Source: Deltaproteobacteria bacterium
GTDB taxonomy: Bacteria > Myxococcota > JADLHZ01
NCBI GenBank assembly: GCA_020848545.1
Contig: JADLHZ010000046.1
Span: 1-40,830, forward strand
Direction of reading: 5' to 3'
DNA length: 40,830 nt
Position 1 is the first letter of the stretch. Each line of letters opens with the position of its first letter. Below, one piece after another: positions 1-40,830 of the stretch. A program made the position numbers and the translations under genes. The notes under the pieces were generated by a model. That model searched no databases and was not told the origin of the DNA. It saw only the letters and a list, made by a program, of their open reading frames with translations.

Positions 1-5
1 ATTTT

Positions 6-497
6 TTGCGATTTGTGCCAGCCAAAACGTTCTACCGCGCAGCCAACGGCGTCGAGCGAGTCCTGCTTTCCTGTCTTCAGCATCATTCAAGACGCCCGCA
101 GTTTGGCGTCATGAATGATGCGAGCTATGTCTACCAAGGTCGCTTTCGCGATTTTCCGCTGCGCAACGACGCCCACGTCGTGCGTGTCATGCGCTATGTT
201 GAACGCAACGCGCTCACGGCAGGGCTCGTGGCGCTCGCAGAGCACTGGCACTACGGCAGCTTCTTTCACCGCCGGTTCATGACCGAGTTCGGCCAAGAGC
301 TGCTGAGCGACCTGCCGCTCCCTCGAGATTGGCCGGCGCTCGTCAACGCGTCGCTGTCCGACCACGAGCTCGCAGCAATCCACGCGAGCATCCGCTCGGG
401 GCGCCCGCTCGATGAGCGCCGACCCTATACCTCGCGCTCGTCGAAGGCCGCGCCCACGGGCCCACAATGGCCGCCGGATGGCCGCTTTCTCGCCTGA
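6..497 (+). CDS. IS200-like / RAYT transposase, C-terminal part (5' end cut or degenerate)
   Basis: From about residue 40 on, the translation matches the C-terminal half of REP-associated (Y1, IS200-like) transposases: the VYQGRF block, the LRND region and the RYVERNAL motif with HWHYGSF after it. These enzymes are single-strand nucleases that use an HUH motif and a tyrosine. No HUH motif (for example a PNHFH block) is visible upstream. The first 35 residues do not resemble the family in any of the three plus frames, so the gene is either cut by the window edge or is a decayed remnant. The reading frame is open to the window edge, so the start given is only the first possible start codon (TTG); an ATG at 111 is an alternative. 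A strong hairpin (506-541) begins 8 bases past the stop. Family assignment is fairly sure; activity is doubtful. Confidence 0.6.
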   Translation: MRFVPAKTFYRAANGVERVLLSCLQHHSRRPQFGVMNDASYVYQGRFRDFPLRNDAHVVRVMRYVERNALTAGLVALAEHWHYGSFFHRRFMTEFGQELLSDLPLPRDWPALVNASLSDHELAAIHASIRSGRPLDERRPYTSRSSKAAPTGPQWPPDGRFLA

Positions 498-505
498 GCT
501 CTCTC

Positions 506-541
506 TCCCCGGTCCGATCGCTGGCGAAAAGGGACCGGGGA
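506..541. terminator. 10-bp inverted repeat between transposase and dnaE ends
   Basis: TCCCCGGTCC at 506-515 is the exact reverse complement of GGACCGGGGA at 532-541, with a 16-base loop. It lies between two converging stop codons (497 on plus, 564 on minus), the usual place for a two-way terminator, but neither side has a T-run. Because the neighbour is a RAYT-type transposase, whose elements end in or sit beside palindromes, it could instead be an element end. Confidence 0.45.
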
Positions 542-563
542 AGGTTTCGTCGCCGCTTCGCCG

Positions 564-3500
564 CTACGCGAAGAGCACGACGCGCTCGCCGTCGAAGATC
601 CGCTCGATCTGCGTCGCGAGCTCCTCGCTTGGGTTCACGGCGAGCGCCAGCGGCAGATCGATCGCGGTCTCGATGCCGTTGTCGAGCACGACGGTCAGCC
701 GCGTCGGCGTCTGGCCCGAGTTCTGAGCCAGCACGCCCTTCAAGCGATCGAGCCGGGGGCCGTCGATCAAGCGCGCCGGCAGCGTCATCTCGATGCGTTG
801 CGTGCGCTCGGCGCGGGCGTTCGCCAGGAGCACGATCTTCTCCGCGCGCAGCTTGGCGATCTGCGTCTCTTCATCGCCCTCGATCGTCACTTGCCCCTTC
901 ACGAGGATCGGCTCGTCCGCCTTCAGCACCATCTCGCAATCGGCGTAGCACTTGCTGAACACGAGCACCTCGCAGGTGCCATAGAGATCTTCCAAGGTCA
1001 GAAACGCCATCCGCCCGCTGCCGTCTTTCAAGGGTCGCTCGCGCATCGCGCTGACCACGCCGGCGAGCGTGACGTCGGCGCGCATGCCCTTCGCCATGAG
1101 GTCCTGCGTCGAGCAATTGATCAGGCGCTTCAAGTCGTCCTTGTAGCGATCCAAGGGATGCCCGCTCAAGAAGAACCCGAGCGCGCCCTTCTCGCGCTTC
1201 AGTCGTTCCTTCGTGTCCCACTCGTCGATCTGCGGGTAGCGCGCGGGATCGAACGCTGCACCAGCCACAGGCTTCGGCGGCGCCATCATCGCGAAGAGGT
1301 TGCCCTGCCCGCTCTTAGCGTCCTTCTGCGTGCTCTGCCCCGACGACAGCGCCTTCTCGATCGCCCCGAACAAGCGCGAGCGCGGCAGCTTGAACGCGTC
1401 CATGGCGCCGCTCTCGACCAACGCTTCGAGCACCTTCTTGTTGATCACCTGAGTGTCGACGCGCTCACAGAAGTCGAAGAGATCGACGAACGCCTTCTTC
1501 TCACGCGCGGTCTTCACCGCCGCAATCGCGTTGTCGCCGACGCCCTTGATCGCGCCGAGCCCGAAGCGGATCTGCTCGCCCGGCGCCGCGAAGCCGCGGT
1601 CGGAGGTGTTGACGTCGGGCGCCAACACCGAGATCCCCATCTCGCGCGCGTTCTGCGTGTACTTGACCACGTTGTCGGTCGATCCCATCTCGGTCGACAA
1701 CAGCGCCGCCATGAACTCGACTGGGTAGTAGTGCTTCAAGTACGCCGTTTGGTACGTCAACACCGCGTACGCCGCCGAGTGCGACTTGTTGAACGCGTAG
1801 CCGGCGAACTTTTCGATCAGCGCGAAGTAGTCCTCGGTGATCTGCCGATCCATGCCGCTCAGCTCGACGGCGCCGTCCACGAAGCTCTTCCTCATCTTCG
1901 CCATGACGTCGGCGTTTTTCTTGCCCATCGCTTTTCGCAGTGTGTCGGCTTGGCCCATGGTGAAGCCCGAGAGCTGCACGGCGATGAGCATGACTTGCTC
2001 TTGGTAGACAATGACGCCGTACGTTGGCTTCAAGATCCCTTCGAGCTTTGCATGCGGATACGAGATCGGTTTTCGCCCGTGTTTCCGCTCGATGTAGTCG
2101 TCGACGAGGCCGGCATCCAAAGGCCCCGGCCGATACAACGCGCCGGCGGCGATGATGTCTTCGAAGCGGTCGGGCTTGAGCTTCTTCAGGAGCTCCTTGA
2201 AGCCGCTCGACTCCATCTGGAACACGCCGTCCGTGTCGCCCTTCGACAGCATGCCGAAGACCTTCATGTCGTCGAACACGAGCTCTTCGATCTTCAGCGG
2301 CGTCACCGCTGTGCCGACGCGCGGCGCGTGCGTGAAGCGCAGGTGCGGATGCTCGATCGACGCCTTGCGCTTGCCGGCGTTCTCGTCGGCGATGCGCTGA
2401 TTGACGAGCTGCACGGCGTTGTCGATGACGGTGAGCGTCTTCAAGCCGAGGAAGTCGAACTTCACGAGCCCCGCTTGCTCGACCTCGTCCTTGGCAAACT
2501 GCGTGACGCGGAAGATCTTCTCCACGTCTTTGCCCGTCTCCGGATCTTTCACCTTCTCGACCGCGCGCGACAACGGCACGTACGATTCCAGCGGCAAGTC
2601 GCCGATGACGACGCCGGCAGCGTGGATGCCGGTGCCGCGGTTCAAGCCCTCGAGCTGGCGCGAGGTGTCGATGATCTCTTTGTAGTTCGGCTTCTCGTCG
2701 TACAAGGCGCGCAGCTTCGGCTCGAGCTCCATCGCCTGGTTGATCGACACCTTCTTGCCGTCGACGAGGCTCGGGATGAGCTTGGTGATCTCGTTCACTT
2801 CGTTGAACGACACGCCCATCACGCGCGCCACGTCTTTGATCACGCTCTTCGCGGAGAGCTGCGAGAACGTCACGATCTGCCCGACGTTGCGCTCGCCGTA
2901 CTTGTTGATGACGTAGTCGATGACCTCACCGCGCCGATCTTGGCAGAAGTCGATGTCGAAGTCGGGCATCGAGACGCGCTCGGGGTTCAAGAAGCGCTCG
3001 AAGAGCAAGTCGTACGGCAAGGGGTCGAGATCGGTGATCTCCAACGAGTAAGCGACGATCGATCCGGCGCCGGAGCCGCGGCCTGGGCCCACCGGAATGC
3101 CGTGCTTCTTCGCGTAGGCGATGAAGTCCCAGACGATCAGGAAGTAGCCGGCGAAGCCCATCTTGTTGATGACGCCGAGCTCGTACTGCAAGCGCTGAAA
3201 GTACTTCTCCCGATCGGTCTGGTAGCGCGCCATCTTCAAGCGCGCCTCGAGCCCGCGCTTCGCCACCTCGGCGAGGTAATCCTCGCGCGTGAGCCCCTCC
3301 GGCACCTTGAAGTTCGGCAGGAAGACCTTGCCGAGCTCGATGTCGAGGTCGACCATGTCGGCGATCTTCGACGAGTTGTAGATCGCCTCCGGCGTCTCCT
3401 TGAACTCTTCGGTCGCCGCGATCTCGGCTGGAGTCTTGAAGTACAGCTCGTCCGCCACGTGCTTCAGCCGATCGTTCTCGGCGAGCGTGCGCCCAGTCTG

Positions 3501-4166
3501 GATGCACATCAGGATCTCGTGCGCCTTCGCGTCCTTGCGATCCATGTAGTGCGAGTCGTTGGTGACGACGAGCGGGATGCCTTCGTCTTTGCTGAGCTGC
3601 TTGTAGAAGTTGTTGAGCTTCGTCTGCTCGGGATAGCCGTTGTACTGCATCTCCAAGTAGAAGTGCTCGGGCTCGAAGATCGCCTTGTACTCGCGGGCGG
3701 CTTGGCGGGCGCTGTCCGGCCCTTCGTGCGCGAACTTCTGCGCGATCTCGCCGCCGAGGCATGCGCTCAACGCGATGAGGCCCTTGCTGTGCTGCGCGAG
3801 CAACGGCTTATCGATGCGCGGATAATAATAGAAGCCCTCGAGATAGGCGGCCGAGATCAACTTCTTCAGGTTGTCGTAGCCCTCGCGGTTCTTCGCGATC
3901 AGGATCGTGTGAAACGCCTTGCGATCGGTCTTGTCTTCGCGCCCCTTCGGCCCGCTGATGTAGGCCTCGACGCCGATGATCGGCTTCACGCCCGCGGCCT
4001 TCGCCTTCTTGTAGAAGTCGACGACGCCGAACATGTTGCCGTGGTCGGTCACGGCGACGCTCTTCATGCCGCGCTTGAGCGTCTGATCGATCAGGTCCTT
4101 CACTTTGATGGCGCCGTCGAGGAGCGAGTACTGGCTGTGCAAGTGCAGGTGGACGAAGTCCGACAT
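564..4166 (-). CDS. dnaE: DNA polymerase III alpha subunit, DnaE1 type
   Basis: This is the replicative polymerase catalytic subunit, 1200 residues against about 1160 in E. coli. The PHP domain starts at once (HLHLHSQYS at about 6-14, then VTDHGNMFG). The polymerase core has GRGSGAGS and the catalytic pair in PDFDIDF (D402 and D404), which line up with E. coli D401 and D403. The third acidic residue is D571 in FDFLGLK. FNKSHSAAY, the helix-hairpin-helix region and the OB-fold (VTLAGVVSAM onward, about 1000-1100) follow. A short insertion of about 25 residues near 620 lies before the LKIEELVFDD segment. The ATG is the only sensible start because the PHP motif follows it directly; no clear Shine-Dalgarno is seen. 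It is transcribed away from the DUF2267 gene. Confidence 0.98.
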   Translation of the reverse strand: MSDFVHLHLHSQYSLLDGAIKVKDLIDQTLKRGMKSVAVTDHGNMFGVVDFYKKAKAAGVKPIIGVEAYISGPKGREDKTDRKAFHTILIAKNREGYDNLKKLISAAYLEGFYYYPRIDKPLLAQHSKGLIALSACLGGEIAQKFAHEGPDSARQAAREYKAIFEPEHFYLEMQYNGYPEQTKLNNFYKQLSKDEGIPLVVTNDSHYMDRKDAKAHEILMCIQTGRTLAENDRLKHVADELYFKTPAEIAATEEFKETPEAIYNSSKIADMVDLDIELGKVFLPNFKVPEGLTREDYLAEVAKRGLEARLKMARYQTDREKYFQRLQYELGVINKMGFAGYFLIVWDFIAYAKKHGIPVGPGRGSGAGSIVAYSLEITDLDPLPYDLLFERFLNPERVSMPDFDIDFCQDRRGEVIDYVINKYGERNVGQIVTFSQLSAKSVIKDVARVMGVSFNEVNEITKLIPSLVDGKKVSINQAMELEPKLRALYDEKPNYKEIIDTSRQLEGLNRGTGIHAAGVVIGDLPLESYVPLSRAVEKVKDPETGKDVEKIFRVTQFAKDEVEQAGLVKFDFLGLKTLTVIDNAVQLVNQRIADENAGKRKASIEHPHLRFTHAPRVGTAVTPLKIEELVFDDMKVFGMLSKGDTDGVFQMESSGFKELLKKLKPDRFEDIIAAGALYRPGPLDAGLVDDYIERKHGRKPISYPHAKLEGILKPTYGVIVYQEQVMLIAVQLSGFTMGQADTLRKAMGKKNADVMAKMRKSFVDGAVELSGMDRQITEDYFALIEKFAGYAFNKSHSAAYAVLTYQTAYLKHYYPVEFMAALLSTEMGSTDNVVKYTQNAREMGISVLAPDVNTSDRGFAAPGEQIRFGLGAIKGVGDNAIAAVKTAREKKAFVDLFDFCERVDTQVINKKVLEALVESGAMDAFKLPRSRLFGAIEKALSSGQSTQKDAKSGQGNLFAMMAPPKPVAGAAFDPARYPQIDEWDTKERLKREKGALGFFLSGHPLDRYKDDLKRLINCSTQDLMAKGMRADVTLAGVVSAMRERPLKDGSGRMAFLTLEDLYGTCEVLVFSKCYADCEMVLKADEPILVKGQVTIEGDEETQIAKLRAEKIVLLANARAERTQRIEMTLPARLIDGPRLDRLKGVLAQNSGQTPTRLTVVLDNGIETAIDLPLALAVNPSEELATQIERIFDGERVVLFA

Positions 4167-4249
4167 GCCGACGCCTATGGCGGGCCGGCGCGCGGCCTGT
4201 CAACCGGGAGCGATGCACCGTTTCGTGACCGGCGATCATCGTATTTTGC

Positions 4250-4666
4250 ATGGTCGAGCTCCGCACCTACATCGGCGACTTGCAAACGCGCGCGCGCATC
4301 CCTGCGCCGGACCGTGCGATCGCGATCTTGCGGGCTTTCTTCTCGACGCTGGCCGAGCGCTTACAAAGCCGTGATGCGCTTGATATCTCCGCAGGGCTGC
4401 CGCGCGAGCTCGCGACCTATTTACTCACGCCGCCCCGCGCCGCGGGCGAAAGCTTCACGGCCGAGCAATTCGTGTTCCGCTTCGCGCAACGTGCGAAGAT
4501 CGCGCTCGACGACGCACAGGCGCTGACAGCGACGGTCGGCGGACTGCTCAGCGAGCACCTGAGCAAACGCGCGCTCACGGACTTGCTCGCCGCGCTTCCA
4601 GAAGATCTCGCCGCGCTTTTCTTCGCCGAACCGCACGGCGATGAGAGCATCGAGCTCGAGCGCTAG
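4250..4666 (+). CDS. DUF2267-family protein
   Basis: A 138-residue soluble, mostly helical protein. The pattern of two helical halves, with an ALDISAGLPREL segment in the first and DLLAALPEDLAALF near the end, matches DUF2267, a family of unknown function in which the repeated unit ends in a similar LPxxLRxLF block. It is divergent from dnaE, with only 83 bases between the start codons. No Shine-Dalgarno precedes the ATG; a T/A-rich TATTTT lies just 2 bases upstream. No partner gene is evident, and the HU-like gene downstream probably has its own promoter. Assignment is by pattern and moderately sure. Confidence 0.65.
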   Translation: MVELRTYIGDLQTRARIPAPDRAIAILRAFFSTLAERLQSRDALDISAGLPRELATYLLTPPRAAGESFTAEQFVFRFAQRAKIALDDAQALTATVGGLLSEHLSKRALTDLLAALPEDLAALFFAEPHGDESIELER

Positions 4667-4710
4667 CGTCCAAACAAAATCGGACAGACGGCGTACGGAC
4701 GCGAAAATTT

Positions 4711-4730
4711 TTGCAACACACTCTTGCAAC
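4711..4730 (+). promoter_or_regulatory. Pair of TTGCAAC repeats upstream of the HU-like gene
   Basis: TTGCAAC occurs at 4711-4717 and again at 4724-4730, a 13-base period, in a distinctly AT-rich patch of an otherwise GC-rich region. The core TTGCAA is its own reverse complement, so each copy could be a half-turn protein site. It lies about 85-100 bases before the HU-like start. It may be an operator or part of the promoter; no convincing -10 box could be assigned. Confidence 0.3.
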
Positions 4731-4813
4731 TCAAAACGAACGAGAGCAAAAGCGTCGACACTTCACGCCCCGCGCACTCAACGGTTCGGGGTCCACTTGG
4801 GGAGATACACACC

Positions 4814-5101
4814 ATGACGCGCACTCAGTTCTTCACCGCCATCGCCGAACGCACGGAGCTCAAAGGCAAGCAAGTCAAAGCCGTCTTCGATACGGCGTAC
4901 GACGTGGTGCTGAAGAACCTGCAGAAGGAAGGCAAGATCCCGGTCGGCACGCTCGGCTTCGTCAAGCTCGTGCAACGCAAGCCGCGCATGGGCAGAAACC
5001 CGGCGACCGGCGAGCAGATCAAGATTCCGGCGAAGACGGTCGTGAAGTTCACGGTCGCCGCGCCGATTCGCCACGCGTTCACCAAGAAGAAGCCAAAGTA
5101 A
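4814..5101 (+). CDS. HU-family nucleoid DNA-binding protein
   Basis: A 95-residue basic protein of the HU/IHF fold. The N-terminal helices (MTRTQFFTAIAERTEL, then KAVFDTAYDVVLKNL) are followed by the beta-arm region LGFVKLVQRKPRMGRNPATG, which holds the family signature GRNPxTGExIxIPA, and a lysine-rich end. It bends and compacts DNA in the nucleoid as a dimer. The ATG at 4814 is chosen because GGAG lies at 4801-4804 with good spacing and the HU fold starts there; the in-frame extension back to 4724 is unrelated in character. The arm reads TGEQIKIPAKTVVKF, with the conserved proline. Which HU paralogue it is cannot be told. Confidence 0.93.
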   Translation: MTRTQFFTAIAERTELKGKQVKAVFDTAYDVVLKNLQKEGKIPVGTLGFVKLVQRKPRMGRNPATGEQIKIPAKTVVKFTVAAPIRHAFTKKKPK

Positions 5102-5186
5102 GCTTCCCGTCGTCCCTTTTTTGCACATCGTGCTTGCGCCGGCGGCGACTCAGCGGCTATCAGCGCCGAGATTTTCCGGAGGCTCA

Positions 5187-5522
5187 ATGAAGACGCTCTC
5201 GCTCCTTGCTGCTGCTGCCTTGGTGTTCGCTGCCTGCGGGGCCACGCCGTGTCAGAAGGCGTCCGACTCGCTGAAGCGCTTCGCGACGAAGGCCTCGAAG
5301 TGCGCGTCCGGCGTCACGCTTCGCACGCTCGACGTCACGAGCTGCGATCGCCAGATCGGCACTTGCAGCACCGCCGACGTCGCCAAGCTCGATACCTACG
5401 CCAAGTGTCTCGACGCCGTCGCCGAGTGCGATCCTGCGGCGCCGATGGGCTTCAAGTCCGCCGGCGACGCCTGCGACGCGACCGCCGAAAGCTTCAAGAT
5501 TAGCTGCGCCGCCGGCCTCTGA
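5187..5522 (+). CDS. Small cysteine-rich lipoprotein, unknown function
   Basis: A 111-residue protein with a typical lipoprotein signal: a short basic N-terminus, a hydrophobic stretch and a lipobox ending at C17 (VFAAC). The mature part has about eight further cysteines spread over roughly 90 residues (for example TPCQKAS, SKCASG, SCDRQ, GTCST, KCLDAV, ECDPA), so it is probably disulfide-bonded outside the cytoplasm. The start is supported by GGAGG at 5178-5182. It follows HU by 85 bases, with a T-run between (about 5116-5121). Cys-rich small lipoproteins are common in myxobacteria; I do not recognise a named family. Confidence 0.8.
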   Translation: MKTLSLLAAAALVFAACGATPCQKASDSLKRFATKASKCASGVTLRTLDVTSCDRQIGTCSTADVAKLDTYAKCLDAVAECDPAAPMGFKSAGDACDATAESFKISCAAGL

Positions 5523-5531
5523 AGAAACGCC

Positions 5532-5990
5532 TCATGCGAGCGCGCGGATGACTTCCGGCGGCGCTTGCACGAGCTCGATGAGCACGCCGAGGCCCGACTT
5601 CGCCGCGGCGTCGCTCCCCTTCGGGTGAATGAAGCACACGTCGTGACCGCCGGCGCCCTTCCTGATGCCGCCTGGCGTAAAGCGCACGCCACGCTCGCCG
5701 AGCCAACGCACCGCCGCCGCGAGATCATCGATCCATAGGGCGATGTGGTTCAGAGCCGGCTCGTGCACGCGCGGCGACTTGTCCGGATCGATCGGCACCA
5801 TGAGATCGACCTCCACGGCGTGCGCGCCGCGCCCGATCGTCGCGATGTCTTCGTCCACGTTCTCTTTCTCGCTGCGAAAGTGCCCGTGGCGTTCGAGGCC
5901 GAAGAGATCGATCCACAGCTCGGCGAGCGCGGCCTTGTCACGACCGCCGACCGCGATCTGCTGTAAGCCGAGGACGCGAAAAGGTCTCAT
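5532..5990 (-). CDS. VOC-superfamily protein (glyoxalase I / methylmalonyl-CoA epimerase-like)
   Basis: A 152-residue protein with two beta-alpha-beta-beta-beta modules. The likely metal ligands are Q11 (in LGLQQIAV), E60 (VEVDLMV), H82 ([10 protein letters not shown]) and E139 (VLIELVQ). This Gln/Glu/His/Glu set resembles that of human glyoxalase I. The C-terminal block VCFIHPKGS...GVLIELVQ also resembles methylmalonyl-CoA epimerases, so the substrate is undecided. The start ATG overlaps the stop of the DUF971 gene as ATGA (5987-5990), which implies translational coupling. It is the last gene of a three-gene operon headed by a metallo-beta-lactamase-fold hydrolase. The family is sure, the reaction is not. 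Confidence 0.85.
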
Positions 5991-6280
5991 GGTGCACGCT
6001 CCGGCAGCTCGCGCAGATAGTCGAAGGTGTAGATGCCCGTCGCGTGACCGTCCGACCACTGGAGCTGCAAGGCGTAGTGGCCGACGGCTTTGATGCCGAT
6101 GAGCGCCGCGTCGGATGCGATGAACTTTCGCGGGCCGGCGCCGTGACCCTGGCAGTGCGCGCACGGACAATAACCGCGCGCGACGGCGTAGGACAGCGCA
6201 CGCTTGGCGCCGGACTCCCACTGCAAGTGCAACACGCGCGCGTCCTTGTCGTTACGCGCCTCGGTCAATGCGTCAGCCAC
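5987..6280 (-). CDS. DUF971 domain protein
   Basis: A 97-residue protein matching DUF971, the small domain also found at the N-terminus of gamma-butyrobetaine hydroxylases. Visible features are the start of the fold ([18 protein letters not shown]), a CPCAHC cluster of three cysteines that may bind metal, then [28 protein letters not shown], the conserved end with SDGHxTGIYxFxxLR. Stand-alone DUF971 proteins are linked in other bacteria to iron-sulfur or ATPase maturation, but this is not settled. Its start overlaps the end of the hydrolase gene by 8 bases and its stop overlaps the VOC gene, so the three are co-translated. Confidence 0.85.
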
Positions 6281-7121
6281 GGCTCACCTCGAAGCGCGCT
6301 GTTTCTTCGTACACAGAGATGTCCTCGCGCGCCCCGCTCCGCAAGCTCACGCGACCTTCGCCGAGGAGCTTGTCCAGGTGCGCAGAAGCCGAGCGCATCG
6401 CCCACGGTCGCAGAAACGCCGGCGTCGTGGCGTAGACGACGTCGACGACTGAGCCGAGCGAGACACCACCGCCAGCGCCGGCGACCGCCATATAAATGTC
6501 ATGCTCGCGCTTGTTCCTGTGCGCGATGTACTCGTCGAGCTTCGCCACACCCGGTTCGATGACAGGCCCATGCGCAGGGTACAAGGTCTTCGGCTCGAGC
6601 GCGCGCAGCCGAGCGAGCGAGCGAAGGTAGAGGGCCACGTCTCCGTCAGGCGCGCTGATCAAGACGCTGCCGATCCCGGCCACCATGTCGCCGAGCACGA
6701 GCGCGCGGCTCACGGGCTCCCAGAGCACGATGTGCCCGCGGGCGTGGCCCGGGGTGAACAAGATCTGCGCCTCGCGATCGCCGCCGAGCGGCAGCGCGTC
6801 TCCTTCGGCGAGCGTGCGATCGATCTTCACTTTGCCGCGCAATTCCTCGGCCGTAATGGCGTGCGCGAGGATCGGCGCGCCGAGCAACGCCGCGAGCATC
6901 GTGGCGCCGGCAACATGATCGCGATGCCGATGCGTGAGCACGATGCCGCCGACGTTTCTTCTTGCGAGCTGCTGCGCGAGGCGCTCGTTCTCTTCCCGAT
7001 CGGGGCTCCCCGGATCGACAATCCACACGGGATCGCGTCCGACGAGGACGGCGTTCGTGTGCATGGCCGGAGGCAAGGTGTCACTGCGCACGGCGACCGG
7101 CTCGATCAGCCCCAAATCCAT
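6273..7121 (-). CDS. Metallo-beta-lactamase-fold hydrolase (LACTB2 / glyoxalase II-like)
   Basis: A 282-residue hydrolase of the metallo-beta-lactamase fold. Metal-binding motifs are H64-x-H66-x-D68-H69 (THRHRDHVAG), a later His in FTPGHARGH, an Asp in LVLGDMVAG and a His in YPAHGPVI. After the fold, a C-terminal helical segment (from about residue 210, IAHRNKREHDIYMAV onward) resembles the winged-helix tail of LACTB2-type proteins. The frame stays open upstream to 7550, but that part antisenses the lipoprotein gene starting at 7252 and has no family resemblance, so the ATG at 7121 is preferred. It is the first gene of the operon with DUF971 and VOC proteins. The substrate is unknown; a thioester or RNA are both possible for this family. 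Confidence 0.88.
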   Translation of the reverse strand: MDLGLIEPVAVRSDTLPPAMHTNAVLVGRDPVWIVDPGSPDREENERLAQQLARRNVGGIVLTHRHRDHVAGATMLAALLGAPILAHAITAEELRGKVKIDRTLAEGDALPLGGDREAQILFTPGHARGHIVLWEPVSRALVLGDMVAGIGSVLISAPDGDVALYLRSLARLRALEPKTLYPAHGPVIEPGVAKLDEYIAHRNKREHDIYMAVAGAGGGVSLGSVVDVVYATTPAFLRPWAMRSASAHLDKLLGEGRVSLRSGAREDISVYEETARFEVSRG

Positions 7122-7251
7122 ACCGAAGGAACTATGACACCTGCGTCGCAAAGCAAAGGCCGGCCGCGGCGAACGACACGGAAACACTGAACAATTTGCC
7201 AAAACCGCCCCTGGAAAACTCGGCCTGCGACTTGCTAGTCTGTTATGCTGC

Positions 7252-8862
7252 ATGCCGGTGCCGTCGCTACCCCACATCGCCCGCCACAGATCATCGCTGC
7301 TCGCGTTTGGCGTGCTCTCGCTGATGGCTTGCGGGTCGGCGCCGTTGTCTTCGCAAAAAGGGATCAACTCCGGGTTCTCGAACGGCGATCGCACGGGCGC
7401 GGCGGGCGACGTCCCGGCCGAAGAAGGGGCCACCGGCTCAGCGTCACCCACGGCCGGCACTGCGGCGATGCAGATCGCGCCGCTCGCCAACGCCGGCCCC
7501 GACCAAGCGGTGATCCGCGGCAGCCTCGTCAAGCTCGACGCGCGGCGCACGTTCCATCCGCTCGGCGTCGACTACACGTGGCGCTGGAGCCAAATCGGCG
7601 GCGAGCGCACGGTAACCCTCTCGAACGCTGATCGCACGGCGAGCGAGCTGACGAGCTTCGTCGCGCCCTCGATCGTCTGCACGCTCACCTTTCGTTTGGT
7701 CGCGACCGGCACGCTCGGCGAAGAGACCTCGGACGAAGTCACGATCAAGGTCGTCGAACAAAACCCCTTCGAAGCGCCGGCGCTGATCACGAGCGGCGAC
7801 GTGCGCGTCCCGCCCTTCGCCGACGTTCGCTTGAACGCCTTCCTCTTCGGCAGCACGCTCGACGGCAACGTCACGTGGCGCGCGGTCGGCTCGAACGCGA
7901 TCGGGGCGCAGTCCGGAATGTGGGGCCGCTTCCTCGACGTGACGGCGCCGAGCTCCGGGTACCTCTTCTATGCCGTCGAGGGATCGTCGCAGGGCTTGAA
8001 TTCTGCGCCGGCGTTCACGGTCGTCGCCGTCGACGCGAGCGCGAGCGCCGATCTTTCCGCCGACGCGGGCGTCACGATGCCGACCGAGCTCGCGGACATC
8101 ATCAAGGCACCGGGAGAAACGGTCACGCTCGTGACCCAGCAGCAAAATGAAGCGAGCGTGTGGACGCAGCTCTCGGGCGAGCCGGTCGTGTTCATCGACA
8201 AGAAGTCGAGCGGCTGGCACTTCGTGGTGCCGAGCACGCCGCAGCTTTTGTGGTTCTCGTTTGTCAAAGACGGCACGTCGTTGCGCTCTACCCCGCTCGT
8301 CCGCGCTGTCAGCGTCGAGGATCCCTCGCTCGACGGCGTCGTTCCAAGCGCGGGGCCGGATCAGTACGCGCACCCTGGGAACACGATCACGCTCGACGCC
8401 GGCGCCAGCGTCGTCAATCAGGACACGAGCTATCATTGGAAGCAGTCGGCCGGCGTCGACGTCCTCAGCGGCGTGGCCAACGTGGATCAGAAGATTGTCG
8501 CCTTCACGGCACCGCCGACGCTCGGCGAGCTCGTGTTCCTCTTGACCCTCGGCGGCCACACCGGCACCTCGCGACCGGACTCGCTCGTCATCAAGGTGCG
8601 CGCCGCGAACGTCAATGACGCGCCGACCGGTCAGGTGACGAAGATGCAAACCGGCGCGCAGAGCTTCCTGGTGACGGCCGAGGTGAAGGATCCTGACAGC
8701 GATCCCATCACGTGCACGTGGTCGACCACGGCAGGCAGCGCGAACCCGACCTCGACGATGGGCATGCAGACGACCTTCAACGTCACGGCGGCGCCGGCGA
8801 CGGTGAAAGCGCACTGCTGCGACGCGCTCGCCTGCACGGATCGCACGGCGACGCTGCCTTAG
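7252..8862 (+). CDS. Lipoprotein with PKD/REJ-like repeats
   Basis: A 536-residue surface or periplasmic lipoprotein. The signal ends at lipobox LMAC with C27. A Ser/Gly/Ala linker follows, then repeated beta-sandwich units that open with the PKD-like phrase xAGPDQxxxxGxxVxLDA: NAGPDQAVIRGS at about 82, and SAGPDQYAHPGNTITLDA at about 366. TWRWSQIGGERTVTL and YHWKQSAGVDV are the usual W-x-Q strands. A last unit (DAPTGQVTKM...) carries DPDSDPITCTW, a typical Asp-rich cadherin/PKD loop. The last unit also has CCDALAC, a possible disulfide. No catalytic domain was found, so it is probably an adhesin or scaffold. No strong Shine-Dalgarno is seen. Confidence 0.82.
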   Translation: MPVPSLPHIARHRSSLLAFGVLSLMACGSAPLSSQKGINSGFSNGDRTGAAGDVPAEEGATGSASPTAGTAAMQIAPLANAGPDQAVIRGSLVKLDARRTFHPLGVDYTWRWSQIGGERTVTLSNADRTASELTSFVAPSIVCTLTFRLVATGTLGEETSDEVTIKVVEQNPFEAPALITSGDVRVPPFADVRLNAFLFGSTLDGNVTWRAVGSNAIGAQSGMWGRFLDVTAPSSGYLFYAVEGSSQGLNSAPAFTVVAVDASASADLSADAGVTMPTELADIIKAPGETVTLVTQQQNEASVWTQLSGEPVVFIDKKSSGWHFVVPSTPQLLWFSFVKDGTSLRSTPLVRAVSVEDPSLDGVVPSAGPDQYAHPGNTITLDAGASVVNQDTSYHWKQSAGVDVLSGVANVDQKIVAFTAPPTLGELVFLLTLGGHTGTSRPDSLVIKVRAANVNDAPTGQVTKMQTGAQSFLVTAEVKDPDSDPITCTWSTTAGSANPTSTMGMQTTFNVTAAPATVKAHCCDALACTDRTATLP

Positions 8863-8897
8863 CGTGCGAAACGCCGCGGCCGCGGTATCGTCAAGAG

Positions 8898-9506
8898 ATG
8901 GGCCCGGTATCGATCCTGCTCCTCGCGACCGCAGCAGCTGGCGGCCAGTGGGAGCTGGTGCACCCAGGGCCCGACGCGATCGTCGAGAAGCGTGCGAACG
9001 GCGACGGCTTCTACGAGATCCGCGTGACCAAGGTGAGCGACGTGAGCGCAGCCGCGATCGCCGACGCCTACTGGAACGAGCGCGAGACAACGCTGAAGAC
9101 TCAGAAGAAATACGTCGTGCTCAGCCGCACCGCGGATGAGAAGGTGGCGTACTTGCAGCTGCACCTACCGATCGTGAAGGATCGCGACTACACGATCCGC
9201 ATCGCCCGCTACTTCGACGCCGTGTCCGGGCTCTTTCAATTCAGCGGGCGTTGCGTGAGCGACACCGGCCCGCCGCCGAACGACGATCACGTGCGCGTCA
9301 CAGCGTGTACGGCGCAGCTCACGCTCGAGCCGGCCGGCGACGGGCGCACCGTCGTCACTTACGTGGCCTTCGCGAATCCCGAAGGGCGCATCCCGAAGTG
9401 GGTCGTCAACGCGGTCGCGGCGAAGGCGGTGATCGAAGTCGTCGACAAGCTCATCGAGCTCGGTCGCGATCGCGCGTCCCAGGCGCTGTCATCGGGCGGG
9501 CGATGA
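8898..9506 (+). CDS. Exported START-like (SRPBCC) domain protein, copy A
   Basis: A 202-residue protein. A short hydrophobic N-terminus (MGPVSILLLATAAAGG) looks like a signal peptide; the rest is a START/SRPBCC lipid-binding fold. It shares with the protein at 13907-14500 the GxWE block after the signal, a PxVKDRDYxxRx strand, a PPxxDDxVR block, a T(L/D)xPAGxGT strand and a PxWxVxA last helix. START domains carry lipids or hydrophobic ligands in a deep pocket, normally in the cytosol, so export is unusual. ATG 8898 is chosen because the signal peptide begins there. Its stop overlaps the start of the next gene (ATGA, 9503-9506). The ligand is unknown. Confidence 0.82.
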   Translation: MGPVSILLLATAAAGGQWELVHPGPDAIVEKRANGDGFYEIRVTKVSDVSAAAIADAYWNERETTLKTQKKYVVLSRTADEKVAYLQLHLPIVKDRDYTIRIARYFDAVSGLFQFSGRCVSDTGPPPNDDHVRVTACTAQLTLEPAGDGRTVVTYVAFANPEGRIPKWVVNAVAAKAVIEVVDKLIELGRDRASQALSSGGR

Positions 9507-9742
9507 GCAAGAAGGACATCGAGCGCGAGGCCGCCAACCTGCGCCGCTCCGGGAAGCTGGATCCCTCGCGCATCGTCAAAGAATCGCCTGAAGAAGAGCT
9601 GCGCGCGCTCGGGCAGGAAACGCGCACGGAGCGCGCGTTCGCCGCTGCCGCAGAGTGTGCGTACTGCGCCCGCGAACGCCGCGAGAAAAATGACGGGACG
9701 GCGCTTTGTCGCGAGCACCTCGCCGAGGCGATGGGGCTTTAG
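9503..9742 (+). CDS. Small zinc-ribbon-like protein, unknown function
   Basis: A 79-residue protein. The N-terminal half is charged and helical (KKDIEREAANLRRSG, then KESPEEELRALGQE). The C-terminal end holds C52-x2-C55 and C69-x2-H72, a plausible zinc-binding CCCH set. The start ATG overlaps the stop of the START gene, so the two are coupled, though the products seem to act in different places. No named family was recognised. Confidence 0.72.
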   Translation: MSKKDIEREAANLRRSGKLDPSRIVKESPEEELRALGQETRTERAFAAAAECAYCARERREKNDGTALCREHLAEAMGL

Positions 9743-9748
9743 CCGGCG

Positions 9749-10228
9749 TTAGCGCACGGCGACGATCGTCAGCGCGCGGCCGTTCGCTTCAACCTCGTCA
9801 CCTGCGCACTTGCCAACGAGCGCCTGGCCGAGCGGCGCGTCCGGCGCGATCACCGTGACGTCGACGCCCGCCACGCGTGCCTTCAGGCCGCCGCCATGCG
9901 GAGCGATGAAGTAGACGCTCTTCCTTCCGCCGCCGTGGACCTCGACGAGCGCGGCCTCCGCGATCGCGTCGCCCGCCGCGAAGGCCCGCAGCGGCAAGAA
10001 CGAGAGCGCGTTCTGCAGCGCCTTCAGCTCGCGCGCGCGGCCGGCCTGAGCACCGGCGAGGTACGATGCTTCGAGCGCGCGCGTGTCCTTGTCGTTCTCG
10101 GGCTTGCTCTCCTCGTGCGTCGCGGCGTCGCGCGCGGCGGCCGCCGAGGCCTCGAGCGTGCGCTGCTTCTCGGCCAGATCCGCGCACAAGGCGGCGATCA
10201 GCGAGGCTTTGTCGATCTTCGCGAGCAT
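9749..10228 (-). CDS. GreA/GreB-like transcription elongation factor family protein
   Basis: A 159-residue protein. The N-terminal half is a long helical hairpin (LIAALCADLAEKQ..., then AATHEESKPENDKDTRALEASYLAG), the shape of the Gre coiled coil that reaches into the RNA polymerase secondary channel. The acidic EESKPENDKD segment is at its tip. The C-terminal half is a Gre FKBP-like domain, shown by VIAPDAPLGQALVGKCAGDEVE and the strand RALTIVAVR. True GreA has a different N-terminal arrangement; this is the GreAB-like branch found alone in many proteobacteria. ATG 10228 is chosen: GGAG lies at a good distance upstream and a longer form would overrun the opposite small gene. It is head to head with that gene, with 18 bases between starts. 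Confidence 0.8.
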   Translation of the reverse strand: MLAKIDKASLIAALCADLAEKQRTLEASAAAARDAATHEESKPENDKDTRALEASYLAGAQAGRARELKALQNALSFLPLRAFAAGDAIAEAALVEVHGGGRKSVYFIAPHGGGLKARVAGVDVTVIAPDAPLGQALVGKCAGDEVEANGRALTIVAVR

Positions 10229-10246
10229 GGTGGTTAGACTCCGTGC

Positions 10247-10417
10247 ATGTGCCTCATCTGCGTCGAATTCGCCAAGGGGAAGCTGACCACGCGAGAAGCC
10301 CGGCGCGCCTTGGGCGAGATGGCCGTCGCGCTCGATCGCACGCACGTCGAAGAGCTGAAGCGCACGCTCGCCGAGGCCGACGCGAAGCAAAATGAGGAAG
10401 ACGACGACGCGGACTAG
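10247..10417 (+). CDS. Conserved 56-residue protein with N-terminal CxxC
   Basis: A 56-residue protein beginning MCLICVEFAKGKLTTREARR, then a helix (LGEMAVALDRTHVEELKRTL) and an acidic tail (EEDDDAD). The start MCLIC-(V/I)-(E/D)-(F/Y)-xKGKLT is one I recognise from small uncharacterised proteins of several Gram-negative groups, though I cannot name a family. C2 and C5 form a CxxC that could bind metal. Its start codon is 18 bases from the oppositely oriented Gre-like start, so the promoters must overlap. It is a credible gene: the coding frame is intact and the composition fits the neighbours. Confidence 0.72.
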   Translation: MCLICVEFAKGKLTTREARRALGEMAVALDRTHVEELKRTLAEADAKQNEEDDDAD

Positions 10418-10442
10418 GCCAGCGCCCGCGCCTGGGACTAAT

Positions 10443-11471
10443 TTAGAGCCGCGCGGCGAACGTATTCAAGATCGTCCAGCTCGGACCATTCGCACCTTCG
10501 AAGACGAGGGTCGTGGCGATGAACGCGAGCGCGGCGAGCAGAAGCGCGCCCGGCACCCACGCGAGCAACCTGACGAGCGCGCGCCGATCCCAGCGACCGC
10601 CGTCGGCGATGCGCAGCCGATCTTGCAAACGGAACATCACGTACGAGAACGGAAAGAGCGCGCACATCCACGCGATGAAGTTGACGCGGGGCACACCGTA
10701 GAACCACGGCGGCAAAGAGGCGTGCCAGACCCAACATCCTGTCGCAGTCGCGAGCGGATCGATCTGCAGGTCCAGCAGCGTCGCGCACAGCGCCACCGCG
10801 AGCGCCGACAGCGCGGCCGAGCGCCGTAGCCACGGCAAGCGCGCGCGGAGCTCCCAGACGACGAAGGTGGCCATCGACAACACGACGCTCCAGCCGATCA
10901 TCGTCGCCACGGGCGCGACGAGCGGCGGCACGATCGTGCGCGTCAAGTGCGACTCGTGAAAGAAGCCGAGCAAGATGCCACCGTTCTCGAGCAGCGCGCC
11001 GTAGACGAAGGCGACGGCGAAGAAGAGCAGCGCATGCGTACGTTCGTGCGCGAGCGCATGGGCGAGGAGCAACCCGGCCCACGCGAAGTTCGACCACTCG
11101 TAGACGGCGAGCATGGTCGATGGCGCGATCGGCGACGGCCGATGCCAGCCGAAGGTGAGCAGCGGCAACCCGAACGCGAGGGCGAGGCTGACGCCGAGCA
11201 AGCGCCATTGAATCCGCGCCGCCGCCGTCGCTCGCACCGTTTGCAAGAGGACGAACACGACGAGCGGAAAGACGACGGTCGGCGCGAGGTCTTTGCGCGG
11301 CGGGTCCAAGTTCGTCAGCTCGGTGTTGAGGAGGAGGCAAGCGTAGATGAAGAACATCCATGCCGGGAGGTGCCGCCACAGCTCGGCGCGCGCCAGCGCG
11401 AAGGATCCCGGGGCGGCGGCGACGAGGGTGTTCTCGGTGACCTGAGACATGGCGGCGACCTTCGACGGCAA
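10443..11471 (-). CDS. Carotenoid biosynthesis membrane protein, DUF422 / CruF-like
   Basis: A 342-residue protein with about eight membrane spans. The C-terminal block ATGCWVWH...PPWFYGVPRVNFIAWM matches the signature of DUF422 (CruF, bisanhydrobacterioruberin hydratase-like), whose members carry a similar G-W-Y-GVP-NFxxW motif. The earlier FHESHLTR and GALLENGGILLGF segments also fit the family, which hydrates carotenoid ends. It follows the FIST gene by 54 bases in the same direction and could be the last gene of the operon. An alternative start (MSQVTEN) is 21 bases downstream. No other carotenoid gene is in the window, so the substrate is inferred from the family only. Confidence 0.8.
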   Translation of the reverse strand: MPSKVAAMSQVTENTLVAAAPGSFALARAELWRHLPAWMFFIYACLLLNTELTNLDPPRKDLAPTVVFPLVVFVLLQTVRATAAARIQWRLLGVSLALAFGLPLLTFGWHRPSPIAPSTMLAVYEWSNFAWAGLLLAHALAHERTHALLFFAVAFVYGALLENGGILLGFFHESHLTRTIVPPLVAPVATMIGWSVVLSMATFVVWELRARLPWLRRSAALSALAVALCATLLDLQIDPLATATGCWVWHASLPPWFYGVPRVNFIAWMCALFPFSYVMFRLQDRLRIADGGRWDRRALVRLLAWVPGALLLAALAFIATTLVFEGANGPSWTILNTFAARL

Positions 11472-11525
11472 GCCCGCGCAGGGTCAAGGACAATTGACCG
11501 GCCGATGGACAGGCGCCGTGAAGGC

Positions 11526-12728
11526 CTAACGCTCCACGATGAGCGCGAGCACACCCGTATACGCGAACACGTGCAGCGCGCCGCCGAGCTGCGCGATCTC
11601 TGCCGACGTCTCCATCCCGATCCACGGAAAGTTCCCGAGCGCGCCGTCGATGTATGAGGTGTCGATGTCGCGCATCCCGTAGAGCGACGGGCCGCGGCTC
11701 GAACAGGTGAAGTAGACGCCGCAGATGATGCGCCGCCCTGCCACCTTCGTCTTCAACGCCTCGAGCTCGCGCTTCATGTCGTCGCGCGCGCTGACGGCGT
11801 CGCGGATCGCGAGGCGCACCTTCGTGCCTTCGGCGATCGGCTCGCCGAAGACGAGCCCTTGGCTGTCGGCTTCGAGGGCGATGACGTGGCGTGTGAGCAT
11901 GCCTTCGCCGGTGTCGATGGCGAAGAGCACGCTCGACATCGCCCGCGGCAAGTCGCCCTTCAGCGGGCCGGGCAAGCGCGAGATGAACGCTTCGAGCGCG
12001 GGCTTGTTGTCGAGCGAGATGACGACGTTGCCGGTGGCCTCGGTGACGGTGAGCGGCGCGCCGACCGGTGAGCAGCCCTGCGCGACGGTGATCAAGGTGT
12101 CGAACTCGCCGGAGAGAAAGACGCCCGAGAGGCCGCCCGAGATCGCGCGCGTCTTGTCGCGATCGCTGGCCGTCGGTCCCCACTGGAACGTTCGGCCGAG
12201 GCCCTTCTCGGACGGCGCGCCGCCGACCAAGGGGTGCGGGCCGTAGCAGCTCGTCAGCGCGCGGATCAGCGGCTCGAACGATCCGACGTAAGAGTCGGGC
12301 ATGAGCAGGAGCAGCTTCCCTACGCTCGGCGTCGCGGCGAAGGACTGGCCGAGGCGGCGGCCGATGTCGAGCGAGTGGTGCGTGAGGTCCGGCGCCAAGA
12401 AGGAATCGGCGGTGATGCCGCACACCGCCAGCGCGCCGATCGCGGGCTCGTCCGCCGATTCGCCGTGACGGCTCGAGATCCCGGTCGTGCTGCCACCGAC
12501 GACCGGCACGCCGTCGAACGCGCGCCCGAGCCGTTCGGCCATGCCGGAGAACGCCGCGGCATGCTCCGAGGTGGCGAAGAGCAAGATGACGCTCGGACGC
12601 TTGCCCTGCAGCGCCTTCTTCAGATCACCGGCGAGCGCGGCCTCGGCGGCGGCGCTGTCTTTGCTGCCAGACGTCGCGATCGTCGCAAAGGCTTCTGGGT
12701 GCTTCATTGACCACTGCTCATTTGCCAC
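11526..12728 (-). CDS. FIST-domain signal protein (FIST N and C)
   Basis: A 400-residue cytoplasmic sensor. FIST_N spans about 40-240 (KRPSVILLFATSEHAAAF, VVGGSTTGISSRHGE, LLLMPDSYVGSFEPLIRAL, PLVGGAPSEKG), and FIST_C about 260-390 (ALEAFISRLPG, VRLAIRDAVSARDDMKREL, FTCSSRGPSLYG, FPWIGMETSAEIAQLGG, HVFAYTGVLALIVE). FIST proteins are thought to bind small ligands such as amino acids and are often fused to or encoded beside signalling proteins. The end ALxHVFAYTGVLALI is a family hallmark. The start overlaps the stop of the HEAT-like gene by 11 bases, so the two are co-translated. No output domain is attached. Confidence 0.9.
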   Translation of the reverse strand: MANEQWSMKHPEAFATIATSGSKDSAAAEAALAGDLKKALQGKRPSVILLFATSEHAAAFSGMAERLGRAFDGVPVVGGSTTGISSRHGESADEPAIGALAVCGITADSFLAPDLTHHSLDIGRRLGQSFAATPSVGKLLLLMPDSYVGSFEPLIRALTSCYGPHPLVGGAPSEKGLGRTFQWGPTASDRDKTRAISGGLSGVFLSGEFDTLITVAQGCSPVGAPLTVTEATGNVVISLDNKPALEAFISRLPGPLKGDLPRAMSSVLFAIDTGEGMLTRHVIALEADSQGLVFGEPIAEGTKVRLAIRDAVSARDDMKRELEALKTKVAGRRIICGVYFTCSSRGPSLYGMRDIDTSYIDGALGNFPWIGMETSAEIAQLGGALHVFAYTGVLALIVER

Positions 12729-13854
12729 TACGGCTGAGCGTCGCCTTCGCTTGGTTGGCGATGGCGGACGACAGGTTCTTCGATTTGGCGATGTTCTTCA
12801 GATCCGATTGGTTCAAGAGCGGCAGAAACCGCATGGCGACGCCGAGGGGTGTCTTCGGATTCATGACGAGCGCGAGCTTGACGCCGTAGCTGCGCGTCCA
12901 CTCACGGTTGTTGCAGACGATGCGCAAGACCTCTTCGTTCGCGTTCTTCGACGCGGCGACTTGCACGACCTCTTGGTCGGTGATGCGCGGATTCTTGATC
13001 GCTGCGACGGCCACGAGCTTGTTCGAATCACGAAGTAGCGCCGTCCGCACTTCTTTGTTGCCCTTCAGCGCCACCGCGACCTTCTGGGCGATGGTCATCG
13101 TCGCCAGGCGTTTCAAGAAGGGAATCTTGTTCGGATCTTCGGCCGGCTCTGTTTCTTCGGGCGCGAGCTCGGCCTCGAGATCCGGCATCTCGGCGCTCGC
13201 CTCCGGCGCTGGCTCGGCGGGCGCCGCGCTGCCGGTGAACGCCGGGTCGAGCATGTCGAGCGGCACTTCGATCTTGGCGACCGCGGCGAGGCGCTCGTCG
13301 GAGCTCAAGCGCAAGATCGCGTCGGTGAGCTCGGGCACGTCGTCCAAGATGACGCCGCCGCGCACGAGCAAGTCGAACATACGATCGACGGCGGCGCGCG
13401 ACGCGAGCGGATGATCCTTCAAGGCGATGACGAGCGGCGCCGATCGCAGCAGGCGCTCTTCGTTCTGGATCAGCAGCGCGACGCTCGCTTCGGAGAGCTG
13501 CGGACAGATGCGCGCCAGCGTGTCGTCGGCGACGCTCTTGTTCAACAGGAGATCTTCGCAGAGCGCCGCACGTTCGACGACGCGCGTGGCGAGCAGATCG
13601 AGGATCTGCGCCGGCAAGTCGAGCTTGACGATCGGCTTCAAGATCGCTTCGGGGTGTCCGCGCAGACTTTTGTCGGCGGCCTCGGCGAGCTTCGGATCGT
13701 CCGACGCCGATAACACGCACTGCACGAACACGAGGTCCTTCGGCGGGATCGGCACGAGGCCCTTGGCCGCCATCGTCCGCATCGCGATCGGTGACGCCGG
13801 GTCGACGAACTTCCTCAGCGTCTCGGGCACGATCTCACGCGGGACTTCGGGCAT
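12718..13854 (-). CDS. HEAT-repeat-like (DUF2336-type) scaffold protein
   Basis: A 378-residue soluble protein built of short paired helices. The first half repeats units such as LAEAADKSLRGHPEAIL, DLPAQILDLLATR and DPLASRAAVDRMFDLL, an alpha-solenoid of HEAT or DUF2336 type. A Pro/Glu/Ala linker lies at about 205-240. The second half (from KIPFLKRLATMTIAQKVAVALKGNKEVRTAL) has a repeat seen in deltaproteobacterial proteins: KGNKEVRxxLLRDxNKLVxxAxxKNPRI, then NPKTPLGVAMRFLPLLNQSDLKNIAKSKN. It is probably a protein-binding scaffold; no enzymatic site is visible. It heads the operon with FIST and CruF-like genes. ATG 13854 is the only good start. Confidence 0.75.
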   Translation of the reverse strand: MPEVPREIVPETLRKFVDPASPIAMRTMAAKGLVPIPPKDLVFVQCVLSASDDPKLAEAADKSLRGHPEAILKPIVKLDLPAQILDLLATRVVERAALCEDLLLNKSVADDTLARICPQLSEASVALLIQNEERLLRSAPLVIALKDHPLASRAAVDRMFDLLVRGGVILDDVPELTDAILRLSSDERLAAVAKIEVPLDMLDPAFTGSAAPAEPAPEASAEMPDLEAELAPEETEPAEDPNKIPFLKRLATMTIAQKVAVALKGNKEVRTALLRDSNKLVAVAAIKNPRITDQEVVQVAASKNANEEVLRIVCNNREWTRSYGVKLALVMNPKTPLGVAMRFLPLLNQSDLKNIAKSKNLSSAIANQAKATLSRSGK

Positions 13855-13906
13855 CCCCGCATGTTAGCCAAAGGCCCGCTTGGTTCAAGGCGAAGGAGCG
13901 GCCCGC

Positions 13907-14500
13907 ATGTCGATCGTTTGTGTGCTCGCGTTGCAACTCGTGAGCGGTGCCTGGGAAGAAGTGCACAAGGACGATGCGCTCACGGTCGAGCGCCGGCCGG
14001 TTCCGAGCGGCGAAGGACGCAGCGGCCTCTTCGAGCTCAGGATCAGCGGCCACGCGACCGTCCCGCCCGAGCGTATGTTCGAGACGCTGTGGAAGCACGA
14101 AGAGTACGAGCAGTTCGTGCCGCGCTTGAAGAAGATGCAGATCCTGTCGAACGACGGCACGGTCAAGCTGCTTTACCAGCAAGCGAAGATGCCGATGGTG
14201 AAGGATCGCGACTACGTCGTGCGCGTGAAGAAGGTGATCGATCCCTCGGCGCGCGTGTACGAAACGGTGATCGAGACCGCCGAGGGCGGGCCGCCCGAGA
14301 GCGACGACTTCGTGCGCATCAAGCGCATCCGCGGCCGGTGGACGCTGTCGCCAGACGCGGCCGGCACTGGGACCGACGTCGTCTACCAGATCTTCGTCGA
14401 CCCGGGCGAAAGCTTGCCGCCGTGGGCCGTCGCGATGGGCCAGAAGAGCGGCACGCCCGACGTCGTCCGCGCGATGATCAAGCGGGCGGAAGGAAGATAG
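13907..14500 (+). CDS. Exported START-like (SRPBCC) domain protein, copy B
   Basis: A 197-residue protein similar to that at 8898-9506. The short signal MSIVCVLALQLVSGAW is followed by the START fold: EEVHKDDALTVERRPV, then KMPMVKDRDYVVRV, GPPESDDFVRIKRIRGRW, GTGTDVVYQIFVDPGESLPPWAV. Shine-Dalgarno AAGGAG at 13893-13898, 8 bases before the ATG, fixes the start. Thus two exported START proteins flank the segment from 9503 to 13854. It ends just before the coaX stop (14502, converging). The ligand is unknown; a role in envelope lipid binding is inference. Confidence 0.85.
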   Translation: MSIVCVLALQLVSGAWEEVHKDDALTVERRPVPSGEGRSGLFELRISGHATVPPERMFETLWKHEEYEQFVPRLKKMQILSNDGTVKLLYQQAKMPMVKDRDYVVRVKKVIDPSARVYETVIETAEGGPPESDDFVRIKRIRGRWTLSPDAAGTGTDVVYQIFVDPGESLPPWAVAMGQKSGTPDVVRAMIKRAEGR

Positions 14501-14501
14501 C

Positions 14502-15281
14502 TCACTGATTGCGCGCCCAGATAAGCTGCAGACCGGTCAGCGTCAGCATCTCGTCGACGGTCTCGATCGTCTTCGCTTCCTCGGCGATGAGTGGCGCCAG
14601 GCCGCCGGTGGCGACGACGCGCGTCTTGTGCCCGAGCTCTTGCTGCGTGCGGCGGACGAGCTCGTCGATGAGGCCACCGTAGCCGATGAGGATCCCTGCC
14701 TGCATCGCGGCCACGGTGTTCTTGCCGATGACCGACTTCGGCCGTACGAGCTCGATGCGCGGCAACTTGCTGGCGCGTAAGAAGAGCGCTTCCATCGAGA
14801 TGCCGATGCCCGGGACGATGGCGCCGCCCAAGTACTCGCCCTTCTGCGAGACGACGTCCAAGGTCGTCGCGGTGCCCAGGTCGACGACGATCACCGCTTG
14901 CTTCGCCCACTCGTACGCGGCGACGGCGTTGACGATGCGATCAGCGCCGACCTCCTTCGGGTTCTCGTACTGGATCGACATGCCGGTCTTCACCCCAGGC
15001 CCCACGATCAAGGCGTCGACGCCGCAGTAATCGGAGCAGACGCGCGCGAAGGTCTGCGTCAACGTCGGCACCACGCTGGCGATGATGGCGTGCTCGAGCG
15101 CCTTCGGATCGACGCCCTTCTGGCGCAAGAGCTCGACGAAGAGGATCCCGTACTCGTCGCTGGTCTTTTGGCGCGCGGTCTCGATGCGAAAGTGCTGCAA
15201 GAGCTCGGGCTTGGCGCCGCTCTCGCCCCGATACACCCCGAACACTGTATTCGTATTGCCTACATCGATGACGAGCAGCAT
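14502..15281 (-). CDS. coaX: Type III pantothenate kinase
   Basis: A 259-residue enzyme that phosphorylates pantothenate, the first step of coenzyme A synthesis. It belongs to the ASKHA fold. Visible motifs are LLVIDVGNTNT at the N-terminus (phosphate loop), GADRIVNAVAAYEW (about 108-120, pantothenate site), VVDLGTATTLDVV (about 130-140), YLGGAIVPGI and the GGLAPLI segment near the end. Shine-Dalgarno GGAG at 15288-15291 sits 6 bases before the ATG, so the longer form back to 15332 is unlikely. It is divergent from the FHA regulator (starts 15281 and 15338), with a 56-base shared upstream region. Type III kinases are feedback-insensitive to CoA. Confidence 0.96.
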   Translation of the reverse strand: MLLVIDVGNTNTVFGVYRGESGAKPELLQHFRIETARQKTSDEYGILFVELLRQKGVDPKALEHAIIASVVPTLTQTFARVCSDYCGVDALIVGPGVKTGMSIQYENPKEVGADRIVNAVAAYEWAKQAVIVVDLGTATTLDVVSQKGEYLGGAIVPGIGISMEALFLRASKLPRIELVRPKSVIGKNTVAAMQAGILIGYGGLIDELVRRTQQELGHKTRVVATGGLAPLIAEEAKTIETVDEMLTLTGLQLIWARNQ

Positions 15282-15337
15282 CTGCGTCTCCGAGCGAAAG
15301 TTGACACAGCCGACGCGGCGCACCACAAACAAGAGTC

Positions 15338-17161
15338 ATGGGCGACGCGTTCTTAGAGATCAAACCCGCCTCGGGCCGTAGCTTCTCTTTCCCGCTCGAT
15401 CAACCGGTCGTCCGCATCGGCCGCGACCCGTCCGCCGACCTCGTCATCGACGATCCTCTGCTCTCGAAGATCCACGCGCGGATCACGACGAAGGATGACC
15501 AGTGGGTGCTCGTCGACGAGGGCAGCCGAAACGGCACCTTCATCGCCGGCAAGCGCGCGGTCGAGAAGAAGGAGATGCCGCTCAAGAACGGCGACGACAT
15601 CACCCTCGGCCTGACGTCGATCAAGTTCCACACCGGCGTCGCCGACGAGAACGCGCCGCCGATGAAGCGCGTGATGCGGCAGACGCAGGAGTACTTCAGC
15701 GTTCACGATCTGCTCGACGGCAAGGTCGGCAACTCGGAGATCCCGGAGCCGCTCGTGCGCTTGCTCGTGCGCCTCGCCGAAGAAGTGGTGCCGGAGACCG
15801 AGCCGACGCGCATCTACGCCGCGACCCTGGCGATCGCCGTCGAGGTGCTGAAGGCCACGCGGGCGGGCGTCTTCACGCAAGTGCGCGAGGGTGAGCTCTA
15901 CGTGGCAGCGAAGCACCCGCAGAACGCCGAGCTCGAGATCCCGCCGCACTTCTACGCGGCGGTGATGGAGCGGCGCGGCGTCGTGCTCATGCGCGAAGGC
16001 GGCGACGAGAAGAAGAAAAAGACCGACAAAGCCGCGGCGATGGCGTTGCCCTTGTTCAACCCGAACGGCGTGATGGGCGTGCTCTATGTCGAGACCGACG
16101 TCGCCGCGACCGGCGGCTACGACGAGTCGAAGGCGTCGATCGGCTCGGTGATCACGGCGTTGATCGGGCCGGCGCTCTACACCGCGCATCGGATCAAGTC
16201 GCTGCACGCCGAGCGCCAGCAGCTCCTTGCGCAAGTGCGCAGCAACCGGAAAGGGAACGACGAAGGTTCGGCCTACCTCGCCGGCAATTCGTCGGCGCTC
16301 ATGAAGTTGCGCGAGCAGATCGGCTCGGCAGCGCGTCACGGCCGCAGCGTGCTCATCGTCGGCGAAGTCGGCACGGGCAAAGAAGCCGTCGGCCGCGCGA
16401 TCCACCTGGAATCGTCACGCCGCGAGCGCGCGTTCGTGCCGGTTCTGTGCGCGGCCCTGAACGCCGACACGCTGACCCGCGAGCTGCTCGGCGACGGCAC
16501 GTCGTCGAAGCCCTCACTCTATCAATTGTCGGTCGGCGGCACGCTGTTCTTGGACGACGTGGCGCTCTTGCCGGTGCAAGTGCAAAAGGAGCTCGTCGAC
16601 GTCCTGAGCAGCCACTCGGGCGACGCGGCGCCGCGGCTCATCGCGTCGTCGACGCGGCCGCTCGACGAGCTCGTCAAGTCGAAGACGATGATCGAGGCGA
16701 TGGCCGCGCTCTTCGGCGTGACGGTGACGACGCCGGCCTTGCGCGAGCGGCGCGAAGACATCGCGTCGATGGCGCGGCAGTTCGTGATGCAGCACGGCGC
16801 CAACATGGGAAAGAGCGTCACGCTGTCAGCCGAGGCGCTGGCGGCGCTCGAACGCTCGGAGTTCAAGAGCAACGTGCGCGACCTCTCGCACGTGCTCGAG
16901 CGCGCGTTGATCGTGCTGGAAGACGGCACCGTGATCGACGAGCGCCACGTGAGCGCGCACGGTATCGAGACCGAAGGGCAGTCGCTGAAGGAAGCGGTCA
17001 ACGCCTTCGAGCGCGCGTACATCTTGCGCGTCTTGGCCGAGCAGCACGGACACCGCACGCGCACGGCGAAGATGCTCGGCCTCTCGCGGCAGGCGTTGAG
17101 CGAGAAGCTGAGGAAGTACGGGTTGCGCGATCAGGATCAGGAAGCCGAAGGCGAAGACTAG
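15338..17161 (+). CDS. FHA-GAF-AAA+-Fis regulator lacking the sigma-54 loop
   Basis: A 607-residue protein of sigma-54-activator shape. FHA domain at about 1-100 (VVRIGRDPSADLVIDDPLLSKIHARI, SRNGTFIAG) binds phosphothreonine. A GAF-like domain follows at about 130-290, then a AAA+ ATPase at about 310-520 with Walker A GEVGTGKE (about 342-349) and Walker B-like FLDDV (about 403-407), then a Fis-type helix-turn-helix (RTRTAKMLGLSRQALSEKL). The GAFTGA loop is missing: only about 16 residues separate RELLG from GGTLFLDD, against about 30 in active family members. The Walker B acid is Asp not Glu, and the DLYYRL arginine-finger segment is replaced by EAMAALFG. So it probably acts without sigma-54. 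Confidence 0.92.
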   Translation: MGDAFLEIKPASGRSFSFPLDQPVVRIGRDPSADLVIDDPLLSKIHARITTKDDQWVLVDEGSRNGTFIAGKRAVEKKEMPLKNGDDITLGLTSIKFHTGVADENAPPMKRVMRQTQEYFSVHDLLDGKVGNSEIPEPLVRLLVRLAEEVVPETEPTRIYAATLAIAVEVLKATRAGVFTQVREGELYVAAKHPQNAELEIPPHFYAAVMERRGVVLMREGGDEKKKKTDKAAAMALPLFNPNGVMGVLYVETDVAATGGYDESKASIGSVITALIGPALYTAHRIKSLHAERQQLLAQVRSNRKGNDEGSAYLAGNSSALMKLREQIGSAARHGRSVLIVGEVGTGKEAVGRAIHLESSRRERAFVPVLCAALNADTLTRELLGDGTSSKPSLYQLSVGGTLFLDDVALLPVQVQKELVDVLSSHSGDAAPRLIASSTRPLDELVKSKTMIEAMAALFGVTVTTPALRERREDIASMARQFVMQHGANMGKSVTLSAEALAALERSEFKSNVRDLSHVLERALIVLEDGTVIDERHVSAHGIETEGQSLKEAVNAFERAYILRVLAEQHGHRTRTAKMLGLSRQALSEKLRKYGLRDQDQEAEGED

Positions 17162-17805
17162 CCGTCAGATGTCAGTGGCTTCCGAAACAACATCCGCCAC
17201 ACCGGATCACCCTGGCTCAAGTGCCAATCTTCGCGCTCGCTCGTGAACCCCGTCGTCGACGCCGGCGCAAACGTTCCCGGTCCGGTCGTATTCACGAAGC
17301 CGGCGCCCTCTAGGCACTCTCGGATATCGAGCGCGATCGGCTCGTAGTCGGTCATCACGTGGATCTCGCCGCCCGGCGCGAGCAGGCGCATCATGATCGC
17401 CGCCGTCTCCGGCGTGACGACGCGGCGCTTCTGGTGGCGCTTCTTGAACCACGGATCCGGAAAGTGCACGTAGAAGCGCGCGACCTCGCCCGGCTGAAAG
17501 AGGACGTCGATCGCGGTGTTGGCGTTGCATTGCAGCGCGAAGACATTGCCGAGCCCGCGCGCCTTCGCCTGCGCGAGCACGCCTTCGACGAGGAAGTCCC
17601 GGATCTCCAGGCCGATCACGTTCACCTGCGGGCGCGCCGCGGCCATCGCGATCAAGAACTGACCTTTGCCAAAGCCGATCTCGACCTCGAGCGGCGCCTC
17701 ACGTCGGAAAATCCGGAGATAGTCCGGGCGCACGATCGTCTCGCGAAAGGTAAATGGATTCGCATGCCTGCGATGGCGAATGGCGCTCACGACGGCGGCG
17801 CTCAT
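17158..17805 (-). CDS. trmB: tRNA (guanine-N7)-methyltransferase
   Basis: A 215-residue SAM-dependent enzyme that methylates G46 in the tRNA variable loop. Motifs are VEIGFGKGQFLIAMA (SAM-binding, about 41-55), VIGLEIR, QCNANTAIDVLF, and PDPWFKKRHQKRRVV (the catalytic PDPWPKKRHxKRR block with Trp/Phe variant). GGEIHVMTDYEP follows near the C-terminus. The stop overlaps that of the FHA regulator as CTAG (17158-17161). Start ATG 17805 agrees with the family's N-terminal length. It faces the tetR gene head to head, with about 70 bases between. Confidence 0.96.
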   Translation of the reverse strand: MSAAVVSAIRHRRHANPFTFRETIVRPDYLRIFRREAPLEVEIGFGKGQFLIAMAAARPQVNVIGLEIRDFLVEGVLAQAKARGLGNVFALQCNANTAIDVLFQPGEVARFYVHFPDPWFKKRHQKRRVVTPETAAIMMRLLAPGGEIHVMTDYEPIALDIRECLEGAGFVNTTGPGTFAPASTTGFTSEREDWHLSQGDPVWRMLFRKPLTSDG

Positions 17806-17837
17806 GCGTTGGCGAGCGGGCGAGCGTCAAGGTCGTC

Positions 17838-17866
17838 TTGACAGTTAGTTAGTATGAGCTTACTAA
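17838..17866 (+). promoter_or_regulatory. tetR promoter: TTGACA, 17-base spacer, TACTAA
   Basis: TTGACA at 17838-17843 is a perfect -35 box. Seventeen bases on, TACTAA (17861-17866) is a weak -10 candidate. Transcription would begin at about 17873-17876, that is at or next to the ATG at 17876. No Shine-Dalgarno is present (the bases just before the ATG read CTCC), so a leaderless mRNA is possible. The spacer is filled by the palindrome listed next. Confidence 0.55.
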
Positions 17867-17871
17867 CTAAC
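17844..17871. promoter_or_regulatory. Palindromic operator for TetR
   Basis: GTTAGTTAGTA (17844-17854) and TACTAACTAAC (17861-17871) are exact reverse complements with a 6-base spacer, a 28-base palindrome in an AT-rich patch. It begins right after the -35 box and overlaps the -10 box, so a bound dimer would block RNA polymerase. Position before the TetR start suggests autorepression and control of the whole efflux operon. Confidence 0.85.
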
Positions 17872-17875
17872 CTCC

Positions 17876-18502
17876 ATGGTGCGGCCACGCTCGGTCAGCG
17901 ATGATCAGATCTTGGAGACGGTGCGAAGCTGCGCCCTGGAAAAAGGCGCCAACTTCTCGCTCGACGACGTGGCCAGCCGGCTCGGCGTCTCCTCCCCGGC
18001 GCTGCTCAAGCGCTTCGGCACGCGCGATCAGCTCGTCTTCGCCGCGTTGAAGCCGCCGAACCCCGCGTTCCTCGAAGATCTCGAGATCGGCCCGACGCGA
18101 GCGCCCCTGCGCGCGCAGCTGAAGGACATGCTCGCGGCATTCACCGAGTTCTTCTCGTCGGTGTTCCCCTGCATGATGGTGCTGCGCGAGAGCGGCATCG
18201 CCTGGAGCAAGATGAGCTGCTTGAAGGACGCGCCGCCGACGCTGCTCGCCCGCCGCGCGATCCACGAGTGGCTCGTGCGCGCGAAGGCCGCAGGCATCGT
18301 GAAAGCGGACGAGGTCGAGACGGCGGCGTCGGCGCTCATCGGCGCCGTCATCGCCAGGATCGCGCTCGATCACATCGCCAAGACCCCGATGAAGCACCCC
18401 GAGCAGTCGGCCTTCGTCGAGGAGCTCGCGCGCTTGTTCTCTCGCGCGCTCGGCACCGCGAGCGCGCCGGCCACCAGGAAGAAAAAGAAGGAGCTGTCAT
18501 GA
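17876..18502 (+). CDS. TetR-family regulator of the RND operon
   Basis: A 208-residue regulator. The helix-turn-helix is at about 10-55: ILETVRSCALEKGANFSLDDVASRLGVSSPALLKRFGTRDQLV. The C-terminal ligand domain (about 60-195) is helical and ends in a basic tail (ATRKKKKELS). It most likely represses its own operon through the palindrome at 17844-17871 and is released by a pump substrate. Its stop overlaps the adaptor start (ATGA, 18499-18502), with AAGGAG at 18488-18493 serving that next start. The specific inducer cannot be read from the sequence. Confidence 0.93.
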   Translation: MVRPRSVSDDQILETVRSCALEKGANFSLDDVASRLGVSSPALLKRFGTRDQLVFAALKPPNPAFLEDLEIGPTRAPLRAQLKDMLAAFTEFFSSVFPCMMVLRESGIAWSKMSCLKDAPPTLLARRAIHEWLVRAKAAGIVKADEVETAASALIGAVIARIALDHIAKTPMKHPEQSAFVEELARLFSRALGTASAPATRKKKKELS

Positions 18503-19566
18503 GAGTCGCCACCCTCACGATCGTCACCGTCGCCCTCGGCTGCATGAGCGCGTGCAAGTCGAAGTCGCCGGACACCGGGCCAGGGAAAGCGCAAGGACCG
18601 CCGATCAAAGTGACGACCGCCGCCGTGGAAGTGGCAAAGATGCCGCGCTACCTGACCCTCACCGGCAGCGTGCAAGCCGACAAGCAATCGGAGGTCGCCG
18701 CCAACGTCGCCGGTCGCATCACCGCGACGCTCGTCGAGCGCGGCCGCGAGGTGAAGCAAGGCCAAGTCATCGCCGTCGTCGACTCGCGCCAGGCCGGCTT
18801 GTCGGCGTCGGCGGCGGTCGCGCAGTATCAAGCCGCCGAGAGCCAAGTGCTCCTCGCCAAGCAAGAGTGCGAGCGCGCGGACAAGCTCTTCGCGCAAGCC
18901 GCGATCTCGCAAGCCGAGCACGAGCGCTTGAAGACCCAGTGCAGCGCGCAGCTCGCGCAGGCGAACTCGGCCCGCGCCAACGCCGACATCGCCGGCAAGC
19001 TGGCCGCCGACACGATCATCCGCGCACCGATGGATGGCGTCGTCGGCGAGCGCTACATCAACGTCGGCGAGTACGTGCAGCCGATGACGCGGGTCGCGTC
19101 GATCTTCGCGGTGAACCCCGTGCGCATCTCGATCAGCGTGCCGGAGAACGCGGTCTCGCAGATCCAGCGCGGCCAAGAGCTGAGCGTGCGCGTCGCTGCT
19201 TGGGGTCCACGCAAGTTCCCCGCCGTCGTCGAGTACATCAGCCCGGCGCTGCGCCAACAGACGCGCGATCTCATCGTCGAGGCGAAGGCGAAGAACGACG
19301 ACTTCGCGCTGAAGGCGGGCATGTTCGCCACGATCGAGCTGGTCATCGGCGAAGAAGACCGGACGGTCGTGCCGGAGAATGCGCTGCGCGTCGACGGGGC
19401 CGTCAAGCGCCTCTTCGTCGCGAAGGACAAGCAAGCCGTGGAGATGGTCGTGAGGACGGGCGTCAAGAAGGACGGCCGCATCGCGTTGCTCGACGCGATC
19501 TCGCCCGGGACCAAAGTCGTGATTTCGCCGCCGCCGTCGCTCAAGGACGGCGAGGCCATCGAGTAA
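18499..19566 (+). CDS. RND efflux periplasmic adaptor lipoprotein
   Basis: A 355-residue membrane-fusion protein. Lipobox MSAC gives C19 as lipid anchor (C15 is less likely). The barrel-sandwich hybrid (VAANVAGRITATLVERGREVKQGQVIAVVDS, about 65-95) is followed by an alpha-hairpin (AAESQVLLAKQECERADKLF...QAANSARANADI), the lipoyl return (ADTIIRAPMDGVVGERYINVGEYV), the beta-barrel (VNPVRISISVPENAV) and the membrane-proximal part (FALKAGMFATIEL, VVPENALRV). It links the pump at 19591 to the TolC-like channel. It is translationally coupled to tetR. This is an AcrA/MexA type by motif. Confidence 0.95.
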   Translation: MRVATLTIVTVALGCMSACKSKSPDTGPGKAQGPPIKVTTAAVEVAKMPRYLTLTGSVQADKQSEVAANVAGRITATLVERGREVKQGQVIAVVDSRQAGLSASAAVAQYQAAESQVLLAKQECERADKLFAQAAISQAEHERLKTQCSAQLAQANSARANADIAGKLAADTIIRAPMDGVVGERYINVGEYVQPMTRVASIFAVNPVRISISVPENAVSQIQRGQELSVRVAAWGPRKFPAVVEYISPALRQQTRDLIVEAKAKNDDFALKAGMFATIELVIGEEDRTVVPENALRVDGAVKRLFVAKDKQAVEMVVRTGVKKDGRIALLDAISPGTKVVISPPPSLKDGEAIE

Positions 19567-19590
19567 GCCGGGTAAGCCTAGGAGTCGATC

Positions 19591-22736
<3,146 letters not shown>

Positions 22737-22740
<4 letters not shown>

Positions 22741-24053
22741 TCGCCCTAGTGCTCTCTTTGGCCTTCGCCGCACCGGAGGCGTCGGCGCTCAACGACTTCT
22801 TGCACGGCGCCGATCAGGCGAACGTCGACCGGCGGCTCTCGCGCGAGCAGGTGCGGCGCGCCGCGCTCGAGTTCCGCCAAGCGTGGATGGCGCTGCTCCC
22901 TTCGCTCACCGCCAGCGCCGGCTGGACGCACAACCAGTATCCGGCCGAGTTCAGCCCGACGGCGGGGATCCAACAGTTCGTCGATCTGATCCCGCCGGGC
23001 TTCATCGACCCAGCGCGGCTCACGGCGCTGCAGAATCAGCCGCCGACCGTGATCATGCCGAAGAACCAGCTCGACGCTGCGCTGCGCTTCGAGCTGCCGA
23101 TCATCGATCCCGGCCGCTGGTTGCGCGCCGCCGGCGCCTCGCTCGTCTCGGACGGCACCGAGGTGCGCGACGAGCTCACGGCCGACAACGTGCGCCGCGC
23201 CGTCATCAACGCCTACTACGGCTACCTCGCGGCGCTCGCCGTGCGCGACTCCGCCAAGAAGACGCAGGCCGTCGCCGAAGCGCAGCTGAAGCTCGTCGAA
23301 GCGCGCGTCTCCGTCGGCTCAGGCACCGAGCTCGAGCTCCTGCGATCGAAGGCCGAGGCGCAGCGCGCGAAGCAGACGATCGCCGACACGGAAGCGGTGG
23401 TCGCCACCTCGGCACGCGCGCTCGAGACCTTGAGCGGCCGCACGCCCGCCGCGGCGATCGCGATGCCGGAGAGCGACCTCAGCGCCGAGCCGCCGGTGGA
23501 GGAGCTCGAGAAGAGCATCGACAAGCTGCCGGCGTTGCGGGCGGCGAGCGTGGACCTGCGCACCTCGGAGCGCGCGCTCCTCGCCTCGCGCCTCGCGATC
23601 TTGCCGACGATCAACTTTCAGTTCACCGAGCGCTTCACGAACGCGACGGGCTTCCAAAACCAATCGACGCTCTACAACCTCGGCTTCAACTTGGTCTGGC
23701 GCCTCGACGTGCCGGTCTTTCAAGGCATGGTCGTACAAGGCGCCGCTGTCTCGCTCGCCGAGCTGCAGGCCGAGAAGTCTCGCCTCGCCGCGCGCGATCA
23801 GGTGAACGCCGACTGGCAGCGCTTGAACGCCGCGCTCACGAAGGTGCAAGCCGCGCGCGCCCAAGCCGAAGCGGCACAGCGTGCGGCGCAAGTGGCGCGC
23901 GATCGCTACGCGGTCGGCGCCACGACGCAGCTCGAATTGATCCAGACCGATCGCGACATGTTCGCGGCCGAAGTCGGCGAGATCCAGGCGAAGACGGAGC
24001 TGGCCCTCGCCCGCGCGTCGTTGCGCATCAGCACGGCGCGGCCGGTCGACTGA
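22737..24053 (+). CDS. TolC-like outer-membrane efflux channel
   Basis: A 438-residue protein with a short signal (MIALVLSLAFAAPEASA) and the duplicated TolC/OEP fold of long helices: first half RAALEFRQAWMALLPSLTASAGW then the beta segment ALRFELPIIDPGRW, and a helical stretch AKKTQAVAEAQLKLVEARVSVGSGTELELLRSKAEAQ; second half LAILPTINFQFTERF, RLDVPVFQGMVVQG, then VARDRYAVGATTQLELIQTDRDMFAAE. The GTELELLRS and TTQLELIQTD motifs are the classic OEP repeats. The ATG overlaps the pump stop (22737-22740), with GAGG upstream. It is the last gene of the efflux operon and stops 21 bases from the converging ketosynthase-like gene. Confidence 0.95.
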
Positions 24054-24074
24054 CCGAATAAGAACCGATGGATT

Positions 24075-24671
24075 TCAGCGGCCGCCGCTCGTCGTCACGG
24101 CGTGCTCGAACGCGCCGACGGTGGTCGCCCCATGAGCCGCGCCGATCGGAGATCCGCCGCGGACGATCCGTGCGACGACCGCCGCGTCGATCGACGCTTC
24201 GGCGAGCCCGAGCGCGGCGAGGCGAGGATGAAAGCCGTCGACCGCGCAGACGAGCGCTTCGTCGCAGCTGCCGTCGTGCAAGGCAGCCGCGGCGAGCGAG
24301 AGCAACGCCGCAGCCGCTGACGGTCCGCCGCACAAGGTGACGTTCGGGCCCATGGCACCCGTGGCGATCGCGATCTCGGCGGCGGCCGCAGACGGAACCG
24401 TCGCCGGAAACACGAGCGGGCTCACGCCGGCGATGCCGCGCGCGAGGAAGCCCTGCCAGTGATCGGCGTTCGCGGCGAAGGCGCCGTACTGCGAGACGAC
24501 CCAGATGCCGAGGCGCGGGCGCTCGGCGATCGGCTCAGCGAAGACGCGCTGCGCGGCCGCGAGCGCGAGCCGGCTCGGGCGGTCCAAGCGCCCCGGCCGC
24601 GCGTGCGCGACCTCCGGATCCGGCACGCCGTACACGTGACCGACGCGCGCCACCGACACCAGGTTGATCAC
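24075..24671 (-). CDS. Half-size ketosynthase-like partner (Ketoacyl-synt_2 type)
   Basis: A 198-residue protein resembling the N-terminal half of beta-ketoacyl synthases: RPSRLALAAAQRVFAEP, IWVVSQYGAFAANADHWQG, and ATGAMGPNVTLCGGPSAAAALL. In a true ketosynthase the active Cys follows GPN by about seven residues in TACAS; here that position is a Pro and the C-terminal half with the two His residues is absent. So it is probably a non-catalytic partner, like the small chain-length-factor proteins of aryl polyene clusters. A GTG at 24671 overlaps the ketosynthase stop (GTGA, 24668-24671), so I prefer it; another GTG at 24683 would add four residues. It is the last gene of the operon. Confidence 0.7.
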   Translation of the reverse strand: MINLVSVARVGHVYGVPDPEVAHARPGRLDRPSRLALAAAQRVFAEPIAERPRLGIWVVSQYGAFAANADHWQGFLARGIAGVSPLVFPATVPSAAAAEIAIATGAMGPNVTLCGGPSAAAALLSLAAAALHDGSCDEALVCAVDGFHPRLAALGLAEASIDAAVVARIVRGGSPIGAAHGATTVGAFEHAVTTSGGR

Positions 24672-25795
24672 GCGCGCTCCCACGCGACGGCCGCGTTCGA
24701 TCCGCCGAACGCCGCGGCGCTAGCGACCGCGCGCTTCGCACCGGCGAGTGAGCCGTTCAACGCGACGCCAGCTTCGAGATCGTCGTACGGCACGCGCAGC
24801 TCGACACCACGGCGCATCTGCTCGTTGGCGAGGATGAACGACATGAGCCCGCTCGCGCCCATCGCGTGGCCGATGAACGCCTTGTGCGCGAGCCAGCGTT
24901 TTCCGAGAAAGCCGAAGCGCGTGCCGATCGCGAGCTCCATCGCGTCGTTCGCCTGCGTGCCGGTGCCGTGCGCCACGTACGCGTCGATCGATTCCGAGCG
25001 CCAATCGCCGAGCGCGCGCTCGATCGCCACCGCGAGGCCGGCGCCGTCTTGGCGCGGCGCGGTCACGTGCTTGGCGTCGCCGCTGAGCGCCACCCCCTGC
25101 AGGCGCGCGAGCACCTTCGCGCCGCGCGCCGCCGCCGATGCTTCGCTCTCGAGCACCACCGCCGCGGCACCTTCGCCGAAGTTGAGGCCCTTGCGCGATC
25201 GCGAAAACGGCCGCGACTGCTCCGCGCTCGCGGCCTTCAAGACGACGAAGCCCGTGGTCGCGAACGCGCACGTGGCGTCCGAGCCGGCGGCGAGCGCGCA
25301 CTCGACCGCGCCGCTCTTCACCGCTGCGTACGCCGCGTGCAGCGCCGTCAGCGCAGACGTGCAGGCGGACGTGAAGACGAGCGGCGCCGGAAGATCGCGG
25401 GCGCGCGCGACGCGGAGCGCTGGCGCTTCGTAGAACGCACCGTGATCCGGCTCGCTCGGCGTCTCTCCACGCGTGATCGCGGAGAGCCAATCTTCGAAGC
25501 GCTGCATCTCGCCCGAGCACGTGCCGTAGTAGAAGCCGCGCGGCCGCGCTTTGCCGATCGCCGCCAACGCCTGCGCGACGGCGTCGCTCAGAAACGCCTC
25601 CGCCGGCCGCCGCTCGCGTCGCAGCGCTTCGAAAGACGGCGCGAGCTCCGGCACCGCCGCGACCATCGCCTTCGTGCCCGGCGCGATCTCGCGTTCGGCG
25701 GCGCACATCCGTCCGGCCGCGAGCCCGGTGATCGCGGCGTCGACACCGCTCCCGTAGGGGCTCACCAGCCCGACTCCGGTGACGACGACGTTCAT
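24668..25795 (-). CDS. Beta-ketoacyl synthase (KAS-II/FabF or aryl-polyene type)
   Basis: A 375-residue condensing enzyme of thiolase fold. The active Cys is C145 in FTSACTSALTAL. The two His are in AHGTGTQAND (about 276) and FIGHAMGASGLMSFI (about 310). It begins MNVVVTGVGLVSPYGSGVDA and ends AFGGSNAAVAWERA, both standard for FabF-like proteins. The full triad suggests a working C-C bond maker, extending an acyl chain with malonyl-ACP. The ATG overlaps the stop of the acyltransferase gene (ATGA, 25792-25795). A longer form back to 25846 is unlikely. No ACP, ketoreductase or dehydratase gene is in the window, so the chain must use proteins encoded elsewhere. Confidence 0.88.
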   Translation of the reverse strand: MNVVVTGVGLVSPYGSGVDAAITGLAAGRMCAAEREIAPGTKAMVAAVPELAPSFEALRRERRPAEAFLSDAVAQALAAIGKARPRGFYYGTCSGEMQRFEDWLSAITRGETPSEPDHGAFYEAPALRVARARDLPAPLVFTSACTSALTALHAAYAAVKSGAVECALAAGSDATCAFATTGFVVLKAASAEQSRPFSRSRKGLNFGEGAAAVVLESEASAAARGAKVLARLQGVALSGDAKHVTAPRQDGAGLAVAIERALGDWRSESIDAYVAHGTGTQANDAMELAIGTRFGFLGKRWLAHKAFIGHAMGASGLMSFILANEQMRRGVELRVPYDDLEAGVALNGSLAGAKRAVASAAAFGGSNAAVAWERA

Positions 25796-26748
25796 GAGGC
25801 GCGGCGGATCGACGGCTCGGCGGACGGCGCGTGGCTGTCTTCCCAAAAACTGAAGAGGTTGAACCAGTAGCTCGGCCTTGCGCGCGCCTCGGCTTCCAGG
25901 ATCTGCGCATAGCGGGCGGCGGCGGCGTGATCGTCGGCGGCGTCGATCGGCTCGAAGATCTCGAACTCGTAGCGCGCGCGGCCGAGGCGGCGGCAGAGCG
26001 TGGGCAAGACGACCGCGTTGCTCAGGCGCGCGAGCTGGTACGGCCCGATCGGAAACGGCGCCTCACGCCCCAAGAACGGCACCAGCGTCGACTGCGAGCC
26101 GGTGGCGCGATCGCCTTGCATGCACACGATCTCGTTGCGCCGCAGCGCCGCCAAGATCGCGAGCGACGAGAGCGGCGACGCGTTGACGGCGATGATCCGC
26201 GGCTGAATCGCGCCGCGCAGCGTGGCGAGGTATTGGCGCACGGACTCGACCTCGGTCTCGACCATCACCATGTTGACGACCGGCGGCGCGCCGGTCGGAT
26301 CGAGCCCGCGATGGTTCTGCGAGAGCAGCCAGGCGCCGAGCTCGAAGTTGCTCATGTGCGCCGTGAGCAACACGATCGGTCGTCCTTGCTTGCGGGCATT
26401 CGCCAAGTGCTCTTCGCCCTTCACGTCGAGCGAGAGGAAGTCGGCGCCTTTGACGAACGCGTACGTGCGCTCGTGCCAGCAGAGCGTGAAGGCCAAGAAC
26501 TGCTGATAGGTGTCCCACAAGCGCCGCACGTAGCCGACGCGCTTGCCGCGGAGCTGCGTGTAAAAGAGCTCGGAGCCCGCGCGGCGCGTCTTCAAGAACG
26601 GCACCGCGAACCACGTGCCGATCGCCAGCAGCGGAGGCCCGAAGCGCGGCCCGGTCATCAGCGAGAAGCGCGTGAACATGCGCACGCCGGTGAGCCCGCC
26701 CTCGTTGCGCCCGGACCATTTGACGGAAGGCTTCCCAGTGACGCGCAT
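25792..26748 (-). CDS. LpxL/HtrB-like lysophospholipid acyltransferase (LPLAT)
   Basis: A 318-residue membrane-associated acyltransferase. The catalytic HxxxxE motif is visible as LLTAHMSNFELGAW (about 127-140), followed by VCMQGDRATGSQSTLVPFLGREAPFP (the substrate block seen in lipid A acyltransferases of this family) and a YQLARLSNAVVLPTLCRR segment. An N-terminal hydrophobic helix (FGPPLLAIGTWFAVPFL) anchors it. It normally transfers an acyl chain from ACP to lipid A. Beside ketosynthase genes, family members can instead act on aryl polyenes. It is coupled to the ketosynthase by ATGA and follows the lipoprotein gene by 9 bases. Confidence 0.88.
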   Translation of the reverse strand: MRVTGKPSVKWSGRNEGGLTGVRMFTRFSLMTGPRFGPPLLAIGTWFAVPFLKTRRAGSELFYTQLRGKRVGYVRRLWDTYQQFLAFTLCWHERTYAFVKGADFLSLDVKGEEHLANARKQGRPIVLLTAHMSNFELGAWLLSQNHRGLDPTGAPPVVNMVMVETEVESVRQYLATLRGAIQPRIIAVNASPLSSLAILAALRRNEIVCMQGDRATGSQSTLVPFLGREAPFPIGPYQLARLSNAVVLPTLCRRLGRARYEFEIFEPIDAADDHAAAARYAQILEAEARARPSYWFNLFSFWEDSHAPSAEPSIRRAS

Positions 26749-26757
26749 GCAGATAGT

Positions 26758-27720
26758 CTAAGGAAAGCCGGGGATGCCGGCCGGAATTTCGGTCGGGATG
26801 CTCGTCGGGATGCCGGGGATGTTCGGAATGCCGCCGGGGAGGTTTACCGGCAGTTGGAAACCGGCGGGAAGCTGCAAGGTGCCTTTCACTTCGATGACGA
26901 AGCCTGTGAGCGCGCCGGCGATCGCCGCACCGATGAGCACGTTGTCGCTCGAGTCCAAGTTGAGGCGCGCCGTCGCCGCCAAGACCAAATAGAGGCCTTG
27001 CTGCGTCAGCTTGTCGGCCGGGATGGTGATCCGAAGCGGCGGGGCTTCGGTGATGAACTTGACGATCTCGGGCCCTTGCAGCGGCAGGCTATTGAAGACC
27101 ATGCCGACGGGCGACTCGTTCGTCGGGCCGAGCACCGTGACGATCGGATGATATTGAAATTCGTCGGTCGGCTCCGGGAACACGACGGTCAGATCGACGC
27201 CGGGATCGACAGCGCCGCTGAAGATGTCGAGCGTTGGGGTTTGCAGCGGCGGCTCGAAGACGATCATGCCGGGCTCGAGCGCGGGCGCCGCACGGATGCG
27301 TGTGATCGTGAACTCTTCGCCAACGCAGCCCTCGCCCTCGACGTTGTCGACGCAGGCGCGTAGGCCAAAGCGCCGATTCGGATCAGCGTCGTAGACGAGC
27401 TTCTCATTCTCGAGTGAGGTCGCAGTGTAGATGCCGGGCGCGAGCTCGGGGTTCTTCTCGGTCATCACCACCTGTTGGCCGCGGCCGAAGAATGAAGTGA
27501 AGGCGCCGCTCACCGGCACCGGCTCGAAGCCGCCCTTGGCGAAGAACGCGGTCGCGGTGCGCATGTTCAGCTCGGGCGAGCTCCTGAACGGCTCGACGTC
27601 GATGACCGGCGCGTCGAGCCAGGTCATCACGAGCACCTTGTCGGAGCGCAGTTTGAAGAGGAAGTTGCAGCTCGTCAGCGCGAAGGCTGCGACCGCGACG
27701 AAACAGGCACGAAGACCCAT
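26758..27720 (-). CDS. Lipoprotein with a Gly-Pro-Ile-rich tail
   Basis: A 320-residue lipoprotein with no named family. The signal ends at ALTSC with C18. The mature part is beta-rich and includes RRFGLRACVDNVEGEGC (two Cys that may pair), VVFPEPTDEF and PADKLTQQGLYLVLAATARL. The last about 28 residues are a collagen-like run of short PGIP/IPT units (LPGGIPNIPGIPTSIP then TEIPAGIPGFP). ATG 27720 is chosen over 27738 because the signal begins there. It heads the four-gene operon with LPLAT and ketosynthases, 9 bases before LPLAT. The function is unknown; the tail could be a spacer or a surface-exposed ligand. Confidence 0.75.
   Translation of the reverse strand: MGLRACFVAVAAFALTSCNFLFKLRSDKVLVMTWLDAPVIDVEPFRSSPELNMRTATAFFAKGGFEPVPVSGAFTSFFGRGQQVVMTEKNPELAPGIYTATSLENEKLVYDADPNRRFGLRACVDNVEGEGCVGEEFTITRIRAAPALEPGMIVFEPPLQTPTLDIFSGAVDPGVDLTVVFPEPTDEFQYHPIVTVLGPTNESPVGMVFNSLPLQGPEIVKFITEAPPLRITIPADKLTQQGLYLVLAATARLNLDSSDNVLIGAAIAGALTGFVIEVKGTLQLPAGFQLPVNLPGGIPNIPGIPTSIPTEIPAGIPGFP
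26761..26850. repeat. Imperfect GGGATG-type tandem units encoding the Gly-Pro-Ile tail
   Basis: On the plus strand the stretch contains GGGATGCC/GGGATGCT-like units repeated at irregular spacing (GGGGATGCC, CGGGATGCT, CGGGATGCC, GGGATGTTC). They encode the lipoprotein tail listed above on minus. Such units may change copy number by slippage. Confidence 0.5.
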
Positions 27721-27789
27721 TCGGGATGGATACAACAAGGGCTGCCCTGACGCCAGGTCGCGGCGTGGCCGTGAACGTGCCGTAAGATG

Positions 27790-27805
27790 GGCCGCGGCCG
27801 CGGCC
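27790..27805. repeat. 16-bp perfect palindrome between lipoprotein and hydrolase genes
   Basis: GGCCGCGGCCGCGGCC at 27790-27805 is its own reverse complement. It lies 9 bases from the hydrolase stop (27814, on minus) and before the next gene's start (27720). It could form a GC-rich hairpin that slows transcription, but no T-run follows, so a terminator role is unproven. Confidence 0.4.
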
Positions 27806-27813
27806 GAAAGTCC

Positions 27814-30069
27814 CTATTTCGTGGGGTCGAAGGGCCCGATCGCCGGCGCGCCGGCCGCGCCCGAGAGCACCGCGCCGAAGAACGACTTCGCCAGCGCCTG
27901 CGCGCCCGGATGATAATAGAGGACGAAGTGGCCGTCGTAATTCGCCGCTGCTTCGAGCTCGACGAACGCGATGCTCGCGCTGTCGCCGTTGTTGCCTTTG
28001 ACCGCGACGTTCGACGGGCTGATCCCGAGCAGCGAGAGGCCGATGATCGGCTCCTTCACCGGCTCGAGCTGCACCCCCTTCAACGCGACCGCGAGCGCGA
28101 CGCCGGTGAAGCGCGGGTTGTAGTTGTCGTTCGTTCCCACGTAGTGCAGCACGTTCTGCTTGCTGCGGCCTGGCAACGGCTCACGGTACAAGCGCGCGAA
28201 GCTCTGCGGATCGACGGCGTCGGCGAAGGACTGTGCGAGGGCCATCAGCGGATGGAACTCGTCGAGCTCGTCGCCTTGCATCGCGAGCAAGCTCGACAGC
28301 AGCGAGCGCATCTCGAAGGGCTTCGTGCGCCGCAGGATGCCGTAGCGGATGTCGCCGCCGCAGCCCGAGAGCAAGACGCCCTTGATCAACGGATCGATGG
28401 CGGCTTGCGGCGCCACCGTCTGCGAGCCTTGCGAGTGGCCGGCGAGCAGGATCTTCGCGGCGTCGAAGCGCGGGCGCGTGTGCGAAGCGAGCGTGGCGAG
28501 CAGCGGGTTGCTGCCGACCTTCGCCGTGTCGAAGTTCGTCGACGACGCGAGGCGCGCGAGCACCACCGTGTCGATCGTCGATTGGCGCGCGTTGTCGCGG
28601 CCGGCGCCCGGGTTCACCGGGTTGTAGAACATCTCGTTCGGCGTGAGGTTGATGCTCGGCGGCAGCGGGATCGGAAAGCCGCCGATGTTCAGGATCACCG
28701 GTTGATCGCTGCCCGGGCGGCGGCCGGGATCGGTCTTCTCGCCGTGCAGCGGCTGATCGGTCGAGACGACGGCCATGCCGTTCGCCGCGGCCCAGCCAGA
28801 GAAGTCGTTCTCGCCCAAGAACGAGCGCGAGTCGCCGCCGGTGCCGTGGGCCGAGACGAGTAGCGGCCAACCGCCGGCGGGCATCGTCTTCCCTTTCGGG
28901 ATCGTCATGGTGAAGCGCGCCTTCATCAGCGGCGTGCAGTCGGCGTCGTTGTTCGCCGCAGCGTTGTCGCGGTAGCCCGGCGGAATGTCGACGACCTGCG
29001 GGTTGCCGTAAGCGTCGACCGCGACAGTGCCGCCGTCGCCCGAGGAGAACGGCGCTTGCTCGATCTTCGATTGGAAGTTCGGCGTGCAATAGTGGCCTTG
29101 GATCACCGAGTAGGTCCCGCTGTCCGTGCCCCACACGGCGTCGGTGAACCGCGGCGCCTTGTTCCCGGTCAGGTTCGTCGCGACGTCCATCATCTTCACC
29201 GTCATCTCGTGCGGTGACTGCGTCTTGAACAACGCGACGGCGGCGATGTCTTCACGCTCGACCCCGAGGCTCGCCAAGTAGTCGAAGGTCGAGACGTGCA
29301 TGAGGCGCGCGGCCTCTTCGTCTGCTTGCTGGCGCGGGCTCGTCCACTTCACCGCTTCGAAGTCGGCGCTCGTTCCGAGCAACTCGCCGGTGTCGGCCTT
29401 GAAGTCGCGGCGCACGACGTACGCGTAGAGGTTGCCGCCGCGCATGACGAAGCCCGGGAGCGGCTTCGCCGCGAGCACGCGCGACTCCACGTAGGTGAGC
29501 TTCTGATCGTAGTAGCGGAACTCGAGCGGCAGGAACGTGCCTTTGTCCGGGCTCATTGGATCGACGTCGAGGAGGAACACCGGCGATTCTTTGCGCATCG
29601 AGTCGCCCGGCGTCGGCAGGCCCGAGGTGCTCGGCGTGCCCGAGAAGTGAAAGTACGCGGTCTGCGCGACACTGAACGCCTTCAGGTCACGCTTCGCTTG
29701 CGCCACGTAGGTGCTGACGAGCAGGCGGCTCGCTTCAGGGAACTGCTCGAAGGCGATCGAGCCGTCGGCTTTTCGGAAGAGCTCGCTCGGCCACGGCGTG
29801 TCGTAATAGCCGGGCACGCTGCCGCCCTTGCCGATGGTGAACTCGACGCGCGGGCCGGGGAACGGCGCGTCCGGCGTGTACGGCTTCGGCACGAACGCGG
29901 TCGGACCGGTGGGGCCGAAGGTCTCGGGCTCTTCGCTCGCCGGCGTCGTCGACTTGTTCTTGTCGGCGTTTTTCTTGTCCTCGTTGGCGTTGGCCAGCGG
30001 GTCGACCGAGCCTTGGCAGGCGATGAGGAGCACAGAAAGGACAAAAGACGAACGAAGGACCATGCGCAT
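27814..30069 (-). CDS. Large lipoprotein alpha/beta hydrolase (VolA-like lipase type)
   Basis: A 751-residue lipoprotein. Lipobox LIAC gives C18. A Lys/Asn/Glu-rich linker is followed by a GPTGPT segment, then a beta-rich N-terminal region (about 75-350). The alpha/beta hydrolase part is about 400-751: an oxyanion segment LLVSAHGTGGD, the nucleophile elbow LLAGHSQGSQT with S546, and a late His in NYDGHFVLYYHPGA (about 713), which likely completes the triad. The lipid tail plus lipase fold resembles VolA-type outer-membrane lipases. It is 93 bases before the next gene on minus. Substrate (lipid or ester) is inferred from the family; an alternative start is at 30063. Confidence 0.82.
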   Translation of the reverse strand: MRMVLRSSFVLSVLLIACQGSVDPLANANEDKKNADKNKSTTPASEEPETFGPTGPTAFVPKPYTPDAPFPGPRVEFTIGKGGSVPGYYDTPWPSELFRKADGSIAFEQFPEASRLLVSTYVAQAKRDLKAFSVAQTAYFHFSGTPSTSGLPTPGDSMRKESPVFLLDVDPMSPDKGTFLPLEFRYYDQKLTYVESRVLAAKPLPGFVMRGGNLYAYVVRRDFKADTGELLGTSADFEAVKWTSPRQQADEEAARLMHVSTFDYLASLGVEREDIAAVALFKTQSPHEMTVKMMDVATNLTGNKAPRFTDAVWGTDSGTYSVIQGHYCTPNFQSKIEQAPFSSGDGGTVAVDAYGNPQVVDIPPGYRDNAAANNDADCTPLMKARFTMTIPKGKTMPAGGWPLLVSAHGTGGDSRSFLGENDFSGWAAANGMAVVSTDQPLHGEKTDPGRRPGSDQPVILNIGGFPIPLPPSINLTPNEMFYNPVNPGAGRDNARQSTIDTVVLARLASSTNFDTAKVGSNPLLATLASHTRPRFDAAKILLAGHSQGSQTVAPQAAIDPLIKGVLLSGCGGDIRYGILRRTKPFEMRSLLSSLLAMQGDELDEFHPLMALAQSFADAVDPQSFARLYREPLPGRSKQNVLHYVGTNDNYNPRFTGVALAVALKGVQLEPVKEPIIGLSLLGISPSNVAVKGNNGDSASIAFVELEAAANYDGHFVLYYHPGAQALAKSFFGAVLSGAAGAPAIGPFDPTK

Positions 30070-30187
30070 GATGACCGCGCTCCTAACCGCAAGAGAGTGC
30101 CCGACGCCCTGGACCGTGACGTCTGTCTAGCTGTTCTCAGGCGGGTTTTCGGTCAGGAGGGGCGCTTGGTTGCGCGGGAATGAGGTG

Positions 30188-30219
30188 TCGTGACGCGCAG
30201 GTCAGGTCACGCGACAGCT
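30188..30219. terminator. Weak hairpin in the 30070-30223 gap
   Basis: The stretch TGTCGTGAC ... GTCACGCGACA could pair as a 9-bp stem with a 2-base bulge and an 11-base loop. It lies just past the stop of the EF-hand-like lipoprotein gene (30224, minus strand), so it could be that gene's terminator, but no T-run follows. The rest of this 154-base gap, the largest in the window, shows nothing I can name; it should hold the hydrolase promoter. Confidence 0.25.
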
Positions 30220-30223
30220 TTGA

Positions 30224-32371
30224 CTACGGGCAGGTGTAGGGCGTGAGCGCGGTATCCACCGCCGTGAAGTCCGTGTCCGTCGTCGAATAGATGTTGAAGC
30301 AGAAGTTGTTCACCGCCGCGTTCGGCGGGAAGCCGCCGCGCGTCGCCGGCGCCGAGCTGCCACCGAGGTTCTGCACGTCGACGACGAAGTCGACGACCGT
30401 GCCCGGCGGGATCATGGCGTTGTCGATGAAGGTCTGCACGCCGTTCGTCGTCTCGATGCGCCCGTCGAAGATCGGGTTGAAGAAGATCGACCCGGAGATC
30501 GTGTCGGAGGGGCTGAACGGGTTCATGTTGAGCGTGAACGGAGGCGCGAGCACGTCGACCGATGTGGGATCAGGGAACGCGTTCGTCGTCGACGGGCTGA
30601 GGTCGGCGACGTCGACGTCGATGACGTTGCCGAAGTTCGGGCGCAAGCCGGTGTTGGCGCCGATGCGCGCGCGCAAGCGGGCGCGGCCGAAGCCGTCGTT
30701 GAAGAACGTGCCGCCGTTCGGATTGACGGGCGAGCCGTTCGCAAAGAACGCGCCGCGATCCTGAATCCGCAGCGCCTTTGTCGGGCAGCGGGCGGCGACC
30801 AAGGTGTCGGCGTTTCCGTTGTAGGGATCGACCGAGCCGGCAGCGCCGTCCATGTTGTTCTTCGTGCAAACGTAGATTTCGCCCGCGTTGTCGCCGCCCT
30901 TGATCACGCGATCGAGCACGAGGCTGAAGCGCGTGTAGGCGCCGTTGGCAGCCGCCGCGCCGGAGGTATTGTCATTGCGGCGAATAATGATGCGCTTGAT
31001 GGTGATCGGGCCGGTCGGAGACACGGTCGCGAAGGCGCCGTTGACGACCTTCACTTGCTGTTGCGCGGCCGCGCCGACGATCGTCCCCTCCGGTGCGATG
31101 ATGCCGCGCACGAGCAACTCTTGGCCGAGCGGCCAACCGCCCGGAGGAGCCGCGGCGAGGAGCGTGGTGCCATCGGGTCCGAGCGAAAGGACCGCCGTGT
31201 AGTTGAACGCGTCGATCGCGAGGGGCGTTACTTCACCCGGATTTCCCGGCATCGGCGTCGAGTTATCATAGCGCAAACCCCCGACCACCGAGCTGCTGCC
31301 GTTGGCGTCGTGTGCGAACGCGTTGATCACGTTCAAGAAGCTGCCGGCGAGGTTGATCTGGCCGTTCATCCGGATCACGATCGGCTCGTTCGCATTGAAC
31401 GGCTGGCCGAACTCGTCGGTCGGACCCGTTCCCGAGATGGCGCCGCTCAAGTTCGTGTCGTTCACGAAAAACGCGCCAGTGAAGCGCTGGTTCGTGGCGA
31501 AGATCGGCACCTTACCGCCGTGCTTGCACATCGCGTCCTTGGTGAACGACTGCGTCGCGATCGTCAGATCGGGAATGCCGTCGCCGTTGAGGTCGATGCC
31601 GCAGCCCGCGATGATGAACACCGCCGCACTCGCGTCGAAGGCGCCGTTGCAACGCGCGAAATCGGGCGTGTTGAAGGTGACCGTGCCGTCTGCCGCCACT
31701 TGGCCAACGGCGGTGACGAAACCATCGGGGATCAGCGCGCCGGCCGGGTTCGGCAGCGAGCCGTTCATCGGACGGCGGAACACCGTCGCGAATTGGGCGG
31801 CGATCTCGGCACCGGCCGGGAGCGCATTCGCGTCCTGATCACGGCCTTCGACGATCGTGCCGACCGTCGCTTCCTGCACCATGAAGATCTCGAACAGGTT
31901 CGTCACGCTGTTGTTCGTCGGCCCACCGGCGTCCGGCAGCTTCACCTCGGCCTTCAGCTTCGCCTTGGCGTAGCCCGGCGCGGTGATCTCGACGTCTTGG
32001 AAGCCGGGCGCGTTGTTCTTGATGAAGAACACGCCGCCGGCTTGGCTCGTCGCTTCGTTGCCTTGCAGCGCATCGCCGCCGGCGCCCGCTTGGCGCGCTG
32101 GCGTCAACGCCGCCGAGAGCACCTTCACCGTGGCGCCGACGATCGGCGCGCCCGTGTACGCATCGAGCAAGGTGCCGGTGATCGTCGCGACCGGCGACGA
32201 CGGCGCTTCTTGATTGATCACGTCGGGCGCGCGGACCGATCCCTCATCGGGATCGAGAATACCGTCGCCGTTCGCGTCCAACTTGGGGTTACCACCACGC
32301 GCCTGACAGCCGACCATCGCCATCGAAGCGCACGCGGCGAAGAGCGCCGCCAACACCGAAGTCCGTTGCAT
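30224..32371 (-). CDS. Lipoprotein with carboxypeptidase-regulatory-like and EF-hand-like parts
   Basis: A 715-residue lipoprotein, C22 in MVGC. Soon after comes DANGDGILDPDEG, a Ca-binding EF-hand/dockerin-like loop; a second, DLNGDGIPDL, is near 260. A carboxypeptidase-regulatory-like beta-sandwich lies at about 60-150 (ATITGTLLDAYTGAPIVGATVKVLS, GGVFFIKNNAPGFQDVEITAPGY). The rest is repetitive beta structure with many Asn and Gly (NAFAHDANGSS, RRNDNTSGAAAANGAYTRFSL) and few charged motifs; no catalytic site is seen. The start is fixed by a strong GGGAGG at 32378-32383, 6 bases upstream of ATG, so the form starting at 32395 is wrong. Likely a surface scaffold or adhesin. Confidence 0.78.
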   Translation of the reverse strand: MQRTSVLAALFAACASMAMVGCQARGGNPKLDANGDGILDPDEGSVRAPDVINQEAPSSPVATITGTLLDAYTGAPIVGATVKVLSAALTPARQAGAGGDALQGNEATSQAGGVFFIKNNAPGFQDVEITAPGYAKAKLKAEVKLPDAGGPTNNSVTNLFEIFMVQEATVGTIVEGRDQDANALPAGAEIAAQFATVFRRPMNGSLPNPAGALIPDGFVTAVGQVAADGTVTFNTPDFARCNGAFDASAAVFIIAGCGIDLNGDGIPDLTIATQSFTKDAMCKHGGKVPIFATNQRFTGAFFVNDTNLSGAISGTGPTDEFGQPFNANEPIVIRMNGQINLAGSFLNVINAFAHDANGSSSVVGGLRYDNSTPMPGNPGEVTPLAIDAFNYTAVLSLGPDGTTLLAAAPPGGWPLGQELLVRGIIAPEGTIVGAAAQQQVKVVNGAFATVSPTGPITIKRIIIRRNDNTSGAAAANGAYTRFSLVLDRVIKGGDNAGEIYVCTKNNMDGAAGSVDPYNGNADTLVAARCPTKALRIQDRGAFFANGSPVNPNGGTFFNDGFGRARLRARIGANTGLRPNFGNVIDVDVADLSPSTTNAFPDPTSVDVLAPPFTLNMNPFSPSDTISGSIFFNPIFDGRIETTNGVQTFIDNAMIPPGTVVDFVVDVQNLGGSSAPATRGGFPPNAAVNNFCFNIYSTTDTDFTAVDTALTPYTCP

Positions 32372-32377
32372 GCTTAG

Positions 32378-32383
32378 CCTCCC
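32378..32383 (-). promoter_or_regulatory. Strong Shine-Dalgarno of the EF-hand-like lipoprotein
   Basis: GGGAGG on the minus strand with a 6-base spacer to the ATG at 32371. It decides between that start and one 24 bases upstream, and is among the strongest Shine-Dalgarno sites in the window. Confidence 0.75.
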
Positions 32384-32472
32384 AGTGACGCACACCGGTG
32401 CGCCAAAATTCGTATCGGGGCTTTTTCATTCTTTCGAGGGCGGGTCAAATTTGTCGGGTCAGGAAATCGAGG

Positions 32473-34143
32473 TCAGCGCACGCAGCGCACGGCGGTCGTT
32501 CCTGCCACAGTCTTGTCGCGCGTTTGCATGGCGCCGGTGGCGAAATCGACCGTCAGCGCGTTCGCAGCCGTCAGCGGGTCCGCCGTGCTCGACCAGTATT
32601 CGGTCGCGAGCGCACCGACGAAGGTCGGAGTCGCCACGTGCGCGGCGGCGCCCGCCACGCGAACGTTGACGATGGTGGCGAGCTCTTGCGCCGTCGGCAA
32701 TCGCCAGTCGTCGAAGCCGAGGTCGCTCCGCTGATCGCACGCGCTCACCGCCGCCGTGTAAACGCAGCCCGAACACGCAACGTTGCTACGAAACCACGAG
32801 AGCCCCGTCTTTTGATCGCGCACCGCGATCGTGCCGTCACCGACGTTCGCGTATTGTAACGCCGGCCCGCCCGCGTCCGTGGCGCCGACGGTGCGCGGCG
32901 GCGTCGTCTCGAGCACGCACACGATGTAGTGGCTGTTCGAGCCGGGCTCGACCGCGGTGCGACCAGTGGCGAGATCGACGACGTAGCCGTCGGCTGTCGC
33001 AGGCACCGCGCTGCGCGTCCAGTACTTCTCCGAGCGCAAGGGCGGCGTCGTCGGCAGCGCCGAGAACGGCGGCGAGAGCTTCTGATGCGAGAGCAGCGTC
33101 GCCATCTCGACGAGCGCCGGCACGCGCCAGCTGTACATGCGCCCATCGATCGTCGCTTGCGGGATCGCGCCGCATGCCGCGGCGGCGCCGGCGAAGGTGC
33201 CCTGGACCTCGGTGCTGCTCCAGTGCAAACCGGTTGTTTCGTCGAGGAAGCCGCCGACGATGAGCGTGGGAACGAGAAAGCCGATCGGAAAGCGCGGCCA
33301 CTCGACATCCGGACGCACGAACGAAACCGAGCGAGAGAGCACCGCCGGGATCGCGCTCACGCTCGGCACGCTGAACGAAAATTGCGCCACGCCCTCGACC
33401 GGGCTCAACACGCTCAGCTTCGTGAAGGTGGCGACACCAGAGGCCATGCTCGCGCTCGGAAACGGCCCGACCGCGAAGCCAGCCGGGCCGCTGACCGTCG
33501 CGGTGACGACGGCGGTCGACGTCGCGTCGTTGTCGAACGCGTCCTTGCCGACGACGACCGGCGCGGGCACGATCGCTGTCCCCTGCTCGAAGACTCCCGG
33601 CGGCTCCGTCGCGATGACGAGCTTTACCGGCGCGCCGCCGTTCACCGTGATCGTCGCCCGCGCGATGCTCGTCGCAAGCTCTCCCGCATAGCTCGCTTCG
33701 AGCTCGTAGGTCCCCGCAAGATCGATGTGCGCGCCGGCGAAGCTCGCCGCCCCGTTCGCGACCTTCGCCGTCTTCGCACCCGCGAGCAGAGTCGGCGACG
33801 CGGCGTTGACGATCGACAAGGAGACAGTGCGCTCGGTCGACTCCGAGAGCGGCGCCATCGTCGCGTCGCGCAAGGTGACGACTACGTTCGTGAGCGCGTC
33901 GCCCGCGGTCACGCTCGCCGGCGCCGACATGGCGATGCTCGCGGCGCAGTCGCACGCGAAGAAGCCGGTGCCGTCGGGTCTGCAGCTCTGCGTACCGCTC
34001 GCGCCGTTCGCGCACTGGCACTCGACGGGCTGGCCGACGAGGCACACGTTCTGCTTGGCGACGACGCGCTGGTAACGCCGGCAGCCTTCGGTGGACAAGG
34101 ACAAGGACAAGACGACCGCGATGGCGATGGCGAAGCCCCTCAT
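32473..34143 (-). CDS. Lipoprotein with two DUF1566 (Lcl C-terminal-like) domains
   Basis: A 556-residue exported protein. The N-terminus has a signal with a poor lipobox (STEGC, C21). A small Cys-rich segment follows (NVCLVGQPVECQCANGASGTQSC, CDCAAS; about 33-68). Two Ig-like units occupy about 70-280 (VTAGDALTNVVVTLRDATMAPL, VFEQGTAIVPAPVVVGKDAFDNDA). Two DUF1566 units end the protein: the first about 300-400 (TTGLHWSS, YSWRVPALVEMATLL, KYWTRS), the second about 440-556 (KTGLSWFRSN, FDDWRLPTAQELATIV, EYWSST). The WRxP and YWS/T motifs mark the family, which is linked to surface attachment. It starts 14 bases after the phosphatase gene, so they form an operon. Confidence 0.83.
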   Translation of the reverse strand: MRGFAIAIAVVLSLSLSTEGCRRYQRVVAKQNVCLVGQPVECQCANGASGTQSCRPDGTGFFACDCAASIAMSAPASVTAGDALTNVVVTLRDATMAPLSESTERTVSLSIVNAASPTLLAGAKTAKVANGAASFAGAHIDLAGTYELEASYAGELATSIARATITVNGGAPVKLVIATEPPGVFEQGTAIVPAPVVVGKDAFDNDATSTAVVTATVSGPAGFAVGPFPSASMASGVATFTKLSVLSPVEGVAQFSFSVPSVSAIPAVLSRSVSFVRPDVEWPRFPIGFLVPTLIVGGFLDETTGLHWSSTEVQGTFAGAAAACGAIPQATIDGRMYSWRVPALVEMATLLSHQKLSPPFSALPTTPPLRSEKYWTRSAVPATADGYVVDLATGRTAVEPGSNSHYIVCVLETTPPRTVGATDAGGPALQYANVGDGTIAVRDQKTGLSWFRSNVACSGCVYTAAVSACDQRSDLGFDDWRLPTAQELATIVNVRVAGAAAHVATPTFVGALATEYWSSTADPLTAANALTVDFATGAMQTRDKTVAGTTAVRCVR

Positions 34144-34157
34144 GAAGAGGCGTTATG

Positions 34158-36446
34158 TCAGCGGATCGTCTGCGTGTACAGAACGGCGCCGCTCAGATCG
34201 TGCAGGCTGACGATCGCGCGCGGATCGGCGCCGGTGCCCTTGATCTCGACGCGCCCGTAGCCGTGCACCATCGATTGGAAAATGACCTCGGCCGGCCTCG
34301 GCGAGAGCGGCGCGCGCAAGCCGGCCGAGAGCGAGCTCGCTTGAAACTCGGGGAAGCCTTCCGGATGCGCGTGCGCGGCGTGCCAGTGTTGGTCCGCCGT
34401 GATGAAGAAGACGCCGCTCTTTCCCGCGAGCGCGTCGAAGATCTGCTTGCGCTCGAAGGTGTAGCCCGGCCAGTGATCGCTGCCGGTCGTGCCGTAGCGG
34501 AGCGGGATACTCGTCACGATGATCTTGAAGCGCGCGGTCGACGCTTGGAGCGCCGCCAGCAACCACTGCTTCTGCGCGGCGCCGAGCATGGTCTTCGCCG
34601 CGTTGTCGGTGACGCTGTTGGCCGGCCGCTGCGAGCGCGTGTCGAGGAGGAAGATCTCCAGCGTGCTGCCGTAGCGAAACGATCGGTAGATCGCCTTTGC
34701 CGGCGCGCTCGTGTGCGGCTTCACCGGCCACCACTCGTTCCACGCGGCGATGCCGTTCTGTACGCGGCTCGCGGACGTGGCGCCGTCCCAGTCGTTGGCG
34801 ATCTCGTGATCGTCCCAGGTGCCGTAGATCGGAAAGCGGCCGATGAAGCCGTCGAGCGCGGGGATCGAGCGGACGACGGCGTGCTTCGTCCGGTAATCAG
34901 CGAGCGTCGTCGCCACAGGATCGCTGTCGGCGTAGGGAAAGTCGCCGAGCGCGAGGGCGAAGTCCGGCGCCGCCGCCTTCATCGAGTCGAAGCCGACGAA
35001 GCGCGCCTCGGCGCCGTCGTGCACGTCGCCGAACCAAGTGAACGACAGATCGAGCGGGCCGCTCGCCGCCGCGGTCGTGAACGCACGGACCGGGGAGAGA
35101 TTGCGCTCGCTCGACCGGGCTTTGTCGCGCGCTTCGACTTGCAGGTAGTAGCGCGTGCCTGCTTGGAGGCCGGCGATCGACAAGTGCGCCGTGCGATCGC
35201 TCGCCGCCGCCGTGGTGATCAGATTGGAGGCCACAGGCGCTGTCATCTTCGGCGACAGCGACACGAGCGCGCGTACGTCCGCGGGCTCCGAGGTGCGCGC
35301 CCAGATCGCCGCGCTCGTTTGATCCATCTCCGAGACCATCGGCGCGTGCGTGAAGATCGGCGCCGCGCTGTGCAGGCGCGGATCGGCCTCCGGATAAGTC
35401 GCGAGCGCGGCCGGCGCGACGACGAGATCGTCGACGACGAGGCCCTGCGAGCCCCAGCAGTAGACGCCGAAGCGACCTTGCGTGAGCGCGGTGTCGCTCG
35501 CTTGCAGCACGAGCTCGTCGTCGATGAACACGGTGAGCCGCGCGCCAACGGCTGTGAGCCGCACGCGATACGTTTGCCCCGGAATGAAGGGCGCGACGTC
35601 GAAGTCGAGCACGCTCTTCGTGGCGCCGTCGATCTTCACGAGCCGGCGTATGCTCCCCTGCGCGAGCCATTCGAAGCGGTAGTAGTGCGCCGAATCCGTG
35701 TAACGCGCGATGAGGCCCATGCCGTCGTCGTCGGCGTTTTGCAGCGTGGCTTGCACGAACGCGTCCGGCGCCGTGGCCGTGCTCAGAAAGTACGTGCCCG
35801 GTTTGTCCAGGCTGCGCCGATCGGCCGCGCTGCCGCCGTAGAGGTTGCCGCTCTGGCGCAGCGCCCCGGCGGTGAGCGCCCACACGCTCGGCGCCTCGTT
35901 CGTGGCGCCGGGGTCGTCGACGACCGCGAAGCCGCTCACGTCGGCGAGGCTCGCGCCGGCGAAGCTAGAGGCGGCGATCGGCACGACGAGGCCGGTGACG
36001 TCGTGCTTCGTTTGGCCGGTGAGCGGCGCGCCGGCGCTGTCCGTCATCGGCTGCAGATCGATCGTCGCCGCCGGGACGGCCGCGAAGTCGGCGGTACGCA
36101 CTCGCAGCACACGCGGATCGGCGGCGTCGATGGCGAGGGCGACCAGCGGCACACCCGTCAGCGTGGCTGCTGGCGGCGCGATTGGATGCGAGAAGCGCAC
36201 GGCGAACGTGGTCGCGTCGACGGCCCGCGCGTCTTCGACGACGAAGGGGCCGGTTGGCGCGGTGGGTCCGGTCGGGCCCGTGTGAGGGCCAGGATCGCCG
36301 GTGGCGACGCCGGGTGGGTCGTCATCGGTTTGGGGGCCGGTCGCAGCGGGGGCGCCCGGGGGTTCAGCGGGGTTGGCGGGCGAGGGATCCCCCGCGCGCG
36401 GACAGGCGCTGATCCCCAAGAGCCACACGACGAGCACCACCCGCAT
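34158..36446 (-). CDS. Lipoprotein PhoD-type phosphatase / phosphodiesterase
   Basis: A 762-residue lipoprotein. Lipobox ISAC gives C15. A collagen-like GPHTGPTGPTAPTGP stretch is at about 50-65. A LamG/concanavalin-like region (about 150-370, ADDDGMGLIARYTDSAHYYRFEW, VYCWGSQGLVVDD) precedes a fibronectin-type domain (about 385-460, MDQTSAAIWARTSEPADV). The PhoD metallophosphatase follows: GDVHDG (about 472), LALGDFPYAD, GTWDDHEIAND (about 545), LLDTRSQR and ITADQHWHAAH (about 680), which supply the metal-binding Asp, His and Asn. It should split phosphate esters outside the cell. The ATG at 36446 is chosen because the signal begins there; the long upstream extension antisenses the thioesterase gene. 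Confidence 0.87.
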   Translation of the reverse strand: MRVVLVVWLLGISACPRAGDPSPANPAEPPGAPAATGPQTDDDPPGVATGDPGPHTGPTGPTAPTGPFVVEDARAVDATTFAVRFSHPIAPPAATLTGVPLVALAIDAADPRVLRVRTADFAAVPAATIDLQPMTDSAGAPLTGQTKHDVTGLVVPIAASSFAGASLADVSGFAVVDDPGATNEAPSVWALTAGALRQSGNLYGGSAADRRSLDKPGTYFLSTATAPDAFVQATLQNADDDGMGLIARYTDSAHYYRFEWLAQGSIRRLVKIDGATKSVLDFDVAPFIPGQTYRVRLTAVGARLTVFIDDELVLQASDTALTQGRFGVYCWGSQGLVVDDLVVAPAALATYPEADPRLHSAAPIFTHAPMVSEMDQTSAAIWARTSEPADVRALVSLSPKMTAPVASNLITTAAASDRTAHLSIAGLQAGTRYYLQVEARDKARSSERNLSPVRAFTTAAASGPLDLSFTWFGDVHDGAEARFVGFDSMKAAAPDFALALGDFPYADSDPVATTLADYRTKHAVVRSIPALDGFIGRFPIYGTWDDHEIANDWDGATSASRVQNGIAAWNEWWPVKPHTSAPAKAIYRSFRYGSTLEIFLLDTRSQRPANSVTDNAAKTMLGAAQKQWLLAALQASTARFKIIVTSIPLRYGTTGSDHWPGYTFERKQIFDALAGKSGVFFITADQHWHAAHAHPEGFPEFQASSLSAGLRAPLSPRPAEVIFQSMVHGYGRVEIKGTGADPRAIVSLHDLSGAVLYTQTIR

Positions 36447-36530
36447 GGCCGCGTTATCGGCACCGGCGCCAGCTTGACCACTTCGGCGCGTGGCAACCCG
36501 GCTCGAAGTGTGACATTTGCCCGTTCCGAC

Positions 36531-36544
36531 GGAGACTTGCGGTG
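36531..36544 (+). promoter_or_regulatory. Shine-Dalgarno and GTG start of the thioesterase
   Basis: GGAG at 36531-36534 lies 7 bases before the GTG at 36542. No ATG start upstream fits, so this fixes an uncommon start codon. The 95-base space to the divergent phosphatase start (36446) must hold both promoters; no clear boxes were found. Confidence 0.6.
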
Positions 36545-37363
36545 CACGAAGAGACTCAACCTCGCTATCCATTGCTGCTGCCGCGCCACGCGTTCTCGCA
36601 GCGCGAGGTCTGCCGCGCCGGCGACTTGTGGCGGGCATGCCAGGACATCGCCGTCGACGCGTCAACGCGCGGCGGCTGGCCCCCGTCTCGGTACAAGGCC
36701 GAGAAAAACGCGTACCTCATGCGCTCGATGGTCTGCGTGCATCGCGCCGAGACGACGCACGGCGATCAGCTCTCGACGCAGACCTGGATCTCGAAGACGA
36801 AGCGCGAGCTCGTGTCGATGCGCGAGGTGCGGATCGCCGTCGACGACGGCAAGGGCGGCCACACGCCGATCTGCGCCGCGACCCAAGAGTGGGTGCACGT
36901 GTCGGCCGATCTGAAATTGCTGCGCATGCCGCGCTCGCTGCTCGACGCGTTCCACGTGCTGGCGGGATCGCGCACGATCACCTTTCCAGACTACTCACCG
37001 GTGACTTCGGAGCGCGACCACGTATTCCGCTTCGACTGCTGGCAAACGTGGACCGATCCGCTGGGCCACGTGAACCACCCGGTCTACGTCGACTGGTGCG
37101 ACGAAGCCTTTGGCCGCGCGATCGTCGAGCGGGGGTGGGATCCGGCGCGCGCCGTGCCGATCGCGGAGAGCGTGCTGTATCGAAAGCCGGTCGGGCCGGG
37201 CATGGCGGTCGTCGTCACCAGCCGCGTGCTCGGCACCCACGGCGGCGGCGTCGTCATGAGCCACGCGATCGCGGACGAGGCCGGGGAGATCTTCGCCGAG
37301 GCAATGACGGCGAGGCGGGTGATCGAGGTCTCCGGAGATGCGCTGGCGGCGGGGCTGAGCTAG
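36542..37363 (+). CDS. Acyl-ACP thioesterase, FatA/FatB-like double hot-dog
   Basis: A 273-residue thioesterase made of two hot-dog domains. The first (about 10-130) has FSQREVCRAGDLWRACQDIAV and KRELVSMREVRIAV. The second (about 160-265) carries TDPLGHVNHPVYVDWCDEAF, matching the catalytic Asn/His region of plant and bacterial FatA/FatB enzymes (N-x-H and nearby Cys). It would release fatty acids from ACP, setting chain length. A GTG start with GGAG is used. The stop overlaps that of the PilZ gene as CTAG (37360-37363). It may serve envelope lipid synthesis; a link to the ketosynthase operon 10 kb away is only speculative. Confidence 0.85.
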   Translation: MHEETQPRYPLLLPRHAFSQREVCRAGDLWRACQDIAVDASTRGGWPPSRYKAEKNAYLMRSMVCVHRAETTHGDQLSTQTWISKTKRELVSMREVRIAVDDGKGGHTPICAATQEWVHVSADLKLLRMPRSLLDAFHVLAGSRTITFPDYSPVTSERDHVFRFDCWQTWTDPLGHVNHPVYVDWCDEAFGRAIVERGWDPARAVPIAESVLYRKPVGPGMAVVVTSRVLGTHGGGVVMSHAIADEAGEIFAEAMTARRVIEVSGDALAAGLS

Positions 37364-38043
37364 GGCGTCTTCGTCCGCATCTGCACGAACGCTTCGATCT
37401 GCGCCACGTGATCATCCTGCTGATCGAGGAACTTCATCCCGACGTGCCGGTGCTCGCCCTTTTGCTCGATGCGCATCACCCGCGTGTTCATGATCACCTG
37501 CGTCTGCTGCCCGTGCAGGTAGAACTCCGCGGTCACATCGTCGCCGGCGCGCAGCTCGCTGCCGGTCTCGACCAACATGCCGCTGACGCTGATGTCGATG
37601 ATCGTCCCGAGCAGGATCGGCCCCGGCGTGGCGTCTTTGCTCTTCACCCGCAGCCGCGTGAGGATGCGCACGGCTTCGCGCACGGACACGCCGAGCAGCT
37701 TCGCCGAGCGCTCGATCAACGAGCGCCCGTCGTAAGCGCCGACGATCACCTCGTCAGCGCCCGCGAGCTTCATGTCGTCGAGCAGCTGTCGCTCTTGCGA
37801 CTTCATCACCATCATCACGAGCGGCGGCTTCGCCAGCGACTTCAGCGTGCGGCACACGCTCTTGCCGGAGACGCCGTCCAAAGTCTCCGGCAGGATCACG
37901 AGATCGACCGCGCGCTTTCGGCACAGCGTCACGAGCTCGGCGCCGTCCTTCACCTCGAGCAAGTTGACCGTGTCGCGCGCAAACGGCGACGGCGCGGCCC
38001 GGATCAGCTCGTAGAGTGGCGCGGCGGCCACGGTCGTTCTCAC
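37360..38043 (-). CDS. Pseudo-receiver plus PilZ-domain protein
   Basis: A 227-residue protein. The first half is a receiver-like fold (VDLVILPETLDGVSGKSVCRTLKSLAKPP, then LAGADEVIVGAYDG) in which the phospho-acceptor Asp is a Pro (LVILPE) and the conserved Lys is absent, so it should not be phosphorylated. The second half is a PilZ domain (GTIIDISVSGMLVETGSELRAGDDVTAEFYL, VGMKFLDQQ). The DxSxxG part is intact, but the RxxxR motif for c-di-GMP reads RLRVK, so nucleotide binding is doubtful. GTG 38043 is preferred because the receiver fold starts there; ATG 38082 adds an unlikely 13 residues. Similar proteins act in motility and polarity in myxobacteria. Confidence 0.78.
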   Translation of the reverse strand: MRTTVAAAPLYELIRAAPSPFARDTVNLLEVKDGAELVTLCRKRAVDLVILPETLDGVSGKSVCRTLKSLAKPPLVMMVMKSQERQLLDDMKLAGADEVIVGAYDGRSLIERSAKLLGVSVREAVRILTRLRVKSKDATPGPILLGTIIDISVSGMLVETGSELRAGDDVTAEFYLHGQQTQVIMNTRVMRIEQKGEHRHVGMKFLDQQDDHVAQIEAFVQMRTKTP

Positions 38044-38135
38044 GAGGGGGAGTAGAGCACAGCTCCGCGCACATTTCCTCATTCCTGCCGCGCCGGCCGG
38101 CGGGGCCGACGCAACGCTGACGTCGCCTGCGCCAT

Positions 38136-38170
38136 TTGACGTTGACCGCGCATCGGCGGCTCGTTATTCG
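38136..38170 (+). promoter_or_regulatory. Possible promoter before the transglutaminase gene
   Basis: TTGACG at 38136-38141 abuts TTGACC at 38142-38147, a tandem of -35-like boxes. Seventeen bases after the second, TATTCG at 38165-38170 is a weak -10 match. The start would lie near the ATG at 38179, and no Shine-Dalgarno is seen, so a short or leaderless mRNA is possible. Low certainty. Confidence 0.3.
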
Positions 38171-38178
38171 CCGCCTGA

Positions 38179-40482
38179 ATGCTCGTCGCGCTCTCGGTCC
38201 TCGCCACCGTCACCGCCGCGCCCGAAGCGGCGGTGCGCTGGGCCGCGCCGGTGCCGAGCTGGGTGACGCCGCGCCAGCTCGAAGCCGTGCTCGTGCCGAT
38301 CGAGATGACGAAGACCCAGAGCGTGCTCGTCGAGATCGATGACGAGCAAGCGGCGATGAAGCGAGAGACCGAGCGCTATCGCCACCACGCCGAGCAAGCG
38401 CTGCAGCCGCTCGGCCTCGAGCAAGTGAGCGAGCTGCACATCGACTTCGACCCGAGCTACGAGCGCTTGCTCCTGCACCGCGCGCGGGTCGTGCGCGGCG
38501 GCAAGACGGTGTTCGCGGCTGGGCCGAAAGACGTGCGCTTCGCGAGCAAGGACAGCTCGTTTGGGAGCCGCCTGTTCACGAACGAAGTCAGCGCGACGAT
38601 CATCTTGAAGGACGTGCGCGTCGGCGACACGGTGGAGACGGCGTACACCATCGCCGGCAGCAACCCGGTGTTCGGCGGCAAGCTCTCGGCGGTGTTCGGG
38701 CTCGACGTGACGCAACCCACGCTCTTTCACCGCGTGCGCATCGTGGCGCCGCCGAACGCCGTGCAGGTCGCCACGCACAACGCAGCGGCGCCCGAGACGC
38801 AGAAAAACGCGCACGAAGAAGCGTGGACGTTCACCGAGACGCGTGACGTCGCCCACGCCGCGCGCCCGAGCACCCGCGAAGACGCCACGCCGTTTTGGTA
38901 CGATGACTGGCCGCACGTCGAAGTGAGCGCCTACGCCACGTGGGCCGACGTCGTGCGCTGGGGCGTCCCGCTCTATCGATCGCAAGCGCTCGGTCGCCTC
39001 GACGCCCTCGCCGAGTGGAAGCGGCTCCAGACGCAGGAAGAGAAGCTGCTCGCCGCGCTGCGCTTCGTGCAAAACGAGGTGCGCTACTTGGGCTTCGAGC
39101 TCGGGCCGCACTCGCACCAGCCGCACGCGCCGGCGACGGTGCTGAAGGAGCGCCTCGGCGACTGCAAGGACAAGACCTACCTCTTGATGCTGATCCTGAA
39201 GGAGCTCGGCATCGACGCGGCGCCCGCGCTCGTCAGCACCTACTTGCGCCGTGGCCTCGACAGTGTGCTGCCGACGCCCCTCGCCTTCAACCACGTGATC
39301 GTGCGTGCGACCTTGCCGAGCGGCGCGGAGCACTATGTGGATCCGACCTGGACCCACCAACGTGGCTCGCTCGACGCGATGACCAGCGTGGACTACGAGC
39401 GCGCGCTGATCCTGAAGGCCGGCGAGACGGCGCTACGCGAGATCCCGCGCCACACGCTCGACGTGCCGCTCTTCGAGATCAGCGAGCGCTTCGTCGTCCC
39501 GAGCTTCGCGAGCGCCGTCAAAGACAGCGGCGCCGTGCCCGACGACGCCAAGGCCGAGCTCTTCCGCCACACGATCTTCCGCGGCGAGCGGGCCGACGCC
39601 ATCCGCGGCTACTTCGCCACCGAGCAGCGGGAAGACGTCACGCGCCAATTCGAAGAGAACACCGCCAAGGAGTTCGAAGGCGCCACGCTCGCCGAGCCGT
39701 ACACGCTGAAGGACGACGCCGACGCGAACGTGATTCAGACGTGGACGCGCTACACGCTGCCGGCGTTCTGGGTCGACAACGTGCGCGACCTGCCGGCGCA
39801 CGCGCTCGCCGACGATTGGCCCAGTAAACTGCGCACTGTGAAGCGTAAGACGCCGTTCGCCATCGCGTCGCCGGTGAACGTGTCGCACCACATCGACGTC
39901 GCCCTCCCTGGGCCGTGGGAGCTCCCGGACTTCGGGGCGCGCGTCGACAACGCGTTCTTCTCGTTTCAGCGCAGCTCGAAGGTGGACGGCGCGCACGTCT
40001 CGATGAGCTACAGCTTGCGCACGAAGACCGATCACGCCGCGCCGAGCGACGCGGAAGCGTACAACCGCGCCGTCGGTGCGCTCGAGGGACTCTATAGCGT
40101 AGAGCTCTATCACGCGGGCGAGCCGACGACGTCGCGCGGAGCCACGCCCGAGGACTTCGGCACCTTCTTCAGCGTGCTCGCGGTCGCCGTCGTCGGCTTC
40201 TTCGGCGTGGGCTTCGCGCGCAGGCGGCTCAAGCGCTTCTTCGTCGTGCGGAAATATGCGCACCGCGCCGGCGAGTCGGCGGAGACGGCGTTGCCGGCGT
40301 CGGCGGCGCTCGACGTCGACGGGCTCATCGCGTCGCGCACGTGCGCGTGCGGCAAGCGGCTACAGAACAACGGCACGCTGCGCAAAGAGGCGGTGCGCCT
40401 CGGCAATCTGAAACTGCGATCGTTCGAAATACGCTGCGCGTTTTGCCAAAAGTTGTCCGTCGTCTACGTGCGCGATACGTAG
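38179..40482 (+). CDS. DUF3857-transglutaminase protein with a membrane span and zinc ribbon
   Basis: A 767-residue protein. A short signal (MLVALSVLATVTA) leads to a DUF3857 region (about 30-230) and a transglutaminase-like core with the triad C329 (RLGDCKDKTYLL), H372 (AFNHVIV) and D388 (HYVDPTW). A beta-rich part follows to about 645, then a membrane span (FFSVLAVAVVGFFGVGF, about 661-680) and a basic stop (ARRRLKRFF). The last 50 residues hold CACG and CAFC, a CxC...CxxC zinc ribbon predicted to lie in the cytoplasm. The enzyme would crosslink or cleave peptides in the periplasm. The zinc-ribbon fusion is unusual. No Shine-Dalgarno is clear, and the substrate is unknown. Confidence 0.87.
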   Translation: MLVALSVLATVTAAPEAAVRWAAPVPSWVTPRQLEAVLVPIEMTKTQSVLVEIDDEQAAMKRETERYRHHAEQALQPLGLEQVSELHIDFDPSYERLLLHRARVVRGGKTVFAAGPKDVRFASKDSSFGSRLFTNEVSATIILKDVRVGDTVETAYTIAGSNPVFGGKLSAVFGLDVTQPTLFHRVRIVAPPNAVQVATHNAAAPETQKNAHEEAWTFTETRDVAHAARPSTREDATPFWYDDWPHVEVSAYATWADVVRWGVPLYRSQALGRLDALAEWKRLQTQEEKLLAALRFVQNEVRYLGFELGPHSHQPHAPATVLKERLGDCKDKTYLLMLILKELGIDAAPALVSTYLRRGLDSVLPTPLAFNHVIVRATLPSGAEHYVDPTWTHQRGSLDAMTSVDYERALILKAGETALREIPRHTLDVPLFEISERFVVPSFASAVKDSGAVPDDAKAELFRHTIFRGERADAIRGYFATEQREDVTRQFEENTAKEFEGATLAEPYTLKDDADANVIQTWTRYTLPAFWVDNVRDLPAHALADDWPSKLRTVKRKTPFAIASPVNVSHHIDVALPGPWELPDFGARVDNAFFSFQRSSKVDGAHVSMSYSLRTKTDHAAPSDAEAYNRAVGALEGLYSVELYHAGEPTTSRGATPEDFGTFFSVLAVAVVGFFGVGFARRRLKRFFVVRKYAHRAGESAETALPASAALDVDGLIASRTCACGKRLQNNGTLRKEAVRLGNLKLRSFEIRCAFCQKLSVVYVRDT

Positions 40483-40488
40483 CGACGC

Positions 40489-40794
40489 ATGGCTCAGGAC
40501 TCGGGCTACCGGCAGGCGATGGCGTTACTCCTTGTGATCGTGCTCGCGCTGACGGGGTGGCTGATCGTGCGGCACATCGGATCTGAAGGAGAGCCGGCGA
40601 CGCCCGAAGCTGTGCCTGCGGCGGCGCCAGAGCCTACGCCCGAACCGGCGTCAGTCGCGGCGGCCGAGCCGGCGTCCGTTCCCGTGCCCGAGCACGAGCA
40701 CGACTCTCGATACGTCACATCTCTCGCGGCGCCTCGATCCCCAACGTGCACGACGGCGCGAAGGTGCCCACCCGCCCCGCTCGGCGCCGCTTGA
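40489..40794 (+). CDS. Membrane-anchored Pro/Ala-rich protein, unknown function (tail uncertain)
   Basis: A 101-residue reading. The N-terminus has one membrane span (MALLLVIVLALTGWLIVRH, about 10-28), then a Pro/Ala/Glu-rich linker (EGEPATPEAVPAAAPEPTP) and a His/Glu patch (PVPEHEHD). The final about 25 residues (from ATCTT-like Thr/Cys/Pro-rich text) have odd composition and could be a wrong frame: the +1 frame from about 40713 continues open to the window end, so a frameshift or sequencing slip is possible. It follows the transglutaminase by 6 bases and is likely in its operon. No family recognised. Confidence 0.5.
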   Translation: MAQDSGYRQAMALLLVIVLALTGWLIVRHIGSEGEPATPEAVPAAAPEPTPEPASVAAAEPASVPVPEHEHDSRYVTSLAAPRSPTCTTARRCPPAPLGAA

Positions 40795-40830
40795 ACGCGC
40801 CGGCTCGACTTCAGCTGTTGCGACGGCGGG

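Follow-up and report, generated by a model that had tools for sequence, protein, structure and literature searches.

The window analysed here is a stretch of 40,830 nucleotides (contig JADLHZ010000046.1, assembly GCA_020848545.1) from a Deltaproteobacteria bacterium placed by GTDB in the Myxococcota. Four ORFs occupy positions 24075–27720 of its minus strand. In the direction of transcription, they encode a lipoprotein with an LTSC lipobox and a Gly-Pro-Ile-rich tail (26758..27720), an LPLAT protein of 318 aa (25792..26748), a ketosynthase (KS) of 375 aa (24668..25795) and a half-size KS-like protein of 198 aa (24075..24671). The TAG of the lipoprotein gene and the ATG of the LPLAT gene are separated by 9 bases, the LPLAT and KS genes share an ATGA overlap (25792–25795), and the KS and half-size genes share a GTGA overlap (24668–24671). 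A high-GC coding pattern is present in these ORFs. The stop codon of the half-size gene lies 21 bases (24054–24074) from that of a convergent gene coding for a TolC-type outer-membrane efflux protein. None of the scanned window proteins was identified as an ACP, ketoreductase or dehydratase, so that on this point, as on the four-gene layout and its junctions, the initial annotation of the locus proved accurate. An acyl-ACP-thioesterase-like double hotdog protein (PF13279, PF20791) is encoded on the plus strand at 36542–37363, 9 kb from the unit.

Bioinformatics analysis revealed that both ketoacyl-synthase halves are present in the KS (PF00109, E-value 7.7e-17; PF02801, E-value 3.8e-15), and that the protein matches ApeO (E-value 4.2e-27) and ApeR (E-value 5.9e-23) of the aryl polyene (APE) system. 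Based on alignment and position, the active-site set is kept as first described, with the nucleophile Cys145 (25361..25363, minus strand) and the catalytic residues His276 of HGTGT (24968..24970, minus strand) and His310 of GHAMGA (24866..24868, minus strand), together with Lys305. When 195 genomes of the phylum were searched at an E-value of 1e-40, the window KS alone was returned; its relatives are found only at 29–43% identity, and none is a clear orthologue of the LPLAT, KS and half-size trio.

The half-size protein matches PF00109 (E-value 7.6e-9) at profile positions 78–207 only, which is part of the N-terminal half, and scores 24.7 bits against PF13723, for which the curated cut-off is 25. 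Only the first thiolase half is present, and the nucleophile column holds Gly116 (24324..24326, minus strand) where the KS has its cysteine; the nearby Cys114 stands two residues before the nucleophile slot. The alignment thus upholds the earlier description of a partner lacking both the cysteine and the C-terminal half, and it also answers the question, raised with that description, of an active cysteine in the half-size protein. A cysteine at the Cys114 position is found in the CLFs of genomes G017 and G053 as well, and is absent from that of G040. Over its length, the half-size protein aligns with Cys-less partners encoded directly after a KS in related clusters (E-values of 1.6e-15 for G053, 3.7e-15 for G017, 1.1e-14 for G133, 2.6e-13 for G040 and 5.7e-9 for locus L122), and no close orthologue was found in 84,980 species genomes. 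A model of the protein built with AlphaFold2 from 18 sequences (mean pLDDT 55.7, with good values confined to residues 28–145) matches residues 1–250 of KSs as well as of the ishigamide CLF 6kxd_B (VIA-align Z 11.7, rmsd 4.1 Å over 178 residues), matches that stem partly from the KS sequences in the alignment used for modelling. KS alignment A1, in which the tail of the half-size protein was paired with KS C-termini, was set aside, and A2 was used.

Based on the PF00109 match, the CLF alignments and the predicted core, the half-size protein is a putative CLF-type partner of the KS. Its length, presented earlier as an odd feature, has a precedent in the ApeC CLFs, which are likewise half-size and have one thiolase fold (PMC8358021). 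The pair resembles ApeO-ApeC (PDB 6QSP; E. coli CFT073, Xenorhabdus, Acinetobacter) in combining a full KS that holds Cys-His-His with a Cys-less partner of about half size and one thiolase fold, and differs in that the partner gene adjoins its KS and the other members of the set are not encoded in cis. The open frame, the GTGA overlap with the KS gene and the coding GC pattern argue against a decaying, truncated KS at a vestigial locus, a reading suggested by the presence of the N-terminal half only and by the high sequence divergence; moreover, no C-terminal remnant is seen, the next gene ends 21 bases on, and half-size Cys-less partners recur in ApeC (240 aa in E. coli), in L122 (244 aa) and in the second pairs of G027 and G133 (271 and 274 aa). 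Decay is therefore regarded as very improbable.

Another pair in which a KS is joined by a small, Cys-less protein with a KS fold is AmcF-AmcG, the KS and cyclization factor of cispentacin. The window KS scores 129.8 bits against AmcF and the half-size protein 16.3 bits against AmcG, and true AmcG is common in the phylum (26 of the 195 genomes over the cut-off), which could suggest an AmcG-like factor and a pair making a five-membered ring of the cispentacin or coronafacic type. However, both scores are far under the curated NCBIfam cut-offs (325 bits for AmcF and 80 bits for AmcG), the window protein is not among the AmcG matches of the genome search at an E-value of 0.01, neither an adjacent ACP nor an AmcE or AmcH partner is found, and the window lacks the cispentacin gene set. 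In addition, G007 and G027 hold true AmcG and APE-like pairs at different loci. A cyclization factor is thus hardly to be expected here.

The LPLAT protein belongs to PF03279 (E-value 9.2e-24) and contains the catalytic His131 of an HX4E motif (AHMSNFE; 26356..26358, minus strand). It aligns to residues 250–550 of ApeJ, the C-terminal acyltransferase domain, and ends in an ApeJ-type motif, WFNLFSFW (25843..25866, minus strand; WFNFFDFW in ApeJ), of the form WFNxFxFW. Unlike ApeJ, it is free-standing and unfused to GT2. A GT2 protein encoded on contig C108 of the same genome aligns to ApeJ residues 9–240 and is devoid of an acyltransferase domain. Judging from these alignments, an ApeJ-type protein is divided between two loci, with its GT2 half encoded on C108 and its LPLAT half in the window. 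The best relatives of the LPLAT within the phylum are mostly GT2-LPLAT fusions, and some are free-standing. The two other PF03279 proteins of the genome (C12, C144) are split from it by a long branch with support of 99/98. An LpxL-type lipid A acyltransferase was also considered and rejected, as the LPLAT scores 49.9 bits against a cut-off of 297.8 for LpxL/LpxP and 26.2 against 336 for MsbB.

The C108 locus is an APE-like cluster on one strand. It encodes an ApeO-like KS paired with a Cys-less CLF of its own, a ketoreductase and two hotdog dehydratases, and further a thioesterase, GT2, an AAT-family acyltransferase, LolA and an MMPL transporter. Comparison with Ape proteins gave E-values of 3.8e-52 for KS/ApeO, 3.8e-33 for ketoreductase/ApeQ, 7.3e-28 for GT2/ApeJ, 1.3e-14 for thioesterase/ApeK, 1.6e-8 for LolA/ApeL and 6.4e-8 for MMPL/ApeM, and the APE-like parts are further supported by FabA-like, KR, 4HBT, GT2 and LolA Pfam domains. 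An ApeE-like ACP (E-value 2.6e-21) is encoded on C144. Hence, ACP, ketoreductase, dehydratase, GT2, LolA and MMPL, which belong to an APE biosynthetic gene cluster and are absent from the window, are found in trans on C108 and C144. Three distinct contigs are involved (that of the window, C108 and C144), and both ends of the 40.8-kb window are 13 kb or more away from the unit, so that a contig-edge artefact of the C108 cluster does not by itself account for it. The APE-type character of the KS, its half-size partner and the LPLAT had been recognised correctly in the initial annotation; the minimal, self-contained set that it proposed does not agree with the APE-like cluster on C108, the APE-type ACP on C144 and the full clusters of relatives.

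The ApeE-like ACP adjoins a halogenase/oxidoreductase-type flavin enzyme (L089:7211-8500) that resembles CmlS-type halogenases, and a flavin enzyme also occurs in the APE-like clusters of G027, G007, G133 and G167. The sole ammonia lyase found in the genome (C108:140269) lies away from the APE-like cluster. Considered as an aromatic-starter enzyme, it stands with secE/nusG-like genes and is probably an ordinary HutH.

In relatives of the same phylum, the nearest counterparts of the LPLAT, KS and half-size proteins share one APE/flexirubin-like cluster (G027, G007, G133 and G017). Unlike the window, these clusters hold all parts together: in G027, G007 and G133, both KS-CLF pairs and a GT2-LPLAT fusion are accompanied by ACP, ketoreductase, a flavin enzyme and an ammonia lyase, and in G017, KS-CLF genes and GT2-LPLAT by ACP, ketoreductase and dehydratase. 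The neighbourhood comparison therefore speaks against the orphan status first given to the unit, as the occurrence of these genes within complete APE-like clusters is the arrangement that had been named at the outset as contrary to it. The same free-standing trio was found in no genome of the collections searched.

Phylogenetic analysis of the KS, the CLF and the concatenated sequences grouped the window pair with the second pair of these myxobacterial-type clusters and apart from ApeO, the C108 pair and the first pairs, a further difference from ApeO-ApeC. Support values for this placement were 74/91 for KS, 87/89 and 85/84 for CLF, and 92/91 for the concatenated tree, and the AU test disfavoured both a grouping of the window pair with C108 (p-AU 0.039) and one with ApeO/ApeC (p-AU 0.022). 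The trees point with moderate confidence to a second-pair identity, the placement being short of firm because the branches are long. No characterised member of this second KS-CLF lineage was found.

Taken together, these data favor, as the fairly probable reading, a dispersed APE-like pathway of at least three loci working in trans, to which the window contributes a second KS-CLF pair and a detached acyltransferase. The KS and the half-size protein would assemble into a KS-CLF heterodimer like those of reducing (polyene) type II PKSs, in which the KS would carry out condensations with Cys145, His276 and His310, while the half-size protein, having no active site, would contribute the remaining half of the dimer interface and close the chain pocket. 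Malonyl and growing chains would be carried on an ACP encoded elsewhere, most likely the ApeE-like ACP of C144, and the ketoreductase and dehydratases of C108 would process the beta-keto groups to give a polyene-like acyl chain. The window LPLAT may then transfer this chain onto a lipid acceptor that the C108 GT2 has glycosylated, after which LolA and MMPL of C108 may carry the product outward. The order proposed for E. coli APE is core synthesis, anchoring by ApeD and ApeJ, and export by ApeM with ApeL/ApeN (PMC8253772). We infer the heterodimer, the cooperation between loci, the product and the starter unit alike. The unusual envelope acyl product suggested earlier may be retained insofar as an envelope acyl lipid is the probable product; the part of that suggestion which derived it from a minimal set is not retained, as the other parts are encoded on C108 and C144.

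Several observations count against a dispersed pathway: identity to the relatives is low (about 31–37%) with long branches, no searched genome shares the free-standing trio, LPLAT proteins of the window type also occur outside KS clusters (L068, L071, L077), and neither an aromatic-starter ammonia lyase nor an AMP ligase linked to the cluster was identified. The trio might instead constitute an independent small pathway that borrows ACP, ketoreductase and dehydratase and whose own acyl chain, unrelated to the C108 product, is put on an envelope lipid by the LPLAT. Its genes are physically separate and tightly coupled, its KS-CLF lineage differs from that of the C108 pair, and AmcF-AmcG provides a precedent for a KS with a half-size partner using borrowed fatty acid synthase parts (PMC10698177). 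Nevertheless, independence is rather unlikely, since the same lineage occurs in relatives within complete APE-like clusters beside an ApeO-like pair, and the ApeJ acyltransferase half missing from C108 is exactly what the window carries. Within the dispersed APE-like pathway, it is tentatively conceivable that the second pair with its own acyltransferase makes a second kind of acyl chain; the final envelope lipid would then bear two different polyketide-derived tails. The locus represents an unusual layout and not a new system, the mechanism being otherwise ordinary. It illustrates that the genes of an APE-like type II PKS pathway are not necessarily gathered in one cluster, and that a stand-alone KS-CLF pair with the acyltransferase half of ApeJ would tend to be labelled orphan by cluster-finding methods; it also draws attention to the phylum's second KS-CLF lineage, in which the partners are half-size.

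The convergent neighbour is an ordinary TetR/HlyD/RND/OEP operon, and no terminator was found between the convergent genes in a simple scan. The functional link to efflux put forward in the initial annotation is not substantiated: it consists of the 21-base convergent end, and APE clusters use an MMPL-type exporter, which is here located on C108. As regards the lipoprotein, no family was found in Pfam, NCBIfam or PHROGs. Its gene may be co-transcribed with those for LPLAT, KS and the half-size protein, given the same direction and the 9-base junction, and this much of its proposed place in the operon stands; its membership in the unit is doubtful, as is a functional link, considering that it follows other minus-strand lipoprotein-like genes and that its distant relatives have no adjacent KS or LPLAT genes. 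The role of a dedicated carrier was rejected for the same protein, which has no family and whose distant relatives in six other genomes lack KS or LPLAT alongside; these relatives adjoin genes resembling dapF or asnS by sequence. The window segment 26758-34143 contains a run of four minus-strand genes for secreted or lipoprotein-like products, including a 751-aa protein without a Pfam family and an Lcl_C protein.

With regard to fatty acid synthesis, the window KS is under the FabF cut-off (TIGR03150, 154.7 bits versus 493.75), as is every other protein of its genome, the best match reaching 254.8 bits, which might suggest that the window KS replaces FabF in the ordinary pathway. Such a replacement has little to recommend it: the FabF score of the window KS is below those of the C102 and C108 KSs, it has a Cys-less partner, and a canonical FabF is lacking because the genome encodes a type I fatty acid synthase on C125. 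On C36, at about 113.9–117.2 kb (L093), fabG and acpP are followed directly by rpiB-glyA-nrdR-like genes, with no fabF next to acpP, where one might be expected. The type I synthase (C125:102421-112386, minus strand; L134:1-9966) is a 3,321-aa protein of the fungal/actinobacterial kind with a Fas1-like helical domain and AT, MaoC, FAS-alpha ACP and KS domains. It is possible that it replaces type II elongation in this Myxococcota-like bacterium; such synthases occur in only 3 of the 195 genomes of the phylum.
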